The notes below the pieces were generated by a model. It searched no databases, was not told the origin of the DNA, and saw nothing but the letters and a program-made list of their open reading frames with translations. DNA of 64,000 nucleotides from Leifsonia shinshuensis. Lineage in GTDB: Bacteria; Actinomycetota; Actinomycetes; Actinomycetales; Microbacteriaceae. This document shows, piece after piece, positions 1 to 64,000 of this stretch (the stretch's first letter is position 1; each line of letters begins with the position of its first letter). The translations under genes and the position numbers were made by a program. The stretch is from contig NZ_CP043641.1 of assembly GCF_014217625.1 (NCBI RefSeq), positions 1,984,001 through 2,048,000 of the forward strand. The letters are read 5' to 3'.

Positions 1-972
1 GTGCTCGCGCTGCTCGCCGGCTGCGCGCTCGCCCTGGTCTACGCGTTGCTCCGCCAGTACTTCGACCGGCGGATCCGGTCGGTCGACCAGATCGAGCGCC
101 TGCTCGACGCGCCCGTGATCGGCACCGTCCCGGCCAGTCCCGCGCTCTCCGACCGCAGACGCGTCGTCGAGCAGGACGGCTCGGCGGACTCCGTGCAGCT
201 CTTCGCGATCTCCGAATCCCTCCGCGAGCTGCGCACGAACCTGAGCTACATCGACGTCGACAACCCGCCGAAGGTCATCGTGGTGACCAGTTCGATCCCG
301 GGTGAGGGCAAGTCCACTCTGACGGCCAACCTCGCCGACGCCATCGCCTCGGGCAATGCGAATGTGGTCATCATCGACTGCGACCTCCGGCGTCCGATGC
401 AGTCGACCCTGTACAACCTGCGCGGCGGCGTGGGCCTGACCGATGTGCTGAGCGGTCGGGTCGCCCTCGGCGACGCCCTCCAGGCGCCGTCGGAGAGCAC
501 CCACCTGCGCGTGCTCGGCGCCGGCCGGGTGCCGCCGAACCCGAGCGAGCTCCTCGGCTCGCGGACGATGCGCGAGCTGATCGACGCACTGTCCGGCGTG
601 GCCACCGTGATCCTCGACGCTCCCCCGCTGCTCTCGGTGACGGACGCGGCCATCCTGGGCACCATCGCGGACGGCGTCGTGATCACGGTCGGCGCCAAGC
701 AGGTCACCGCCGAGCAGCTCCAGAAGGCGTACCGCTCGGTCAGCCGAGTCAACGGCAAGGTCCTGGGCGCCGTGCTGAACAAGATCCCGCCGAACGGCGT
801 CGACTCGCACGACTACGGCTACTACCGCAACGATTACTACACGTCGAACGAGGCGGCAGCGATCGAAGCGCCCGCGAACGAGGCGGCGCCGGAGCCGGTG
901 GCCGAGGACGTCGTCCCGACCCGCCGGTCCGCGCAGCCGAGCCGTGGCCGGAGCCGTTCCGATCGCCGCTGA
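1..972 (+). CDS. Wzz/BY-type tyrosine autokinase, C-terminal part (5' end outside window)
   Basis: Cytoplasmic ATPase half of a polysaccharide co-polymerase/tyrosine autokinase that controls export and chain length of a surface polysaccharide. The first ~17 residues are a membrane segment followed by the linker SVDQIERLLDAPVIGTVP, as after the second helix of a Wzz domain, so the reading frame probably starts upstream and the GTG at base 1 is not the true start. A Walker A motif (SSIPGEGKST, about residues 97-106), a Walker A' motif (VVIIDCDLRRP) and a Walker B motif (VILDAPPLL) are intact. The C-terminus carries a tyrosine cluster (YGYYRNDYY), the usual autophosphorylation site, then a basic Arg/Ser-rich tail. 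The neighbouring glycosyltransferase and ligase-like gene support an exopolysaccharide role. Confidence 0.9.
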   Translation: MLALLAGCALALVYALLRQYFDRRIRSVDQIERLLDAPVIGTVPASPALSDRRRVVEQDGSADSVQLFAISESLRELRTNLSYIDVDNPPKVIVVTSSIPGEGKSTLTANLADAIASGNANVVIIDCDLRRPMQSTLYNLRGGVGLTDVLSGRVALGDALQAPSESTHLRVLGAGRVPPNPSELLGSRTMRELIDALSGVATVILDAPPLLSVTDAAILGTIADGVVITVGAKQVTAEQLQKAYRSVSRVNGKVLGAVLNKIPPNGVDSHDYGYYRNDYYTSNEAAAIEAPANEAAPEPVAEDVVPTRRSAQPSRGRSRSDRR

Positions 973-1058
973 GGCTGCCGGACGCCGCTGAGTTGCCGGG
1001 CACCGCTGAGTTGCCGGACACCGCTGAGTTGCCGGGCACCGCTGAGGGGCTGGACGCC
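968..1058. repeat. 18-bp tandem repeat, about five units
   Basis: Five head-to-tail units of gctgagttgccggRcacc begin on the last codons of the kinase gene and run into the intergenic space. Units 2 to 4 (987-1040) differ at one position only; the first (19 bp) and last are more diverged. The array lies between the kinase and the oppositely oriented ligase-like gene. It could be read in frame as AELPGT/AELPDT repeats, but no start signal supports translation. Confidence 0.75.
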
Positions 1059-1096
1059 TGGGGGGCGCGCTCGGAAGGGCCGCTCGCCTCGCTGTG

Positions 1097-2350
1097 TCAG
1101 GGCGCCAGCGCGGGCTGCTGCCGCACAGACACGACCGGGCTCCGGGAGTCGGTGCGCGGAAGCGCGATCATCATGCTCGCGAGAACGCCCATGCTGATCC
1201 AGGTGAAGAGGTCGAACGAGAAGAACATCGCGAACAGCAGCGCGAGAAGCGCCCTGCGCAGACGGTCGGCGACGACGAACGCCACGGCCCAGAACGCGAG
1301 GAGCGCGCCCAATCCGACGATGCCCATGGTCCCGAGCGCGTAGACGAACATGTTGTCCACCGCGCGCATGTAGGTCTGCTGCATGAGGCCACGGTCATAG
1401 AGCGCGTTCTGGCTTCCGAACCCGTAACCGAACCACGCTTCCAGCGGCGGGCGGGAGAGCAGTTGAGGCAGCGATTCGAGCGCACCGAGCCGGTGCGACC
1501 AGGACCCGGACTGGATCAGGTTGGTGACGAGGGTCGCGATTCCGATGTCGATGTTCAGCATCACGACGATCATTGCTCCGACCGCCAGCGCCGACCTGAT
1601 CCACCCGGTGAACGAACGGTTGAGCATCATGTGGACGAGCAGCGCAGCGGCGACCGCGGCGATCGCGCTCCGTGTCCCGGAGAGCGCGAGGCCGGCCGTC
1701 GCGACGGACAGGTTCATGATCCGCCATTTCTGAGACCACTGTGCGGGATTCGACCACGCGACGACCACGGCGATGCCGCAGAACACCGCGAAGACGATCG
1801 GATGCTCGAACGTGCCCTGGGCGCGCGCGTAGAGGTCGCCGACGAACGGATTGAATCGGATCCCGCCCTTGTACCCGTGGATCGGCTCGGGGAGCACGAG
1901 GATCTCGACGACTGCGATCGCCACCTGGGCAGCTGCGACCCCCGCGATGGTCCCGTACACCATCCGCAGTTCCTCGGTGGCGAGCGACGACGCGACGTAC
2001 GCCACGAGGGTTGCGAGGCCGAAGTACAGAATGACGCGGACGGAGCCGTAGTAGCTGCCCATCAGCACTCCGAGCGAGACGAACGTCCACCAGGCCGCCA
2101 CCGCGCCGAATCCGACGCCTCCGGACCGACTCGCTCGGGAGCGTACGAGTGCGAGGAGAAGGATTCCCATCGTGGCCAGCGAGTAGGCCGGCATGTTGGC
2201 GTCCTCGGCGAACGTGGTGAGTCCGAACGCTGCGGAGACGACCGCGGCAGACACCGCGACACCACGGATGAGCCGGGCGGGCACGGCGATCATGAGCAGG
2301 ACGACCGCGAGGATCGCGATCGCGCCGCCGAAGAGCAGCAGCGGGTTCAC
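1097..2350 (-). CDS. O-antigen ligase/polymerase-like polytopic membrane protein
   Basis: A 417-residue protein of about ten hydrophobic segments, with a larger extracytoplasmic loop towards the C-terminal half that contains short motifs such as GTFEHPIVFAVF and GYGFGSQNALYDRG. This layout is usual for Wzy/WaaL (O-antigen ligase) family proteins that polymerise or attach lipid-linked glycans. I chose the GTG at 2350 because it overlaps the stop of the upstream glycosyltransferase as GTGA, which indicates translational coupling. The frame stays open upstream, but that part is Arg-rich shadow sequence inside the glycosyltransferase gene. The substrate cannot be told from sequence. Confidence 0.8.
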   Translation of the reverse strand: MNPLLLFGGAIAILAVVLLMIAVPARLIRGVAVSAAVVSAAFGLTTFAEDANMPAYSLATMGILLLALVRSRASRSGGVGFGAVAAWWTFVSLGVLMGSYYGSVRVILYFGLATLVAYVASSLATEELRMVYGTIAGVAAAQVAIAVVEILVLPEPIHGYKGGIRFNPFVGDLYARAQGTFEHPIVFAVFCGIAVVVAWSNPAQWSQKWRIMNLSVATAGLALSGTRSAIAAVAAALLVHMMLNRSFTGWIRSALAVGAMIVVMLNIDIGIATLVTNLIQSGSWSHRLGALESLPQLLSRPPLEAWFGYGFGSQNALYDRGLMQQTYMRAVDNMFVYALGTMGIVGLGALLAFWAVAFVVADRLRRALLALLFAMFFSFDLFTWISMGVLASMMIALPRTDSRSPVVSVRQQPALAP

Positions 2351-3426
2351 GATCGGGCGGCCGGACCCGTGAGGCGGCGATAGGCGCCGAGCACCGGGCC
2401 GAAGACGCGGTCGGGAGACGCCTCGGCGTCGGCCCAGCGCTTGGCGGTCGCGACGGCGGCGGCCCGCCTGGCGGCGTCGTCCGCCGCTCCGGCGATGGCG
2501 GCCGCGAACTCCGCGTCGGCCGCGTCGTCCGGGACCTCGAAACCGCGGCCATCGGAGAGCAGGCCGTTCGCGGCGGACGCCGTGGCGACGACCGGGCGGC
2601 GGCGGTCGAAGGCCTCCAGCAGCACGAGCGGAGTGCCCTCCCACCGGGAGGTCATCACGAGGAAGTGCGCGGCGTCCAGACGTGCGGGTACGTCGTCGAC
2701 CTGGCCGGGGAAGTCGATCGGCGCGCCGAGCTCGCTCGCCAGAGCGCGCGCGGCGTCGCGCAGTCCGCCGTCGCCCGCCCATGTCGCCTCGACCGGGCGC
2801 TGAGCGGCGAGATGCGCGACCACCCGGACGAATCTCAGCGGGTTCTTCTGCTCGGCCATCCGGCCGAGCGCGAGCAGACGGAGCGGGGAAGTGACGTCGT
2901 TCGCGACGGGGTCGGCCGCGCCGGCACGCTGAGCGGGAGCGTTCCCGACGATCACGACGCGCTCGGCCGGGCGCCCGGCGTCGAGCACGACCATCTCGGC
3001 GACGGCGGGGCCGACCGCGAAGACGACCCGGCTGCGGAACGACAGGATCCGGGGCCGCACGCTCGGCAGCCGCGTGTGCGCGTGCTCGACGACCGGGATC
3101 CCGAGCAGCCGCCCCACCACCAGCGATTGCAGCGCCTCCCTGCGCTGGTGGGCGTGGAGCACCTGCGCTCGCGCCTCTCGCGCGGCACGCAGGAGCCCTC
3201 GCGTCCGACCGAGGAACCCGCCTCCCTCGTGCTCGATGAAGCGGACCGGCGGCGTCAACCGGGCGGTCGCGTCACCTCCGGCGCCGAACACCGACACGTT
3301 CAGACCCTGGCCGACGGCCAGCCAATTGGAGAGGTCGACCACCACCTGCTGAGCTCCGCCGTGCCCCATGCTGTCGACCACGTGCATCACGCGGAGCGGG
3401 CCGCGGCCCGTGGAGTCGGCTGTCAC
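2347..3426 (-). CDS. GT4-family glycosyltransferase
   Basis: A 359-residue GT-B fold glycosyltransferase. The N-terminus has the MHVVDSMGHGGAQQVVVDL pattern typical of GT4 acceptor domains. The C-terminal half has LALGRMAEQKNPLRFVRV, DFPGQVDDVPARL and SRWEGTPLVLLEAFDRRRPVVAT, which includes the conserved E-x7-E-like nucleotide-sugar site. It overlaps the downstream ligase-like gene by four bases and lies 10 bp after a small ORF, so the three may be one transcript. It probably adds a sugar to a lipid-linked glycan at the membrane; donor and acceptor are unknown. Confidence 0.85.
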   Translation of the reverse strand: MTADSTGRGPLRVMHVVDSMGHGGAQQVVVDLSNWLAVGQGLNVSVFGAGGDATARLTPPVRFIEHEGGGFLGRTRGLLRAAREARAQVLHAHQRREALQSLVVGRLLGIPVVEHAHTRLPSVRPRILSFRSRVVFAVGPAVAEMVVLDAGRPAERVVIVGNAPAQRAGAADPVANDVTSPLRLLALGRMAEQKNPLRFVRVVAHLAAQRPVEATWAGDGGLRDAARALASELGAPIDFPGQVDDVPARLDAAHFLVMTSRWEGTPLVLLEAFDRRRPVVATASAANGLLSDGRGFEVPDDAADAEFAAAIAGAADDAARRAAAVATAKRWADAEASPDRVFGPVLGAYRRLTGPAARS

Positions 3427-3436
3427 GGACGACGGC

Positions 3437-3610
3437 TCACCGCGACTCGATGACCTGGACGTCGCCGAGCGCGTTGCGGGCCATGTCGAGCGCCTCGCCG
3501 ACGTTGCGCGCGTCCATCACGACGACGGCGGACGAGCCGTTCGGCAGGCGGAGCCGCAGCTCGAACGGGCGGAGCGGAGCCTGTGCGCGGGTTCGGGTAC
3601 GAGAGGACAC
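3437..3610 (-). CDS. Small basic hypothetical protein
   Basis: A possible 57-residue protein starting at a GTG (VSSRTRTRAQAP) and ending 10 bp before the glycosyltransferase start. The body (FELRLRLPNGSSAVVVMDAR then NVGEALDMARNALGDVQVIES) looks like a compact beta-beta-alpha unit rather than random out-of-frame sequence. No convincing Shine-Dalgarno sequence precedes this start and the frame is open further upstream, so the N-terminus is uncertain. Function not recognised. Confidence 0.4.
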   Translation of the reverse strand: MSSRTRTRAQAPLRPFELRLRLPNGSSAVVVMDARNVGEALDMARNALGDVQVIESR

Positions 3611-3819
3611 CCGGAAACTGTAGGTGCGCGTTCGGCGTCCGTCAGGCGCGATCCGCGTCAGGCTCGCGGGTCGGCGCGGACTTTTCATCTCCGCGATCAC
3701 CCGGCACCGGGCCGCGCAGTAGTGCGCGCGAAGTCCTCCACAGAACGCGATTCCGGCGACCTTTCCACAGATTCGCGTGCGGCGCTTCCGACGTCGGCGC
3801 CGTCTGGAACGATGGCTGC

Positions 3820-5937
3820 ATGAGCACCACCGACACCGCCCCCGAGACCACCCGTGATCGAGCCCTGAGCCGCCTCCGCGCGCTGGTCGGCCGACCGGAC
3901 GCGGAGTTCCACGACGGCCAGTACGAGGCCGTGTCGGCACTCGTCGACGACCGGAGCAGGGCGCTCGTCGTGCAGCGCACCGGGTGGGGCAAGTCCGCCG
4001 TGTACTTCGTGGCGACGATGCTGCTGCGCGAGCGGGGCGCCGGGCCGACCATCCTCGTGTCCCCGCTCCTCGCGCTCATGCGCGACCAGGTGGAGGCCGC
4101 GGCGCGGGCGGGCGTCCGCGCCCTGTCGATCAACTCCGCCAACCGGCACGAGTGGGACGAGGTGGCCGCGCGGCTGCGCGAGGACACGGTGGACGTCCTC
4201 CTGGTGTCGCCGGAGCGCCTCAACAATCCGGACTTCCGCGACCAGCAGCTCCCGGCCCTGGTCGAACGATGCGGCCTGCTCGTCATCGACGAGGCCCACT
4301 GCATCTCCGACTGGGGTCACGACTTCCGGCCGGACTACCGCCGCCTGCGCGACCTCGTCGCCGCGCTGCCGGAGGGCATCCCGGTGCTGGCGACGACGGC
4401 GACCGCGAACCAGCGGGTGGTCGCCGACGTCGAGGAGCAGCTCGGCGGCTCGACCCTCCCGGCGGCGGTGCGCACCATCCGCGGTCCGCTGGCGCGCCGC
4501 TCCCTGCGGCTCGGCGTCCTCGCGCTCGAGGACGCCACCGCACGCCTGGCCTGGCTCGCCGGCCACCTCGCCGACCTGCCCGGCAGCGGGATCGTGTACG
4601 CGCTGACCGCGTCGGCTGCGGACGACACGGCCCGGGTCCTGCGCCGAGCAGGCCACGATGTCGCCTCCTACACCGGCCAGACCGATCCGGCCGAACGGGA
4701 GGAGCTCGAGGGCCGGCTGAAACGCAACGAGGTCAAGGCGCTGATCGCGACCAGCGCGCTCGGAATGGGCTTCGACAAGCCCGACCTGGGATTCGTGGTG
4801 CACCTCGGAGCGCCGTCCTCCCCTGTCGCGTACTACCAGCAGGTCGGCCGGGCCGGGCGCGCCACCGAGTCGGCGGACGTGCTTCTGCTGCCGGGGCCGG
4901 AGGACCGCGCGATCTGGCGCTACTTCGCGACGGCGGCCATGCCCACGGAAGAGAAGGCGACGGCGCTGCTCGTGGCGCTGAGCGAGCAGACGCAGTCCAC
5001 GCGGGTGCTGGAGAGCCGTGTCGACCTGCGTTCGTCCACGCTCGAACTGCTGCTCAAGGTGCTCGATGTCGACGGCGCGGTCCGGCGGGTCCCGGGCGGC
5101 TGGGTGTCGACCGGACAGCCGTGGGTGTACGACCGCGATCGCTACGAGCGCATCGCGGCCGCGCGCGAGGCCGAGCAGCGGGCGATGCTCGACTACGAGG
5201 CGACGGCGGGCTGCCGCATGGAGTTCCTGCAACGGCAGCTGGACGACCCGGACGCCGGTCCGTGCGGCCGCTGCGACCGGTGTGCGGGCGAATGGTATCC
5301 GGCGGCGGTGGCGCCGGATACCCGCCAGTCGATCGCGGCCGAACTCGACCGGGTCGGCGTCCCCGTCGAACCCCGCAAGCTGTGGCCGACAGGCGCCGAC
5401 AGTCTCGGTGTGCCCGTCCGCGGCAAGATCGCGCCGGCCGAGCAGGTCGAGACCGGCCGCGTGCTCGCCCGACTCACCGACCTCGGCTGGGGCGGGCGCC
5501 TGCGCCAGCTGCTCGACGCCGACGTGCCCGACGCCGAGTGTCCCCCGGAGATTCTCGCGGCGTGCGTCACGGTCCTCGCCGACTGGGACTGGGCGAGCCG
5601 CCCCGCAGCGGTGGTCGCCATGCCGTCGCGCGGCCGGCCCCGCTTCACGGAGAGCCTGGCCCGCGGGCTCGCCCAGATCGGCCGCCTCCCGCACCTCGGC
5701 CCCCTCGGGCTCCGCGGCGGCGGCCCGTCCGGCGGCCCCGGCGGCAACAGCACGTACCGCCTCGCGGGCGTCTGGAACCGATTCGACGCGACGGCGCTCG
5801 ATGTCCCTGCAGGGGCGCCGGTGCTGCTCGTGGACGACCTGATCGACAGCCGCTGGACGGTCACCGTGGCCGGGCGCGAGCTGCGCCTGGCGGGTGCGGG
5901 GGCCGTGCTGCCGTTCGCGGCGGCGCTGAGGGCGTGA
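3820..5937 (+). CDS. recQ: ATP-dependent DNA helicase RecQ, actinobacterial type
   Basis: A 705-residue 3'-5' helicase of recombinational repair. Motif I is QRTGWGKSA (residues 52-60), the motif II DEAH box is at 157-160 followed by CISDWGHDFRPDY (the RecQ aromatic-rich loop), and the second RecA lobe carries SALGMGFDKPDLGFVVHLG and YYQQVGRAGRA. A zinc-binding set (C-R-M-E-F-L, then CGRCDRC) is near residues 465-488. After the RecQ C-terminal region the last ~50 residues have VLLVDDLIDSRWTVTVAGRE, a PRPP-loop-like phosphoribosyltransferase motif of the ComF type. The start at 3820 removes about 80 residues of unrelated upstream frame. Confidence 0.92.
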   Translation: MSTTDTAPETTRDRALSRLRALVGRPDAEFHDGQYEAVSALVDDRSRALVVQRTGWGKSAVYFVATMLLRERGAGPTILVSPLLALMRDQVEAAARAGVRALSINSANRHEWDEVAARLREDTVDVLLVSPERLNNPDFRDQQLPALVERCGLLVIDEAHCISDWGHDFRPDYRRLRDLVAALPEGIPVLATTATANQRVVADVEEQLGGSTLPAAVRTIRGPLARRSLRLGVLALEDATARLAWLAGHLADLPGSGIVYALTASAADDTARVLRRAGHDVASYTGQTDPAEREELEGRLKRNEVKALIATSALGMGFDKPDLGFVVHLGAPSSPVAYYQQVGRAGRATESADVLLLPGPEDRAIWRYFATAAMPTEEKATALLVALSEQTQSTRVLESRVDLRSSTLELLLKVLDVDGAVRRVPGGWVSTGQPWVYDRDRYERIAAAREAEQRAMLDYEATAGCRMEFLQRQLDDPDAGPCGRCDRCAGEWYPAAVAPDTRQSIAAELDRVGVPVEPRKLWPTGADSLGVPVRGKIAPAEQVETGRVLARLTDLGWGGRLRQLLDADVPDAECPPEILAACVTVLADWDWASRPAAVVAMPSRGRPRFTESLARGLAQIGRLPHLGPLGLRGGGPSGGPGGNSTYRLAGVWNRFDATALDVPAGAPVLLVDDLIDSRWTVTVAGRELRLAGAGAVLPFAAALRA

Positions 5938-6200
5938 TCGGTGGGTCGGCCGGGCGGATTCTGCGGGTGTGGTCAGGTGGTCGGGGGTGAAGGATGTGAA
6001 GGGCGTGGGGCGGCGGCCGGGGTGAGTGGTAGGCCGTCCTGAAGGCTGGGGGGCGTGATCGGATTACGGCATGACCGGTTCGCTCGTGTGCCGGGCCTTG
6101 TCGGTTGGCGGGGCGTGAAGCATCACCGGCCCGACCGGATTGGGAGGCGGGTGGTGTGAGCGGTTCGCCGGACGAATCGGCTGGCCGGGCGTCGCCGGGC

Positions 6201-6465
6201 AGTACGAGCCACCTGCCGGCGGTGTGACCAGATCGGTGGGGCCACCGGCCGCCGGTGGGGATGAGATCGCGAGGACGACTGGCCGGCGGTGCAACCAGAT
6301 CCGTGGGGCCACCAACCGGCGGCGGGCCGAGACCGCGAGAACCACCGGCTGTCGGGTGCGTCCAGATCGCCAGGACCATCGGCTGCCGGATGGGATCGGA
6401 TATCCGTGCCGCCAGCCGCCGGAAGCGACAAGATCGCGAGGGACACCGCGCGCCGGGCGGCAGCA
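6201..6465. repeat. Degenerate 33-34 bp tandem repeat array with palindromic core
   Basis: About eight units of 31-36 bp occupy the gap between the convergent recQ and murB genes. Each unit begins gatcg or gaccg, then ggggccacc or cgaggaccacc, then a cggc...gccgg palindrome, and ends a few bases later. Examples begin at 6231, 6265, 6298, 6331, 6365 and 6432. Copies have drifted at many positions. Bases 5938-6200 before the array hold no gene that I can support. Confidence 0.7.
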
Positions 6466-6545
6466 GCCGCCGGGTCCGACCCGCGTGGCATACCAGGCCA
6501 CCCACGCCGGGGCCCCAGGGCCCCGCGCCGCGACTCCGCGCGCGG

Positions 6546-7748
6546 CTACAGCACCAGCCCGACCAGGATCGGCTCCGGGCGCAGCAGCACTCCGAACTCC
6601 GCCTGGACGCGTGACTGGATGAAGGAGGCGAGCTGGCCGATGTCCGCCGCGGTCGCGTGGCCGCGGTTGACGATCGCGAGCGTGTGCTTGGACGAGATGG
6701 CGGCGCCCGAGCCCGGGAGCGAGAAGCCCCGGCGGATTCCGGCGTTCTCGATCAGCCAGGCCGCGGAGAGCTTGACATCGTAGGGGCCGTCGGCGAGCGG
6801 CGGGATGTCCAGCGGGTGCACGCCGCCGGCCGGGAGGCCGATCACGATGTCCGGCTCCGGAGGGGTGACCGGCCAGCGGGGCGCGTTCGCTGGGAGGCTG
6901 CGGGCGAACGACTCCGAGACGATCGGGTTCGTGAAGAAGCTTCCGGCGCTGACCGAGTCGGGGTCGGCCGGGTCGAGCACCATCCCCTTCGAGGCGCGCA
7001 GCGCGAGCACGGCCCGGCGGAGCTCCGCCACCGGCACCCGCGACCCCAGCGCCACACCGAGCGAGTCGGCGAGCTGGGCGTACGCCACGGGGGCGCTGAG
7101 CGGCGCCCCGAAGCCACCGGGCACGGAGTTGTCCGCGAGCTCCAGGTCCACCGAGAGCACCACGCCGAGCAGGCCGCGCTTCAGGATGGAGGTCCGATAG
7201 CCGAGGTCCAGGTCCGCGCGGGACAGGCCGCGGACCTCCCCGCTGCCGGCGTCGAGGAACTCCACCCCGAGCAGCGCCGACTCGAGCTCCTGGCCGTACG
7301 CGCCGATGTTCTGCACGGGAGCAGCGCCGGTCGAACCCGGGATGCCGGACAGCGCCTCGATCCCCGACCAGCCGTTCCGCACGGTCAGCGCCACCACGTC
7401 GTCCCACGGCTCGCCGGCCTGCACGCGCAGGCGCACGCGGCCGTCCGGCGCCTCGAGACGCTCGACGCCGCGGGTGACCACCCGGATCACCGTGCCGTCG
7501 AATCCCTCGTCGCTCGCGACCGTGTTGGACCCGCCGCCCAGGAGCAGCCAGTCCTCGCCCGACGCCCAGACCTCCCGGGCCGCAGCCACGAGCGCATCGG
7601 TGTCGGCCGGCGCGATCAGGGTCTCCGGGACGCCGCCGACGCGCATCGTCGTGAGCTCCGACAGCGCCGGCGTCGCGGCGCGCCCATCGGCGCCCATCAG
7701 CCCGTCGCCTGCTGTCAGGCCGTCGCCCGGGGTCATCTCGTCGTTCAC
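6546..7748 (-). CDS. murB: UDP-N-acetylenolpyruvoylglucosamine reductase
   Basis: Flavoenzyme of peptidoglycan precursor synthesis; reduces UDP-GlcNAc-enolpyruvate to UDP-MurNAc with NADPH. FAD-binding motifs LLLGGGSNTVASD (about 68-80) and GIPGSTGAAPVQNIGAYG (about 135-152) are clear, as is the catalytic-region YRTS at 184-187 and GSFFTNP carrying the proton-donor serine. The C-terminus AEFGVLLRPEP holds the conserved glutamate. At 400 residues it is a little long because of a ~27-residue N-terminal extension. The ATG at 7748 overlaps the upstream dehydratase stop as ATGA, which supports this start. Confidence 0.93.
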   Translation of the reverse strand: MNDEMTPGDGLTAGDGLMGADGRAATPALSELTTMRVGGVPETLIAPADTDALVAAAREVWASGEDWLLLGGGSNTVASDEGFDGTVIRVVTRGVERLEAPDGRVRLRVQAGEPWDDVVALTVRNGWSGIEALSGIPGSTGAAPVQNIGAYGQELESALLGVEFLDAGSGEVRGLSRADLDLGYRTSILKRGLLGVVLSVDLELADNSVPGGFGAPLSAPVAYAQLADSLGVALGSRVPVAELRRAVLALRASKGMVLDPADPDSVSAGSFFTNPIVSESFARSLPANAPRWPVTPPEPDIVIGLPAGGVHPLDIPPLADGPYDVKLSAAWLIENAGIRRGFSLPGSGAAISSKHTLAIVNRGHATAADIGQLASFIQSRVQAEFGVLLRPEPILVGLVL

Positions 7749-8173
7749 GCGAGCGAGACGCGCACCTGCGCCTTGCCGAGCACGGTCTCGGAGTTGAACG
7801 TCGTCGTGAGGTCGATGCGCGCGACCCGGGCATCCGCGTCGAGCTGTCCGACCTTGGCGGTCACCTGGACGGTCGCGCCCTCCGCCGGGTCCACGACCAC
7901 GGGTCGGGTGAACCGCACCTGATAGTCGACGACGCGTGCCGGGTCGCCCGCCCAGTCGACCACCGGCTGGACGGCGAGCCCCATGGTGAGCATCCCGTGC
8001 GCGATCACGCCCGGCAGGCCCACCGACGTCGCGATGTCGTCGCGGTAGTGGATGGGGTTGAAGTCGCCCGAAGCGCCCGCGTACCGGACGAGCGTGTCGC
8101 GGCTGAGGTCGAACGAACGCTCGGCGACGACGTCCCCGACGGTCAGGGTTGCGAAATCGGGGGCGGCCATCAC
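7745..8173 (-). CDS. MaoC-type (3R)-hydroxyacyl dehydratase subunit, catalytic
   Basis: A 142-residue hot-dog fold protein. The hydratase-2 motif (GDFNPIHYRDD, catalytic Asp about 37 and His about 42) and the following GLPGVIAHGMLTMGL are intact. It resembles HadB, the catalytic partner of the mycobacterial fatty-acid elongation dehydratase. It overlaps the upstream subunit gene and murB by four bases each, a gene order I know from many actinobacteria. The physiological acyl substrate in a lineage without mycolates is not evident. Confidence 0.88.
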   Translation of the reverse strand: MMAAPDFATLTVGDVVAERSFDLSRDTLVRYAGASGDFNPIHYRDDIATSVGLPGVIAHGMLTMGLAVQPVVDWAGDPARVVDYQVRFTRPVVVDPAEGATVQVTAKVGQLDADARVARIDLTTTFNSETVLGKAQVRVSLA

Positions 8174-8616
8174 TCGTCTCCTCGCACGACCAGGGTGGAA
8201 ACGGAGGTGACGACGTGCTCGCCGGCGTCGTCCACGATCACCGTCTCGGCGGTGACCATGGAGTGCGCGCCGAGCGACTTGACCGCGGTCACGGTCAGGG
8301 TCGCCGTCAGCTCGTCGCCCGCGACGACGGGCCGCGTGAACGTGAACCGCTGGTCGCCGTGGACCACGCGGCTGAAGTCGATGCCGGCCTCCGGATCGGC
8401 GAGCAGCTGGTCGAGCGTGAGCTGCTGGACCACGACGGGGAAGGTCGGCGGCGCGACGATGTCGGCGTGACCCGCGGCGCGCGCGGCGGCCACATCGAAG
8501 CTGATCGGATCCGTCGCGAGCACGGCGGCGGCGAACTCGCGCACCTTCTCACGCCCGACGAGATACGGAGGGGTGGGCGGGAAGCTGCGCCCCACGAGCT
8601 CTGGATTCACTGGCAC
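8170..8616 (-). CDS. MaoC-like N-terminal dehydratase subunit (HadA/HadC type)
   Basis: A 148-residue hot-dog protein without the Asp-His hydratase dyad, so probably the substrate-binding partner of the next gene. Typical FAS1_DH elements are VGRSFPPTPPYLVGREKVREF near the N-terminus, APPTFPVVVQ and GDQRFTFTRPVVAGDELTA. The start is GTG at 8616 (an alternative GTG lies two codons on). First gene of the hadA-hadB-murB set, transcribed away from the small peptide gene's terminator. Confidence 0.87.
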   Translation of the reverse strand: MPVNPELVGRSFPPTPPYLVGREKVREFAAAVLATDPISFDVAAARAAGHADIVAPPTFPVVVQQLTLDQLLADPEAGIDFSRVVHGDQRFTFTRPVVAGDELTATLTVTAVKSLGAHSMVTAETVIVDDAGEHVVTSVSTLVVRGDE

Positions 8617-8660
8617 CCGTCGATTCTACGCAAGCGGTTGTTCTGGCCCGGTCGCCGCAC

Positions 8661-8699
8661 AAAAAGGAGAACCCCGGCGCACGCGGCGCCGGGGTTCTC
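8661..8699 (-). terminator. Rho-independent terminator of the small peptide gene
   Basis: Perfect 14-bp inverted repeat (8667-8680 with 8686-8699, five-base loop) followed on the minus strand by a run of five T. It ends the short minus-strand unit at 8718-8801, 19 bp after its stop codon, and insulates the hadA operon from it. Confidence 0.88.
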
Positions 8700-8717
8700 G
8701 AAGCTGTCGTCAGCGGA

Positions 8718-8801
8718 CTACTGGCAGCTGTCGCACTGCAGCAGGTCCATCGGGTCGACGGGAACTGCGTAGCCGCCGACAGTGTCGTTTTCGTAGTCCA
8801 T
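8718..8801 (-). CDS. 27-residue acidic peptide ending in DLLQCDSCQ
   Basis: A short gene with the full set of expression signals: a strong AGGGGAGG ribosome binding site six bases before the ATG, a promoter about 45 bp upstream and a strong terminator directly downstream. The peptide starts MDYENDTVGGYA, continues with VPVDPMD, and ends LLQCDSCQ with a CxxC pair two residues from the C-terminus. I do not recognise the family. It could be a metal- or thiol-active micropeptide, a leader-type peptide or a RiPP precursor, but no modification gene lies next to it. Confidence 0.65.
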   Translation of the reverse strand: MDYENDTVGGYAVPVDPMDLLQCDSCQ

Positions 8802-8851
8802 GATGGCCTCCCCTGAAGTCTTGTCACCAGCGCGTCTCGCGGTGTTTACCC

Positions 8852-8897
8852 ACTATATAACCCGAATGACACGATTGTCATTCCACTACATGTAGTG
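8852..8897 (-). promoter_or_regulatory. Promoter with two operator-like inverted repeats
   Basis: On the minus strand an ATGACA -35 (8876-8881) and TATAGT -10 (8852-8857) are 18 bp apart and would start transcription about 45 bp before the peptide ATG. The -35 lies inside an inverted repeat AATGACA-N4-TGTCATT (8865-8882), and a perfect 14-bp palindrome CACTACATGTAGTG sits just upstream (8884-8897). Confidence 0.6.
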
Positions 8898-9276
8898 TTT
8901 GGGGGATTTTTTCGGGACCTTCTCCCACACCCCTGAATTTACGCGGCATGATAGGTCTCAGCTTCCGTGCAAGTTGTCTCACGGTACCGGTCCGTTGTCG
9001 CAGGTCAGCTGCACTTTTTGCCCGTTTCTCACGCTTTCGAGTGTTCAAGCCACACTCCTCGCACTTTGAGATACGTCCGCCCTCTCTACGACGTCTCGAT
9101 CGGCGTGCCGCGGCGTGTCGTCCGCTGATTGATCCAGACGGGGGCGACCCAGACGTGTTTGTGTCTTCAGGAGCAGCTAGGCCGGCAGATGCAAGGTCAT
9201 TTTCAACCTCGCTTGCCTGGTCATCTACGGCATCGGCGGTTTCACGAGGAGGCAGTTTTCGCGGTTGCTGACGCAT
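8878..9276 (-). CDS. Uncertain basic hypothetical ORF
   Basis: An open frame of 132 codons from an ATG at 9276 (MRQQPRKLPPRE), with a Lys/Arg-rich second half and CEEC. Its third-position GC is low (roughly 40-45% where I counted), unlike the core genes, and its stop lies inside the promoter region of the small peptide. It may be coding, or a chance frame in scrap DNA. Confidence 0.25.
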   Translation of the reverse strand: MRQQPRKLPPRETADAVDDQASEVENDLASAGLAAPEDTNTSGSPPSGSISGRHAAARRSRRRREGGRISKCEECGLNTRKREKRAKSAADLRQRTGTVRQLARKLRPIMPRKFRGVGEGPEKIPQTLHVVE

Positions 9277-9332
9277 CAGGTTTCGCGGAACATCCTTCCA
9301 TTGCTTTGCGCGGTGCAAACTGTTGCCAGCGC

Positions 9333-9869
9333 TCAGCTTGTCCTGGCGAATATCGCGAGGCTCCACTGCGTGTACTGCTGGCCGACGTCGCCTCGATCTT
9401 CGCGCCATCCGTTTCTGTTCAGCAGTGACCGCATTGGCTCATTCCGTACGTGGACCGAAGCGACAGCCAACGCATTCGCTTCACCGCGTTCACGGATGAC
9501 CAGTCGACATTCGTGCGTGAATTCCTCAAGAATCCGGTCACCCCAACCAGCCCCACGGGAGCCGAGATGTCGTGCGGCAAGGGAAAGCGCCAGCCGCGTT
9601 CCTACACCCGCAACGCGTTTTGTCTCCAGCTCCAGAACGAAGATCGCCTCGATGGCATTTTCGTTGCCGGACTTGGCCAAGATCGCGCAGTCAGGCCGCC
9701 GGAGCGGTGGCCGCAAGTCGCGCACCATCCCCTCGACGGTCTTCAGCCACGGCGCTGATTCCGGCCTACGCCATTTTTTGACTACCGCCACAGGCGGCAG
9801 TTCCGGCTGGCAGACAAATTCATTCAGCAGGCGCCGATCCTCCCGGGACGCCGATACCCACTCCGTCAA
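9333..9869 (-). CDS. GNAT-fold-like hypothetical protein
   Basis: A 178-residue frame beginning at TTG. The central part (IEAIFVLELETKRVAGVG, then LALSLAARHLG) and the end (VHVRNEPMRSLLNRNGW) resemble the beta4-alpha3 and beta5-alpha4 parts of a GNAT acetyltransferase, where a final NxxMxxLxxRxGW element is common. A canonical R/Q-x-x-G-x-G/A acetyl-CoA loop is not clear. The start codon overlaps the stop of an upstream small frame as TTGA. It lies in scrap DNA and may be a degraded toxin- or phage-type acetyltransferase. Confidence 0.5.
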   Translation of the reverse strand: MTEWVSASREDRRLLNEFVCQPELPPVAVVKKWRRPESAPWLKTVEGMVRDLRPPLRRPDCAILAKSGNENAIEAIFVLELETKRVAGVGTRLALSLAARHLGSRGAGWGDRILEEFTHECRLVIRERGEANALAVASVHVRNEPMRSLLNRNGWREDRGDVGQQYTQWSLAIFARTS

Positions 9870-10132
9870 CGCGAATCTGATGACAACTCGGGCCAGAGCT
9901 CTAGCGTCCGAGCGACGATTCGAGGATCGTTCATCGCAGCATGCAGATCCGCGAGGTACTCGCGATGGTTCCGAACCCGGCGGAGCACGATTCCTTGATG
10001 ACGACGCCGGAGCTTCCGAGGCTCGCGAACGCGCGGCGATCGTAGGCGCAAGAGTTTGTGGCTTTGCGCACGTCCCACCTGAAGCAGCCTCACAGAACTC
10101 ATCTTAACGGCTTTCACGAACCACCAGGTCAT
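9866..10132 (-). CDS. Uncertain small basic ORF upstream of the GNAT-like frame
   Basis: An 88-codon frame ending HAAMNDPRIVARTLELWPEL and overlapping the next frame by four bases. The overlap and the C-terminal helix-like stretch suggest a partner of the GNAT-like protein, but the N-terminal half is unremarkable Arg-rich sequence. Nothing else is supported between 9870 and 10280. Confidence 0.25.
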   Translation of the reverse strand: MTWWFVKAVKMSSVRLLQVGRAQSHKLLRLRSPRVREPRKLRRRHQGIVLRRVRNHREYLADLHAAMNDPRIVARTLELWPELSSDSR

Positions 10133-10280
10133 GAGGGCATAGATGCGGCGGACGTCGCGAAATCCGTCGCGCTGCTCTCGGCCAATCCGCTCAGCCTTCA
10201 GAAACGCCGCGGGCCGCCTGCCGTGATGTCGGATGCGGGTGGTGACGAGCGATCCGGTCGTGCCGGCACTGCCGCCGACG

Positions 10281-10436
10281 TTGAGCGTCGACGACCTCGT
10301 ATTCGCCTACGGCAGCCGTGTCGCCGGCGGGGTCGCTTGCATCGCGCTGCGGATCGAGCGCAGTGAGACATTCGGGCCGAACGGCGCGGGCGAGACCAGC
10401 ACGCTGATCACGATCGAGGGACTCCTCGTCCCGCCG
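10281..10436 (+). pseudogene. ABC-transporter ATPase fragment with mutated Walker A
   Basis: About 52 codons match the start of a drug-exporter type ABC ATPase: LSVDDLVFAYGSRVAGGV, then ETFGPNGAGETSTLITIEGLL. In a live gene this reads GPNGAGKT; here the catalytic Lys is Glu and two to three residues before it are missing. The match stops near 10436, where a different gene fragment begins. Confidence 0.65.
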
Positions 10437-10449
10437 TTCCGGCGTGTAG

Positions 10450-10724
10450 CTCAGCGGAGCCTCCGCCCAGTTCCGGTTCGACTTCCATACCTTCCACTTC
10501 TCGAACGATGCCGTCGCTCTGGAGGCCGAGTTCCACCAGCACTTCGCTGACCGGGCTCTGAACCGGGCGAACCCGCCAAAGGAGTCCGTCGTCGCGACTC
10601 CCACCGAGGTCCGCGAAGTTCTCCTGAGAAAGGAGATAGCTTGCCGGAGTTCGCTGACGAAACCGAAGCGTTCAAATTACGACACAGCGTCGGGCTGTGG
10701 CCGGCAAAGAAACTCATGCCCTGA
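10450..10724 (+). pseudogene. C-terminal fragment of a DUF4041/T5orf172 (GIY-YIG-like) protein, frameshifted
   Basis: Frame 1 reads FRFDFHTFHFSNDAVALEAE, then FHQHFADRALNRANPPKE and ATPTEVREVLL, the conserved C-terminal end of DUF4041/T5orf172 (Mug113-like) proteins of phages and mobile elements. After about 10645 the match continues in another frame (LPEFADETEAFKLRHSVGLW) to a stop at 10722-10724. No N-terminal nuclease part is present, so this is a truncated and frameshifted relic. Confidence 0.7.
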
Positions 10725-10817
10725 TGGCCGCGTTTGCCGCTAACTCAAGGTGACTCTGGTTGCGGGTGCGCTCCGTTGCCGCAGCGTGCCGGGAAATGGC
10801 GCTAGCGCATATGGCTA

Positions 10818-11522
10818 CTACGACCATTCGATCCGCACGTCGACGCTTCTCCAACGCTGGTACTGGATGGCCAAGGTAATGATCGAGGTCAATGTGGAAA
10901 CGAGAAACGCGGACGAAATCCGTTCAACCCATCCCTTAATTTCAACAACGGTGGCGTCCGCTCCTCCGAAGAACGCGAGTCCGATGCTGACGGCGAAGGT
11001 GAGTGCGAATGCGACCAAGAGAAACCAGAACAGGCGATACTCGGTAACCCGCTCGAATCGGACGAACTGCCTAAACCCATAGGAGTGAATGTTCTGCATC
11101 GTCCCCGACGCTGCAGGGCTAGACGAGTTGGCCTCAAGAAGTTCAATGCGAGTGAACACAGGCTGGCTGACGGGCGTTTTGGGCTCAAGCACCGGAATGA
11201 GAGTCTTGCAGACTCCTTCAACCAGATGCTGCATCTCCTCGTGCCGAGCGTTGTCCTTCACCACACGGAAATGAATGGCTCCCACGTTCTCCAACGACGC
11301 CATGCCGTACTCATTGTTTCCGACATCGATAAGGACTCGGTCCGCGAGCTGAAGGCGGGTTCTCGCATGCGGTGAAAACTTCTCCAGAAGCGACTGGGTA
11401 AGTGCGTCATCGACGCCTTCGTCCGACGATGGCCGTACGAGCCACCCAGTCGGCTCAAGCAAGTCGATCAATTGCTGCTTCGTCTCAATATCGACAACGG
11501 GTGCATTGATTAGAGCGCGCAT
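10818..11522 (-). CDS. Hypothetical protein with two C-terminal transmembrane helices
   Basis: A 234-residue protein with a soluble N-terminal domain (residues 1-160, mixed alpha/beta, starting MRALINAPVVDIETKQQL) and two membrane helices at about 165-186 and 203-221. The start is ATG with GGAGGG seven bases upstream and a TATAGT -10 box at 11559-11564, so expression signals look intact. The architecture (soluble domain plus two helices) is seen in many accessory membrane effectors, but I do not recognise the family. GC content is lower than in core genes, which suggests acquisition. Confidence 0.7.
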   Translation of the reverse strand: MRALINAPVVDIETKQQLIDLLEPTGWLVRPSSDEGVDDALTQSLLEKFSPHARTRLQLADRVLIDVGNNEYGMASLENVGAIHFRVVKDNARHEEMQHLVEGVCKTLIPVLEPKTPVSQPVFTRIELLEANSSSPAASGTMQNIHSYGFRQFVRFERVTEYRLFWFLLVAFALTFAVSIGLAFFGGADATVVEIKGWVERISSAFLVSTLTSIITLAIQYQRWRSVDVRIEWS

Positions 11523-11763
11523 CGCTTCCCTCCGTCAGCCGAATCGGAATGGAACCTGACTATATAGGGTGAAATAGCTGACGCGATCTGCGGGGGCGCT
11601 GCCTCTTTCAAATCGTATGAGGCTTTGGAGCGAGGTCCTTCAACGTCGGGGGCTCGCGGCGACGGGCGGTGGGCGCGAAGACGCTTACCTTCTGCGTTCG
11701 CGTTGCGGCTTTACACTTCTTCTGACATCGATCCGCTCCAATCGACGCCGGGCCTGCTGGCAT

Positions 11764-11958
11764 TTAGTGGATGCGGCGAACCCGAACTGCTTTGCGCATT
11801 CCGGCTACCAGCATCTTCCCGTCTACTACGCTCACCTCGGGTCGGTACGCGTAGCGGTACTGGTAGAAGTACTCGGCCTGTTCCCATTTGGATCCGTTGG
11901 TGAGGGTTACAACGGTCTTCCCATCCCAGCCCGTCCACGCACCGTTTACGCGAAGCAT
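11764..11958 (-). CDS. Small aromatic-rich hypothetical protein
   Basis: A 64-residue protein starting MLRVNGAWTGWDGKTVVTL and continuing NGSKWEQAEYFYQYRYAYRP, ending VDGKMLVAGMRKAVRVRRI. I know short actinobacterial proteins of this pattern (GxWxGWDGxT...W.Q..Y.Y.Y.YRP..) but no function for them. GGAAGG seven bases before the ATG at 11958 supports the start; a GTG five codons upstream is possible. Confidence 0.6.
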   Translation of the reverse strand: MLRVNGAWTGWDGKTVVTLTNGSKWEQAEYFYQYRYAYRPEVSVVDGKMLVAGMRKAVRVRRIH

Positions 11959-12033
11959 GCGTACGCCTTCCACTCGACTTCAGCCCACGTTAGCGACGAC
12001 CGGGTCTGCTGAGCGTTTAGGTGACAGTTTCGG

Positions 12034-12905
12034 TTAGGCCGCGAGGGCCAGGTTCTGGTTCATGATGGTCTCGAACTCGATCGGGGTCAAACGGCCCAGG
12101 CGGGCTTGTCGGCGGCGTCGGTGGTAGGTGCGTTCGATCCAGGTGATGATCGCGATGCGCAGTTCTTGCCGGCTGCGCCACGAGCGCCGGTTCAGGACGT
12201 TCTTCTGAAGCAGGGCGAAGAAGGATTCCATCGCCGCGTTGTCGCCGGCTGCGCCGACGCGACCCATCGATCCGATCAGGCCGTGCCGGTGAAGTGCGCT
12301 GGCGAAACGCCGGCTGCGAAATTGGCTGCCTCGATCGCTGTGAACCACACATCCGGCGACCTCGCCGCGGCGGGCGACGGCGTTCTCGATCGCTTGAACA
12401 GCCAGGCTCGAGCGCATCCGGTCGCTGATCGAGTAGCCGACGATCCGGTTGGAGCAGACGTTTTGACGGCGCAGAGATAGAGCTTGCCCTCGGCGGTGTG
12501 GTGCTCGGTGATGTCCGTCAACCACAACTCGTTGACCGCGGAGGCGGAGAAGGAGCGTTGGACTCGGTCATCGAACACGGGCGGGCCGGCCTTGCCGTTC
12601 TTCCCGCGCTTCTTCCCGAACACCGAGAACACACCGTTCTCCGAGCATCGTCTCCACACCGTCCGGTCCGACACGACGAACCCCGCATCCCGGACCTCGT
12701 CAGCGAGGAAGCGGTGCCCGAACTCCGGGTCCTCATCATGCGCGTCGCGCAGCGCGTTGACCAGGTGGGCCTGATCCCACGCCCGCTCGGAAACAGGCGA
12801 GGCCACCCAGCGGTAATACGGTTGGCGCGCGATCTTCAACACCCGGCACGTCACCGCGACGGCGATGCCGCCCGCGGCCAGCTCGCGGACGAGCGGGTAG
12901 ATCAT
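12034..12905 (-). pseudogene. IS3-family transposase OrfB (rve integrase core), frameshifted
   Basis: N-terminal HTH_21-type region (VTCRVLKIARQPYYRWV) and start of the DDE core (ELWLTDITEHHTAEGKLYLC) in one frame, then VCSNRIVGYSISDRMRSSLA, VVHSDRGSQFRS and GDNAAMESFFALLQKNVL in the next. The break lies about 12461, where one base is missing (expected aaa-gac-gtc, found aaa-acg-tc). DDE residues D, D and E are still recognisable across the break. The ATG overlaps the orfA stop as ATGA next to an AAAA run, the usual programmed-frameshift site. Confidence 0.85.
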
Positions 12906-13207
12906 TTTGGGGAGCCGCCGAGTTTGAGGTTCGCCTGCGACAAATACGCCGCCGCCTTCCGCAACACCTCGTTCTCCTGCTCCAGCAAACGGATCCGCTT
13001 CTTCGCCTCCCGCAACTCGTCGGCTTCCGCCTTCGTGACCCCGGGCCGGGCGCCGGCCTCGACATCGGCTTGACGCATCCAGTTCTGCAAACAGGTCTCG
13101 CTGATCCCGAAGTCCGCCGCGATCTTCCGCAACGGCACCCCCGGACCACGATCACGAGCAACCGCGACAACGTCCTCACGGAACTCGCGGGGATAAGGCT
13201 TGGGCAT
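12902..13207 (-). CDS. IS3-family transposase OrfA
   Basis: A 101-residue DNA-binding protein (MPKPYPREFREDVVAVARD) with an HTH_Tnp_1 helix-turn-helix (VPLRKIAADFGISETCLQNW) and a C-terminal leucine-zipper-like helix (KKRIRLLEQENEVLRKAAAY). Complete, but its partner orfB is broken, so the element cannot move by itself. Confidence 0.88.
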   Translation of the reverse strand: MPKPYPREFREDVVAVARDRGPGVPLRKIAADFGISETCLQNWMRQADVEAGARPGVTKAEADELREAKKRIRLLEQENEVLRKAAAYLSQANLKLGGSPK

Positions 13208-13276
13208 GATGACATCCTCCCAGCGATGCCACACGGCACCACAGATCAGGTGTCACCTATCCGTTCAGCAGACCCG

Positions 13277-13765
13277 CCGACCAATCAGCGCACGCCAATC
13301 CCGAGACCGTCATGTATCCGTTACCGGCAGACAACAGCCACACGCCCACATACGCGCCGCGACCGGCTCCCGGATTTCAACAAGAGTTGGAGCATTGTTC
13401 CTGCCCGCCGGGCAGTTGCGGCCACCTCCGCGTAGCGGCAGTCGTCTGCTCGGGCGGCGGCGGCCCAGTTGAGGGCCGTCGCAGCGTGATAGGGGCTGGA
13501 GTCTCTTCGGCGCTCGCCTGTTCGGGTCGGCGAGCACTTCGGTGAGCATGGCGATGATATCGGCGATCAATAGTGCTCCCGGTCGGTTGGGGTTTCGGTG
13601 CCGTGCTACAGCTGATCGATGGGGACGAGCCGCACCCTTCAACCCCGTGCACTACGCAGTGGCTCGAGGCGACATCCAGCCTGCGACTGCAATCGACTGG
13701 GACTGCTGGTGTGCCCTGGGTGCCGGCGATCTCGAGGAGCGTGGTAGCGCTGGATCTCCCATCCT
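13277..13765. other. No gene supported
   Basis: Open frames here lack ribosome binding sites and recognisable domains. The stretch separates the IS right end from a relic of the module family described at 41986-43852. Confidence 0.5.
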
Positions 13766-14036
13766 TGGCGTCAGGCTGAATTGGTCGCGTTACATCCTCG
13801 ACCTGGACCTCGAACTGCTGACTCGAATCCGAGGGACGGAACAGCCAGCCGACCAGGAAGTGGCGTTCCCGTCGAAGCTGCGCGACCACGACAGAGGCGC
13901 GGTTCGGCTGCTTCGGGTGGCGCATCTGAAAGTCGGCGATCGAGCAGTGTTCGACATTGAATCGCTGAGTGCGAACCCGCTTGTTGGATTCACGCGCGGA
14001 ACGTCGACGTATGTGCTGGAGATACGTCAGCTGTGA
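13766..14036 (+). pseudogene. Truncated relic of the 40-kb module family
   Basis: About 89 codons reading VRLNWSRYILDLDLELLTRI, then RLLRVAHLKVGDRAVFDIES and GFTRGTSTYVLEIRQL to a TGA. It matches the C-terminal module of the gene at 43328-43852 (SRYVIDTIDWTLQRVRG, LRLLRVIRLEVGRPAVFDVE, TTTFLVEIRRV). No start codon or 5' part related to that gene precedes it, so it appears to be a 5'-truncated copy. Confidence 0.65.
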
Positions 14037-14453
14037 CCCGTCGACGTTCAACTGGGTCGATCAGGTATGGCACGAGCTATGGAAACGGGGTGGCGAGGAG
14101 ACAAAGCCGACCCACACCATGCGCTGTGACACTTCTAGTAGGACCGAACAACGGTTGGCCACTGCCGGCGGTGTTCATTCGCGCGACCGAAATCCTGTAT
14201 CGGCGGACACCGCTCTTGACCTGCTTCCGGACGCTTGCGGAGACTAGGCGCTCTCCGCTAAGTGCGGCTTCTCACGGACTTGCTGTGGCTTCATTTGCGA
14301 TCGCCAACGCGCGTCGCGTGTTCTATCACGGGCTACTTCGCCTTTGTACCGGCGACGCGAAAGGCGGTCACGGCGCATCCGCACCCTGGTTACCGCTGCC
14401 TGATCTTCTGCCCTGTCCCGACAGAGGTCTGCGCAGAGGTATCTGTTGACATT
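14037..14453. other. No gene supported
   Basis: The only long plus-strand frame (14033-14449) has no ribosome binding site and Arg-rich shadow-like composition. Intergenic DNA between the relic and the catabolic cluster. Confidence 0.5.
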
Positions 14454-14840
14454 TCAGAGCTGGGTGAAGAATTGAACCGCGCCGATTAACAGGCCGGCAG
14501 AGAGCGCCGTGAACGACACGTACGATATGACGCGGAACCAAACCGTATCGGCGACAGCCTTCGAGAAGGCCATCGGGACGAAGCTAGCCGGGTTGACGAT
14601 GCCGCCGAAGGCGATGAGGACTGCGGCGAGTGGGTTCAGACCGGGAACTGCGAGTCCGACGGCGATCAGGACGACGCCCATCATTATCCAGTCGAGGTGC
14701 GCCTGTCGCACTCGCACCGGATCAACGATGCCAAACTTTCGAAGCATCTGGGGCCGTTCTACAGCCAGCATGAGTGCGAACCCGGAGATTGCTCCCACGG
14801 TCACAGATACCAATCCGACCGCCACAATGAGGCTCGACAC
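14454..14840 (-). CDS. Four-helix small membrane protein
   Basis: A 128-residue protein made of four hydrophobic helices, with RQAHLDWIMMGVVLIAVGL between the first and second. The (Q/R)xHLxW pattern recalls hydroxylaminobenzene-mutase-like membrane proteins, but I would not assign an activity. The start is GTG with GGAGG eight bases upstream. It is divergent from the nitrilase gene and shares its control region. Confidence 0.65.
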   Translation of the reverse strand: MSSLIVAVGLVSVTVGAISGFALMLAVERPQMLRKFGIVDPVRVRQAHLDWIMMGVVLIAVGLAVPGLNPLAAVLIAFGGIVNPASFVPMAFSKAVADTVWFRVISYVSFTALSAGLLIGAVQFFTQL

Positions 14841-15043
14841 TGATTTCCTCCACGCAACTTGTGTTTCTTTTCAGCAAACTCAGTTCAGCATAGGTGAATC
14901 TCTGGCCTTCGCGCCGAGCCGCCAGCGAAGGTGGGGTGTGGTTCCACGACGAGGACGCGAGCGATCGAGTTCCGGTGGCATTGACCAGTCGAAGCGCCCG
15001 CGCCCAAATCGTCACCAAAGACACTCGTAGGATTCAGATTGAT

Positions 15044-15066
15044 AGTTTACTTTTAGGGATCATGTG
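15044..15066. promoter_or_regulatory. Candidate shared operator in the nitrilase promoter region
   Basis: AGTTTACTTTTAGGGATCAT-type sequence about 40 bp before the nitrilase start, in the divergent space. Similar sequences occur at 25339-25359 and 28583-28606, also between divergent genes of this cluster. Confidence 0.35.
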
Positions 15067-15106
15067 TTTACCTTGGAATAACTTCAGAATCCAAGGAGGT
15101 ATTCAT

Positions 15107-16075
15107 ATGTCCCCTGACACGGTTCGTGTCGCGATCGTGCAGCAACCGTCACGTGTGCTCGATAAGGACGAGTCGCTTCGTCGAGCTGTCCAGCATGTCG
15201 CTGACGCAGCGGCGGAGGGCGCAAGGATCGTCGCGTTTCCCGAGTCGTGGCTTTCCTGTTATCCGGCGTGGTTCTTCGGGATGGCCGGGTGGGATGATGC
15301 GGTCGCTCGGAGTTGGTATCGCCTCCTGGTGGAGGACAGCATCGTCATCGGCGCACCGGACGACTTCAACGACGACCTCGCTCCCCTGCGTACGGCAGCT
15401 CGCGAAACCGGTACGACGATCGTGATCGGTCTCAATGAGCGTGACGGCGGGTTCGGCGGATCCTTGTTCAACAGCCAGGTCACTATCGCCAGCAGCGGCG
15501 AGGTCATAAACGTTCACCGGAAGCTCACACCGACCCACACGGAGAGGATCATTTGGGGGCAGGGTGACGCCGCCGGTTTGCAGGCTGTGGACGCCGACGG
15601 TGTTCGTATCGGTGGGCTAATCTGCTGGGAGCATTTCCACCCGCTCGCCCGCCATGCGCTGCATGATCAGTACGAGCAGATCCACATCGCGTCGTGGCCG
15701 GACATGTCGTCGCAGCACGAGACGATGTCACGGTCGTACGCGATCGAAGGTCGGTGCTTTGTCGTTGTCGCCGCCCAGTATCTGACCGAGGATGACGTCC
15801 CTGAAGAGCTGGTGGACGTGTTCCGCACTGGGCTTGGCAACGTCGACCTGGAATCAGACGTTCTCTTCGCCGGTGGTTCGGGAGTCCTGGCGCCAGATGG
15901 GACGTGGCTGACGGAGCCTGTGTACGGTCGGGCGACGACGATCATCGCCGATGTCCCGATCAAGGACACCATCGCTTACAAGCACGACGTGGACGTCGCC
16001 GGCCATTACTCCCGGTCGGACGTGTTCGAGCTGTTCATCGACACGGAGCGCCGCCGGTCGGTGACGCGAGTCTGA
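15107..16075 (+). CDS. Carbon-nitrogen hydrolase (nitrilase superfamily)
   Basis: A 322-residue amidase/nitrilase. The catalytic triad is visible: Glu46 in AFPESW, Lys139 in VHRKLTPTHTER and Cys173 in GLICWEHFHPL. The CWEH and HRKLxPTxxER signatures are those of nitrilase-branch enzymes (aliphatic nitrilase, cyanide hydratase), in which a nitrile is converted to acid plus ammonia or to amide. A perfect AAGGAGG eight bases before the ATG at 15107 sets the start. With the amidase, ureohydrolase and glutamate dehydrogenase of the cluster it probably releases ammonia from an imported nitrogen compound. Substrate not deducible. Confidence 0.9.
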   Translation: MSPDTVRVAIVQQPSRVLDKDESLRRAVQHVADAAAEGARIVAFPESWLSCYPAWFFGMAGWDDAVARSWYRLLVEDSIVIGAPDDFNDDLAPLRTAARETGTTIVIGLNERDGGFGGSLFNSQVTIASSGEVINVHRKLTPTHTERIIWGQGDAAGLQAVDADGVRIGGLICWEHFHPLARHALHDQYEQIHIASWPDMSSQHETMSRSYAIEGRCFVVVAAQYLTEDDVPEELVDVFRTGLGNVDLESDVLFAGGSGVLAPDGTWLTEPVYGRATTIIADVPIKDTIAYKHDVDVAGHYSRSDVFELFIDTERRRSVTRV

Positions 16076-16089
16076 TTAGTCCACAAACG

Positions 16090-16124
16090 GAAGCGCCCGC
16101 CCAATCTGATTGGGCGGGCGCTTC
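16090..16124. terminator. Bidirectional hairpin terminator
   Basis: A 16-bp perfect stem (GAAGCGCCCGCCCAAT and its complement, three-base loop) between the convergent nitrilase and NCS1 genes. The plus strand continues with ttgctgtgtttgtt, a moderate T-rich tail. Confidence 0.8.
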
Positions 16125-16136
16125 TTGCTGTGTTTG

Positions 16137-17609
16137 TTACACCAGAGGGATCTCCGGGTTCTCGGTTGGAATGTTTCCGAGGTCACGTTCGCTGCGCAGG
16201 CGCGCTTCCGCCTCCGCTTGGTGGTCGATCGACCGGGCGAGGATCAGGTAGACACCGCCGGAGACGATCAGTCCCGGGATGAATGAGATGTCCGCGCCTC
16301 CGAGCGCTTGGGCGACGGGTCCGACGTAGAACGGCAGCGAGAAAAACGGGACCATCGCGACGAAGCCGGCAACGTAGGAAACCATGCCTCTCCATGCCCA
16401 GATTCCGTACACACCGTTGGGCTTGAAGATATGGGTGATTGCGTACTTTCCGTGGCGGACGAAGTAGAAGTCGACGAGATTGACCGCGGTCCACGGCACG
16501 AGGAAGTACAGCATCAGCAGCACGAAACCGTTGAAGGTCGAAAGGTACGAGTCGGGAATGGACAACGCGATGCCAGTGGAGAAGATCCCGACGATGATCA
16601 GGCCCGTGATGCGGAGCCGCCGGGTCGGTGCGAGAGGTTTGAATCCGTCGACGGCGCTGACACCGGTGAGCATGGTCCCATAGCAGTTGACGGCAGTGAT
16701 TGTGAGCTGAGCGACTGCTCCGACAGTGACGACGATCAGTCCGAAGCCGGGGAACCAGAGATCGCCAGCTTGCTGCAACGATTTGATCGCGTCGCCGCCG
16801 GCGATGTAGCTGCCGAGGACGGAACCGAGAGACATCAGCCAGATCGCTGACAGTGCAGCGCCAAGGTAGGTCCAGAAGATGAGCTTCGGCGCGGAGGCGT
16901 CAGCCGGGAGGTACCGGGAGTAATCGGACACATACACCGCGTAGCTGATGTTGTAGCCTGCCGCGACGGACAGCTGGATCAGGAAGGCCGCGGCGTTCCA
17001 GGATCCACCAGGGACGATCACGTGAGCGCTCGTTGGAAGCGCGATGAACGCGGTGATCGTCAGCAGTCCGAACGTCAGGACCAGGATGTAGGACAGCCAT
17101 CGTTGGATGAAGTGCAGCAGGTCGTATCCGACGATTGCGATGATGATGGCGATCGCAACGACGATTGGGTACCAAACCCATTTCGATGCCGGCACGTAGA
17201 GGTCGATCACCTGGGTAACAAGGATGATGCCGAAGGCGATGAATCCAACGTAGACGAAGATCGTCGCAATAAAGGGGATGATCGCGCCTTTACGTCCGAA
17301 CTGGGCGCGGGACTGAATCATCTGCGGTAGACCCATGCGCGGGCCCTGGTTGGCGTGGAACGCCATGAAGAAGGTGCCGAATGCTGCACCGATGGTCACC
17401 GCGAGAACGCTCCAGAGCATCCCGAGGCCGAGGCTCGGACCGACGAAGCCGACAACGAGAGTCTGAAACACGAAGTTGCCGGTGAACCAGAACGGCCCCT
17501 GATGCCAAACCTTTCCGCGTCGTTCCGACAAGGGGACATAGTCGATCGAGCGTCGCTCGATCAGGATCGATTGCGTAGATGGAGCTGGGGAGGTTGTCTT
17601 CGTCGACAT
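16137..17609 (-). CDS. NCS1-family permease (nucleobase/hydantoin/allantoin type), copy 1
   Basis: A 490-residue, 12-helix secondary transporter. NCS1 signatures are present: GPFWFTGNFVFQTLVVGFVG in helix 1, NYxxY-like YNISYAVYVSDYSRYLPADA, and FVLLMLYFLVPWTAVNLVDF. This family imports nitrogen-ring compounds with Na+ or H+. AAGAGG lies five bases before the ATG at 17609; a run of eight G follows just upstream. It shares about the same length and fold with the second NCS1 permease at 20632-22098, so the cluster probably handles two related substrates. Downstream of the acyl-CoA-dehydrogenase-like gene in the same direction. Confidence 0.88.
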   Translation of the reverse strand: MSTKTTSPAPSTQSILIERRSIDYVPLSERRGKVWHQGPFWFTGNFVFQTLVVGFVGPSLGLGMLWSVLAVTIGAAFGTFFMAFHANQGPRMGLPQMIQSRAQFGRKGAIIPFIATIFVYVGFIAFGIILVTQVIDLYVPASKWVWYPIVVAIAIIIAIVGYDLLHFIQRWLSYILVLTFGLLTITAFIALPTSAHVIVPGGSWNAAAFLIQLSVAAGYNISYAVYVSDYSRYLPADASAPKLIFWTYLGAALSAIWLMSLGSVLGSYIAGGDAIKSLQQAGDLWFPGFGLIVVTVGAVAQLTITAVNCYGTMLTGVSAVDGFKPLAPTRRLRITGLIIVGIFSTGIALSIPDSYLSTFNGFVLLMLYFLVPWTAVNLVDFYFVRHGKYAITHIFKPNGVYGIWAWRGMVSYVAGFVAMVPFFSLPFYVGPVAQALGGADISFIPGLIVSGGVYLILARSIDHQAEAEARLRSERDLGNIPTENPEIPLV

Positions 17610-17688
17610 GGGCGCCTCTTTTTTCGGGGGGGGGTGGGGGTCGAGCGAATGGTGCGGGCCGCCCACGACGACAGCCCGCACCGCCGGA

Positions 17689-18951
17689 TCAGCGAGTGGT
17701 TCGCAGTTTGTTCTCCGCGGCAGCGCGCGAGTCGTAGTCCGGGTCTTTGAGGATGTCGTGCAGCAGCCGGCGGCGCATGCCGAGGTTTCCACCGTCATAG
17801 AGGGGAAGTGCGAGCACGTCCTGGAGCAGTCGAGTGAAGGGAAGCTCGTTCGCGTAGCTTTCGACGCCGACGACCCGCATCGCGTCATAGACGACTTGGA
17901 CTGCGAGCTCGGAACAGTAGATCTTCGCCATGTTGGGAAGTTCGAGATCTGCGCCCTGGCTGTCGTCGAAGATCTGGGCGGCTTTCCAGACAAGATAGCG
18001 GGCCGCTTCGAGACGCATTTTGATATCGGCGAGCATGAACCCGACGTTCTGGTGCTCGATGATCGGCACCGAACCGTTGCGATTGTTGGTCTTGGTGAAC
18101 TCGAGCGCGGCGTCGAACGCCTGCTGCATGATGCAGACCGCTTCAGCACCGACGGTGACACCGGACCAGGTGAACGTGCGTGAGAGGAGACTTTCGGCGT
18201 CGCCCGGCTTACCGAGGACGTTCGAGACAGGCACCCGAACCTCGTCGAAGTTGACCCGCGGCGACAGGCACGCGCGGTGCCCCATCGTGTCGAGCGAAGT
18301 GCCGAAGCTGAGCCCGCTCGTCGGACGAGGCACGACGATCAGCGCGAGCGATTGCGCGGGCGGCAGGGACGCGTCGACTCGGCACGCGACGGTGAAGAGG
18401 TCCGGCCCCTCACCCTGCCATCCGTATCCGTTTGTCGTGAATGCCTTGTGGCCGGAGATGACCCATTCGTCGCCTTCGCGGCGTGCAATGGTGCGAACAC
18501 CGGCGTCGGGGTTCGGGTCGTCGAAGTTTGCGGAGCCACCCGCTTCGCTGAAGGCGAGTGACGCCATCGGAGCGCCTTCATCGGTGAGGAACGGGGTGAG
18601 GAATTTCCTACGCTGCTCTGCGTTGCCTCCGATCGCAATCGGGTAGAGACCGAGTCCGGTCGAGAACAGGCCGCAGGTGACGCTGACGTCACCGGTGGAG
18701 AGTTCCTCGCCCGTCACTACCGTCTCCAAGAGCGAGGTCATGGTGCCACCGTCACGCTGGGGGATCAGGCTGCGCAGCAGGCCCGCCTTGACCATTTCCT
18801 CGTAGATGGGCTTGGTGGCGAGAAGCCTCTCCTCAGGTGTCTGATACGGAGCGATCAGCGCTTCGACACCGCTGAGGTGCTTGGCAGCGAAGTCTCGGGT
18901 TTCTTGTCGGGCCTTTCGCTGCTCGTCAGTGAGGGTGAAATCGATGGTCAT
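17689..18951 (-). CDS. Acyl-CoA dehydrogenase family flavoprotein
   Basis: A 420-residue ACAD-fold enzyme with N-terminal helical domain (FTLTDEQRKARQETRDFAAK), middle beta-domain (MASLAFSEAGGSANFDDPNP, WVISGHKAFTTNG) and C-terminal helical domain (TWSGVTVGAEAVCIMQQAFD, GVESYANELPFTRLLQDV). The usual catalytic glutamate position is not certain from reading alone. Because the neighbours are nitrile, amide and guanidine hydrolases rather than beta-oxidation genes, it may belong to the branch acting on non-CoA nitrogen or sulphur compounds (nitroalkane oxidase, DszC-like). The first gene of a minus-strand pair with the NCS1 permease, divergent from the XRE-cupin regulator. Confidence 0.85.
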   Translation of the reverse strand: MTIDFTLTDEQRKARQETRDFAAKHLSGVEALIAPYQTPEERLLATKPIYEEMVKAGLLRSLIPQRDGGTMTSLLETVVTGEELSTGDVSVTCGLFSTGLGLYPIAIGGNAEQRRKFLTPFLTDEGAPMASLAFSEAGGSANFDDPNPDAGVRTIARREGDEWVISGHKAFTTNGYGWQGEGPDLFTVACRVDASLPPAQSLALIVVPRPTSGLSFGTSLDTMGHRACLSPRVNFDEVRVPVSNVLGKPGDAESLLSRTFTWSGVTVGAEAVCIMQQAFDAALEFTKTNNRNGSVPIIEHQNVGFMLADIKMRLEAARYLVWKAAQIFDDSQGADLELPNMAKIYCSELAVQVVYDAMRVVGVESYANELPFTRLLQDVLALPLYDGGNLGMRRRLLHDILKDPDYDSRAAAENKLRTTR

Positions 18952-19193
18952 ATGAAAGTCACTCTTCGCGTGCTTAGGGCGGCCTGCGGTTACTGCACCG
19001 TCGCCACCGTTACCGGTTCTGTCCTACATCGCGTCGGGCGGGCCAGGAGCCGTCGTTGCGCTCACGCCCCGTTAGGAACTGCGATGTGCCAACGATAGTT
19101 CCCTGTTTCTCTATATGCAATCTTTTTTGCTCCCTTATCTACTTTTTGTTCCGTTCGGCAAATTCGGTTGCCCAATCGGATACCTTTACTGCT

Positions 19194-19772
19194 ATGCGAC
19201 CAATGCCGCTCGAGCCTTCCGAACGTAAGGTCCCGCTGGGGCCCCGGCTTCGCGCTGCGCGTCAAGCACGCGGGATGACCATCGAGGAGTTGGCGAGAAC
19301 AACCGATCTGACCAAGGGCTTTCTCTCCCGTGTAGAGCGGGACATGACTTCACCGAGCGTTTCAAGCCTGGTGAGCATCTGCGATGTCCTCTCCATACAG
19401 ATCGGCACCCTCTTTGAGCAGCCGGACGTGCAACTGGTGCGGGACGGCGACGGTCCGAAGGTCAATCTCGGGGGCGTGGATACCGTGGAGCGGCTGGTTT
19501 CGCCTCGCGGTGAGGGCAGACTTCAAGTCATTCGTTCGACCATCAACCCCGAAGGCAACGGGGGCAACGATCTCTATGCGGTCGCAGCCGACGTCGACGT
19601 TCTCCATGTGCTTGCCGGGCAGGTTCAGGTTCAGTTTTCCGACAACGTCTGGGATTTGGGCCCAGGGGACACGCTGACGTTCAGCGGACACGAACCGCAT
19701 AACTGGCGGGTGTTGGGCGATGAGGTCGCCGAGGTGATCTGGGTTCTGGTCCCAGCGCTCTGGTCGAGCTGA
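19194..19772 (+). CDS. XRE-family regulator with C-terminal cupin sensor domain
   Basis: A 192-residue regulator: HTH_3 domain (LGPRLRAARQARGMTIEELA, TKGFLSRVERDMTSPSVSSL) followed by a cupin_2 ligand-binding domain (DVDVLHVLAGQVQVQFSDNV, GDTLTFSGHEPHNW). This architecture commonly senses a small metabolite and controls a divergent catabolic operon, here probably the acyl-CoA-dehydrogenase/NCS1 pair. Two in-frame ATGs (19194, 19203) are possible starts; no strong ribosome binding site separates them. The AT-rich space 18952-19193 is the likely operator region. Confidence 0.85.
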   Translation: MRPMPLEPSERKVPLGPRLRAARQARGMTIEELARTTDLTKGFLSRVERDMTSPSVSSLVSICDVLSIQIGTLFEQPDVQLVRDGDGPKVNLGGVDTVERLVSPRGEGRLQVIRSTINPEGNGGNDLYAVAADVDVLHVLAGQVQVQFSDNVWDLGPGDTLTFSGHEPHNWRVLGDEVAEVIWVLVPALWSS

Positions 19773-19855
19773 GATCCCTGACCGCCGAGACTTGGTGGTG
19801 CTCGGCAGCTCTCCCACGAGTCGCGCCCACGTCGTCGTGAGAGAGCCGCCGAGGT

Positions 19856-20635
19856 CTAGTGGGCTCCGACTCCTTGCGGTGCCGTCCGTGAAGCGACGTA
19901 CTCGTCAACGAGTTCACGGAGGCGAATACCGTCGAAGATGTCACGGTGCCCTGGGTACACGGTGGTGACCGGCAGGGCAGCAAGCCGTCGGAGGCTGGCG
20001 ATGTACTGGGTGACGTCCGACTCGGGCAGATCGTCAAGTAGAACGTCGTCATAGAGGACATCCCCGCTGAAGAGCTCCCCACTTTCCTCGTCGAAGAGCC
20101 CGATGCATCCGCCGGTGTGCCCTGGCAGGTGGAGCGCTCGGAATTGGCGGTTGCCCAGGTCGATCACATCCCCGTCGTTCAGAGCGGTGGTTACCGGCGC
20201 GGATGAGACCCGGTAGAGCGCTGGTTGGTAGCCAGGTTCGGGAAGTGCATCGATAAGGAGGTGGGGCAGCTCGAAGTCGTGAAACCCGAGCAGTTGCGCG
20301 AGCTCCGCCCCGTACAGTGACGCTTTCGGGGCGACGGACAGCGAGTGCTCACCGTATGCTCGCCGGTCGGTGAACTCGTATGCAGAGCCAGCATGGTCCA
20401 GGTGGGCGTGCGTGACCACAAGGATCGGGTCGTTGTCGAAAATCTCGGGCACTCGTTCGCGCAATGATGCGATACCCATGCCCGCGTCAACCACGAGGTC
20501 GCGGGCGGTTCCTTTGACGTGCCAGATGTTGGCACGAACGAACTCGTGCACATGCGGTTCTTCGATGAGCGTCATGCCCGGTTTGATGGCGGTCGCGCGG
20601 AACCAGGCGTCGCGGGCGGGCTGGAGACGGCTCAC
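19856..20635 (-). CDS. Metallo-beta-lactamase fold hydrolase
   Basis: A 259-residue MBL hydrolase with a full metal site: THAHLDHAG (HxHxDH), HLPGHTGG, FSGDVLYDD and YPGHRD. The glyoxalase-II-like set suggests hydrolysis of a thioester, lactone or ester intermediate. It overlaps the stop of the second NCS1 permease gene by four bases and is therefore in the same operon. It follows the permease on the minus strand and precedes the convergent end of the XRE-cupin gene. Confidence 0.85.
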   Translation of the reverse strand: MSRLQPARDAWFRATAIKPGMTLIEEPHVHEFVRANIWHVKGTARDLVVDAGMGIASLRERVPEIFDNDPILVVTHAHLDHAGSAYEFTDRRAYGEHSLSVAPKASLYGAELAQLLGFHDFELPHLLIDALPEPGYQPALYRVSSAPVTTALNDGDVIDLGNRQFRALHLPGHTGGCIGLFDEESGELFSGDVLYDDVLLDDLPESDVTQYIASLRRLAALPVTTVYPGHRDIFDGIRLRELVDEYVASRTAPQGVGAH

Positions 20636-22098
20636 AGGGTCACCTGGCCATCCCCGGCCGGCTGCGGTCGAACGGTGGCGTGCAGAGCAGCGTCGGAGTG
20701 CGCGCGCAGCTTCCGAGCGGTTGCCGCAGCGTAAATGCCGCCGCCGAGGATGCCTCCGACGAACACCGACAGGTCAGCTCCCCCGAGTGCGGACGCAAGC
20801 GGCCCCACCCAGAAGGTGGTGTTCACAAACATGAGGGAACCGACAGCACCGACGAGCAGAGCGATGAAGCCTGCGAGGTTGAATCCGCCGGTGTGCCAGT
20901 GGGCACTCTTTCTGGTCATGTCTTGGAGCCCTGGGCCGTCGTAGCGGTTGCGGCGAAGGTAAATGTCAACCGCGTAGATCGCCATGTACGGTGCGAGCAC
21001 GGTGATGCTGACTTCGAGCAGGCCGCTCAGCGTATCCAGGAAGTTGGAGATGAAGAGTGCGTACAGTGTCACTCCGACGGCAACGACGGCGTCGAAGATG
21101 ACCGTCCGGGAACGGCGCCACGGGATTCCCGCCGCGAGCAGCGCAAGCCCGGTGCTGTATGCGGTGAGCGCATTGTTGAAGACGGAACCGAGGATAATCA
21201 CGAGCAGGAAGATCACGTAGAACCAGGACGGGACCAGGCCAGCGATTGCGGTTTCCGGGTTGCTCATGTCCACGACGGTCGCAGCGAGAACGCCGAGGAT
21301 TGCGATACCAGTGGCGGGGATGAAGCCGCCGAATGCGGTCCAGAACGCGACGCTCTTCGCACTCGTCGTCCGAGGAAGGTAACGGGAGTAGTCGGCGCCG
21401 ACCGGCCACGAGAGTGGGGCGGATGCGATGATCGCGAAGCCAGCAGCGGCCGTTGCCCACAAGGCGCCGCCGGAGAGGCCACCACCCTTGGGGACGTAGC
21501 CGAAGTTGGCGTGAGTGATGACAAACCAAGCGAGGACGATCAGGGCGGTCAGAAGAATCCAGGTGAACCACGGACCGAGCTTGATGATGGTTCCGTGTCC
21601 AAAGACGCTGATGGTGAACGTGGCGATGGCCAGTGCGACGACGATGCTGATCTTGACGAAGGCGGGCGCGGTTCCAACGAACTGTTGGACGAACGCGAAT
21701 CCGGCGAGCGCGCCGACACTGAGGTTGATCGCTTCGTAAAGGACGCCCACCATCCAACCGCTGATGAACGCGACGATTCGGTTCCCGTTCACACCGAAGA
21801 ATGCTCGAGCGATGACCTCGCTGGGGCTTCCAGCTGCTGGCCCGCTGGTTGCGAGATAGCCGACGCCAACCCAGAGGAGGTTGCCTGCCAGGACGACCGC
21901 GATCGCTTCCCAGACATTGAGTCCGAAGATGATCAGGAGGCTACCGAGCACGAAGTACAGATACGCGACGTTGGATCCGGCCCACACGCCGAAAAGCTCG
22001 CGCGGCTTCCCGCGACGCTCAGTGTCGTTGACGTAATCGGTGCCGTGCGATTCGATCCGACCGGCACGGTCTTTGTCTAACACCTCTATTGAGGACAT
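20632..22098 (-). CDS. NCS1-family permease (nucleobase/hydantoin/allantoin type), copy 2
   Basis: A 488-residue, 12-helix permease of the purine-cytosine branch. Conserved stretches are SNVAYLYFVLGSLLIIFGLN, SWPVGADYSRYLPRTTSAKS and LEVSITVLAPYMAIYAVDIY. Helix 6-7 carries the D-Y-S-R-Y-L motif also seen in copy 1, but the N-terminal regions differ greatly. Transcribed with the MBL hydrolase, downstream of a TetR gene; TetR-type operators lie just before its start. Confidence 0.88.
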   Translation of the reverse strand: MSSIEVLDKDRAGRIESHGTDYVNDTERRGKPRELFGVWAGSNVAYLYFVLGSLLIIFGLNVWEAIAVVLAGNLLWVGVGYLATSGPAAGSPSEVIARAFFGVNGNRIVAFISGWMVGVLYEAINLSVGALAGFAFVQQFVGTAPAFVKISIVVALAIATFTISVFGHGTIIKLGPWFTWILLTALIVLAWFVITHANFGYVPKGGGLSGGALWATAAAGFAIIASAPLSWPVGADYSRYLPRTTSAKSVAFWTAFGGFIPATGIAILGVLAATVVDMSNPETAIAGLVPSWFYVIFLLVIILGSVFNNALTAYSTGLALLAAGIPWRRSRTVIFDAVVAVGVTLYALFISNFLDTLSGLLEVSITVLAPYMAIYAVDIYLRRNRYDGPGLQDMTRKSAHWHTGGFNLAGFIALLVGAVGSLMFVNTTFWVGPLASALGGADLSVFVGGILGGGIYAAATARKLRAHSDAALHATVRPQPAGDGQVTL

Positions 22099-22120
22099 CG
22101 TTCGCTCCCTTGCGAGTTGA

Positions 22121-22175
22121 TTGGTCTAGAGACCAATAGGCCAAACCTGAGGGAACAATAGCTCTTATTGGTCTC
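22121..22175. promoter_or_regulatory. TetR-type operator pair before the NCS1 gene
   Basis: TTGGTCTAGAGACCAA (22121-22136, 7-bp arms) is followed 30 bp later by the half-site ATTGGTCTC (22167-22175). The first covers the probable promoter of the permease-MBL operon; the TetR regulator encoded next to it is the obvious ligand. Confidence 0.6.
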
Positions 22176-22223
22176 AAGTACAACTGGGAGCTGACAACAA
22201 AGTTCAGTTCGCTGGCATCGAGT

Positions 22224-22868
22224 TCATGCGAGTGTTCCTGGAGCGAGCCCGAGTTCACGTTCAGCACCGGCAACGACCATTTCTTCGACCGCCGGGTAGT
22301 CAAGCGACGAGCCAGCGAGAGCGACCCGGACCGCTGATGCCGCGACTTGACCGTCGAGAAGCGCGAGGATTCGCATCGCCGCGACCCGGGATCCTGAGAC
22401 ATTGAAGTCGCCGCTTGTAATACCCGCGTCGATGACGCCCGCAAGGTTGACGTTGTCGAGCTCCATCTGAGCGATTACCGCTTCGCGCAACTGCTGACGG
22501 TCGGCGGCTTGACGCCACGCGTCCAGCCAGAGCAGCCCCATCCGGTCCCGATCTGAACTGGTGTATGCGGCGAGTATCGCCTTCATCTGAGCGATCGGCG
22601 TCGAATGCTCGCTCGCACGTTCATTGAGTGCTTCACGGTCCGCTATCACGAGCAGGGAGAACGCAGACGCGAGAAGCTCATCCACCGCGGCGAAGTAGTG
22701 AGTAACGAGCCCCGGCCGGACTCCGACGCGTTCGGCGACGCGTCGCGCTGTGACGCGTCCGAGTCCTTCGGATAGTGCGATGGCGGCTGAGGTTTCGAGG
22801 ATCTCTTGGCGGCGGTCTTCGCGTTCTTTTCGTCGCACCTGGGTAGCGGCAGCTGTGGTCTGTGCCAT
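22224..22868 (-). CDS. TetR-family transcriptional regulator
   Basis: A 214-residue regulator with an N-terminal TetR HTH (EILETSAAIALSEGLGRVTA, RRVAERVGVRPGLVTHYFAA) and an all-helical ligand/dimer domain containing DRMGLLWLDAWRQAADRQQL, similar to the BetI/RutR branch. BetI-like regulators often sit with nitrogen-compound transporters. Same direction as the permease gene, 125 bp upstream of it, with the palindromic operator in between. Confidence 0.88.
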   Translation of the reverse strand: MAQTTAAATQVRRKEREDRRQEILETSAAIALSEGLGRVTARRVAERVGVRPGLVTHYFAAVDELLASAFSLLVIADREALNERASEHSTPIAQMKAILAAYTSSDRDRMGLLWLDAWRQAADRQQLREAVIAQMELDNVNLAGVIDAGITSGDFNVSGSRVAAMRILALLDGQVAASAVRVALAGSSLDYPAVEEMVVAGAERELGLAPGTLA

Positions 22869-22907
22869 GTGCTCACTCTATGTAGCTTCACAGCGGAGCG
22901 CGTGGGT

Positions 22908-24329
22908 TTACGCGTCGAAGGCTGACCAGCCGTCGGCAACCCGTGGCCACGGGAACTGGCGCTCCCACGCTTCGGCTAGTTTGATGAGCGCTGTGTCCGC
23001 CCATCGCGGTGCGGTGACTTGCAGGCCGTATGGCATCCCATTTGGGAGGCGACCTGCGGGAAGGCTGATTGCGGGTAGCCCGGTCATGTTTTGGAGCGCT
23101 GTGGAGTAGACGTCTGCGCCGAGCAGGCCGCCTTCGCCGTCGGCGTTTCGTCCATCTGGGGTGAACCCGGGGACGGCGACTGTCGGTGTGACGAGGAGGC
23201 CGGTGTTTCCGAGCAGCCCTTCGAGGCGGGTGATCAGTTGGTAGCGTCTCCATCTCGCCGCGATGTAGTCGTCGATGGAGATCTCGATCCCGCGGGATAA
23301 GAAGTCACGCGTGTTCGGGTGGAGCGTGTCCGCCTGCCAGGTGATCCGTGCGGCTCCGATGGCTTGTGAGTGTTCGGCGGAGGCGATGACGAACCAGTCC
23401 TGGTCTGGGCTCCACCCTGGGCTTAGCGCGCCCGGCTCTAGGTGGTGTGCTGGCACGCCGAGTAGTTGCGTTAGGCGGTCTGCAGACTGGTGGAATGTGT
23501 CGCGTATCTCTGGGGGCAGCGGCCCGAGGTCGTCGGTTCGCTCTGCGATGATGATCCGCTTCGGTGTCATCGACCATAGGAGCGGTCTGGTGTTGGGGCT
23601 GGTGAGCAGGTTGGTGATCAGCCGAAGGTCGTCGGCTGATGTTGCCATCACACCGTCGGTTGAGAAGTCGATCCAGTCTGGGGTTTCTTGGTTGACGATC
23701 AGACCGTTAGTTGGTTTGAATCCGAGTAGTCCGCAGAACGCTGCGGGGATGCGCACTGATCCGCCACCGTCGGTTCCAGTGGCGATCGGTGCGATTCCGG
23801 CTGCGAGCGCGGCGGCGGAGCCGCCGCTCGACCCGCCTGGGGAGTAGTCAGGGTTCCACGGGTTCAGTGTTGGTCCGAACAGGAGGTTGTCGGTAAACCC
23901 CTCGATGCAGAACTCGGGGACGTTGGTTTTGCCGATCGGTATAGCGCCGGCGTCGCGGAGGATGTGTATGACGTCGCCGTCTTTGATGGCGAGCTTAGCG
24001 TCCGCGTGCCATCGCGAGCCGTGTGATGTTGGTAGGCCGCGCACGTCAGTGTTGTCTTTTGCGAGCAACGGTATTCCAGCCAGCAGGGGCAGCGGCTCCC
24101 CTATCAGCCGTGCGGAGTCGATCTGTTCCGCTTCCTTAATAGCGTCGGTGCGGCGGTCCGCGACGACCGCGCCGAGGTGATGCGATTGGTCGATCCGGGT
24201 GACGCACCGTTCGACGAGTTCTCGGGACGTTACGCGCCCGAACCGAACGTCGTCGATCAGGCGCCGCAGGACCCCGGATTCTATTCCGGGGGTGAGTTCA
24301 GGAAGCGTGGTTGCAACGCCGTTTACCAT
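22908..24329 (-). CDS. Amidase-signature-family hydrolase, copy 1
   Basis: A 473-residue amidase with a complete Ser-cisSer-Lys triad: Lys91 in LLAKDN, Ser167 in [11 protein letters not shown], Ser191 in [11 protein letters not shown]. It cleaves a carboxamide, releasing ammonia or an amine in the cytoplasm. I start it at ATG 24329, 10 bp after the stop of the ureohydrolase gene; a longer start at 24383 would overlap that gene by 44 bases. The gene pair (ureohydrolase then amidase) fits conversion of a guanidino-amide to a guanidino-acid and then to an amino acid plus urea. Confidence 0.88.
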
Positions 24330-24339
24330 CTGCTCGGCC

Positions 24340-25296
24340 TTACTCCCCCGAGTTCTGGTGTTTGCGGGCGAGAAGTGAGACAAGGTCGTAGGCGAGGTGG
24401 GAGGCTGCGACGCCGGTGATTTCCGCGTGGTCGTAGGCGGGGGCGACCTCTACGACATCGGCGCCGATGAGGTTGAGACCGTCGAATCCGCGGAGGACTT
24501 CCAGGAGTTCTCTGCTGGTGATCCCGCCGGCTTCGGGCGTCCCGGTTCCGGGTGCGTGCGCGGGGTCCATGACGTCCACGTCGATTGAAATGTAGAGCGG
24601 GCGGTTTCCGATTCGGTCCCGCAGTTTGGCGACGACTTCGTCGACGCCTTGCCGGTAGACGTCGGCGCTGGTGACGATACCGAATCCGAAGCGGCGGTCG
24701 TCTTCGAGGTCTTTCTTGCCGTAGAGGGGCCCGCGGGTGCCGACGTGGCTGAGCGCCTCAGTGTCGATGATGCCTTCTTCGAACGCCCGACGGAATGGGG
24801 TGCCGTGCGTGTATTCGGCGCCGAAGTAGGTGTCCCAGGTGTCGAGGTGCGCGTCGAAGTGCAGGAGCGCGACCGGTCCGTGCCGTTCGGCTGCCGCGCG
24901 TAGCAGCGGCAGCGAGATCGTGTGGTCACCTCCGAGGGTGACCAGCCGGGTTCCGTCGGATGTGAGGTCGTATGCGGCCGCCTGGACGGTTTCGATCGCT
25001 TCGTGAATGTCGAAGGGATTGACTGAGATGTCGCCAGCGTCGGCCACTTGGGCGGCTTCGAACGGTGAGATGTCGAGCGCCGGGTTATATGGGCGCAGGA
25101 GGCGGGAGGCTTCTCGGATGTGTGTCGGCCCAAATCGGGCGCCGGAACGGTAGGAGACACCGGAGTCGAAGGGGATTCCAGCGACGACGATGTCGGCGTG
25201 GCCCACCTGGTCCAGGCGCGGGAGCCTCGCGAATCCGGCGGGGCCGGCATAGCGCGGAGTCTTGGATGAATCGATGGGTCCGATGCGTGAGACCAT
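24340..25296 (-). CDS. Arginase/agmatinase-family ureohydrolase
   Basis: A 318-residue Mn-dependent ureohydrolase with all metal ligands: His125 (GGDHT), Asp148, His150 and Asp152 (DAHLD), Asp239 and Asp241 (SIDVDVMDP). It hydrolyses a guanidino compound to an amine and urea. The family includes agmatinase, guanidinobutyrase and guanidinopropionase. Because a 4-aminobutyrate-style semialdehyde dehydrogenase lies 2 kb away and no polyamine gene is near, a guanidinoalkanoate substrate is my preferred reading. First gene of an operon with the amidase and divergent from glutamate dehydrogenase. Confidence 0.88.
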
Positions 25297-25338
25297 CGGC
25301 GACCTCCTCGTGCAGATGTTTCTCGTGGTGAATCAAAC

Positions 25339-25359
25339 AGTTACCTATAGTAATCATGG
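25339..25359. promoter_or_regulatory. Candidate shared operator between ureohydrolase and gdh
   Basis: AGTTACCTATAGTAATCAT-type sequence in the divergent space, similar in order to the sequences at 15044-15066 and 28583-28606. Confidence 0.35.
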
Positions 25360-25471
25360 CACACTCGACAGCGTGTCGGATTGACAGCATCGTTTTCGAC
25401 GAGATGGCTGGTTCGGCGGTGCCGGCTGCGCGCCTATCTTGTCTGCATTACCACACAACCAAGGAGGCTTG

Positions 25472-26743
25472 ATGGAAACGACGCTGCCGCAGACCCACGC
25501 CGGGTCCAAGGCTTGGGAAGAGGCGCAGCGGCAGTTGACCGCGGCGATCGACCAGTTGGGATTCGACTCGGGCATGCACCGTATGCTCGCGACTCCACGT
25601 CGCGAGATGACAGTCGCCGTCCCGCTTCGCCGCGATGACGGTACGGTTGCCGTTTTCACCGGCCACCGCGTCCAGCACAATTTGTCCCGCGGTCCGGCCA
25701 AGGGTGGACTGCGTTTCAGCCCGGATGTGACATTGGACGAGGTCCGCGCTCTTTCGATGTGGATGACCTGGAAGTGTGCTCTCGTCGACGTGCCCTACGG
25801 CGGCGCCAAGGGCGGTGTGACTATCGACCCTCGCCGGTATTCGATCGGTGAGTTGGAGCGGGTCACCCGCCGCTACACCAGCGAGATTCTGCCGATTCTC
25901 GGACCGGAGCGTGACATTCCCGCTCCGGATATCGGAACTGACGAGCGCACGATGAGTTGGATCATGGACACGTACTCGTCAGCTATCGGGTTTACGGTTC
26001 CCGCGGTCGTCACTGGGAAGCCGGTCAGCCTTGGCGGTTCCCTTGGCCGGTCCACCGCGACCTCTCGAGGTGTCACCCATATCGCCCTCGCAGCGTTGCG
26101 GAAGAAGGGCATCAATCCTGATGGGGCTACGGCGGTCGTGCAGGGGTTCGGAAAGGTTGGCCGGGACGCGGCACTTTTCCTGAGCCAGGCTGGCGTTCGG
26201 GTTGTTGCGATCGCCGACCAGTACGGCGCTGTCGTCAACTGGGGTGGCCTAAACATTGCAAACCTGTCCGAGCATGTCTCTTCCACGGGTCGTGTCCCCG
26301 GCTTTGACGGTGGAGACGACCTTCTGGGCGAGTCGGTGCTCGAACTGCCGGTGGACTTGCTTGTCCCTGCAGCCGTGGAAGGAGTGCTCAACGAGAAGAA
26401 CGCGGCCTGGGTGCAGGCACGGGTCATCGTCGAAGGCGCGAACGGCCCAACGACAACTGCTGCGGACGAGGTTTTCGAGGCCAACGACATCCTCGTGGTG
26501 CCCGACATTCTTGCGAATGCCGGCGGCGTCGTCGTCTCGTACTTCGAATGGGCGCAGGCGAATCAGGCTTATCGGTGGGACGTCGCGGATGTTGAATCTC
26601 GTCTCGCTGACCGGATGCTCGCGTCTTGGCAGGCTGTGAACAGCTATGCCGACTCCCGGAATCTGTCGCTCAGGTCGGCGGCTACCGCCCTTGCTGTCGA
26701 GCGCGTCGCTGAAGCACATCGGCTCCGCGGTCTGTACCCGTAA
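25472..26743 (+). CDS. Glu/Leu/Phe/Val dehydrogenase (glutamate dehydrogenase type)
   Basis: A 423-residue oxidative deaminase. Catalytic-domain motifs KGGLRFSPDVTLDEVRALSM, TWKCALVDVPYGGAKGG (catalytic Lys) and PAPDIGTDERTMSWIMDTYS are intact, and the Rossmann domain carries VVQGFGKVGRDAA. It interconverts glutamate and 2-oxoglutarate plus ammonia, and so links the ammonia released by this cluster to central metabolism. AAGGAGG five bases before the ATG at 25472 sets the start. The cupin gene follows 20 bp downstream. Confidence 0.9.
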   Translation: METTLPQTHAGSKAWEEAQRQLTAAIDQLGFDSGMHRMLATPRREMTVAVPLRRDDGTVAVFTGHRVQHNLSRGPAKGGLRFSPDVTLDEVRALSMWMTWKCALVDVPYGGAKGGVTIDPRRYSIGELERVTRRYTSEILPILGPERDIPAPDIGTDERTMSWIMDTYSSAIGFTVPAVVTGKPVSLGGSLGRSTATSRGVTHIALAALRKKGINPDGATAVVQGFGKVGRDAALFLSQAGVRVVAIADQYGAVVNWGGLNIANLSEHVSSTGRVPGFDGGDDLLGESVLELPVDLLVPAAVEGVLNEKNAAWVQARVIVEGANGPTTTAADEVFEANDILVVPDILANAGGVVVSYFEWAQANQAYRWDVADVESRLADRMLASWQAVNSYADSRNLSLRSAATALAVERVAEAHRLRGLYP

Positions 26744-26763
26744 TCGAGCGGAGGGATAAGAGG

Positions 26764-27117
26764 ATGGAGAAGCTTACGGTTACCGAAATCACTTCAACCA
26801 ACGGTTTGACGGCGAGACCGGAGCATTTCACGACGAGTTCACCGTGGTGGTCCGTAAAGGAGCACCGGGTTACCCTTCCTGCCGACCGTGCCGTTGGCGG
26901 CGTCTGGGAAGCTGAATCTGGTTGGGCGTACATCAAAGACTGGCCTTACCACCAGGTGTGCGTCATTCTAAGCGGCCGCATCGCCGTTGAGTCACTCGAC
27001 GGTGAACGATCCGAGTTCGGAGAGGGTCGGGCGTTCCTGATCCCGAAGGGCTTCAACGGCTACCTGTACGTCCTTGAACCCGTCCGAAAAGTGTTCGTCG
27101 GCGTTTTCGACGAGTAG
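26764..27117 (+). CDS. Cupin-domain protein (DUF861/ureidoglycine-cupin type)
   Basis: A 117-residue single cupin. Motifs are GVWEAESGWAYIKDWPYHQV, VCVILSGRIAVES and FGEGRAFLIPKGFNGYLYV. The EAESG-W...Y-H-x-VxxILSG order is that of the cupin_3/DUF861 family, which includes (S)-ureidoglycine aminohydrolase. Twenty bases after the glutamate dehydrogenase gene, so one operon. It may bind or convert the small amide product of the pathway. Confidence 0.8.
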   Translation: MEKLTVTEITSTNGLTARPEHFTTSSPWWSVKEHRVTLPADRAVGGVWEAESGWAYIKDWPYHQVCVILSGRIAVESLDGERSEFGEGRAFLIPKGFNGYLYVLEPVRKVFVGVFDE

Positions 27118-27126
27118 ACCAATCGG

Positions 27127-27163
27127 GAACGGGGCCGCCGCAGCCGATGCGACGGCCCCGTTC
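27127..27163. terminator. Hairpin between convergent cupin and semialdehyde dehydrogenase genes
   Basis: An 11-bp stem (GAACGGGGCCG at 27127-27137 with its complement at 27153-27163). T-runs on both sides are weak. Confidence 0.55.
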
Positions 27164-27174
27164 TCATTGCGCGT

Positions 27175-28533
27175 TCAGCCGATGCGGATCAGTTTCTTGT
27201 TGACGAACTCGTCCGCACCGTATGCCCCGAGCTCGCGACCCGAGCCGGAACGTTTGATGCCGCCGAAGGGCAGCTCTGGGCTGTCTGCCCGGATCACGTT
27301 GACGAACACCATGCCCGCCTGAACCTGATCGGCTACGCGGAGGGCCTGCTCCGGGTCGGTGCTGTACACGTAGGATCCCAACCCGTACGGGGTGTCGTTG
27401 GCGATGCGAATCGCGTCGGCTTCGTCACGCGCGCGGAACACCTGCGCTACGGGCCCGAAGAACTCTTCGTGCGCGGCCGGGTTCGACAGTTCGATGTCGG
27501 TGAGGACAGTTGCTGCGAAGTAGGCGCCGTCCCGCTGCCCACCGTACGTCAGTGTCGCCCCGTTCTCCACTGCACGCCGAACCTGGTCTTCCAAGCCCTC
27601 CGCTGCCTTCACTGACGAGAGCGGGCCAAGAATTGTGTCAGCCTTAGCCGGGTCTGCGGTTTTGATCGACGAGAGCTGCTCGACGAACTTGGTGAGGAAG
27701 GCGTCGTAGAGCGCGTCGATAACGACGAATCTCTTCGCCGCATTGCAGGCTTGCCCGTTGTTGTCGACGCGCGCGTCGACGGCATCCCTCACGGTCGCGT
27801 CCAGGTCGTTGGTTGACAGCAGGATGAACGGGTCGGAACCTCCGAGTTCGAGTACGACCTTCTTTAGGTGCCTACCGGCGTTTTCGGCTACGGCCGCGCC
27901 TGCGCGTTCTGATCCTGTGAGCGACACTCCTTGGATCCGGGGGTCGGCGACGGCATCGCGCAGCTGATCGTGGGATGCGTAGAGGTTCAGGTAGACACCG
28001 TCGGGGGCGCCTGCTGCCTGGAAGATTGCCTCGATCGCTGCCGCAGATTCAGGGCACTGCTCTGCGTGTTTGAGCAGGATGGTGTTCCCGATGACGGCGT
28101 TCGGGCCAGCAAAACGGGCGACCTGGTAGTACGGGAAGTTCCACGGCATTATGCCCAGCAGGACGCCAAGCGCGGACTTCCGCATGAACGCGCTACCTTC
28201 TCCGGCGATGTCGATCGGGGCGTCTCGCGTGAACTCTTCGGCGTTGTCCGCGTAGTAGTGGTAGATCGCACCGGCGAAGTCGACCTCGATGAGCGCCTGT
28301 TCAAGCGGTTTGCCCATCTCCCGCACGATGATGTCTGCCAGCTCGTCCCGACGTTCGATGTGCAGGTCGCCTACCCTTCGCACAATCGACGCCCGCTCAC
28401 GAAGAGGGGTGCGCGCCCAGTCAGCGAAGGCGGCGTTGGACGCGGCAATCTTCGAGTGGAGTTCAGCATCGGTCAGCGTGTCGAATGACAGACCTGCTTT
28501 ACCGGTGGCGGGATTGGTAACTGCATATCGCAT
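27175..28533 (-). CDS. Succinate-semialdehyde dehydrogenase-like ALDH
   Basis: A 452-residue NAD(P)-dependent aldehyde dehydrogenase of the short GabD/Sad branch, starting MRYAVTNPATGKAG. The active site is intact: Asn-containing MPWNFPYYQVARF, Glu229 in VLELGGSDPF and Cys263 in NNGQACNAAKRF. This branch oxidises succinate semialdehyde to succinate, the last step of 4-aminobutyrate breakdown. No 4-aminobutyrate transaminase is in the window. Divergent from the FAH-family pseudogene. Confidence 0.88.
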   Translation of the reverse strand: MRYAVTNPATGKAGLSFDTLTDAELHSKIAASNAAFADWARTPLRERASIVRRVGDLHIERRDELADIIVREMGKPLEQALIEVDFAGAIYHYYADNAEEFTRDAPIDIAGEGSAFMRKSALGVLLGIMPWNFPYYQVARFAGPNAVIGNTILLKHAEQCPESAAAIEAIFQAAGAPDGVYLNLYASHDQLRDAVADPRIQGVSLTGSERAGAAVAENAGRHLKKVVLELGGSDPFILLSTNDLDATVRDAVDARVDNNGQACNAAKRFVVIDALYDAFLTKFVEQLSSIKTADPAKADTILGPLSSVKAAEGLEDQVRRAVENGATLTYGGQRDGAYFAATVLTDIELSNPAAHEEFFGPVAQVFRARDEADAIRIANDTPYGLGSYVYSTDPEQALRVADQVQAGMVFVNVIRADSPELPFGGIKRSGSGRELGAYGADEFVNKKLIRIG

Positions 28534-28582
28534 CGGGTGATCACTTCCTTGTAAGAGCGAGAGTCGCCTTTCAGGCTACATT

Positions 28583-28606
28583 TGTTTACTAAAGAGATAC
28601 TATGGG
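28583..28606. promoter_or_regulatory. Candidate shared operator upstream of the semialdehyde dehydrogenase gene
   Basis: TGTTTACTAAAGAGATACTA-type sequence in the divergent space, the third member of the motif set at 15044 and 25339. Confidence 0.35.
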
Positions 28607-28686
28607 TGTGCGCACGCTACCATGCCGCGCGCACTGCTTAGACCTTGATCTGGCAGGCGTTTAGATAACTCGTTTCAGGAATTCGC

Positions 28687-29563
28687 GTGAGATTTTCACA
28701 CCTCAGCAACAATCCGGGCCAGTCGCCTCGACTCGCAGCTGTCATCGGCGACGGTGCCCTTTTCGTCGACGACGTGATGGCGGGCGCTCCTCGCGATCTG
28801 CAAGAATTCATTGAACGGGGCCCCTCCGAACTCGCACATGTGCGAACGACAGTCGCAGACGCCGTCACGGGCGGAGCTGCGCTTCATCCGGTCTATGACC
28901 TGCGTCACGCTTCCGCCGTGCTCCGCCCACCTCAGGTGATTTGCGGTCGGGGCGAATTATGCCGCCCACGCCTCCGAGTTGAAGCTTCGGACAGAAACGG
29001 CGGCCACCGTGTTCTCACTGTGGCCGAACTCTCTGGCCGGCCATCGAGGCACCACGGTCTGGCCGGCGGATCTCAGCGCTGCGGTTGACTACGAAGCTGA
29101 ACTCGGCGTAGTCATTGGTCAGCCCACCCGGGACGTCTCGGCGAAAGACGCGCTCGACTATGTGTTCGGCTACACCATCGTCAATGACATCACCGCCCGT
29201 GACCTACAGTTCTCAGAGGCGCAATGGTCCAGGTCGAAATCCTTTGACGGCTTCACTCCCACCGGACCGGTTGTCGTCACAGCGGACGAAATCGCTGACC
29301 CGCAAGACCTCTGGCTGACTACGAATCTGGACGGAACTATCCTTCAAGACGCGTCAACCGCGGAGATGGTTCGCACGGTCGCCGAGATCATCGAATTCCT
29401 TTCGCGGAGTGCGACTCTGCAGCCCGGGACATTGATTTCAACCGGAAGCCCCGGCGGTGCCGGCTACTCACGAGATCCGCGCGTGTTCCTGCGGGATCGC
29501 TCTACCGTCACCGTGACAATCGGTGGCATCGGATACCTCACCACCCACTGCGAGGTCCGCTGA
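28687..29563 (+). pseudogene. FAH-family hydrolase, single frameshift
   Basis: A fumarylacetoacetate-hydrolase/2-keto-4-pentenoate-hydratase family gene, about 292 codons in total. From GTG 28687 the frame reads RFSHLSNNPGQSPRLAAVIG up to PPQVIC at 28945. The family pattern VGANYAAHASEL then continues in a different frame, because one extra base lies in tgcggtc (about 28946-28950). The second frame is intact to 29563, with DYEAELGVVIG, DITARDLQ, SFDGFTPTGPVVV and LISTGSPGGAG. A Mg-dependent C-C hydrolase or decarboxylase is broken, unless this is a sequencing error. Confidence 0.82.
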
Positions 29564-29768
29564 ACGGGGCGTGACGCGCTGCCTTTCTGACCGCCCGCGG
29601 GCAGCGGTCATATACCGAATCCATGAGGTGGCGACCCGATCACCGACCATCGGAAGGCGGCTAGACCCTCACTGTTGCCCGTCAGGCATCTGTTGATTAC
29701 CATAAAGCTACCAATGTCGAGCGCCTTCGGGCGCCGTCAAGCTCATCTGCGACGCAAAGGGGTGCCAG

Positions 29769-30335
29769 TTGACTGATAGTGAGCGCTCGACGCCTGCGCT
29801 GATCGTGATCGATATCCAGCGGGACTACTTCCCAGATGGGGAGATGCCCCTGCGAGCGCCGCTTGCCGCAGCCGAGCAGGCACGGCAACTCCTTAACCAT
29901 TTCCGCTCCAACAACTGGCCTGTCATCCACATCAAACACGTCTGGGACTCCCCAGAAGCCACCTACCTACGTCCGGGCACGCCCGGAATCGAGCATCACC
30001 CTCTCGTCGCCCCACTCGACGAGGAAGAAGTGGTCGTCAAGGAGTTCCCCAACGCGTTCCTGGAGACTCGCCTCTCCACCGTGCTGGAAGTCCTGCATCC
30101 CAGCGCACTGGTGATTTGCGGGATGATGTCAAACATGTGCGTCGACGCGACGGTTCGAGCCGCAGCCGACTTCGGCTACAACGTCACCGTCGCCCACGAT
30201 GCATGCGATTCCTCCAACCTCCAATTCAACGACAGGTCGGTCGATGCCGCAGATGTTCATGCCGCCTACATGGCGTCGTTGGCCGACGGATACGCTGCCG
30301 TGCGGTCAGTCAGCGAGATTCTCGCTCTGTACTGA
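29769..30335 (+). CDS. Isochorismatase-like cysteine hydrolase
   Basis: A 188-residue amidohydrolase with the catalytic triad Asp15 (VIDIQRDYF), Lys91 (VVKEFPNAF) and Cys124 (GMMSNMCVDATVRAAADFGY). Relatives hydrolyse N-carbamoyl or nicotinamide-type amides. The start is TTG at 29769 with AAAGGGG about six bases upstream. It probably acts in the same nitrogen-compound pathway; it could take the carbamoyl group off an intermediate. Confidence 0.85.
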   Translation: MTDSERSTPALIVIDIQRDYFPDGEMPLRAPLAAAEQARQLLNHFRSNNWPVIHIKHVWDSPEATYLRPGTPGIEHHPLVAPLDEEEVVVKEFPNAFLETRLSTVLEVLHPSALVICGMMSNMCVDATVRAAADFGYNVTVAHDACDSSNLQFNDRSVDAADVHAAYMASLADGYAAVRSVSEILALY

Positions 30336-30732
30336 TCGGCTCATGCATTGCTTGCCGCTCATCGACGTGGGGCGCCCGGATTCACAGGGTGCGATCGGAG
30401 CCAGCTGGGTCTGCGTTCACGTGTAGTTCCGGTGCTTCCCGCGTTGGGGTAGCGGCGAATGGCCCTTCTCAGTTAGCTGGCTCGCTGATCGCCGACGAGA
30501 GCGCCGAAGCCGTGAGAGCGAGGGCTCAGGTCTGACCGGCAGGGCGCCTCGATATGTTCTGCCATCCGAGGCGCCCCGATCACAGAGCGGCAAGGTCTCG
30601 TGTCCTCCTTACTGCCGCGAGGTGCTGGATGCCTGCGCCATGAATGCAACGGTGGAGGGCGCCGACAAGTCCGCCGGCAGCATCCTGAGCGATCGTCGCC
30701 GCGGTCGCGAATGAACGGGGTTAAGGCTTCCG
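30336..30732. other. Intergenic, one strong hairpin
   Basis: No gene supported. A perfect 10-bp inverted repeat GGGCGCCTCG/CGAGGCGCCC (30542-30551 and 30567-30576) could form a hairpin; no T-run follows. Confidence 0.5.
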
Positions 30733-31242
30733 TCACTCCCCCGTCGAGTGGATTCCTTCGAGTTCTTCCCGTGCCGCGGCGGCGTGCTCTCGTCTCGACG
30801 GCGGACGGTTCGAGGTCTTCGCGGGCGCCCGGCGTTCACGAGCTCGATACTTGTCCGCCGTGGCGCGGATGAGTTCAAGCTTCTCGTCCCGGTCGTCGGC
30901 CCAGTCGCCTTCGACCAACATCCTGCTCGCAAGGAGGGCGATCAACTCTTCGTAGTCGACCTTCATGGTGGCCGCGTAACGCTCAAGCTCGTCGATGAGG
31001 TCCAGGAGCGGTGGGTGCTGTAGCCGCGGTGGGGTAACGATGGTGTGGCCTCGGCCGTTGTCCCACTTCACGACGAAGCCCCGAGCGCGAAGCATTTCCA
31101 CACCAGCCGGGACCGTTGACCTCGCCGCGGCATCGGTTGCGCGAGCGAGTTCAGAAAACGAGGGAAGATCACCACGAATCTTGCGACCCGCGATCAGCGC
31201 AGCAAGGGTGTCAAAAACTAGCTGCGGCGATGATCCTGGCAC
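30733..31242 (-). CDS. GntR-type (KorSA-like) small regulator, copy A
   Basis: A 169-residue protein: winged helix-turn-helix N-terminus (LAALIAGRKIRGDLPSFSEL, then MLRARGFVVKWDNGRGHTIV) and an all-helical C-terminus (LLDLIDELERYAATMKVDYE, LIALLASRMLVEGDW). It is clearly paralogous to copy B at 46186-46683. GAGGAG five bases before GTG 31242 sets the start. Small GntR repressors of this shape are typical kor-type regulators of actinobacterial conjugative plasmids and AICEs, but no transfer gene is in the window. Two operator-like inverted repeats lie upstream. Confidence 0.78.
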   Translation of the reverse strand: MPGSSPQLVFDTLAALIAGRKIRGDLPSFSELARATDAAARSTVPAGVEMLRARGFVVKWDNGRGHTIVTPPRLQHPPLLDLIDELERYAATMKVDYEELIALLASRMLVEGDWADDRDEKLELIRATADKYRARERRAPAKTSNRPPSRREHAAAAREELEGIHSTGE

Positions 31243-31311
31243 CAGCACTCCTCAAAATCGGGACGCTGAAGGGCCAGCGAACGCTCCCCTATTCTGACAT
31301 CGCGGAGGCTT

Positions 31312-31388
31312 GATCGTACTGTCTGCGCAGGACGAGTTTGCGAGAGAACGCGGGTCGGTCATCCGATCGTCCTGCGCAGGCAGGACGA
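31312..31388. promoter_or_regulatory. Paired operators upstream of GntR copy A
   Basis: Two 24-bp sites (31312-31335 and 31365-31388) each have arms TCGTnCTG and CAGGACGA separated by about six bases. They are 53 bp apart start to start, between the gene and the conserved AT-rich block, as expected for autoregulation. Confidence 0.6.
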
Positions 31389-31496
31389 CATTTTTGTGGG
31401 CCAGCTGAATTGGGCCAACCTGGCCCCCTGCCCCATATGTGGACTCAGTCCAACAAACCCCGACCTGGGTCTGCTCGGGGTCTGAACGTGGGCTTT

Positions 31497-31714
31497 GTAC
31501 CCGGGAAAACTGCGGTGTCAGAGCGGAGATGAGACAACAAAAACCCCGGAAAACCGGGGCCCCCAGCCCCAAAGCCTCTACTGTACTTAACTTAACTTGA
31601 TATAGATCTCTTAAAGAAAGAGAAAGGTATATATAAGGGGCCGGGGGCAGAGAAATATACATCCCCAACTTTCCCTATAGCGGGCTCCTGGGCGAAAAAG
31701 CTAAGACAATCCAG
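31497..31714. repeat. AT-rich conserved block, copy A
   Basis: About 218 bp of non-coding sequence alignable over its whole length with 46906-47118. Shared landmarks in order: gacaacaaaaacccc, ctactgtactta, tagatc, cttaaa-gaaaga, gtatatataa, ggggccggggg, gaaatata, ccctata, ggcgaaaa and aagacaatc. The segment is far richer in A and T than its surroundings. It lies 249 bp upstream of GntR copy A. Confidence 0.75.
31536..31559 (-). terminator. Rho-independent terminator inside block A
   Basis: CCCCGG-TTTT-CCGGGG followed by TTTTTGTT on the minus strand. It would end any minus-strand transcript begun in the AT-rich block before it reaches GntR copy A, so a short RNA of about 50 to 150 nt is possible. 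Confidence 0.65.
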
Positions 31715-33088
31715 AATCGGACTGGACGAACCCCAGCCAGGGACTGGGGAAGCACCTGTCTCAACGCGCCTCACAGACACGACCAGGCAGCTTCGACACC
31801 ACCCATCACGCCCGCAGTCCCACAACGCGAGCGCCTCCCGAACTGGTCAAATCACAGCAGCCCGATCGCGCCGAACAAACCGCCCTGCCCGAGTGCCAGC
31901 TGGGAACCAAACCCCACGAACGCGCACCACCACCGGCTCGCTGCAACACGCCCGCCGTCCCGTACCGGATCGCAGACCTCGACCCGGGCCCTGGACGGCC
32001 GCTCCTCGCGACGAGCCGAGCTCTGAAGCGTTGATCCCCCTTCGGGTCTGGAACGCCCTGACAACCCTCAGCAGCGCCTCAGCGACTTTGGGGTCGCCCA
32101 GCCACCTCATCACCCGGTGACGGGCTCCTGGGCACGCCTCGTCCCGGGCGCGGTCCGGGCCACCACGTCGCCCTAGTCCAGCGCGACAGCGCATCGCATC
32201 GGGACCCAGCTGGCTGCGCCACACTTCACCCCGGCAGAGGCTCCACCCATCGCGGCTGGTAACAGCCGGCATCATCCGGACGACGGCTCCCACCAGCACC
32301 GCCTCCTGGCGGCATCTGGCAGCGTCACGCTCATGTCGACGACGGCTCGCAGCAGCAGCACGCCTACTTCGCGTGGACGTGACGGAGATCGCGCCGCGGG
32401 TGCGGGACGGTGGCGCGCTGTGACGAGCCGTCATCGGATTGTTGGCGGTTGTTTGGCCGTTCCCTCGGTCGCAGTCTCCCATTCCGTTGCGTGCCCGAGC
32501 GGGCGTGATCCGGCGTGGGGCTTCGTCGGGTGGCTTGTCGGTCGCATGTAGCGATCCGATGAAGGTAATCGCTGGTGGCTCCGGATGGCCCGCCGTTCTT
32601 CACTTGCGTGCCGCGCGCCTTTGGGCTGCGGGAGTGGCTTCTGCGGGCCGGACTGGCCCGCGTTTTCGTTGAGGCGCCGCACACAAGGTGGCTGTCGTTG
32701 CCGCATGTACTGATTCGACCAACGGTTTGACCGTCCAGAAGTGGAGGAACCCTGATGAGCTTTCCCGAGATGTCTAACGATTCGGCTACTGCTAGTGCCC
32801 TGGCCGCCCCTGGAGGGTGGGCGCGGACATGGTCGGGTGTCATCTCGGACGGCGGCGAGTGAGCATGACCCAGTGGTAGCGCCCAGCCGTTCGCTGCGGG
32901 CGTGCATAGACCTATCAGGCGTGACTGCTCGGGAACGTTCTGCCACTATTCTCCATCGTTTGAAAGGCACGACCTTGACCACTGAGAGCACACGGTCGTC
33001 CGGTATGGCATCACCCCTTGTACCGGGTGCGCCTCGCGGTCGATTTTCGAGGTCTCGACGGCCGAGCAAAGACCACGGCGACTCCGCG
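31715..33088. other. 1.4 kb with no well-supported gene
   Basis: Long frames here (for example 31847-32482 on the minus strand) are Arg-rich, lack ribosome binding sites and match no family I know. The only signal I would single out is the 35-codon ORF at 32755-32862. The region follows conserved block A as 47119-48181 follows block B. Confidence 0.5.
32755..32862 (+). CDS. Possible 35-residue peptide
   Basis: Begins MSFPEMSNDSATASALAAPG and ends VISDGGE. A GGAGG ribosome binding site seven bases before the ATG is the main support. No family recognised and no promoter assigned. Confidence 0.3.
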   Translation: MSFPEMSNDSATASALAAPGGWARTWSGVISDGGE

Positions 33089-33862
33089 CTAGCTCCGCGC
33101 GGAGCCAGCGTTCGCGTGCACGCCGTCCGCGCTGGGTCTCTGCGACAGCACTCGCCGGACTTCGCGGGCGACGTCGACGGCGGTCGGCAGGTCGGAGTGG
33201 ACGCAGATCGAGCGCGGGTGCACGGGGACCGTCGAGCCGCTGAGGGAGACGACGTGTCCCCGTCCGACGGCGTCTTCGACGCGGCGGCGAACAGCTTCGA
33301 GGGGGCGCGCGCGCGGCTCGCGTTCGACGATGATCATTCCGTCGTCGCGATAGTCGAGGTCCACGTACAGCTCGGGGACGAACTCCACCCCGGCGGACGC
33401 GCAGGCTGTCTCGTGCGCGGTGCCCGCCAATCCGAAGATCGGGACGGAGTACTGCACCGCCACCTCGCAGATGGCGAGCATCAAGGCTTCGTCCGCCGCG
33501 GCCATTCCGAACAGCGCGCCGTGCGGTTTGATGTGGTCGAGCGGCACGTCCTGGGCGTCGAGGAATCCGACGAGTGCACCCACTTGGTAGCGGACGAGGT
33601 CGCGGGCCTCCGCCGGCGTGAGCGCCATCGCACGCCGGCCGAAGCCTGCTACGTCGGGCAGCCCGGGGTGCGCGCCGATGGTGACTCCGGCGGCTCTGGC
33701 GGCGCGGACTGTCCGTTGCATGGTGCCCGGGTCTCCGGCGTGGAAGCCGCAGGCGACGTTGACGGTGTCCACGATGGCGAGGAGTCCTTCGTCGTTTCCG
33801 AAGGAGTGGAGGCCGATGGCCTCGCCGAGGTCGGAGTTGATGGTGATGTTCGAGGGCGTCAT
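33089..33862 (-). CDS. pxpA: LamB/YcsF family protein, 5-oxoprolinase subunit A homologue
   Basis: A 257-residue PxpA homologue with the family signatures INSDLGEAIGLHSFGNDEGL, TVNVACGFHAGDPGTMQRTV, IGAHPGLPDVAGFGRR and HIKPHGALFGMAAADEA. PxpA acts with PxpB and PxpC in ATP-dependent opening of 5-oxoproline to glutamate. PxpB and PxpC are absent here; instead the gene is last in an operon with an amidase and an RbsABC-type importer. It may open another cyclic amide or serve a hydrolytic pathway with the amidase. Two bases after the amidase stop. Confidence 0.85.
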   Translation of the reverse strand: MTPSNITINSDLGEAIGLHSFGNDEGLLAIVDTVNVACGFHAGDPGTMQRTVRAARAAGVTIGAHPGLPDVAGFGRRAMALTPAEARDLVRYQVGALVGFLDAQDVPLDHIKPHGALFGMAAADEALMLAICEVAVQYSVPIFGLAGTAHETACASAGVEFVPELYVDLDYRDDGMIIVEREPRARPLEAVRRRVEDAVGRGHVVSLSGSTVPVHPRSICVHSDLPTAVDVAREVRRVLSQRPSADGVHANAGSARS

Positions 33863-33864
33863 GG

Positions 33865-35349
33865 CTACAGGACGGGCGCGCGCCGGGCGGGCAGGGCTGC
33901 TTCGGCGGCTGCCGCGAGGCGGAGCAATTCGTGCTCCGCGTACGGCGCGGCCATCAGCTCGAGTCCGACCGGCAGTCCGTCCGAGGTCTGGCCGGCGGGT
34001 AGCGTGATGGCGGGGAACAGCAGCTGCGAGGCGATCACGGTGTTGGTCGGGTAGGTCAGGCAGGTCCAGCGGTCGGCGAAGATGTCGTGGCGGGTGGGCG
34101 CGGGCAGCTTCGCGTCGGGGAACACGACGACGTCGATCGAGTTCTGCGCCATGACGCCGAGCACCTGGCGTTGGAACGCGCTCTGCGCGAGCACGCGCCG
34201 GACGTACTCGGGGTCGTCCTGCGGGTCCTGGGGGCCGGCGACGATGGCTTCGAGCAGGTCGAGCTTCTCGTGGTACTGCCCGGTATCGATCAGGAAGCGC
34301 ATCGAGGGGATGCCTGCAGCCGGCCGGGCGCTCACGAACTCGTCCATGTCGGCCTGCGATCGCGTCGTGTACAGGGAGGTGAACCCGACCTGCTCGTCGA
34401 GATCGTCGATGGTCACCTCCACCAGCTCCGCTCCCGCACCCCGCAACGAGGTCAGGGCGGCCTCCACCGTCTCCGCGACGCGCGCGCCGTCGGGATCGGT
34501 GCCGTCGGGGAACGCCTGGCGGAGCACACCGATCCGCACACCGGCGAGCGACGCCCCTGCAAGCGACTGCGCGTACGAGCTTCCGCTCCCGGCGACGACC
34601 GCCGCGGCGGTGTACTCGTCCGCCGGGTCGTAGCCGACCATGACGTCGAGCATGCGCGCGGCGTCCGCGACCGTCCGCGTCATCGGTCCCGCGGTGTCCT
34701 GAGGTTTCACCAGGGACGACATCCCGGCGCGGCTGATCAGGCCGGGCGTGACGCGCAGGCCGACGAGGCCGCAGAACGAGGCGGGCAGGCGGATGGAGCC
34801 GCCCGTGTCCTCTCCGACGCCGACGAGGGCGAGCCCTGCGGCGACGGCCGCGGCCGTCCCGCTCGAGGAACCGCCCGGGTCGCGGGCCAGGTCGTACGGG
34901 TTCTTCGTGACCCCGCTGCGCGAGGAGGTCGAGAACCACGAGGTCGCGAAGTCCGGCAGCGTCGTCTTGCCGAGGATGATCGCACCGGCCTGGCGGAGCT
35001 TGGCGATCGCCGTCGCGTCCCGATCGGGTCGGAACTCGCCCGATGCGATGCTGCCGAACGTGGTGGGGAGGTCGGCCGTCTCGATCTGGTCCTTCACGAC
35101 AACCGGGATGCCGTGCAGGGGCCCGGTCAGCTTCCCGGTATCGGCCAGTTCCCGGTCGAGGCGTCTGGCCTGGTCGACGGCGGTGTCCGACACCGAGATC
35201 AACGAGTTGAGCGCAGGACCCGTCCGGTCGATCCGTTCGATCCGGTCAAGGTAGGCGACGACGAGGTCTTCCGCGGTGAACTCGCCGCTCTGGAAGGCCG
35301 CGTGGGCGTCGGCGATGGTGAGCTCGTCGAGGGGGCGCTGGATGGTCAT
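33865..35349 (-). CDS. Amidase-signature-family hydrolase, copy 2
   Basis: A 494-residue amidase with Lys86 (VVVKDQ), the cis-Ser in DPGGSSSGTAAA (about 161) and the nucleophile Ser185 (DTGGSIRLPA). The C-terminal half is not close to copy 1 at 22908, so this is not a recent duplicate. Two bases separate it from the permease gene upstream and pxpA downstream, so operon membership is clear. Likely substrate: an amide imported by the adjacent ABC system, or the ring-opened product of the PxpA homologue. Confidence 0.88.
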   Translation of the reverse strand: MTIQRPLDELTIADAHAAFQSGEFTAEDLVVAYLDRIERIDRTGPALNSLISVSDTAVDQARRLDRELADTGKLTGPLHGIPVVVKDQIETADLPTTFGSIASGEFRPDRDATAIAKLRQAGAIILGKTTLPDFATSWFSTSSRSGVTKNPYDLARDPGGSSSGTAAAVAAGLALVGVGEDTGGSIRLPASFCGLVGLRVTPGLISRAGMSSLVKPQDTAGPMTRTVADAARMLDVMVGYDPADEYTAAAVVAGSGSSYAQSLAGASLAGVRIGVLRQAFPDGTDPDGARVAETVEAALTSLRGAGAELVEVTIDDLDEQVGFTSLYTTRSQADMDEFVSARPAAGIPSMRFLIDTGQYHEKLDLLEAIVAGPQDPQDDPEYVRRVLAQSAFQRQVLGVMAQNSIDVVVFPDAKLPAPTRHDIFADRWTCLTYPTNTVIASQLLFPAITLPAGQTSDGLPVGLELMAAPYAEHELLRLAAAAEAALPARRAPVL

Positions 35350-35351
35350 GT

Positions 35352-36356
35352 TCAGTGTTCCTTGTTCGTGGTGGTCTGAGCCTTCGGCGTGCGCCGCAGG
35401 CGGGGCAGCTTGACCGCAGCGAGCGCTGCGATGATGATCACGCCTTTGATGATGTTCTGGTAGTAGGCGTCGATGTCGAGCAGGTTGAAGCCGTTCTGCA
35501 GGGTCGCCAGGATGCCGACCCCGACGGCCGTCCGCCAGATCGCGCCCTTGCCGCCGGTGAGCGACGTTCCGCCGACGATGACGACCGTGAGGACGTCGAA
35601 CACGAGGTTGGGATTCATGTTCGCCTGGGCGGAGCTCAACTGCGAGGCGCTGATCACTCCTGCGAGACCTGCACAGAGGCCGGAGAGCGTGTACGCGCTG
35701 GCGGTGACGGCGCCGACGCGGATGCCGGCCAGTCGGCTGGCCTCGGCGTTGCCGCCGACCGCGTAGATCGAGTGTCCGTAGGCGGTGTAGGCGAGCGCGA
35801 GGCCGCCGACGACCATGAGCAGCACGGCGACCATCCCGGAGTACGGGACGCCCGCGAGGCGTCCGGCGCCGAGCACGCCGAAGGGCGCGAAGTCGACGAC
35901 GAACGGGCGGTTGCCGGTGAGCACGAGAGCAAGACCCGACAGGATGAGGGAGCTGCCGAGCGTCGCGATAAACGGGTTGACCTTCAGGACGGTCACGATA
36001 CCGCCGTTGAAGGCTCCCGCGAGCCCTCCCACCAGGATCGCCACCGCGAACGCGAGGATCGGGGCCTGCGTCTGACCCAGGGCTGCGGCGACGACCGCGC
36101 TGAGCGAGTAGATCGCAGCCACGGAGAGGTCGAAGCCTCCGGTGATGACGACATACGTCATCCCGACGCCCATGATCGCGACCGGCGCCCACTGGCTCAG
36201 GATGTTCATCAGGTTGCCGAAGGCTAGGAAGTCGGGCTGTGCGATGGCCACGGCCGCGACCAGCACCGCCAGGGCCACGACGACACCGATCGAGCGGAGT
36301 CGTGCTCCAACCGGGGCGTCGGCGGATCGCCGCCGGGGGACGAGCGTGGTGGTCAT
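35352..36356 (-). CDS. ABC importer permease, RbsC type
   Basis: A 334-residue permease with about ten helices. The BPD_transp_2 signature is visible: GMTYVVITGGFDLSVAAIYS, GGLAGAFNGGIVTVLKVNPF (permease-type EAA-like region), FIATLGSSLILSGLALVLTG and NPNLVFDVLTVVIVGGTSLT. It forms the membrane channel of a carbohydrate-uptake-2 type importer together with the ATPase gene, which overlaps it as ATGA. Confidence 0.9.
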   Translation of the reverse strand: MTTTLVPRRRSADAPVGARLRSIGVVVALAVLVAAVAIAQPDFLAFGNLMNILSQWAPVAIMGVGMTYVVITGGFDLSVAAIYSLSAVVAAALGQTQAPILAFAVAILVGGLAGAFNGGIVTVLKVNPFIATLGSSLILSGLALVLTGNRPFVVDFAPFGVLGAGRLAGVPYSGMVAVLLMVVGGLALAYTAYGHSIYAVGGNAEASRLAGIRVGAVTASAYTLSGLCAGLAGVISASQLSSAQANMNPNLVFDVLTVVIVGGTSLTGGKGAIWRTAVGVGILATLQNGFNLLDIDAYYQNIIKGVIIIAALAAVKLPRLRRTPKAQTTTNKEH

Positions 36357-37861
36357 GCGACGGCCTCCGTTCCTTCGGATTCGGTTGCGAAGGCGTGCTC
36401 GAGGATGTCCTGCACGCTCGACCCCTTCGGGAGCTCCGCGACCAGACGCCCGCCGGCGATGACGAGGATGCGGTCGCTGTGCTGAGCGACTTCGGTGAGG
36501 TCGCTGCTCGACCAGACGACGGCGTGACCGTCGTCGACCAGCCCGCGGATGGTCTCGAAGATCTGGGCTTTGGCTCCGACGTCGATGCCGCGGGTCGGTT
36601 CATCCAGCAACAGGCACCTCGTGCGGTTGATGAGGAGGCGGGCCAGGAGCAGCTTCTGCTGGTTGCCTCCGCTGAACGTCCCAGCGGCCGCCGTCAGCCT
36701 GTCCGTGTCGAATCCGACCGACCTCGCAGAGGCGCCGGCCTGTTCTTTGAGCCGCGAACGTGTGATGACGCCCACACGGCCGAAGCGGCCGAGCGAGACA
36801 TTCCAGCCGGCTGCCCGATCTAGGACGAGCCCCTGTCGTTTGCGGTCCTCCGGTGCGAGCATCACCCCCTGCCGCCTGGCTGCTCCGGTCGTGCGAGGCC
36901 AGGCGATCCGGGTGTCTCCACGTGTCAGCGTGCCGCTAATGACCGGATCGGCTCCCGCGAGGGCGCGCAGGAAGCGGGTGCGTCCCGAGCCGACGAGTCC
37001 GGCGACGCCGAGCACCTCCCCGGCGTCGATCCGGAGCTGCGGTACGTCGACGCCAGGTGCCCTCAGGTCCTGGACCAGGAACATCGGGGTCGGGTCGTGG
37101 CGGTGCCGTTCGGCTCCGGCCGTCGCCAGGGGCACCCGGCCGACCATCGCCGTGACCAGCTCCCGCGACGTCCATCGGTCGGCGGGGCGGTGGTTCACGA
37201 CGCTTCCCTCTCGCATGACCGTCACGTCGTCGCAGACGTCGAGCACCGCGTCCAGGTCGTGGGACACGTAGACGACGGCGAGGCCGTCGTCGCGGAGGCG
37301 GCGGATCACCTCGTGGAGGCGGGCGATGTCCGCCGGCCCGAGTGAGGCGGTCGGCTCGTCGAGGATGAGGACTCGCCGCTCACCGGCCAGCGCACGCATG
37401 ATCTCGAGTTGTTGCTGGACGCTCGTTGAGAGCAGGCGTGCGCGGGTGCCGGGACGGACGCTGGCGCCGATGCGCTCCGCGAGTTCGCGGTAGCGAGCTC
37501 TGGCCGCCTTCCGATCGACGACGCCGAACCGGGTCGGCATTGCTCCGAGGAATACGTTCTCGAGGGCGGTCAGCTCAGGGACGATCGTCAACTCCTGATA
37601 GATCATCGCGACGCCAGCCAACTCGGCTGCGTGGAGGTCCGCGGTGATGGCTGTGCCGTCGACTGAGACCGTCCCGCCGTCCGGGGTGATGGCGCCGGCG
37701 ACGCACTTGAGCAGGGTCGATTTGCCCGCTCCGTTCTCGCCGACGAGTCCGTGGATCGTTCCGGCGGGCACGCGCAGATCCACCGCGTCCAGCGCGACGA
37801 CGCCGGGGTAGCTCTTCGACAAGCCTTCCACGAGGAGGCCTCCGGCTGTGGTCTCGGTCAT
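36353..37861 (-). CDS. ABC importer ATPase, RbsA type (two nucleotide-binding domains)
   Basis: A 502-residue double ATPase. The first domain has Walker A GENGAGKSTLL, signature LSTSVQQQLEIMRAL and Walker B RVLILDEPTASLG. The second has the degenerate Walker A GLVGSGRTRFLRAL, signature FSGGNQQKLLLARLL and Walker B CLLLDEPTRGIDVG. This asymmetry is characteristic of the CUT2 (ribose/galactose/AI-2) class. Two bases after the binding-protein gene and overlapping the permease gene, so one operon. Confidence 0.92.
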   Translation of the reverse strand: MTETTAGGLLVEGLSKSYPGVVALDAVDLRVPAGTIHGLVGENGAGKSTLLKCVAGAITPDGGTVSVDGTAITADLHAAELAGVAMIYQELTIVPELTALENVFLGAMPTRFGVVDRKAARARYRELAERIGASVRPGTRARLLSTSVQQQLEIMRALAGERRVLILDEPTASLGPADIARLHEVIRRLRDDGLAVVYVSHDLDAVLDVCDDVTVMREGSVVNHRPADRWTSRELVTAMVGRVPLATAGAERHRHDPTPMFLVQDLRAPGVDVPQLRIDAGEVLGVAGLVGSGRTRFLRALAGADPVISGTLTRGDTRIAWPRTTGAARRQGVMLAPEDRKRQGLVLDRAAGWNVSLGRFGRVGVITRSRLKEQAGASARSVGFDTDRLTAAAGTFSGGNQQKLLLARLLINRTRCLLLDEPTRGIDVGAKAQIFETIRGLVDDGHAVVWSSSDLTEVAQHSDRILVIAGGRLVAELPKGSSVQDILEHAFATESEGTEAVA

Positions 37862-37863
37862 GG

Positions 37864-38952
37864 TCAGTACTCCGGCGAGAAGGAGGAGGCGTTCTTCGCG
37901 GTGACGAAGATCGATCCCGGCCCCTTCACGACGCTCGGGGCTTCGGCAAGGTAGGCGAAGCCGGGGGTGTCCTTGCCGGTCTTCAGCTTGCGGGCCAGCT
38001 GGACGACCCCGTAGGACGACTCCTCGTACGGCAGGAGGACGCTCGTCTCGGTCCAGGCTCCAGCCTTCACCCTGGCGATACCGTCCTTCGTGCCACCCAC
38101 GGAGTAGATGCGCACGTCCTTTCCAGGCGTCTTGCCCGCGGCGGTGATCGCCTGCTCGACACCTCGGGTCATGTCGTCCCAGGAGGACAGCACGAGACTG
38201 ACCTTCGGGTGTGCGGCGAGCGCGTCCTGGACCACGGCGAGGGCGGCCTTCGGATCAAAGCTGCCAGGCTGGTCCGACACGACCGTGACGTTCGGGTACT
38301 TCTTGGCGGCCGCCTTGATCGCGTCTTCCCATCGGGTGAACAGATCGCTGCCGACGTAACCGCCGACGGCGACGGCCTCACAGGCCGAGGTGCAGCTCTT
38401 GAACGCGTTCTCGGCGTGCTCCTGGAAGAACGACTCGGTCTGCATCCCGACGAAGCCGACGGTGCCTGGCGTGTAGTCGGGGTTACCGCACATCGGGCTG
38501 TTGATTGTCGCGACGGGCTTGCCGCTCGCCTGGAGCAGTTTGAGGTCGGAGCAGCCGGTGGCGGATGCCACGGGTGAGAACACGTAGCCGTCGAAGCCGC
38601 GCTGGACCGCGTCCTGGACCTGGCTCAGCTGGGTGTTCGGGTCGAAGTTCGCGTCGAAGACGGTGAGCTTCGCTCCGGCCTTCGCGGCGGTCTCCTCTGC
38701 GCCCTTCAGCCGGGACTGGCAGTAGGCGTTGGCTGCAGCGCACTCGGCGATGTAGGCGATGCGGGCGCCGCCGAGGTCGGGGAGCCCCCCATCGAGGTAA
38801 GCGAGCGTATCTTTCATCGCGCTTGAGCTGGCCGCCGCGGCGGTCGCCGTCGACGTGGTCGCCGTTGTGGGGGCGGAGCAGCCGGCAAGCGCGACGAGCG
38901 TGATCGCTGCTGCAGCGACGGTAGCTGCGGACAGCACACTGATTCGGGTCAT
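37864..38952 (-). CDS. ABC importer substrate-binding lipoprotein (peripla_BP_4 type)
   Basis: A 362-residue lipoprotein: basic N-terminus, hydrophobic helix and lipobox LVALAGC, then a low-complexity Thr/Ala/Ser linker. The body has the type I periplasmic-binding fold: ARIAYIAECAAANAYCQSRL, QDAVQRGFDGYVFSPVA, GTVGFVGMQTESFFQEHAEN, VSLVLSSWDDMTRGVEQAIT and KDVRIYSVGG. GAGGAG seven bases before the ATG. RbsB-like proteins mostly bind sugars, but the downstream amidase and PxpA genes point to a nitrogen-containing ligand. Confidence 0.88.
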   Translation of the reverse strand: MTRISVLSAATVAAAAITLVALAGCSAPTTATTSTATAAAASSSAMKDTLAYLDGGLPDLGGARIAYIAECAAANAYCQSRLKGAEETAAKAGAKLTVFDANFDPNTQLSQVQDAVQRGFDGYVFSPVASATGCSDLKLLQASGKPVATINSPMCGNPDYTPGTVGFVGMQTESFFQEHAENAFKSCTSACEAVAVGGYVGSDLFTRWEDAIKAAAKKYPNVTVVSDQPGSFDPKAALAVVQDALAAHPKVSLVLSSWDDMTRGVEQAITAAGKTPGKDVRIYSVGGTKDGIARVKAGAWTETSVLLPYEESSYGVVQLARKLKTGKDTPGFAYLAEAPSVVKGPGSIFVTAKNASSFSPEY

Positions 38953-39064
38953 TGATTTTCTCCTCATGCGAACGTCATTGTCCAACATTCAACATCCGAA
39001 TTATTACCTTGGTGTTTGTACTTTGTAAAGAGTGTGTTTCCATTGAGTCCGAGAGGGGGCCGTC

Positions 39065-39859
39065 ATGACGGGGTTCGAGCCGGAGCAGTTGGGCCGAAAG
39101 GATGCGTCGGGCCAGATCGCCCGACAGCTGCGGAATGCGATCTCGCAGGGCGTCTGGCAGCCCGGCGAGCGACTGCCCACCGAGCAGGAGCTCGCCGAGA
39201 CCTTCGACGTCGCCCGCGCGACCGCGCGCGAGGGACTCAAACTCCTGTCCGCGACCGGGATGGTGGTCTCGGCCCGGGGAAGCAACGGCGGGACATTCGT
39301 CGCCATCCCCGACGCAGAGGAGGTCGCAGAGCAGCTCAGCGACGCGATCCAGCTCTGGTACCGCGCCGGCAACGTCTCCGTCCACGACGTCGACGAAGCA
39401 CGCTGGGTGCTCGAGATGCACTGTGTCGACCTGGCGGCTCGACGGCGTACCGACGCCGACCTCGAGGCGATCCGCCGACCGGTCGAAGCCTCCCGCGACT
39501 TCACGATGGACATGGCGGACTGGCTGGATCTCGACCTCGAGTTCCACACCGCCGTGACGAAGGCGGCGAAGAACAAGATCCTGGAGCTCGCGATGACGTC
39601 GGTCCACCTGGCGCGGCCGGCGACCAACTCGGTGTTCGTCGAGTTCCTCGACCGCGCCGCGGTTACCGACCAGCACGATGCGATCTATCAGGCGATCGCG
39701 GCAAGCGACCCCGAAAGCGCCCAGGCGGCGTTCCAGCGCCACGTCAGCTACCTCGACGAGACTCGCCGCGAGGCCCTCGACGAGACCAGCGCCGCCGATG
39801 TCCTCGTCGCCACGCTTCCCGCAGTCCGCCACTCGGCCGCGGAGCGTCCACTCGCCTGA
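39065..39859 (+). CDS. GntR/FadR-family regulator (FCD domain)
   Basis: A 264-residue regulator: winged HTH (IARQLRNAISQGVWQPGERL, PTEQELAETFDVARATAREG) and an FCD helical ligand domain (DVDEARWVLEMHCVDLAARR, DLDLEFHTAVTKAAKNKILE). Metal-binding FCD residues D and H in DLDLEFHTA are present. Divergent from the ABC-amidase-pxpA operon, so probably its regulator. The 112-bp AT-rich space between (38953-39064) is the likely operator. Confidence 0.88.
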   Translation: MTGFEPEQLGRKDASGQIARQLRNAISQGVWQPGERLPTEQELAETFDVARATAREGLKLLSATGMVVSARGSNGGTFVAIPDAEEVAEQLSDAIQLWYRAGNVSVHDVDEARWVLEMHCVDLAARRRTDADLEAIRRPVEASRDFTMDMADWLDLDLEFHTAVTKAAKNKILELAMTSVHLARPATNSVFVEFLDRAAVTDQHDAIYQAIAASDPESAQAAFQRHVSYLDETRREALDETSAADVLVATLPAVRHSAAERPLA

Positions 39860-40073
39860 ACCTCATCCGCGTTGTGCAAGCCCCTAAGAGAGGTGCCCGG
39901 TCGGGATCCCAGCCGAGCACCTGTACTGGCGATGGATCACATCGCCTGAGAGCGGAAGCCGCACTCAGGCCGCGGCTTCCGCAAGACCGGAAAGTCACAG
40001 CATGGATCAGGTCTTCCGCGCTCGCACACATACCGATATCCTGGTGTTACTTCACACCAAAGTAGGAGGCTCG

Positions 40074-40874
40074 GTGAACGGCTTTCCTTGGCCCCGCCTC
40101 ACGCCCACCACCTCAGCAGCCTCCGCCGCCGTCCAACTCCGCCGCCTCGGAATCGAGCCGGAGTTCTGGATCGGCTGGTCGGAGGTCGGCTTGGCCGTAG
40201 CCTCTGTCGTGTCCGCCGCACGTCCGGGCGCCCGTCTTACTTTGAAGCAAAAGTTCGGCACTCTCCGCTACACGGTTTCCGGCGGCACCGATCTTAGCTT
40301 CCTCGACATCACTGCTCGCGCCTTGCGCGAAGTCATTGAAAGCAGCGCAAGCTCCACCTGCGAAACCTGCGGCCGACCCGGGCGGCGACACGTTGAACCT
40401 GTCGGAGTCTGGTGCGACGCGTGCCGGTACCTGCGTGACACCGGTTCAATCGCACTCCCCTTCCCGCCACGCCTCCCCCTCATCGACGACCAAGCCGCGG
40501 AAGCGCACCGCTTCCTTTCCGCTAACGCATCGTTGCCAGCAATCCCAATCGGGTGGTCTCGCCTGGTCGCTTCGACTCTGCGGGACCTCAACGACGTTGC
40601 GCCGACGACTCGTTTCCGTTTGTGGGTGCGCGGCGATGCCGTCTCGTTGGTTCCGCTCGAGGGTGCGTTCCCTGCCGAGGTTGAAGCTCTCAGTGAGCGG
40701 CTGGTCGTGAATTCGCGAGCGCGGTGCCAGCATTGCAGCCGACCGATCCCCGACGGCAGGACTGACCGGGCGGGTATCTGCGCCGGCTGCTTGTGGGTGC
40801 AGTCGCTTGGCTGGGATGTGATCCCGGCTGACGAGCCGTGGGAACCTGAACCCCCTGATGGTGCCATCTCATGA
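40074..40874 (+). CDS. Zinc-ribbon hypothetical protein, first of tandem pair
   Basis: A 266-residue protein of unknown function. The N-terminal half holds a domain I know from small uncharacterised bacterial and phage proteins: WIGWSEVGLAVASVV, KQKFGTLRYTVSG, SSTCETCGRPG and CDAC, with Cys96, 99, 114 and 117 as a probable zinc site. A second four-Cys site (Cys218, 221, 236, 239) follows in RCQHCSRPIPDG and ICAGC. AGGAGG four bases before GTG 40074 sets the start. First gene of a six-gene overlapping operon. Confidence 0.82.
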   Translation: MNGFPWPRLTPTTSAASAAVQLRRLGIEPEFWIGWSEVGLAVASVVSAARPGARLTLKQKFGTLRYTVSGGTDLSFLDITARALREVIESSASSTCETCGRPGRRHVEPVGVWCDACRYLRDTGSIALPFPPRLPLIDDQAAEAHRFLSANASLPAIPIGWSRLVASTLRDLNDVAPTTRFRLWVRGDAVSLVPLEGAFPAEVEALSERLVVNSRARCQHCSRPIPDGRTDRAGICAGCLWVQSLGWDVIPADEPWEPEPPDGAIS

Positions 40875-41983
40875 CGGGCCAGATTTCGCGTACGTCGCGC
40901 GTCTACCGGTGGCCGCACCTGAATGTGTTGCCGGAGTGCGAGCTCGCGGCGGAGGCGTTGCAGGCGATGGGTGTTGAGGCGCTGTGCTTTCCGGGGTGGG
41001 CGCCGGCCGTGTTGGCTCTCGCTGTCGAGCAGCTGAGCATCCGTCCTGGTGCAGCGTTGCGATTCGAAAGCCGAGGCGGGGCTCTACGTCTTCGAACATT
41101 TGGTGGCACCCACCTCCCGAAGCACGGGCCCGACTATGTCACCCGGGTGAATGCGAGCAGTCTCGCGAACTCTTTCTGCGAACTCTGCGGCCGCCCAGGC
41201 CGCCCGTTGCAGGTGCACACACTGATGTCGTTGTGCGATGTGGACTGGCACCTGTACCGCTCGTACCGGACTGTTCGCGGTGTTCCTCTGTCGGAGATGA
41301 CGTTCCCGCCCCGGCTCCCGATTGCAGGGTCGGCGACGGCGGCGTTGGTGACGATCGCGGTCGAATTCGGGAAGAACGTGGAGGGGGTTCCGGAGGGGTG
41401 GGCGGACCCCGCTCTGACCGCTTTGGTTGATTTCGCCGGCATCGGCGTCGTCGCCGGCGACCTGACGTTTGAGAGTGCCGAATCGCACCTCGTTGCGGCG
41501 CTTTCATCTCCCACCGACGAGTCCCGGTGGCGGGCGATCGCGAAGAGCCTCGGCGCGCGTACAGCGGCAACGTGCCGCGATTGCGGGCGCCGCATTCCCG
41601 CCGGCTCCGACCGTGTCGGCAGATGCGGTGGCTGCGACGCTCTCCAACGGCGCGGCTGGCACATCGTCTTCCCGGACTCAACTCCGACGAATGAGAAGAC
41701 CCGGAAGGAAACGATGGACGTCCCCGCGTTCCTGGCTGCCCTTCCGATCGGCAGCGTCTTCACCCACGCAAACCCACGTGAGCAACCCGACAGCTGGGTG
41801 CGGGTCGATGAGCTCTACTATCGGCGGACGTACGGTTGGACGAAGTTCACCGCCGCCGACTTCGCCGACTGGGGTCACGCGGAGCTCACCACACCTGTCG
41901 ACTACTCCATCAGCCAGGCGGAAGCGGACCGGCGCGAAGCGGACGCGCGTCGCCGACCGCACACCGGTGAGATGGGCGGTTGA
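40871..41983 (+). CDS. Zinc-ribbon hypothetical protein, second of tandem pair, with extra C-terminal domain
   Basis: A 370-residue paralogue of the preceding gene, which it overlaps as ATGA. Shared points: PGWAPAVLALAVEQ, RFESRGGALRLRTFGG, SFCELCGRPGRPL, TFPPRLP, TCRDCGRRIP and CGGCDALQRRGWHIV. The first ribbon keeps Cys103, 106 and 122, but Asp125 replaces the fourth Cys; the second keeps Cys235, 238, 252 and 255. Residues ~283-370 form an added domain (MDVPAFLAALPIGSVFTHAN, DSWVRVDELYYRRTYGW) not in the first gene. Confidence 0.82.
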   Translation: MTGQISRTSRVYRWPHLNVLPECELAAEALQAMGVEALCFPGWAPAVLALAVEQLSIRPGAALRFESRGGALRLRTFGGTHLPKHGPDYVTRVNASSLANSFCELCGRPGRPLQVHTLMSLCDVDWHLYRSYRTVRGVPLSEMTFPPRLPIAGSATAALVTIAVEFGKNVEGVPEGWADPALTALVDFAGIGVVAGDLTFESAESHLVAALSSPTDESRWRAIAKSLGARTAATCRDCGRRIPAGSDRVGRCGGCDALQRRGWHIVFPDSTPTNEKTRKETMDVPAFLAALPIGSVFTHANPREQPDSWVRVDELYYRRTYGWTKFTAADFADWGHAELTTPVDYSISQAEADRREADARRRPHTGEMGG

Positions 41984-41985
41984 CT

Positions 41986-42381
41986 ATGGCATTGAAGGAG
42001 ACCTCGGAGGCGAACGTCCAGCCGGGGAACAGCTTCCTGAGACTTCCGGATCAGCCCGGCTGCTACCTCGTCACGACGAGTTCGGGGACCCGGTACCTCT
42101 TTAATCGGGCTGACTACACGGTGACCCGCATTCCGGCGCCCGGTGCGAGCCCGAGCGTCAACGACGGGGTTCGCCGGATACGGACCGTCGAGTCCTGCAC
42201 TGTCGGCGAGCCCGGCTTCTGGACAATGCACTCGAACGACCCCGATGTCGACTGGTACTGGCAACGAACGACGGCAATCGTGTCGATCATCGAGACCACA
42301 GCTGGGCACGCATCCCCGGCACCGAGCGCGGAGGCACCAGCGACCTCCAACCACCGAAACGGGCAGTCGGCCGATGCCTGA
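41986..42381 (+). CDS. Module-family hypothetical protein 1
   Basis: A 131-residue protein containing the repeated module of this operon: CYLVTTSSGTRYLFNRADYT, VTRIPAPGASPSVNDGVRRI, TVGEPGFWTMHSNDPDVDWY and TTAIVSIIE. GGCGG lies seven bases before the ATG at 41986, two bases after the previous stop. The pattern (threonine-serine turn, YLFN strand, TVxRxPG, a VGxPGxW strand, a final VxxIE strand) predicts an all-beta fold. Same length as the next gene, which is a close relative. Confidence 0.8.
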   Translation: MALKETSEANVQPGNSFLRLPDQPGCYLVTTSSGTRYLFNRADYTVTRIPAPGASPSVNDGVRRIRTVESCTVGEPGFWTMHSNDPDVDWYWQRTTAIVSIIETTAGHASPAPSAEAPATSNHRNGQSADA

Positions 42382-42769
42382 CCGGGAGCCGCGGCTTGAA
42401 CTCACCGATGATGCAGTCGGGTGCTGGCTTGTCACCACGAGCAGCGAGAGCAAGTACCTGTTCAACCTGATCGAGAACACCGTCGAGAGAGTCGGAGGCG
42501 AGCGCCGCCCGGTGGCTGCTCCGTCCGATTCGTTGCAGTCGCTGCGCGGGATCATCAACCTCCGCGTTGGCGAGCGAGGCCAATGGTGGGTCCGCAACAC
42601 CCCCGGCGGCTATACCGACCCGGATGAGGTGTGGCAGTGGTCGTCCGAGGTCAAACGCATCGAACCGGCAATCTCCGAGACCGGCCGCACTGACGACGCA
42701 CCCACACCTACCGGCCGCACCCGCGACCCCAAATGCATTCCCACCGACGAGGAGACTCAGGATGGCTGA
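42374..42769 (+). CDS. Module-family hypothetical protein 2
   Basis: A 131-residue paralogue of the previous gene: CWLVTTSSESKYLFNLIENT, VERVGGERRPV, LRGIINLRVGERGQWWVRNT and VWQWSSEVKRIEPA. It starts eight bases before the previous stop (ATGCCTGA overlap). Its final ~25 residues are a Thr/Arg/Asp-rich, probably unstructured tail. Confidence 0.8.
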   Translation: MPDREPRLELTDDAVGCWLVTTSSESKYLFNLIENTVERVGGERRPVAAPSDSLQSLRGIINLRVGERGQWWVRNTPGGYTDPDEVWQWSSEVKRIEPAISETGRTDDAPTPTGRTRDPKCIPTDEETQDG

Positions 42770-43331
42770 GCACGGCGTCCGACTCCAACTGACCCTCACC
42801 GACGACGGCGTATGGCGTGTGACCACCGGGGTGAACATGGCATTCGTGTTCGACTTCCACACTGGGACCGTCACGATCCTCGACGACGACCTTGAGCACG
42901 GGAGCACGGAGTTGAAACCGATCAGCGCGATCGAGGTCGGCGTCCCGGAACCTGAACTGTCCACGGAAGAGCCGTTCCTTGGCCCTCTCCTCACCGAGGC
43001 GGAACTCCTCGAGCGTCTCGTGATCGGCCCGGAGACGCTTCGCGGCTTCGAAGAGGACCGGACTGTTCTGCGGATCATCACCGAAGCGAAGTACCCGGCG
43101 TTCCAAGTTGTCGACGGGCAGCTGCTGCCGGGGTTGCGGAGCGTCCTCGGTGAGCTCGCCGACGGGATCGACGACGCGAAGTTGCACTGGCGGTGGCTGA
43201 CGATCCCAGCGGAATGGGCGGATGATCGTGCGCCGTGGGAGCTGCTCCGCGACGGAGAAGAGGCACGGGTTGTCAACGCCGCCGGAAGAGCCGCGTGGGC
43301 GTGGAGAGATCAGAACCGAGGCTACTCATGA
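42762..43331 (+). CDS. Module-family hypothetical protein 3 with C-terminal extension
   Basis: A 189-residue protein. Residues ~5-60 resemble the module start (LQLTLTDDGVWRVTTGVNMA, FVFDFHTGTVTILDDDLEHG), but the second half differs and is mostly helical and acidic (LLTEAELLERLVIGPETLRG, DGIDDAKLHWRWLTIPAEWA). GAGGAG nine bases before the ATG; eight-base overlap with the previous gene. Confidence 0.75.
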   Translation: MAEHGVRLQLTLTDDGVWRVTTGVNMAFVFDFHTGTVTILDDDLEHGSTELKPISAIEVGVPEPELSTEEPFLGPLLTEAELLERLVIGPETLRGFEEDRTVLRIITEAKYPAFQVVDGQLLPGLRSVLGELADGIDDAKLHWRWLTIPAEWADDRAPWELLRDGEEARVVNAAGRAAWAWRDQNRGYS

Positions 43332-43852
43332 CCGATGAACGCGACGAGGAGCTCGAGCAGAGGCTCCGGGAGGCACTTGTCCCCGCCGCTGACAACGACG
43401 AAGCCACAGCGGCGTTCACGCTGCCACCAGAAGCGATGCGGCAGCACATCGCCGAGGTGAAAGGGAAGGCAGCCGATGCCGGCGCCGCGACGGCACATGT
43501 CGCCGCCGTACTGCGGACGACTCAGCCAACGAAGGTTGCTCCCGAAGAATGGCTCGGGCAGGTGCTGGAAGTCGTCACCGAGGCGGGATCCCGGTACGTC
43601 ATCGACACGATCGACTGGACGCTGCAGCGGGTCCGCGGACGAGATGATCAAGAAGACCCGGAGGTCGCTCCCGCGTCGACGCTGCGGCGCGACGGCGAAA
43701 CCTTGCGGCTTCTACGAGTGATCCGGCTGGAAGTAGGGCGGCCCGCGGTGTTCGACGTGGAGCCGCTGCGACCCGACGCGCTCTGGACTCGCAGGACTAC
43801 CACGTTTTTGGTCGAGATCCGACGCGTCACAGACGTCGAAGACACGCCCTAG
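43328..43852 (+). CDS. Module-family hypothetical protein 4 with N-terminal helical region
   Basis: A 174-residue protein, last of the operon, overlapping the previous gene as ATGA. Residues 1-75 are acidic and helical (DERDEELEQRLREALVPAAD, EAMRQHIAEVKGKAADAGAA). Residues ~85-170 are the module: LEVVTEAGSRYVIDTIDWTL, LRLLRVIRLEVGRPAVFDVE and TTTFLVEIRRV. The truncated relics at 13766-14036 and 54583-54746 derive from this subfamily. Confidence 0.8.
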   Translation: MTDERDEELEQRLREALVPAADNDEATAAFTLPPEAMRQHIAEVKGKAADAGAATAHVAAVLRTTQPTKVAPEEWLGQVLEVVTEAGSRYVIDTIDWTLQRVRGRDDQEDPEVAPASTLRRDGETLRLLRVIRLEVGRPAVFDVEPLRPDALWTRRTTTFLVEIRRVTDVEDTP

Positions 43853-44039
43853 AACTCGGCACCACCGTTCTGGCCGCGGCGCCAATCGCGAAGAGGGCCG
43901 CACCGAAGGTCGGTGCTACACCGCGCCTCGTCAGACACCTCCAGCCGACGGTTCCTTTCGGTCGTACTCTCCGCCGACGTGTGTCATAGGGCAGTTGATC
44001 TGGCAAGAGGGCGGCTCTGAATGTAATCGGGCTCGAAAG

Positions 44040-44444
44040 TCAGCGCGCGTCTCGCTCCGCTTCGATCACGGGTCGCCTCGCGCAGATGTCGTGCACTCGG
44101 ATGAACCATGTGGTCCACGGCCCGTGGCGGTACCCGCCCTGCGGGTTCTGAGGAATGTTCTCGAGAGATGAACCCGCAAGCCGTTCAATTGCTCTGCGCG
44201 CTCGTTCCCATCCAGGGATTTCGACGACGTCGACGACTTCGACGCCGTTCCTGAACAGACCTCCGACGTACCAGCCGCCGTCATGTTTTGCGCTGTCGTC
44301 GTGACGGTCGACGTCGTAGGTGGTTTCAAGTGGCAGGTTCGCTTCGATCCAGTCGATGACCCACAGGACTTCGTCAGTTGAAACTGGCTTCGCCCGGCCA
44401 TTCGTGCCGTCGAAATCTTCGCGATCGCTAGTGAGCTCGGTCAT
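44040..44444 (-). CDS. Hypothetical protein
   Basis: A 134-residue acidic protein starting MTELTSDREDFDGTNGRAKP. The body (STDEVLWVIDWIEANLPLET, HDGGWYVGGLFRNGVEVVDV, GPWTTWFIRVHDICARRP) looks like a folded alpha/beta domain. No ribosome binding site is clear. It lies 98 bp downstream of the LexA-controlled pair and could be a third member of that operon. Not recognised. Confidence 0.6.
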   Translation of the reverse strand: MTELTSDREDFDGTNGRAKPVSTDEVLWVIDWIEANLPLETTYDVDRHDDSAKHDGGWYVGGLFRNGVEVVDVVEIPGWERARRAIERLAGSSLENIPQNPQGGYRHGPWTTWFIRVHDICARRPVIEAERDAR

Positions 44445-44542
44445 GTCCGAGTAGATGCGGCAAGGACGAGCAGCCCTCCACTCTCAGTCGCTGTGGCATC
44501 GGAGGCACAGTTCGAACCAAGCCGTCACCGCGGCGAAAATCG

Positions 44543-44878
44543 TTACGGAGTTGGGCCGTCATAGCCCTTCCGCCGCACGGCATTCGCCCACAGCCACACG
44601 TGCTCGGCGAACCGCTCCCCCGGTGGGGTGAAACGCACAAGAACCGCTCCGCCAGGTGTCCACGCGATCACCTCCGCGTCAATCTCGACGACGTCGTTGT
44701 AGGCGACGCGGATGGGGACCAGCGCCCGGACGGGAACTCCCGGTTTCTCGTCCGTGCGGCGGCCCGTCGCCCGAACTAGTTCCTCCGGAAGGCTGACCGG
44801 GCTGGGACGACGATCCCGACTCGTGGCCTCCGATGCGAGCTTCTGGGAGTAGACGTCGTAGCGATGGTTGGTCCCCAT
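44543..44878 (-). CDS. Hypothetical protein, second gene of the LexA-controlled pair
   Basis: A 111-residue protein starting MGTNHRYDVYSQKLASEATS. The C-terminal half (VPVRALVPIRVAYNDVVEID, AEVIAWTPGGAVLVRFTPPG, ERFAEHVWLWANAVRR) looks like a small beta-barrel. Its ATG overlaps the stop of the upstream DUF6504-like gene as TGATG, so the two are co-translated and share the SOS promoter. Confidence 0.65.
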   Translation of the reverse strand: MGTNHRYDVYSQKLASEATSRDRRPSPVSLPEELVRATGRRTDEKPGVPVRALVPIRVAYNDVVEIDAEVIAWTPGGAVLVRFTPPGERFAEHVWLWANAVRRKGYDGPTP

Positions 44879-45147
44879 CAGACGAAGACAGCAGTGAGCT
44901 GCCAGCGGGTACCGGCCACCTGGTGCACATCGAAGACGCGCGCGTCACCATCGACGACGCTCGTCGCCTGGAACCTCCACCCGACAACGCGCGTACCTGG
45001 ATGAGTCAGCGCATCATGGACGACGTCCTGTACGAGTGGCTCCGGATCATCGGTGACAAGATACCGAATTCCACGCCACACGAGCCGTGCCGGCCGGTCG
45101 CCGTCGGTCCATACCGACACGATCTCAGGTGCGTGGGCAAGGCTCAT
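44878..45147 (-). CDS. DUF6504-like small protein under SOS control
   Basis: An 89-residue protein: VSVWTDGDRPARLVWRGIRY, GWRFQATSVVDGDARVFDV. The R-x-x-W-R-G-x-R-Y-x-V...W-R-x-Q...FDV pattern is that of small actinobacterial proteins (DUF6504) usually found beside translesion polymerase genes. No polymerase gene is near here. GGAGGT lies four bases before ATG 45147, and a perfect LexA-type palindrome is 12 bp upstream. A role in DNA damage response is a fair inference from context. Confidence 0.75.
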   Translation of the reverse strand: MSLAHAPEIVSVWTDGDRPARLVWRGIRYLVTDDPEPLVQDVVHDALTHPGTRVVGWRFQATSVVDGDARVFDVHQVAGTRWQLTAVFV

Positions 45148-45159
45148 GACTACCTCCAT

Positions 45160-45210
45160 TACTCGAACATATGTTCGAGTAAATGATAGGTCTCCGACGC
45201 GGGGAAGCAA
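45160..45210 (-). promoter_or_regulatory. SOS (LexA) box and promoter
   Basis: A perfect 22-bp palindrome (45160-45181) contains TCGAACATATGTTCGA, matching the actinobacterial LexA consensus TCGAAC-N4-GTTCGA. Directly upstream on the minus strand are a -10 TATCAT (45183-45188) and a -35 TTGCTT (45205-45210), 16 bp apart. LexA bound here would cover the transcription start. Confidence 0.85.
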
Positions 45211-45242
45211 CACCACGACCTCCGCCATGTGAGCTGAACTCG

Positions 45243-46088
45243 TTAGGGTTTCAGCCCCTGAAGCTTCGCCAACCGTTCCGAAACGGTGCCCGCCCGGCGG
45301 TCAGGTGAACACGCGGCCAACCAGCGTTTCAACACTGCGATCTCTTCGTCCCGGCGGCCGAGCTTCCGAAGTATGATCGCCGCCTGCTCGGTGTACCACG
45401 GGGCCGGTTCGCGGCCGTTGCGATCCCGTTCCGCCCCCTCGATCGCCAGATAGCAGAGCTGCAACGCCTCCTCAAGCCGGCCCTCCCGTTTCAGCTGCTT
45501 GATGGGCTCCACGGTCTGCAAGTAGTGGATGCCGTTCACGCTCGCGTTCTGGAACTGTGCGGCTCGAGCACCTCCGCCGGCAACCGCAGCGGCGATCATC
45601 GCGTCGGTTCCCCGCGCCGCCGCTTTCCGCTTCTCATCCGGAGTCATCGGCGGCCTGCGCGACGACGAGAACTCCCATCGCGGCGTGCCGCCACCGAGCC
45701 ACACCCAGCCCTCCACACGCAGACCCTTCGGCGTAATCGCAGTGAACAACTGGACGGGCGCGACAACTGCAGCATGTTCGGAGAGGTCCAGGGTCACCGC
45801 GACGTAAGACGGCACGTACCCGATGCGATCGCCGTGGACGTTCACCGTCACTGCATACGGGTCGGCTGGGTTCTGCGGTTCTCGTTGCAGCGTCGCGGCG
45901 ACCTCGAGGTACCCGTTCTCACCCAAACCCATCCTGGTTTCGAGCGCGTTCGCCGAGTCCTTCGCGACCGTTGTGGTGCAGGCGATCTTCTCCAGGCCGA
46001 CGGCGCCTGCCGACGTGGTGAAGGTGACGGCTGACCGAGGCGGTGGCCCCGCGACGTCCTTCCGTCGAAACTTATCTAGTAAGCCCAT
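45243..46088 (-). CDS. HIRAN-domain protein
   Basis: A 281-residue protein. Residues ~60-95 are a HIRAN-type domain: LEVAATLQREPQNPADPYAV then NVHGDRIGYVPSYVAVTLD, with the typical L-x-REP-x-NP-x-DP-x-AV and IGYVP motifs. Such domains recognise DNA ends or damaged DNA and are common in accessory regions. Residues ~195-275 are helical and TPR-like (REGRLEEALQLCYLAIEGAE, YTEQAAIILRKLGRRDEEIA). It lies 97 bp after GntR copy B in the same direction, possibly co-transcribed. Confidence 0.75.
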   Translation of the reverse strand: MGLLDKFRRKDVAGPPPRSAVTFTTSAGAVGLEKIACTTTVAKDSANALETRMGLGENGYLEVAATLQREPQNPADPYAVTVNVHGDRIGYVPSYVAVTLDLSEHAAVVAPVQLFTAITPKGLRVEGWVWLGGGTPRWEFSSSRRPPMTPDEKRKAAARGTDAMIAAAVAGGGARAAQFQNASVNGIHYLQTVEPIKQLKREGRLEEALQLCYLAIEGAERDRNGREPAPWYTEQAAIILRKLGRRDEEIAVLKRWLAACSPDRRAGTVSERLAKLQGLKP

Positions 46089-46185
46089 GCGGGAATTGTG
46101 GCAGACAGCTTGCGCCCTTCCGCCGTCGAGCGGGCTCGTTCATCCACCTGCGGCGCCCCGTCCGCTGCAACGGGATCATGGACGC

Positions 46186-46683
46186 TCAACCGCCCGGGTG
46201 GAGATCCTCGAGCTCCTCACGAATCGTGTTACCTTCGGGCGCTGCCGCCGGCGGGAGCGTCCTCCTCTGGCCACGCGGGTCCAGGTCGCGAAACCTGTCA
46301 GTGGTCTCTGTGATCAACGCGAGCTGTCCCCGCCGATCCGTTGCCCGCTCCCCGCTGACGACCATCCTGCTCGCAAGCAATGCGGTCACATCATGGAACG
46401 TGACCCCAAGCGCCGTCGCGAACTCCGCGAGCTCATTGACCTGCTCTAACAGTTGGCTGTTGCGAACGCGCGCGGGCACAACGATCGCGTGCCCACGCCC
46501 GTTCTCGTCCTTCACGGCGAAACCTTGCTGACGCAACTGCTCCAAGGCGGCCACAACCGTCCCGCGACTTGCTGCGGTCGCACCCTCCAATTCCGTAGCG
46601 GAAGGCAGTCTGTCTCGAATCTTCCGACCGACAATCAACGCAGATAGCACGTCAACCACCAACGCCGGGGCTGTTTTGAGCAT
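46186..46683 (-). CDS. GntR-type (KorSA-like) small regulator, copy B
   Basis: A 165-residue paralogue of copy A at 30733. Shared elements: ALIVGRKIRDRLPSATELEG, LRQQGFAVKDENGRGHAIVV, LLASRMVVSGERATDRRGQL and a C-terminal REELEDLHPGG. GAGGAG seven bases before ATG 46683. Two copies of a palindromic operator lie directly upstream, unlike in sequence to those of copy A, so the two proteins probably have different binding specificity. Confidence 0.78.
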   Translation of the reverse strand: MLKTAPALVVDVLSALIVGRKIRDRLPSATELEGATAASRGTVVAALEQLRQQGFAVKDENGRGHAIVVPARVRNSQLLEQVNELAEFATALGVTFHDVTALLASRMVVSGERATDRRGQLALITETTDRFRDLDPRGQRRTLPPAAAPEGNTIREELEDLHPGG

Positions 46684-46698
46684 CAGTATTCTCCTCGA

Positions 46699-46761
46699 TC
46701 GGTAAATTCACGTGAACCGACAAGTCGATTATGCCCCAATCGGTGAATTCAGGTGAACCGA
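46699..46761. promoter_or_regulatory. Paired operators upstream of GntR copy B
   Basis: Two 22-bp sites TCGGTnAATTCAnGTGAACC(GA) at 46699-46720 and 46740-46761, 41 bp apart. Each has TCGGT/ACCGA outer arms around a TTCA-TGAA core. Confidence 0.65.
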
Positions 46762-46905
46762 GCGCGTCACCGGCCTAGGCGTCGATCAAGGTTGCGATAG
46801 GGAAAATCGCTGCGCATATGCAAAGATTGCGCTATTGTAATTGTTGACCAAAGCTACCTAATGGGTCTGGACGTGGCCCCGGCGGCGATCAAAAACGGGG
46901 TCCTG

Positions 46906-47118
46906 TCCCAGGGAAATCCGGTGTCAAAGCCAGGATAAGACAAACAAAAACCCCAAAAGACCAGGGCTTTCTCCCCCAAAACCCCTACTGTACTTACCTT
47001 AATCTTTAATAGATCACTTAAAAGAAAGAATCAGTATATATAAAGGGGCCGGGGCCGGAAATATATACCCTCCAATAGCCCTATAGGGGCCAATCTGGCG
47101 AAAACCATAAGACAATCG
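46906..47118. repeat. AT-rich conserved block, copy B
   Basis: About 213 bp collinear with 31497-31714: gacaaacaaaaacccc, ctactgtactta, aatagatca, cttaaaagaaaga, gtatatataa, ggggccggggcc, gaaatata, ccctata, ggcgaaaa, aagacaatc. It lies 223 bp upstream of GntR copy B, the same layout as copy A. The terminator of copy A is not well conserved here, although the T-run is. Confidence 0.75.
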
Positions 47119-48181
47119 ACCTCCGCCACCCCCACTCCCGTTTCAGGCGCTGGGATGCAGCCCGTCTCACCGCACCCTGCGACACTACTTCCGACCGTGG
47201 GACGCGAAAGACGAATCCAGCCTCACAGTGCGCCCACCGGGCAAGCGTCGATCCGGCCCGCCGAAGACCGCCACCGTCCCCAGACGCAGGCTCACCGCCC
47301 ACAGAAGGCCGCTGCCTCGCAGGCGCCGCCTCGCCCATTCTGCGCAGCCAACAGCGCCCACAGCGCCAGCAAGCCCGTCCCCAGCAGCGCTCGACGCCTC
47401 CGGGACCCCAAAGCTGGCAGAACGCCGCAGCCGCCACCAGGAGACGGCTCGCCAACCCCGCGCGACGCGCGACGTCTTCGGCACGTCCGCGATCGTGCCG
47501 TCCGCTTCGACGACCGCGTGGCGTGACGAGCTGACGCCGGTGTTGGTGGGCGATATCGACGCCCACGCCGAGATTGTCAGCGGGCCCAGCCTGAGCGATG
47601 GCCACGGGATGGGGTTAGCCAGCCCACGCAGGACTACAGGATCGCGGGTCGCTAGCCTCCAAGCTTCATTCCGCCGTCGTCGCTGTCACCGGGCAGATGA
47701 TCCAATCGCTGCCCACCCAGTCGACCGCCGCATCTAGTCGCTCGACAGGAAGTGAGCGCCACCATGACCATGACCCGCCCGTTCCTCGCCCGGCCAACCG
47801 CCGCTCAGGGGTGGGGAGAGCGGCTACCCACCGCATCAACCGTTTGGATGCGTTCACAGCCTCGAATGAACCGCTCGTGGATCACAGTCGCCTGTGACGT
47901 CTGCGATTCGGCGGCTACCCACGGTTTCACGCGTGCCCCCGCACACAGTCACGGTGAGGGTTGCCGCATCTACCTTCTCGACCGCCGCCGCCCACCCACA
48001 CACCGGAGGAACCCGATGGACACGACAGCTACCCATCACCGTCGAACGACAGAAAACGTCAGCAGAAATCACCTCACGCGCAATGCCCACCGCCAGCTCG
48101 CGATCTGAGCACCCAACCGGCTCGGCCAAGCTCGCAAAGGTTCACGTGCAAACAGTGACCACCCCTAACCCGAGAGACACC
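47119..48181. other. About 1.06 kb, at most one small gene
   Basis: GC-rich spacer after block B. The frames at 47081-47605 and 47155-47737 are shadow-like. The ORF at 47764-48108 is the only one with any support. Confidence 0.45.
47764..48108 (+). CDS. Uncertain small ORF
   Basis: A 114-codon frame starting MTMTRPFLARPTAAQGWGER and containing CDVCDSAATHGF with a later HGEGC, a possible small zinc-binding arrangement. AGGAAG lies about 13 bases before the ATG, too far for a good site. May be coding. Confidence 0.3.
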   Translation: MTMTRPFLARPTAAQGWGERLPTASTVWMRSQPRMNRSWITVACDVCDSAATHGFTRAPAHSHGEGCRIYLLDRRRPPTHRRNPMDTTATHHRRTTENVSRNHLTRNAHRQLAI

Positions 48182-48745
48182 ATGACCTCCACCTTCGACC
48201 TCCTCCTCGCCCACGCCGACGAAATCCGTACCGCGAGCGAAACCACCTGGGAGCACGACACCGACGCGGCTGACCACGCAACCACGTACTGCGAGCAGTG
48301 GGGCGTCCAGCGACGCGATGTCCACATGTTCGCCGCCCTCCGCCAGTCGAAGCTGCTGCGGGAGGCTTTTTCCGAGAAGTTCGACGCCCTGCCGGAGGTC
48401 GACGACTTCGAGGACTTCGTCAACCAGCTGATCAACGTCATCGACCCGCACATCGACTTCGACTCGCTGGCGAAGCGTGTCGGCTCGTTCGTTCGCGAGT
48501 ACCTCCCGGCCGGGGTTGTCGTTACGGCACCCAGCGTCGGGTACACCTTCGACGACGCCTCCGTAGTGCTGAGCCATCCGTCGGCGCCCGGCGTAACATG
48601 CGAGCTCCACCTCAGCGGTGAGGATGCGTCACCGGAGGAGATCCTGTCCGCCGCGGCGGTCGCATTGGAGACCTGGTGGTACGAGGTGGTCGGCGAGCCG
48701 GATCTCGTTGAGGTTGCTGCGATGACCGCCGAGCAGCGCGAATAG
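48182..48745 (+). CDS. Hypothetical acidic protein
   Basis: A 187-residue acidic protein starting MTSTFDLLLAHADEIRTASE. Helical N-terminal half (FAALRQSKLLREAFSEKFDA, EDFVNQLINVIDPHIDFDSL) and a beta-rich second half (VVVTAPSVGYTFDDASVVLS, GVTCELHLSGEDASPEEILS). Codon usage is typical of the host, so it is very probably a real gene. Family not recognised. Convergent with the Ubl operon. Confidence 0.65.
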   Translation: MTSTFDLLLAHADEIRTASETTWEHDTDAADHATTYCEQWGVQRRDVHMFAALRQSKLLREAFSEKFDALPEVDDFEDFVNQLINVIDPHIDFDSLAKRVGSFVREYLPAGVVVTAPSVGYTFDDASVVLSHPSAPGVTCELHLSGEDASPEEILSAAAVALETWWYEVVGEPDLVEVAAMTAEQRE

Positions 48746-49051
48746 GCTCTCAGACGCCTGATTTTCAGCAATGAACTCGCGACCGCTGTCGTCAAGCTCG
48801 CGGCGGAGGTCAACGACCGACTCACAATTGTTCCGTCGGCGGAAGCATTGTGAGCATTCGGACTCCACTTGTCCTCCTGGCGCGGACGGCTCTAGCGGTC
48901 TGATGATCATCGGCCGGCGTCCCCGCGGGTGCGACTCCTGACGCCAGATTTCAGCGGTGCGCCGCCATACGCCCGCGCGACCAGAGAGACCTGGCGGGAT
49001 CGATAATCTGATCACTCGCTATGTCGCCGCTCGTGCGGCATCTAAGGAGTG
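48746..49051. other. No gene supported
   Basis: Short convergent intergenic region between the hypothetical gene and the end of the Ubl operon; no strong hairpin seen. Confidence 0.5.
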
Positions 49052-50464
49052 TCAGCGGATCTTCACCGGCAGGGTAACCGTATCGCCACGGCCGAACCGC
49101 GCCGGTCCGCACCACGGGCAGTCCCGGTCCTTCCGTGTCCCGTCAAGGTCGTACTCGCCGTTCAGGGCGTCAACGGTGACCCAGTCGGGGATGATGCTCC
49201 GTTTTGCCAGCCCGACTGTTCGTAGCAGCCACTCGTTGACGGCGATGCTTGCCGCGACGGCATTCAAGCTGATCACACTCGGCGCGTGGACGTCTTCGTC
49301 GTCGACGTAGCGTTGCCGTTTTCGTTCGGCTGCGGGTGTGGCTTCCTCCGTGAGTTTCGACGGCGTGATCAACCCGTTGCAGCGCAAGCAGGTCGCTCCC
49401 GGTTCGACTAGCCGGATGACGCTGAAAACCGCGTTCACGTCGCCCTTCCCACGGTCAATGCTCGCTTTCGCTCCGATCTGGGTCACCGGGATCAAATACT
49501 GGTGAGCGATCGCGTTCACGATCAGCCGGGCGGTGTGCGAGTCCGCGGCGAGGAAGATGTGGTTACATTCCAGGAGCTGCTTCCACACTCCGGGGTCTTC
49601 GACGCTCCCCAGCACAGTGTCGACTTGGGCGCCCCGCGCTGCCTGCTTCGCCACCCGCTTCGCGACGCGGACTTTCGGGGTCGCCAGCCGTTCACCAATT
49701 CGGCGTACCCAGCCGGGCCGGCGTGAGTCGGTCAGCCACGGGTGCGCGTCGAACCTTCGTGCACCGACGATGCGGGAGAGATTGCTGGTCTCGAGTCGGT
49801 CCGGGTCCACCAGCAGCAGGTTGCCGACCCCGAGCCGGGCAACCATTTCGTTGATCAGCGACCCCGCCCCGCCGAGACCGATGATCGCGATCCTCTGCCG
49901 GCGGAGGATGTCCTGGCCAGCGTCTCCGAACATCAGCGCCTGCCGGTGATATGCCTGTGCAGCTGCGATCGACTCTTCCGGCTGTGGTCGAAGCTCGCGT
50001 CGGTCCGGCCCGGTGACGGTCAGCTTCTCGATCGGGTGACGTCTCCCATCGGTGGTCCAGATGTCCCCGGCGACAGCGTTATCGGCGAATACGAGCGCGC
50101 CGACAGCGGGCGCGCCGGTCAATTGCAGGATCGCCGGGTAGCTGCGTTCATGAGATGCCATGTCGGTGTCGGAGAAGCCGACCCGGTCTCGGCCGCCGTG
50201 ATTGTGAACGGCGAGGTAGATGGAATGGTCGTCTGCGAACCGTAACGCCTGCTCGGTCACGAAGTCAGCTTTCAACTGCCGGTAGGAGCGTGTCCCGGAG
50301 ACGTAGTCGCGGCTGTCGATCGCGGGGATGACTTCGCGGACGAGCAGCCGGGTGCCGGCGAGACCACAGCGGAGAACGGCGCCGTGTTCGTCGTTGTCGC
50401 CGGGGAACAGGTGGCCGTGAAGCTGCTCCCAGTGTTCTCCGGTGATGGTGACGGTCCAGCTCAT
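49052..50464 (-). CDS. JAB-E1 fusion of a bacterial ubiquitin-like system
   Basis: A 470-residue fusion. The N-terminal ~150 residues are a JAB/JAMM isopeptidase: Glu26, then H87-x-H89 and S98-x-x-D101 in AVHNHGGRDRVGFSDTD, a complete metal-site motif. The C-terminal part is a ThiF/E1 adenylation domain: GLGGAGS (196-202), LLVDPDRLETSNLSR (220-231), then two zinc-type pairs CLRC (359-362) and CPWC (449-452). The E1 would adenylate the C-terminus of a ubiquitin-like protein and the JAB domain would process or remove it. ATG 50464 overlaps the E2 gene stop as ATGA. The frame continues upstream but only as shadow. Confidence 0.9.
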   Translation of the reverse strand: MSWTVTITGEHWEQLHGHLFPGDNDEHGAVLRCGLAGTRLLVREVIPAIDSRDYVSGTRSYRQLKADFVTEQALRFADDHSIYLAVHNHGGRDRVGFSDTDMASHERSYPAILQLTGAPAVGALVFADNAVAGDIWTTDGRRHPIEKLTVTGPDRRELRPQPEESIAAAQAYHRQALMFGDAGQDILRRQRIAIIGLGGAGSLINEMVARLGVGNLLLVDPDRLETSNLSRIVGARRFDAHPWLTDSRRPGWVRRIGERLATPKVRVAKRVAKQAARGAQVDTVLGSVEDPGVWKQLLECNHIFLAADSHTARLIVNAIAHQYLIPVTQIGAKASIDRGKGDVNAVFSVIRLVEPGATCLRCNGLITPSKLTEEATPAAERKRQRYVDDEDVHAPSVISLNAVAASIAVNEWLLRTVGLAKRSIIPDWVTVDALNGEYDLDGTRKDRDCPWCGPARFGRGDTVTLPVKIR

Positions 50465-50865
50465 TGTGTCTCCAGCCATTGCTGCACTTTCAGGAGCTTC
50501 CCTGCTGCGCTGTTCCATTCGCTGCGGACGTTTCGGGTGATCCGGGACAGCTGGGTTGATGCGATGTCCCCTTGAGGCCCGCACATGATCGGCTGCTGGA
50601 ATCCGTTCTCCGGCCGGAGTTCGGCGCCGTCGTTGCGGCGCAGATCCGGGCGGACGAACAAGGGGTAGATGTCCGCTTCCGGGTAGGTGAACGGGATCCT
50701 GAACCGAACCCAGCTGTGCTGGACGGTGAACGCATTTCCGACCGGGATCGAGTCGACCAGCACCCAGACGCCGCCGTCCCCGGTCTCATCCACTGACACG
50801 GTGGCGTCCGGGAACGTTGCGCGGAGCTCGTCGACCGCGTGGGCGACGTCTGCGTTGATCGTCAT
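50461..50865 (-). CDS. E2-like protein (prokaryotic E2 family E type)
   Basis: A 134-residue protein with the shape of a prokaryotic E2: helix (DVAHAVDELRATFPDATVSV), strands (VWVLVDSIPVGNAF, SWVRFRIPFTYPEADIYPLF) with the YP element, and a C-terminal helical pair (TRNVRSEWNSAAGKLLKVQQ, WLETQ). The only cysteine, Cys95 in QPIMCGPQGD, falls where the catalytic Cys is expected, just before the last helices. It overlaps the Ubl gene and the E1 gene by four bases on either side. Confidence 0.8.
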   Translation of the reverse strand: MTINADVAHAVDELRATFPDATVSVDETGDGGVWVLVDSIPVGNAFTVQHSWVRFRIPFTYPEADIYPLFVRPDLRRNDGAELRPENGFQQPIMCGPQGDIASTQLSRITRNVRSEWNSAAGKLLKVQQWLETQ

Positions 50866-51131
50866 GAGTTGTCGTCGTTGTCCATCGCGGCGAACTCGGA
50901 TTCCTTGTTGACCTGGACGGTGTCGTGATCCCCGATCGGGGTCCGGCGTCCGTTGTGTTTCAGCTCGAACAGGACGAAGGTCAGCTGGATCGCGACACCC
51001 TGACGGATCGCCGCTTCTTTCAGTTCGAGACCGGTGTACTTACGCTGCTGCAGAACGATCTGCTGCTTGTTGAACAGCACGTCGACGCTTTTCGCCTTCG
51101 CGAACTCGTCGATCGACTCGGTGGTTGTCAT
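50862..51131 (-). CDS. Ubiquitin-like protein (multiubiquitin family, single domain)
   Basis: An 89-residue protein. Residues ~16-82 match the multiubiquitin-type beta-grasp domain: DVLFNKQQIVLQQRKYTGLE, LKEAAIRQGVAIQLTFVLFE, GRRTPIGDHDTVQVNKESEF. The C-terminus is AAMDNDDNS with no Gly-Gly, so activation would need either trimming by the JAB domain or an unusual carboxyl end. AAGGGGT precedes the ATG. Most family members have two or more copies of the domain; this one has one. Confidence 0.82.
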   Translation of the reverse strand: MTTTESIDEFAKAKSVDVLFNKQQIVLQQRKYTGLELKEAAIRQGVAIQLTFVLFELKHNGRRTPIGDHDTVQVNKESEFAAMDNDDNS

Positions 51132-51143
51132 TTCGTACCCCTT

Positions 51144-51803
51144 TCATGAGGCGGTTGCGGTATCGCGCTGGCGGCGGCGGGGCCGACCTGATGCTTTCTG
51201 AGGTGCTGCAGGCCGGACGGTCAGCAGCGGCTTGGTTTCGGCTTGTGGGCGTCGTCGATGCTGGGCGATCACCAGCCGGTTTCGGATGATCCGGGCGGCG
51301 TCTCGCATCTCCGACACCGTTGTCGTCACCGGCAGTCCCGCTGCACGGCGTGCGGAGTGCTCCAGGTAGCGACGGCGCAGGCCGATGAGGAAGGTGATGA
51401 ATGCGGCTCCGCTGAGGCCGAGGAGGACAGTGCCTGCCCACACATCCGACCGTGTCGGTGTGCCGACGAGGTCGCTCACCCCCATCCATCCGAACGCGAC
51501 CGTGTAGAACGATGCCGTCATGATCAGCGGAGCTCGCAGCCCGAGCGACGTGCCCGCGTGAAGGTAACGGGCGGCGTTGAACCGGGCGTCGTCGCGCAGC
51601 CGCGCCACCGACTCGTTCCGGTCCGTTGCCTGCCATGTCGGTGGTTCACCTTTCCCGGCGGCCTCGAGCCCGGCGGCGAGTTCCAACGAGATGCGCGCCC
51701 GTTCGGCGTATCGACGGCCCGGCGTGCGGCGCGCCTGGATCAGCGCGACGATCGGTACCAGCACTGCGAGGACCTGCAACGTCCTGTCGAGCATCTCGCC
51801 CAT
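51144..51803 (-). CDS. Three-helix membrane protein of the Ubl operon
   Basis: A 219-residue protein with membrane helices at about 9-24, 92-113 and 121-143, a cytoplasmic helical loop between the first two (RRYAERARISLELAAGLEAA) and a basic C-terminal tail (last ~40 residues, KASGRPRRRQRD). The start at ATG 51803 is 17 bp after the DUF2188 stop; the longer frame is shadow. It could be a membrane effector or target of the conjugation system. Family not assigned (SLATT-like architecture is a possibility). Confidence 0.75.
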   Translation of the reverse strand: MGEMLDRTLQVLAVLVPIVALIQARRTPGRRYAERARISLELAAGLEAAGKGEPPTWQATDRNESVARLRDDARFNAARYLHAGTSLGLRAPLIMTASFYTVAFGWMGVSDLVGTPTRSDVWAGTVLLGLSGAAFITFLIGLRRRYLEHSARRAAGLPVTTTVSEMRDAARIIRNRLVIAQHRRRPQAETKPLLTVRPAAPQKASGRPRRRQRDTATAS

Positions 51804-51820
51804 GTCGATCGCCGTCCGGT

Positions 51821-52042
51821 TCAGCCGCGCGGAGGGAACGGGTCGTTCCCGTACGTGCGCTCGTCCTCGATGGTGCCGTCCTGCCTGTGGATGAGCAGCT
51901 GGCTCGGCTGGTTCGCACTCGCGACGGCGACGCCGGCGGCGATCGCGGGCGGCTTCGTCAGATGGTTGGACAGGGTCCGCCCGTCGTGGGTGACTCGCCA
52001 CTGTGCGCCGTTCTGGACGACGTCGAAACGCTTGCGTGCCAT
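51821..52042 (-). CDS. DUF2188 small protein, first gene of the Ubl operon
   Basis: A 73-residue protein: FDVVQNGAQWRVTHDGRTLS, AIAAGVAVASANQPSQLLIH, RQDGTIEDERTYGNDPFPPR. The W-x-V...A-x-x-x-A...QLxIHxxDGxIxxExTYGxDPxPPxG pattern is DUF2188. AAAGGAG six bases before the ATG gives a strong start. Such proteins are often the first or last gene in accessory operons; no activity is known to me. Confidence 0.82.
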   Translation of the reverse strand: MARKRFDVVQNGAQWRVTHDGRTLSNHLTKPPAIAAGVAVASANQPSQLLIHRQDGTIEDERTYGNDPFPPRG

Positions 52043-52107
52043 GATCTTCTCCTTTTGGGGATCTCCCCGTGTCGAGCGTCGCGTGATGCGTACGCTAGAT
52101 GCATCAG

Positions 52108-52164
52108 CGTTCCACTTCTGCAACATATGTACGAGACTAGCGTCATTGTTTGACTTCTGCAACA
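52108..52164 (-). promoter_or_regulatory. Two 18-bp operators upstream of the Ubl operon
   Basis: Read on the minus strand, TGTTGCAGAAGTCAAACA (52147-52164) and TGTTGCAGAAGTGGAACG (52108-52125). Arms TGTTGCA and T-AAACA make an imperfect palindrome around GAAG. They lie 39 bp apart, 65 to 125 bp before the DUF2188 start. The same sequence occurs at 53004-53021 before the XRE gene. Confidence 0.7.
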
Positions 52165-52338
52165 CGTTGGCGCGTGTCGCGGTCGGCCGGCCCGCGATTG
52201 CGATCAGTGGAGTAGATGCGCGCCCGCCGGGAGAGTCCACGAGCGCGCCCTCGTTCTCACCCGTCGACGCCTGAACACAGCGTGCGGACAGCGAGCCGAA
52301 TTTCGCCAATGAGCCCGCGGCGATGCCACAGTGAAAGC

Positions 52339-52893
52339 ATGATCACCAGCACCACCGTGTCGATAGACAAGATCCGCGAAGATCAAAGACGGATATACGA
52401 GCACATCGGCCTCTACACCGCGGCGAGCGCTGGCCTCGACCAACTTCTCGGAGAACTCCTCACCAAGCTTTCACTCAAACCAGCCACGACCTTCGGAGGG
52501 AAAGTAATCCGGCTGGCGGAATTGCCACAGATGAACGCATGGGCAGATTGGTGAGCACTCCGCATATCACTCAACGAGATCAAGGACTACCGCAATCGCC
52601 CCACACACTCGTCACTCGTCGCACGAATCTCCGTCACGGCAGGTGAGGTAGTCCACGTCGGGTTGAGGGAGAGCACAACAATGACCCCTGAACCACACGA
52701 CTTGGTGGGACTCGAAGAAGCGGAGGACCGCCCGGGCATAGTGCATTTGACGGTCTACTCGATAGTTCACCGACACCTCGGCGACTTTGCCACATTGACC
52801 GTCCGCGCGATCGCAACCGACATCGTCGAGGCAAGCGTGCCCGGGTTCCAGGATGCGCTCAACGCCGTTTATCCCGCGCATAAGCGCGCGTAA
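52339..52893 (+). pseudogene. Hypothetical gene with an in-frame TGA
   Basis: One continuous frame of 184 codons, broken only by TGA at 52552-52554. The first part begins MITSTTVSIDKIREDQRRIY and ends LAELPQMNAWADW. After the TGA the same frame reads ALRISLNEIKDYRNRPTHSS, HDLVGLEEAEDRPGIVHLTV and ALNAVYPAHKRA. Both parts look like the same helical protein. Probably an inactivated gene (a Trp codon changed to TGA is the simplest cause). Function unknown. Confidence 0.65.
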
Positions 52894-53003
52894 CAGAGCA
52901 TCAGTAAAAGGTCGCATCATCGCGCGACATGAAGATCGATAAGGACGCCAACATTGGCGCTGACAAAATTCGCAGCATCGCCTCTGCCATCAAACCGGGA
53001 TAC

Positions 53004-53021
53004 TGTTGCAGAATTGAAACA
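53004..53021 (+). promoter_or_regulatory. Operator upstream of the XRE/ImmA pair
   Basis: TGTTGCAGAATTGAAACA, matching both sites before the Ubl operon. Arms TGTTGCA/TGAAACA. It lies ~110 bp before the XRE start and overlaps a possible -35 (TTGCAG), with an A/T-rich -10 region (TAATAA) near 53032. Confidence 0.7.
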
Positions 53022-53130
53022 ACCAAATAACTAATAAAACCTGCCGATTAGCTGCCTAAGAAGCCATCCAGTAAATCCGGTCATCGAAACCATCACGTCA
53101 CCAGCAGATGAAGAAACCAGAGCAGACAGC

Positions 53131-53499
53131 ATGAAAACGACACGCATCGACGTACGCGGACTGTACTCGGCACTCGACGCCGCCCGCAGAACCGAAGACA
53201 AATCATGGCGCACACTCGCAAAAGACACCGGCGTTGGACCGTCGCTGTTCTCCAGAATGGCGAACGGATACAAACCAGACGCAGACAGCTTCGCCAAGTT
53301 AGTGGACTATTTGCGAGTTGACGCCAGCCAGTTCTTCACCGATCGCGACGAAGACGCCGATCGCGAAGAGCCGGAACTCGTCGTCCAACTGGCGCCCCTT
53401 TTGCGAGCCCGGAAAGACTTGAACGACGCAGACGTCGCTTACATCGAAGAAGTTATCTCCGCCACCGTGAGACGAGCGCGGGCCGCAGCAAACGGATGA
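53131..53499 (+). CDS. XRE-family regulator
   Basis: A 122-residue DNA-binding protein with a helix-turn-helix in DKSWRTLAKDTGVGPSLFSR and MANGYKPDADSFAKLVDYLR. The C-terminal ~50 residues are acidic then helical (DEDADREEPELVVQLAPLLR). The following ImmA/IrrE gene overlaps it as ATGA. In such pairs the XRE protein is a repressor that the peptidase inactivates under stress. The matched operators suggest that it represses itself and the adjacent Ubl operon. Confidence 0.85.
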   Translation: MKTTRIDVRGLYSALDAARRTEDKSWRTLAKDTGVGPSLFSRMANGYKPDADSFAKLVDYLRVDASQFFTDRDEDADREEPELVVQLAPLLRARKDLNDADVAYIEEVISATVRRARAAANG

Positions 53500-54032
53500 T
53501 CCGTGGTTTCAAGACCCGGGCGAAAGCCCTAGCGCTCGAAGTTCGGGAAGAACTGAACCTAGACCTGATGGACCCGTTCGACCCATACGAACTGGCAAAG
53601 CTGTACGGCATCGAAGTCGTGGCCACCAGCGTCCTCCTGCCGGCGACAGCACCCAAGGACGCCATCTCCGGAGCACTCGTACCAACCGGGACAGGCACCA
53701 TCATCATCGACAACGACTCCGAACCGCCAGGACGCCGCAAACTCACCACAAGCCACGAAATGTCCCACGTGGTCCTCGAACACGAATTCCCGGCAGCGAT
53801 CGTCGACGAACAAGGGTGCCGGACAACCATCGGCGACCAAGAAGACGAAGCGACGTTCCTCGCCGGTGAACTCGTCCTCCCCTACAACGCCGCTCTGAAA
53901 CTCGCATGGCGGAACACGCCCGACGCCGTCGTCGCCCGCGACTACGGGATCAGCGTCCACGCCGCCGCCTGGAGGATGAACGCGTCAGGCGCCCGAATGC
54001 TGGTCAATCGATCCAGGAAACGACGCCGCTGA
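53496..54032 (+). CDS. ImmA/IrrE-family metallopeptidase
   Basis: A 178-residue zinc peptidase. The HExxH motif is H87-E88-M-S-H91 in TSHEMSHVVLEHEF, and the third ligand Glu is in EDEATFLAGELVLP (about 118). Family members (ImmA, IrrE/PprI) cleave XRE-type repressors. The overlap with the XRE gene and the shared operator upstream make cleavage of that repressor the likely job. Confidence 0.88.
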   Translation: MIRGFKTRAKALALEVREELNLDLMDPFDPYELAKLYGIEVVATSVLLPATAPKDAISGALVPTGTGTIIIDNDSEPPGRRKLTTSHEMSHVVLEHEFPAAIVDEQGCRTTIGDQEDEATFLAGELVLPYNAALKLAWRNTPDAVVARDYGISVHAAAWRMNASGARMLVNRSRKRRR

Positions 54033-54071
54033 CCGGTCGCCTTCCAAGCGACGTGGGGATCAACTTCGGCG

Positions 54072-54585
54072 CATGGAACCGTGCGTGCCTCAACTCGACC
54101 CGAACTTCTGGCTCAGCTGCGCCCATTCGTAACAGGCGTCATCGCCGATGCGTCCGACCTCACCGCGTACACGGATCGACAACCATAGGCCGTCGTCACG
54201 CCACTGGCCGTATGGATGCACACACAAGCAGGGCTGCCCCTCGACCGCGATGTCACATTCGACCCGTACACGATCGACCAGTTCGTGATGCTCGGGCTCC
54301 GCCATTACACGCGCGCCGGGAAACGAACCATGCCGTCCCGGCTGCGCCGCCTCAGCGAAGTCCTCGTACCTGATCTCCGCGACGCCGCCCAGGAACGCGC
54401 GCTCGGCAAATCCGAACGCGTCTCCCCGTACACCGAAGCTGAACAGACCTAACTCCGGGTTTGGACGCGGGCCCTGCCGGCAACGATCGCCGAGAACAAC
54501 GCCGCGCGGCTCCTTGCTCTCATATTCGGCGCCGGCCTCCAAGGCGCAGAAATCGGAAACCTTCGCGGGCGCACGTCGGGCGGTG
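54072..54585 (+). pseudogene. Tyrosine-recombinase-like gene, broken by two stops and truncated
   Basis: One frame reads TRPELLAQLRPFVTGVIADA, a TAG at 54174-54176, then FVMLGLRHYTRAGKRTMPSR, SEVLVPDLRDAAQERALGKS, a TAA at 54450-54452, then AENNAARLLALIFGAGLQGA and EIGNLRGR. The LLALIFGAGLQGxEIxxLRGxD element is the start of a phage-integrase catalytic domain. It stops at about 54580, where sequence of the 40-kb module family follows directly. The catalytic R-K-H-R-H-Y part is lost. Confidence 0.65.
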
Positions 54586-54746
54586 CGTCTGCTGCGAGTG
54601 GTTCGTCTTAAGTTGGGGAGCGAGCGTTGTTCGACATCCAGTCGTTGAGCGAGAACACCGCTGTTGCCTTCACCCGGGGGACGACCACATATGTGACGGA
54701 CATCCGACCGATTGAGCCTGACGGCGTTCTACCCGACAACAAGTGA
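54583..54746 (+). pseudogene. Relic of the 40-kb module family, frameshifted
   Basis: VRLLRVVRLKLGSER, then after a one-base deletion LFDIQSLSENTAVAFTRGTT and TYVTDIRPIEP to a stop. It matches the C-terminal module of the gene at 43328-43852 and the relic at 13766-14036. It is fused directly to the broken recombinase gene. Confidence 0.65.
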
Positions 54747-54952
54747 ACAACCGCCGCTAGGTGATGACCATCCGCGCGACCGTCAACCAGTGTTGCGCGG
54801 AGACGAGAAGATCCAGACTTAAGACGTTGTCGGTCTCCTCAAGAGTGAGGAAATCGCCGATCTATTGCATTTCGGTTTCAGCGATCGCGACGGCCCCGCC
54901 GAGGCGAATTCACGCCGGAGCGGTCAATGGCCTCCGACCGCTCCGGCATCGC

Positions 54953-55366
54953 TCACGCGCGTCCTGCGTCTCTTACCAGTGCTGTATCGACGAACTGCTC
55001 GAATCGTACGATGACGCCGCCACGCACGACGAAGTGGTGGGCTACACGGACGTCGAGTGCTTTCTGCGTGGCCTTATTGGTGGCGGTGTACCGTGCCAGC
55101 ACTACCACGTTCTCGCCGTCCACGACGTAGGTGTCGTCGTGCGCAGTCCAACCGTCCCAGTCGCGGCCGAGGATCTGCATCACATTGTCAGTCACTCCTT
55201 GGGGGGTGCGGTAGGTTCCGGCGAGGGGGAACCCAGCCATCTCCTTCCATTCGACATCAGGTGCCAGAGTGGCGCGGAGCGCCTCGAGGTCGCCGCTCGC
55301 TGACGCGATGTACTGACGGCGGACGACATCGGCGGGTGCATCACCCGTTGCATAGATCAGCCCCAT
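54953..55366 (-). CDS. SnoaL-like (NTF2 fold) protein
   Basis: A 137-residue NTF2-fold protein: VRRQYIASASGDLEALRATL, PDVEWKEMAGFPLAGTYRTP, RYTATNKATQKALDVRVAHH and GVIVRFEQFVDTALV. Typical of SnoaL_2 small-molecule isomerase or hydrolase-like proteins, with the conserved D-V-x-W and F-x-x-F-x-D-T elements. It overlaps the stop of the upstream MBL gene by ten bases. Confidence 0.82.
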   Translation of the reverse strand: MGLIYATGDAPADVVRRQYIASASGDLEALRATLAPDVEWKEMAGFPLAGTYRTPQGVTDNVMQILGRDWDGWTAHDDTYVVDGENVVVLARYTATNKATQKALDVRVAHHFVVRGGVIVRFEQFVDTALVRDAGRA

Positions 55367-56160
55367 GAGAGTTCTCCCTTCGCAACCTTCGTGCCCAGGT
55401 TCACCGCGATGGCGAGCCCTGCATCCGGGTACTGCCCGAGGAGTGACTGCTCAGCCGAGGCTGCGTCCTTGGATTCAGCGATAGTCTTCTCAAAGTTCCG
55501 GAGATATTCGCTCGTGTGCCGAATGGCGGCGTCGTCAGTCGACGATCCTGCTTTGCGGTGGCCGGCCGCGACGAATTGTGGATACAGCGACGCGAAAGCA
55601 TCGAGGGCGTTCAGCCAAGCCTCACGGGACTCTGTCGTCGCGGTGTCGGCGGTCCAGACATGGAGGCCGTCGAAGAGAAGGATACCGCCGACTGTCGAGC
55701 GAGACTCCGGGTCCCAGACATGCCAGCCACGGTCCCCGAGCTCGTCTGCGATACGGCGGAGCTCGAGGCTGTGCCCTTCGAGGTCGAAGGTACCTTCGAA
55801 CGGCTCGATCTCGACGAGTCGCGTCGGCAGATTGGCGCCCAGATGGGCCCATGCCTGCAGCTTGGCCTCGAAACTGTGGTTGATGTGCTCGATAACATCC
55901 TGCGGGGCAAGGACGCGGATCCCCGGGAACGCGTCAACGATCACTTCCGCGCCGAAATAGAAGTCGGGGTCACCGGCTGTGATCAGAACCGCCGTCGGGG
56001 TTTTGCCGGAGTCGAGCGCTGCCGCCACGATTCGGTGAGCGTCCGCGAGTGTGAAAGCCGCGTCGACGATCACAGCCTCACGCTCCCCCGCGATGAAGAC
56101 GCTGGTCTTGTTCAGGGACGAATCCGCGAAGTCGAGGATCGTATATGTCAATTCACTCAC
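55357..56160 (-). CDS. MBL-fold protein with altered metal motif
   Basis: A 267-residue MBL-fold protein. The fold is clear (SSLNKTSVFIAGEREAVIVD, GGILLFDGLHVWTADTATTE, PQFVAAGHRK), but the usual HxHxDH is TAGDPDFYF, so two histidines are gone. AGHRK may still supply one ligand. Relatives with this altered motif are known to me only as uncharacterised hydrolases. First gene of a pair with the SnoaL-like protein, divergent from an HxlR regulator. Confidence 0.82.
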   Translation of the reverse strand: MSELTYTILDFADSSLNKTSVFIAGEREAVIVDAAFTLADAHRIVAAALDSGKTPTAVLITAGDPDFYFGAEVIVDAFPGIRVLAPQDVIEHINHSFEAKLQAWAHLGANLPTRLVEIEPFEGTFDLEGHSLELRRIADELGDRGWHVWDPESRSTVGGILLFDGLHVWTADTATTESREAWLNALDAFASLYPQFVAAGHRKAGSSTDDAAIRHTSEYLRNFEKTIAESKDAASAEQSLLGQYPDAGLAIAVNLGTKVAKGELSWG

Positions 56161-56306
56161 GTGGAGCCTCCTATGTATCTATCCCACGTCGCCTCCGTTC
56201 CCCGTGGCGCGGTCCTTGCTCAAGCGCCAAGTACACCCACGATTACTGAATCGGTGCGACAGAGTTACGATAAGAGACCAATCCTCTTGTCGGAAGAAGG
56301 CACTTT

Positions 56307-56675
56307 TTGGGAACCAAGGATCTTCGAGGCAACCCCTACCTGGCGGGCTGCCCAACTCGTCGAATTCTCGATCGCATTGGAGATCGCTGGACGGTGCTTG
56401 TCGTGGGAGCGCTCGGAACCGAAACCCGCCGCTTTTCGGACGTTCGCCGTCACGTTGAGGGAATCTCGCAGAAGATGCTGACCCAAACTCTTCGAGCTCT
56501 CGAGCGAGACGGTCTTGTAAGCCGAACTGTGTACCCAGAAGTGCCAGTGCGAGTCGAGTATGCGCTCACGGCCGCAGGTCTCACTTTGCGAGAACCGCTT
56601 CGGGCACTCGAGCTTTGGTCGATCGAACACCTCGACGATATAGAAGCGTCGAACGGAAATTACGACAAGGTCTAG
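56307..56675 (+). CDS. HxlR-family transcriptional regulator
   Basis: A 122-residue winged-helix regulator: CPTRRILDRIGDRWTVLVVG, RRFSDVRRHVEGISQKMLTQ, TLRALERDGLVSRTVYPEVP, VRVEYALTAAGLTLREPL. All HxlR hallmarks are present, including the near-N-terminal Cys. The start is TTG at 56307 with AGAAGG six bases upstream. It probably controls the divergent MBL/SnoaL pair through the 146-bp space between them. Confidence 0.87.
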   Translation: MGTKDLRGNPYLAGCPTRRILDRIGDRWTVLVVGALGTETRRFSDVRRHVEGISQKMLTQTLRALERDGLVSRTVYPEVPVRVEYALTAAGLTLREPLRALELWSIEHLDDIEASNGNYDKV

Positions 56676-57520
56676 ATCACATCGAGGCGCAGAGTCGGCT
56701 GCGATTCGGCCGCCCACATAGCGGCCTTCTGGCGTTTCGATGCAGTCATTCGCGAGAGCCCGCCGAGCGACGGCATCGTCGAAGGCGGGCGACTGGACAC
56801 CGGAATCTCAGCCTGGGTCACCGGATGGGAATGCCAGGGGTCGATCGACGCCGCGTCCGCGTAGACGGACTCCACGCGGCCGAGCAGGGTCTCGAGCACG
56901 TAGCTCCAGTGCGGGAACATGTCGACGACGATCCCGCCGCCGTCCTCGGCCCGGTAGTTCCAGCTCGGGCGCTGGGCGGCCTGCCAGTCGCCCTCGAACA
57001 CCCAGTAGCCGAACTCGCCGCGCACCGAGAGGATGCGGCCGAAGAAACCGGAGCCGATCAGGCGCCGCAGCTTGCGGAGACCGGGGAGGTAGAGCTTGTC
57101 GTGCACGACACCGTTCTTGATGCCGGCCTCCTCGGCCAGCCGGGCGAGCTCCAGGGCCTCCTCGAAGGACTCGGCCGTGGGCTTCTCGGTGTAGATGGCC
57201 TTGCCCGCCGCGATGGCCTTCCGGATCGCCGCGCTCCGCGCCTTGGTCACCAGGAAGTCGGCGTAGATCTGCCAGCGGTCGTCGGCCAGGGCGGCGTCGA
57301 GGTCGGTGGTGTAGTCGGCGATGCCGTGGCGTGCGGCCACCTCGGCGAGCTTCTCCTCGTTGCGGCCGACGAGCAGCGGGACGACCTGCACGCCCGTTCC
57401 GTCGGAGAGCAGCACGCCGCCCTGCTCGCGGATGGCGAGGATCGAGCGCAGCAGGTGCTGCCGGTAGCCTATGCGCCCGGAGACGCCGTTCATGATGATG
57501 CCGATCGTCGACTTTGACAC
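56672..57520 (-). pseudogene. Gfo/Idh/MocA-family oxidoreductase, 3'-truncated
   Basis: From GTG 57520 (AGGGG five bases upstream) the frame gives a Rossmann domain (TIGIIMNGVSGRIGYRQHLL, VVPLLVGRNEEKLAEVAARH, KAIYTEKPTAESFEEALELA) and the first part of the dimerisation domain (GVVHDKLYLPGLRKLRRLIG, GGGIVVDMFPHWSYVLETLL). After about 56845 the family match ends. The last ~50 codons are unrelated and run to the convergent HxlR stop. Family members are about 380-390 residues; this has 282. Probably cut by the insertion or deletion that brought the HxlR region here. Confidence 0.75.
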
Positions 57521-57667
57521 TGGTGCCCCTAGAGTTTGCGTAAACGGGAAAGCCCTTACCAGTGCTAAAGGGCGCAGCATCACGAGGTCAAGTTTGTGAG
57601 TTCTCGCGACCATGTCCGAGCGACCTGGGCTGCGATTACGGGAGAACTCGCGGCTTCGCCGATTTGT

Positions 57668-58673
57668 TCAGCGATCCCTACCTGGGGTCGACTCGCGCAC
57701 GAGAACCTGGTGCTGCACTGCGCTGGTGGGTGGCGTATTGCCAGCTTCAGCCAGGGCAGTTCGAGAGCGGACGCGCCGATCCAATCAAGCGGCAGCGCCA
57801 CTGTGGTGAGTTGAGGGCTGACGTCCCGAAGTAGCGGAATACCGTCGAACCCTGCAACCGCCACGTCTGCACCGGGTGTCAATCCGGCGTCCCGAATCGC
57901 AGCGATCGCGCCGATCGCCATCACATCGGTGACCGCGAAAATGCAGTCGGGCAGTCTCCCGTTAGCCAGCAGCTTGGCGGTGGCAGAGTAGCCTCCATCG
58001 CGCGAGAACGCGTTGTGATAGACAGGAACTCCGGGAAGCTCCGATTGGAAGCCGGTGACTCGGTCGCGAACCGTGGACAACTCGGCCGGGCCTGCGACTA
58101 TCGCGAAGTCGGAATAGCCGATCCCCTTGAGGGCGCAGGCTAGGTCGGCGGCACCGTCATAGTTGGGGACAACGACGCTCCGGAGCCCAGATGGTTCGGG
58201 ACCGATGTCGGCCAGTTGATTCACGTTGGCAAATGCCGACCAATCCGCAGACCAGTGCCGGCTGGTTGCAAATAGCACCGCGCGAGGGCGCTGAGCGCGC
58301 AACGCTGTCAACGTTTCGGCTTCGAGCTGAAGCACGTCTTCGTCGTTCTCGTAAGGAAGTGTCGCGATGGTGACGATCAGTCCCTGCGTTTTGGCGACGG
58401 CGATCCCCCGGAAGCGATTGCCGCAAAGTAGGGGTCGGCGATGTCGCCGACTACGAGGGCTACGGTGTTGTTCGTACCTCTGGCTACTGCTTGAGCTTGC
58501 GCGTTGACGCTGTATCCGAGTTCGATTGCCGCATCTTGGACCCTTTGATTGAGGTCAGGTAGGACGGTTCTCGCTGACAGGTGTAGCGCCCAGGACGCGG
58601 TAGCCAACGAGACACCGGCACGGGCGGCGACGTCAGCCAGGGTCGGGGTGGAAGATGAAGTCACGTTCGCCAC
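57668..58673 (-). pseudogene. LacI-family regulator with two frameshifts
   Basis: N-terminal HTH (TPTLADVAARAGVSLATASW) and start of the sensor domain (NNTVALVVGDIADPYFAAIA) in one frame. At about 58402, in a run of five G, the match shifts to another frame (VAKTQGLIVTIATLPYENDE, then FAIVAGPAELSTVRDRVTGF, AVAGFDGIPLLRDVSPQLTT). Near 57750 it shifts again to end NTPPTSAVQHQVLVREST at the stop 57668. Originally perhaps the regulator of the adjacent oxidoreductase or of the aromatic-degradation genes. Confidence 0.78.
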
Positions 58674-58874
58674 GCCACTTGATGGGCAAGCGCTTCCCCG
58701 TAACCAGTTTGTGACCGAGTGAGCCGATCCGCGTGTACGCAACCCGTCGACGATCAGGTTGCCTGCTCGCGCAAGCAGCGCTTCAAGTACCTAATGAAAG
58801 CTGGACGCTTTCGACGCCAGCGTCCGCCGCACCGGAAAGCGCGGCGGCCGCGTCGTTTTGGACAGGATCTGGGG

Positions 58875-60311
58875 CTAGGCAGGAAGGGAAAGATACTGCG
58901 TTTCGAGAAACTCCAGGATCCCTTCGAAACCCCCTTCGCGTCCGAGACCGCTCTGCTTGACACCGCCGAACGGGGCAGCCGGGTCGCTGATGACACCTCG
59001 GTTGACACCCACCATCCCGGATTGGAGACGAAACGCGAACCGCACGGCGTCGCCTTCCGGACCGAACACGTACGCACTCAGTCCGAACTCCGAATCGTTC
59101 GCCATTAGGAGTGCGTCTTCAACATCGTCGTACCGCACGATCGCAGCGACGGGACCGAAGATCTCTGTCGAGTTGATCGTGGAACCGTGCGCTACTCCCT
59201 TCAGGATCGTCGCCGGATAGAAGCATCCGCTGGACTCATCGGCGCCACCGAGAACGATGGTCGCCCCCTCACCGACCGCGGTCTCGACGAGTTCAGCGAC
59301 TTTGTCGCGTTCCCGTTGCGAAACCAGCGCACCGAGCGTGTTCGATCGGGTGCTTCCCGGCCCGAGCGTGAACGCCAAGAATCTGTCCGTGAGTCGAGCA
59401 AGGAACTCCTCATGCAACGAGGCGTGGACGTAGATGCGGTTGGCTGCGGTGCACGCGGAGCCGCCGTTGCGCATCTTCGCATCGACCGTGCCAGCGATGG
59501 CGACGTCCAGATCAGCGCCCGGCAGCACGACGAGCGGAGCGTTACCGCCCAGCTCCATCGATGTGCTCACGACCCGACGGGCGGAGGAGGCGAGCAGCTG
59601 GCGGCCGACCTCCGTCGAGCCCGTGAACGAGAGCTTCCTCACCCGGGCGTCCGCCAGCATCGATTCGACGGCCGGGCCGACTGGCTTGGGCGTGACGAGG
59701 TTGACCACGCCGGCCGGCACGCGCGCTCGGTTCAGCAGCTCGACGATGAACGCGGCGGTGAGGGGTGTCTCCGAGGCCGGCTTGAGGACGACGGTGCAGC
59801 CGGCGGCTAGGGCGGGGGCGATCTTGCGTGCCGCCATCGCCGCTGGGAAGTTCCACGGAGTGATCAGCAGCGAGACGCCGATCGACTGGTGAGTGACCAC
59901 GATCCGCTTGTCACCCGAGGGGGAACCTCGATACTCGCCGGGGATACGCACTGCCTCTTCGGCGAACCACCGGAAGAACTCCGCGGAGTACTTGGCTTCG
60001 ACGATCGCGTCCGGCCACGCCTTACCGTTCTCAGCCACAATGATCGCGGCGAGGGTCTCAGCCTCCGCCGTCATCAGTTCGAACACTCGTCGAAGCAGTT
60101 CGCTCCGTTCCCTGGGGGGCGTCGCGCTCCAGCTCGGGAACGCGTCGCCGGCGGCATCGACCGCGGCCTCGCAGTCCTCCAGTGCGGCCGCAGCGAACGA
60201 GGCCAGGAGTTTACCGGTGGCCGGGTCGAGAACGGGAAAGCGGCGACCGTCCGCGCCGGCGCGCCACGCGCCGTTGATGAACAGGTCAGTCGGACCTTCG
60301 TATGCAGTCAT
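58875..60311 (-). CDS. Aldehyde dehydrogenase (succinate-semialdehyde dehydrogenase type)
   Basis: A 478-residue ALDH of the GabD branch: ITPWNFPAAMAARKIAPALA, Glu253 in MELGGNAPLVV and Cys287 in NGGSACTAANRIYVH. It lies two bases after the stop of hpaD, so it is in the homoprotocatechuate operon. In that pathway succinate semialdehyde is an end product, formed by the aldolase step; this enzyme would convert it to succinate. A different gene from the one at 27175, with limited similarity. Confidence 0.88.
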   Translation of the reverse strand: MTAYEGPTDLFINGAWRAGADGRRFPVLDPATGKLLASFAAAALEDCEAAVDAAGDAFPSWSATPPRERSELLRRVFELMTAEAETLAAIIVAENGKAWPDAIVEAKYSAEFFRWFAEEAVRIPGEYRGSPSGDKRIVVTHQSIGVSLLITPWNFPAAMAARKIAPALAAGCTVVLKPASETPLTAAFIVELLNRARVPAGVVNLVTPKPVGPAVESMLADARVRKLSFTGSTEVGRQLLASSARRVVSTSMELGGNAPLVVLPGADLDVAIAGTVDAKMRNGGSACTAANRIYVHASLHEEFLARLTDRFLAFTLGPGSTRSNTLGALVSQRERDKVAELVETAVGEGATIVLGGADESSGCFYPATILKGVAHGSTINSTEIFGPVAAIVRYDDVEDALLMANDSEFGLSAYVFGPEGDAVRFAFRLQSGMVGVNRGVISDPAAPFGGVKQSGLGREGGFEGILEFLETQYLSLPA

Positions 60312-60313
60312 CT

Positions 60314-61447
60314 CTAAACCTGCGCCCCCAGCTTGAAGCCGTGGGTCTCGTCGTCCTTGCGGGTGTACGAGAACCCGTCGGCGCCGATCGTGACCGCCAT
60401 CTCGGAGTCGTCGGTGCGCGTGGTGAGCGGCTGCGGGTTGCCGTCGAGGTCGAGCACGAGGGAGGCATCGGTGTACCAGGAGGGCACGACGGGGTTGCCC
60501 CACCAGTCGCGGCGCTGGTTGTCGTGGACGTCCCAGGTGACGACGGGGTTGTCGGGGTCGCCGGTGTAGTAGTCCTGCGTGTAGATCTCGACGCGGTGGC
60601 CGTCGGGGTCGCGCAGGTAGAGGTAGAACGCGTTGGAGACGCCGTGGCGGCCGGGGCCGCGCTCGATGGCGTCGCTGCGTCGGAGGGCGCCGAGCTTGTC
60701 GCAGATGGCGATGATGTTGTGCTTCTCGTGGGTGGCGAACGCGACGTGGTGCATGCGCGGGCCGTCGCCGCCGGTCATGGCGGTGTCGTGGACGGTGGGC
60801 TTGCGGCGCATCCACGCGGCGTAGGTGGTGCCGGCCTCGTCCTGGATGTCCTCCGTGACGCGGAAGCCGAGGTCTTCCATGTACTTCACGGCGCGCGGGA
60901 CGTCGGGGGTGACCTGGTTGAAGTGGTCGAGCCGGACGAGCGCGCCCGGGGTGTAGAGGTCGTAGCGCCAGGCCAGGCGCTCGACGTGCTCGACCTCGTA
61001 GAAGAACTCGTACGGGAACCCGAGCGGGTCCTCCACGCGGACGCTGTCGCCGACACCCTTCGTGAAGCCCTCCGCACGGCGCTCGACCCGGCAGCCGAGC
61101 TCGGTATAGAAGGCGACGGCGCGGTCGAGGTCTTCGGGGGTGCGCACCCGGTAGGCGAATGCGGCGACGGCGGCGATCGGGCCCTTGCGCAGCACGAGGT
61201 TGTGGTGGATGAACTCCTCGAGGCTGCGCAGGTAGACGGTGTCCTCGTCCTCCTCGGTGATGTGGAGGTCGAGCACGTCGACGTAGAAGTTGCGGCTCGC
61301 TTCGAGGTCGGTGACCACGATCTCCATGTACGCGCAGCGCACGATGTCCGGCGGGGCGGCCTGGGGCGTCGGGATGCGGTCGGTCGGTGCGGGGATCGGG
61401 TCGGTCAGGCCGACCACGGGCTCCGGGCCATCGGGGGTGATGCTCAT
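60314..61447 (-). CDS. hpaD: 3,4-dihydroxyphenylacetate 2,3-dioxygenase
   Basis: A 377-residue extradiol ring-cleavage dioxygenase of the vicinal-oxygen-chelate class, acting on homoprotocatechuate. Metal ligands His175 (VRLDHFNQV), His234 (RMHHVAFAT) and Glu287 (HRVEIYTQDYYTGD) fall exactly 20 residues after those of the Brevibacterium fuscum enzyme (155, 214, 267), so the only length difference before them is at the N-terminus. The C-terminal lid (WDVHDNQRRDWWGNPVVPSW) is also present. Product: 5-carboxymethyl-2-hydroxymuconate semialdehyde, the substrate of the neighbouring HpaE. Confidence 0.93.
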   Translation of the reverse strand: MSITPDGPEPVVGLTDPIPAPTDRIPTPQAAPPDIVRCAYMEIVVTDLEASRNFYVDVLDLHITEEDEDTVYLRSLEEFIHHNLVLRKGPIAAVAAFAYRVRTPEDLDRAVAFYTELGCRVERRAEGFTKGVGDSVRVEDPLGFPYEFFYEVEHVERLAWRYDLYTPGALVRLDHFNQVTPDVPRAVKYMEDLGFRVTEDIQDEAGTTYAAWMRRKPTVHDTAMTGGDGPRMHHVAFATHEKHNIIAICDKLGALRRSDAIERGPGRHGVSNAFYLYLRDPDGHRVEIYTQDYYTGDPDNPVVTWDVHDNQRRDWWGNPVVPSWYTDASLVLDLDGNPQPLTTRTDDSEMAVTIGADGFSYTRKDDETHGFKLGAQV

Positions 61448-61496
61448 GGTGCTGTGCTTCCTCTTCTTCGAGTGCGGTCTCAGTGGATCGGCGGCG

Positions 61497-62993
61497 TCAG
61501 TTGGCGCCGAACCGTGCGGTGTGGACGGGGCCGAGCGTGATGTGCACAGCCTGCTGGTCGGTGTAGAAGTCGATGGAACGGTAGCCGCCCTCGTGGCCGA
61601 GACCGGACGCCTTCACACCGCCGAACGGGGTGCGGAGGTCGCGGACGTTGTGCGAGTTCAACCACACCATCCCGGCCTCCACGTTCTGGGCGAAGGTGTG
61701 CGCGCGCTCCAGGTCGTTGGTCCAGAGGTAGGCGGCGAGGCCGTAGCGCACGCCGTTCGCGAGCTCCAGGGCCTCCGCGTCGGAGTCGAACGGGGTGATC
61801 GCGACGACCGGGCCGAAGATCTCCTCCTGGAAGATCCGCGCGTCGGGCTTCACGTCGGCGAACACGGTCGGCGCGACGTAGTTGCCGTGCTCCAGGCCCT
61901 CCGGGCGGCCGCCGCCGGCGAGCAGGCGGCCCTCGCCCTTGCCGATCTCGACGTAGCTCATCACCTTCTCGAAGTGCTCGGGGTGCACGAGCGCACCGAC
62001 CTCGGTGGCCGGGTCGTGCGGGTCGCCGACGACGATGTTCTTCGCGCGGGCGGCGTAGCGCTCGCAGAACTCGTCGTAGATCGCACGCTCGACGAGGATG
62101 CGGGACCCGGCGGTGCAGCGCTCGCCGTTCAGCGAGAAGACGCCGAACAGGGTCGAGTCGATCGCGGCGTCGAGGTCGGCGTCGGCAAACACGACGGCGG
62201 GCGACTTGCCGCCGAGCTCCATCGAGAGGCCCTTCAGGAAGGGGGCGGCGTTGGCGAAGATCAGCTGGCCGGTGCGGCTCTCGCCGGTGAACGAGATGAG
62301 CGGTACGTCCGGGTGCTTGACCAGCGCGTCGCCGGCCTCCTCGCCCAGGCCGTTGACCAGGTTGAAGACGCCGTCGGGCACGCCGGCCTCGCGGAAGATC
62401 TCCGCCCACAGGGAGGCCGACAGCGGCGTGAACTCGGCCGGCTTGAGCACCACCGTGTTGCCGGTCGCCAGCGCCGGGGCGAGCTTCCAGCTCTCGAGCA
62501 TGAACGGCGTGTTCCACGGCGTGATCAGGCCCGCGACGCCGATCGGCTTGCGGTTGACGTAGTTGAGCTGGCTGCCCGGCACCTTGTAGGCGTCGTCGGC
62601 CTGCGCCACGATCAGGTCGGTGAAGAACCGGAAGTTCTCCGCGGCCCGGCGGGCCTGGCCGAGCGCCTGCGTGATCGGGAGGCCGGTGTCGAAGGTCTCG
62701 AGCTCGGCGAGCCGGGCGTCCTGCGCCTCCACGGCGTCGGCGATGCGGTTCAACACCCGGGCGCGCTCGCGCGGCTTCATCCGCGGCCAGGGACCTTCCT
62801 TGAACGCGCGGGTCGCAGCGGCGACGGCGAGGTCGATGTCCTCCTTCTGGCCGGCGGCGGCCTGCACGTAGGTCTGGTTCGACACCGGGTCGAGCACGTC
62901 GAAGGTCGCGCCCGAGACACTGTCGACGAACGTCCCGTCGATGAAGTGCTGGATGGTGGTGGGGAGGTTCTCGGGAACGTAGTGCTGCGCCAT
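61497..62993 (-). CDS. hpaE: 5-carboxymethyl-2-hydroxymuconate semialdehyde dehydrogenase
   Basis: A 498-residue ALDH with Glu259 (MELGGKSPAVVFADADLDAA) and Cys293 (LNGERCTAGSRILVE), and the HpaE-type N-terminus HYVPENLPTTIQHFIDGTFV. It oxidises the ring-cleavage product of HpaD with NAD. AGGAGG six to seven bases before ATG 62993. It is followed on the same strand by hpaD and the other semialdehyde dehydrogenase. Confidence 0.92.
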   Translation of the reverse strand: MAQHYVPENLPTTIQHFIDGTFVDSVSGATFDVLDPVSNQTYVQAAAGQKEDIDLAVAAATRAFKEGPWPRMKPRERARVLNRIADAVEAQDARLAELETFDTGLPITQALGQARRAAENFRFFTDLIVAQADDAYKVPGSQLNYVNRKPIGVAGLITPWNTPFMLESWKLAPALATGNTVVLKPAEFTPLSASLWAEIFREAGVPDGVFNLVNGLGEEAGDALVKHPDVPLISFTGESRTGQLIFANAAPFLKGLSMELGGKSPAVVFADADLDAAIDSTLFGVFSLNGERCTAGSRILVERAIYDEFCERYAARAKNIVVGDPHDPATEVGALVHPEHFEKVMSYVEIGKGEGRLLAGGGRPEGLEHGNYVAPTVFADVKPDARIFQEEIFGPVVAITPFDSDAEALELANGVRYGLAAYLWTNDLERAHTFAQNVEAGMVWLNSHNVRDLRTPFGGVKASGLGHEGGYRSIDFYTDQQAVHITLGPVHTARFGAN

Positions 62994-63024
62994 GCGCGGC
63001 CTCCTGTTTCTCTGGAGTGAGTGG

Positions 63025-63741
63025 TCAGTGGTGGGCGTGCTCGTCCTGATACGCGTGACTGCGCTGATAAGCGTGGAAGGCGTCCAGGGTGGCGAGCCGA
63101 TGCCGGCGGGCGGCGAGCTCGATCTCGAGCGGCTCGGCGCCCGACTCGATGAGGGACACGATGTGCTCGTGCTCGGCGACCGACTCGCGGGCGCGGCCGG
63201 GAACGAAGCTGAAGACGGAGTCGCGCAGCACGGCCAGGCGGTTCCAGCCGCGGTGCACGAGGTCGAGGATGTGCGGGTTCGGGCACTCCTCGAACAGCAC
63301 GGAGTGGAACTCCAGGTTGAGCTGCGTGAAGCGGTGCGGGTCGAAGCCGTCGAGGCTCGCGATCATCGCCTCGTTGACCTGGCGCGCCCGGCGCAGGTGC
63401 TCGGCGGTGAGTCGCGGGGCGGAGAGCTGCGTGGCCGCGCCCTCCACCAGCGCGAGCGTCTCCATCGTGTACGTGTACTCGGTGGGGTGCAGGAACGCGA
63501 CCTGGGCTCCGACGTTCTTCTCGAACGTCACCAGGCCCTCGGCCTCCAGCCGGCGGATCGCCTCGCGCACCGGCACGACGCTGATGCCGAGCTCGCCCGC
63601 GATCGACCCGAGCACCAGGCGGAAGCCCGAGACGTACCGGCCGTCCTCGACCCGCTCGCGGATGAACTCGTAGGCGAGCTGCGACTTGCTCGGCGCGACC
63701 TCCTTCGCAGTCGTGTCGGCCTTCAGCGCTGTGTCAGCCAT
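63025..63741 (-). CDS. GntR-family regulator (FCD domain) of the hpa genes
   Basis: A 238-residue regulator: winged HTH (RYVSGFRLVLGSIAGELGIS, VVPVREAIRRLEAEGLVTFE) and an FCD domain with metal-type residues (TQLNLEFHSVLFEECPNPHI, VAEHEHIVSLIESGAEPLEI). A His-rich C-terminus (HAYQDEHAHH) is unusual. It overlaps the RraA-like gene by 19 bases and precedes hpaE by 31 bp, so it is inside the operon and probably controls it. Confidence 0.88.
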   Translation of the reverse strand: MADTALKADTTAKEVAPSKSQLAYEFIRERVEDGRYVSGFRLVLGSIAGELGISVVPVREAIRRLEAEGLVTFEKNVGAQVAFLHPTEYTYTMETLALVEGAATQLSAPRLTAEHLRRARQVNEAMIASLDGFDPHRFTQLNLEFHSVLFEECPNPHILDLVHRGWNRLAVLRDSVFSFVPGRARESVAEHEHIVSLIESGAEPLEIELAARRHRLATLDAFHAYQRSHAYQDEHAHH

Positions 63742-63998
63742 GCGGCGTACCTCTCTTTCCAAGCGGCGTTCATCGGGAACAGGCCTTCGATGCGCTCGCC
63801 GGCCGCGACCATCTCGGCGATGAACTCCTCTTCGCGCTCCTGCTCGATCGCGTCGGCCACGACCTCCTCGACCAGGGCGGGCGGGATGACGAGCAGCCCG
63901 TCGGCGTCGCCCACGATCACGTCGCCCGGCAGCACCGTGGCTCCGCCGCAGGCGATCGCGACGTCCGCGTCCCACGGCACATGCTTGCGGCCGAGCAC
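63723..63998 (-). CDS. RraA/HMG-aldolase-like protein, C-terminal part (5' end outside window)
   Basis: The final 91 codons of an RraA-like fold protein: ATVLPGDVIVGDADGLLVIP, EEVVADAIEQEREEEFIAEM and GLFPMNAAWKERYAAW. The G-D-x-x-x-x-D-x-D-G-x-x-x-I-P motif is family-specific. In aromatic meta-cleavage operons such proteins are often 4-hydroxy-4-methyl-2-oxoglutarate aldolases or oxaloacetate decarboxylases. The start lies beyond the right end of the window. Confidence 0.82.
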   Translation of the reverse strand: MLGRKHVPWDADVAIACGGATVLPGDVIVGDADGLLVIPPALVEEVVADAIEQEREEEFIAEMVAAGERIEGLFPMNAAWKERYAAWLTQR

Positions 63999-64000
63999 CG

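Follow-up and report, generated by a model that had tools for sequence, protein, structure and literature searches.

A Bub-type ubiquitination-like operon of Leifsonia shinshuensis with added DUF2188 and membrane protein genes

The Bub (bacterial ubiquitination-like) operons correspond to type '6e' of Iyer et al. (2006). According to that description (PMC1779556), the ubiquitin-like protein (Ubl) is present as 'one to three repeats', a Cys-less E2/RWD-like protein lies between the Ubl and the JAB-E1, the JAB domain is N-terminal to the E1 in the fusion, a zinc-finger partner with the pattern C-x3-C-x(35-38)-H-x2-C is listed, and the distribution is sporadic. The operon described here, found in a 64,000-nucleotide stretch of the Leifsonia shinshuensis genome (the window), belongs to this family and, within it, to the Bub branch that lacks DUF6527. 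A first-pass annotation had named Bil and CBASS as its relatives; the closest characterised system is Bub.

The same annotation had proposed a conjugation operon of five minus-strand genes, with a DUF2188 gene in first place, a membrane protein gene, and Ubl, E2 and JAB-E1 genes that overlap by ATGA. This outline is correct, and the family was already known: all five open reading frames lie where they had been placed (Table 1), and the ATGA overlap is found at both junctions, Ubl/E2 and E2/E1. The third-position GC of the five frames, 0.77-0.89, fits real genes, and the DUF2188 gene is preceded by the ribosome-site-like sequence AAAGGAGAAG. What the annotation overlooked, having stopped short of it, is a divergent pair formed by an HTH gene and a CapP-like gene just outside the operon.

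Table 1. Features of the Bub-type operon and of the adjacent divergent gene pair (positions within the window).
Feature	Position	Strand	Remarks
DUF2188 protein, 73 aa	52042-51821	-	first operon gene
Membrane protein, 219 aa	51803-51144	-	
BubA-like Ubl, 89 aa	51131-50862	-	one beta-grasp domain
BubB-like E2-fold protein, 134 aa	50865-50461	-	
E2 Cys95 codon	50581..50583	-	residue of the first-pass annotation; not conserved
E2 Ser107 codon, Q-x-S-R motif	50545..50547	-	proposed Ubl acceptor
BubCD-like JAB-E1 fusion, 470 aa	50464-49052	-	
JAMM motif H87xH89-x8-S98xxD101 of the JAB domain	50162..50206	-	
Third, imperfect copy of candidate operator, ends TTCTGCAACA; direct repeat D1	52108..52125	.	
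Candidate CapH-type operator TGTTTGACTTCTGCAACA, DUF2188 side	52147..52164	.	
Candidate CapH-type operator TGTTGCAGAATTGAAACA, HTH-gene side	53004..53021	.	
HTH gene, CapH-like by position	53131..53499	+	divergent from operon; HTH_3 19.4 bits, below cut-off 23
CapP-like ImmA/IrrE metallopeptidase, 178 aa	53496..54032	+	Peptidase_M78 48.4 bits (cut-off 22); PADLOC capP E 3.1e-13

The profile searches recognised three of the five proteins above their cut-offs: the DUF2188 protein (PF09954, 50.6 bits, cut-off 22), the Ubl (Multi_ubiq, 26.3 bits, cut-off 24.5) and the JAB-E1 (ThiF, 99.1 bits, cut-off 28.1). The match of the E2 to Prok-E2_E stayed below its cut-off (21.2 bits, cut-off 25), and no JAB profile was reported for the JAB-E1; the JAB assignment comes from the JAMM motif and from the alignment with BubCD. 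The latter is the best PDB match of the JAB-E1 (Citrobacter 9ea4_A, E 5.7e-31, residues 7-416). The motifs that had been described as complete are indeed so: E26 and H87xH89-x8-S98xxD101 are all in place, with H87, H89, S98 and D101 present in 121/121 proteins, the one in the window included, and E26 in 119/121, and the ATP-loop residues are conserved. PDB searches with the Ubl alone and with the E2 alone gave nothing useful; one Ubl profile (A3) returned weak rows (best 9rsv, E 0.023; the multi-ubiquitin protein 9cd2, E 0.062), a second Ubl profile had no match, and for the E2 profile BubB was no more than a weak match (E 0.097). Given these weak matches, structure models were used. The Ubl is modelled as the beta-grasp fold expected of it, with bacterial multi-ubiquitin proteins as best structural matches, and the best structural match of the E2 model is BubB; the assignment of the E2 is mainly a matter of its predicted structure.

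Two properties of the Ubl had been presented as oddities, namely its single domain and its end, DNDDNS, without Gly-Gly. Both are real and neither is odd. One domain lies within the range described in 2006 (PMC1779556), for which reason it was discarded as a novelty, and it is also found in 4 of 14 genome-contig relatives (L006, L009, L011 and L013). As for the tail, (D/E)DNS is usual for the branch: by a Ubl profile that was itself built from tails of this kind, a (D/N)NS end is present in 24 of 25 distinct Ubls and in 0/6 free Ubl ends of DUF6527-bearing operons. At the level of sequence, then, the tail is a signature of the branch, while the final Ser is not exclusive to it, given that 3/6 of the DUF6527-type ends also finish in Ser, as (R/T/N)RS. 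DUF6527 itself (PF20137) has no match anywhere in the Leifsonia genome, which places the operon outside the DUF6527 branch; the profile had 0 matches in genomes G000 and G001 and 1 each in G004, G026 and G034.

The explanations that can be offered for the operon diverge mainly on the E2. The first-pass annotation drew attention to the one cysteine of this protein, Cys95, which is indeed its sole cysteine and is retained in the closest relatives, and which could be a classical active site that carries the Ubl as a thioester, the clade being a cysteine-using offshoot. However, among 121 E2s (the best 120 of 2453 matches plus that of the window, more distant members lying outside the count), the Cys95 column holds Cys in 4 and Trp in 91, there is no cysteine at all in 100, and the serine at position 107 and its QxSR motif are present in all 121, the Leifsonia protein among them. 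Furthermore, the model places Cys95 at the end of strand 89-95, 12 residues before Ser107. A residue that is not conserved is unlikely to be the catalytic one of the family; Cys95 was rejected as active site on these grounds, and a cysteine-based route is quite improbable for this operon. The presence of Q-x-Ser-Arg throughout that set leads to the expectation of serine chemistry, and tagging probably works through serine instead of cysteine, as judged from conservation. The correspondence with BubB is less certain: in HMMER alignments the SR motifs are one residue apart (QxSR in the Leifsonia E2, QRWSR in BubB), and the equivalence of Ser107 with the BubB serine is not firm. One DUF6527-type E2, that of L047, is without SR, and the E2 of Mesorhizobium huakuii (L044) is without the exact QxSR.

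A different explanation follows from Iyer et al. (2006), who read the missing Cys of the type 6e E2 as a loss of activity (PMC1779556): the E2-like protein would be an inactive, RWD-like binder of BubA, and the E1 would transfer BubA to the target or to a residue of its own, for instance Ser396, which is present in 121/121 proteins within an APSV motif common to BubCD. This is unlikely, since the invariant Q-x-S-R is found near the position at which a classical active site would be looked for, which argues for catalysis, and an invariant serine in a family mostly free of cysteine speaks against the view of 2006. Active Bub E2s with oxyester intermediates have, moreover, reportedly been described. 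It could also be considered that no protein is tagged and that the operon serves sulfur transfer or small-molecule synthesis in the manner of ThiS/MoaD, as the E1 half is of the ThiF family, with its four zinc-type cysteines present in 121/121. This is very hard to reconcile with a Ubl that does not end in Gly-Gly, an operon without a cofactor-synthesis gene, a partner protein of E2 fold, the fusion to a JAB domain, and best solved relatives that are Bub proteins.

The DUF2188 protein is the only DUF2188 match in its own genome and also matches the PADLOC candidate PDC-S16 (E 1.4e-17); in Rhizobium phaseoli (L024) a DUF2188 gene likewise precedes the Ubl, and DUF2188 is absent from PMC13373217 and from the papers that a literature search listed. 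The membrane protein had been credited with three helices; two segments, which begin near residues 4 and 121, exceed the hydropathy threshold, but the third (about 90-110, read from the sequence) is weaker and falls below it. At the thresholds used, this protein had no Pfam, NCBIfam, PADLOC or PHROG match, and it was matched by 5 sequences, itself included, in 5.8 billion proteins. Each of the other four shares its contig with a close relative of the E1, three of these linkages being presumptive, and the gene is present in 2/60 relative genomes, its own included. The genes co-occur, and the membrane protein may be the target or an effector of the pathway. The gene order that the first-pass annotation suggested looking for elsewhere is found in Leifsonia virtsii (L006), with the five genes in identical order at 72% DNA identity.

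CapH and CapP are a repressor and protease pair in which single-stranded DNA activates cleavage of the repressor. A CapP-family protease gene and an HTH gene, the latter weakly assigned, are found at the promoter of the Leifsonia operon. The HTH protein had no match to a CapH model and a single weak row in the PDB (E 0.024), where the CapP-like protein had no match. The pattern TGTT-N10-AACA has 2 occurrences in 64 kb, where 0.21 would be expected, and both lie in the gap that separates this pair from the operon; TTCTGCAACA occurs 3 times in 64 kb (expected 0.05). Both patterns were picked after inspecting the gap, and the sites are candidates. Leifsonia virtsii carries a related HTH gene in the same place, with the same HTH + ImmA pair, and 3 copies of the candidate operator dyad, each of them situated between the HTH gene and DUF2188 of that genome. 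The HTH and ImmA proteins of the window were matched in 2/14 genome-contig loci only (L006 and L011), and of 15 plasmid regions that were inspected, 5 have HTH and ImmA genes side by side in the annotation. The promoter scan gave no sigma-70-like site; terminator-like sites numbered 6, against 2.3 in shuffles.

A search for phage origin with the JAB-E1 found no match in 50,697 phage records, which is compatible with prophage carriage. Elsewhere in the window, Pfam assigned metabolism families to 8 of 10 frames between 10.8 and 42 kb and no family to 2, and PADLOC had no match among 10 frames between 10.8 and 36.6 kb.

The reading preferred here, which as a whole is held with reasonable confidence, is that of a Bub operon of the DUF6527-lacking branch with HTH/CapP-like control, a Ser107 route and trimming by the JAB domain. 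The HTH repressor would hold the divergent promoters shut through the TGTT-N10-AACA sites until the CapP-like protease cuts it after DNA damage or phage attack, a switch suggested by the gene pair, the sites and the published work on CapH/CapP; DNA damage is probably what turns the operon on. ATP binding and adenylation of the BubA C-terminus, presumably at the conserved ...DDNS end, would then fall to the E1 half of BubCD, and BubA would be transferred to the E2 by way of an oxyester on Ser107 instead of a cysteine thioester, in keeping with the conservation of that serine. The E2 would attach BubA to a target, for which the co-encoded membrane protein is one speculative candidate, and the JAB half, whose motif is intact, could trim or remove BubA. 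The role is likely to be a stress response or phage defence, with phage protection not having been shown for Bub operons (PMC13373217). A more detailed version, in which the branch uses an unprocessed Asp-Asn-Ser Ubl through the E2 serine, the membrane protein is the substrate in one small actinobacterial clade, and DNA damage turns on a tagging that gates a membrane effect and so stops phage or stressed cells, is a doubtful though conceivable proposal. This compact version of the operon has a single Ubl domain, an almost invariant tetrapeptide at the C-terminus, a closely linked membrane gene and no DUF6527 gene, which makes it well suited to asking which molecules are tagged, through what kind of bond and for what purpose; its membrane protein could show what the Bub pathway acts on.

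The operon shares the bacterial E1/E2/JAB logic of Bil and of type II CBASS (Cap2/Cap3). BilB is described as using Cys138, the catalytic cysteine of the Bil E2 being part of a CEHH motif (PMC11354881), and Cap2 as resembling an E1-E2 fusion (PMC12355090), whereas the Leifsonia E2 is a separate gene of a mostly Cys-less family. Membership of Bil was rejected for want of a conserved cysteine in the E2 family, and that of type II CBASS because E2 and E1 are separate genes and no CD-NTase was found (no nucleotidyltransferase match in Pfam among 18 sequences taken from positions 44040 to 57613 of the window). The solved multi-ubiquitin proteins (9d59, 9d5b, 9d5a, 9cd2 and 8u38), some of which form filaments, have chains of 146-219 residues; the Leifsonia Ubl being single-domain, it would not be expected to form a filament to which each protein contributes several domains. 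The regulatory pair resembles CapH + CapP in its position beside a conjugation operon and in its capP match, and differs in that the CapP-like protein has 178 aa against the 242 positions of the capP model. With type 6e the operon has in common one Multi_ubiq domain within the 1-3 described, an E2/RWD fold without a classical cysteine between the Ubl and the JAB-E1 (this copy having the non-conserved Cys95), and a JAB N-terminal to the E1 in a fusion with both motifs intact; the differences are that the E2 was judged inactive by its describers, while the invariant serine suggests activity, and that a zinc-finger partner did not come to light beside the Leifsonia operon, where the profile search was for DUF6527. 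With respect to Citrobacter Bub (9ea4, 9ea5, 9ea8, 9eae and 9eav), the Ubl has one domain where BubA is longer (the chain of 9ea8 covers residues 155-229), and its (D/E)DNS end and the lack of a DUF6527 match in the genome are counted as further differences. What is new is the composition, in that the Leifsonia operon adds a DUF2188 gene and that of a rarely matched membrane protein to the Bub genes.

The five minus-strand genes that the first-pass annotation had described are present as claimed in this 4.6 Mb genome, in the order DUF2188, membrane protein, Ubl, E2-fold protein and JAB-E1 fusion, and the two ATGA overlaps indeed link the last three. The same order, sought in relatives, occurs in Leifsonia virtsii (locus L006), the closest named operon found, at 72% DNA identity, and the HTH and ImmA/IrrE pair adjoining the operon has 76% DNA identity to its counterpart there. 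We consider it fairly probable that this is a real operon of the bacterial ubiquitination-like (Bub) pathway, from the branch that has (D/E)DNS tails and no DUF6527. It probably uses serine chemistry, is probably controlled by CapH/CapP and includes a membrane protein as a partner.

Among 121 JAB-E1 proteins (that of the window and 120 listed of 2818 matches), residues H87, H89, S98 and D101, the ATP-loop glycines, R231, K264, D308 and four zinc-type cysteines (359, 362, 449 and 452) are invariant, E26 and Cys33 are each found in 119, and Cys300 in 118. In this set residues 363-448 hold no majority cysteine, and Ser396 (in APSV) occurs in all 121 and also in BubCD, the solved Citrobacter relative, so that a role for a serine in the E1, as read from sequence conservation, is possible.

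In the E2, the probable Ubl acceptor is Ser107 rather than Cys95. Cys95, which the first-pass annotation had named, is shared by four of 121 E2s (120 listed of 2453 matches and that of the window, itself one of the four); at this column 91 have Trp, and 100 of the proteins are devoid of any cysteine. Q105, S107 and R108 are invariant in the same set. In the E2 model, Ser107 lies between a strand (101-106) and the final helix (120-133), and it would occupy about the position of the classical E2 cysteine: in the VIA comparison model residue 134 is matched at the end point to residue 115 of Ubc13, so that Cys87, the active-site cysteine of the latter, would fall near model residue 106, judging from the end points. 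Against a clean equivalence counts the HMMER comparison with BubB, in which, by our reading, the two SR motifs are offset by one residue. A profile comparison with three DUF6527-type E2s places SR on SR, but weakly (E 0.02, probability 2.3%); one of the three (L047) has no SR, and the E2 of locus L044 lacks an exact QxSR. Oxyester intermediates have reportedly been described in Bub.

The membrane protein has five matches among 5.8 billion proteins, its own sequence counted; one is from L. virtsii, and three lie on contigs equally long as those of close JAB-E1 matches (6128, 6504 and 50276). Since it also occurs in only two of 60 relative genomes, the same two that bear the operon (G000 and G001), it is a linked, clade-restricted operon partner. 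A predicted membrane protein was also seen directly 3' of JAB-E1 in Rhodococcus koreensis.

Two of 28 genus genomes carry a full-length JAB-E1, and the other matches in the genus span only a segment about the ATP loop. In the family, 3 of 299 genomes have a full-length JAB-E1 (seven with any match at threshold, four of them partial). Of 396 phylum genomes, ten have a match: three full-length (that of G522 containing an in-frame TAG), one in two adjacent pieces (G384) and six partial; the three samples overlap, the window's own genome being in each. Among plasmid records, 102 of 72,556 have a match. The operon lies within a stretch (44-60 kb) with a GC content of 0.59-0.65, versus 0.68-0.74 at 1-8, 32-38 and 60-64 kb. 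Genes at 6-8 kb and 61.5-62.5 kb have counterparts in 28/28 genus genomes (the latter weakly in G018 and G022), and for the gene at 36-38 kb a near-full-length counterpart is seen in G017 alone.

Candidate regulatory sites lie between the operon and the divergent HTH gene. The 64 kb hold three copies of TTCTGCAACA, every one of them in the gap that separates the two transcription units (0.05 expected), and two of the dyad TGTT-N10-AACA, likewise within this gap (0.21 expected; a count of two was reached in 1 of 100 shuffles). Among 52 loci, TTCTGCAACA is also found in the same gap of L006, in duplicates of the window and L006 regions, and once elsewhere in L023. Every dyad of L006, three in all, lies in the corresponding gap there (343 bp; 0 of 200 shuffles). 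Both patterns were picked after viewing these gaps, so that the expectations serve only as a guide. Of 15 plasmid regions inspected, five (L022-L025 and L048) have HTH and ImmA/IrrE genes annotated jointly next to the operon. The window's own two proteins have matches in 2 of 14 genome-contig loci (L006 and L011) and none in the ten of these with long Ubls. The window's gap exceeds that of L006 by about 750 bp and also holds an interrupted ORF.

Features of the window and of two related loci
Feature	Sequence	Position	Orientation	Remark
HIRAN-domain protein	window	45243-46088	-	within low-GC stretch; weak PADLOC PDC-M03B match
Five-gene operon	window	49052-52042	-	
ORF between operon and HTH gene	window	52339-52893	+	one in-frame TGA; two pieces, no above-cut-off Pfam match
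HTH gene	window	53131-53499	divergent from operon	
ImmA/IrrE protease	window	53496-54032	divergent from operon	PADLOC capP match, E 3.1e-13
Membrane protein	R. koreensis L010	4791-5348		185 aa, four hydrophobic segments
HTH to DUF6527 row	Rhizobium phaseoli plasmid L024	4941-8787		seven consecutive genes

A profile search of the collected loci found Ubls at 34 (25 distinct), from actinobacteria, Rhizobium, Mesorhizobium, Nostoc and Deinococcus, among others. The 25 end in DDNS (21), EDNS (two), DNNS (one) or HEDS (one), although the profile, having been made from such tails, favours them. Short Ubls, with one domain as judged from length, and long ones, with two or three, have this tail in common. 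An end that is nearly fixed and never extended suggests either the activated end or a recognition site for JAB. In several operons with long Ubls (L007, L008, L012 and L015-L018), parts of a common ORF set (about 600-630, 323, 290-320 and 344 aa) were seen upstream of the Ubl, the 344-aa ORF of L017 carrying a HELGH zinc-protease motif.

Among five genomes with Multi_ubiq, DUF6527 has no match in G000 and G001 and one match each, 1.4-1.5 kb off (start to start), in G004, G026 and G034. The free Ubl ends of DUF6527-bearing operons are TTEG (L024 and L048), GHGNH (L047), TRRS (L001), TTRS (L002) and ANRS (L003); in a seventh such operon (L050) Ubl and E2 form a single protein with no free end. 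None of these six ends is (D/N)NS and three finish in Ser, and, since the final Ser is thus not exclusive to the (D/E)DNS branch, our confidence in the Bub reading was lowered very slightly. The three relatives with (R/T/N)RS ends (L001-L003) have other operons with Multi_ubiq, near which HTH, ImmA and DUF6527 are found, and in their E1-like ORFs the JAMM motif was not seen. The R. phaseoli plasmid carries HTH, ImmA, DUF2188, Ubl, E2, JAB-E1 and DUF6527 consecutively; DUF2188 therefore recurs in both branches of Bub.
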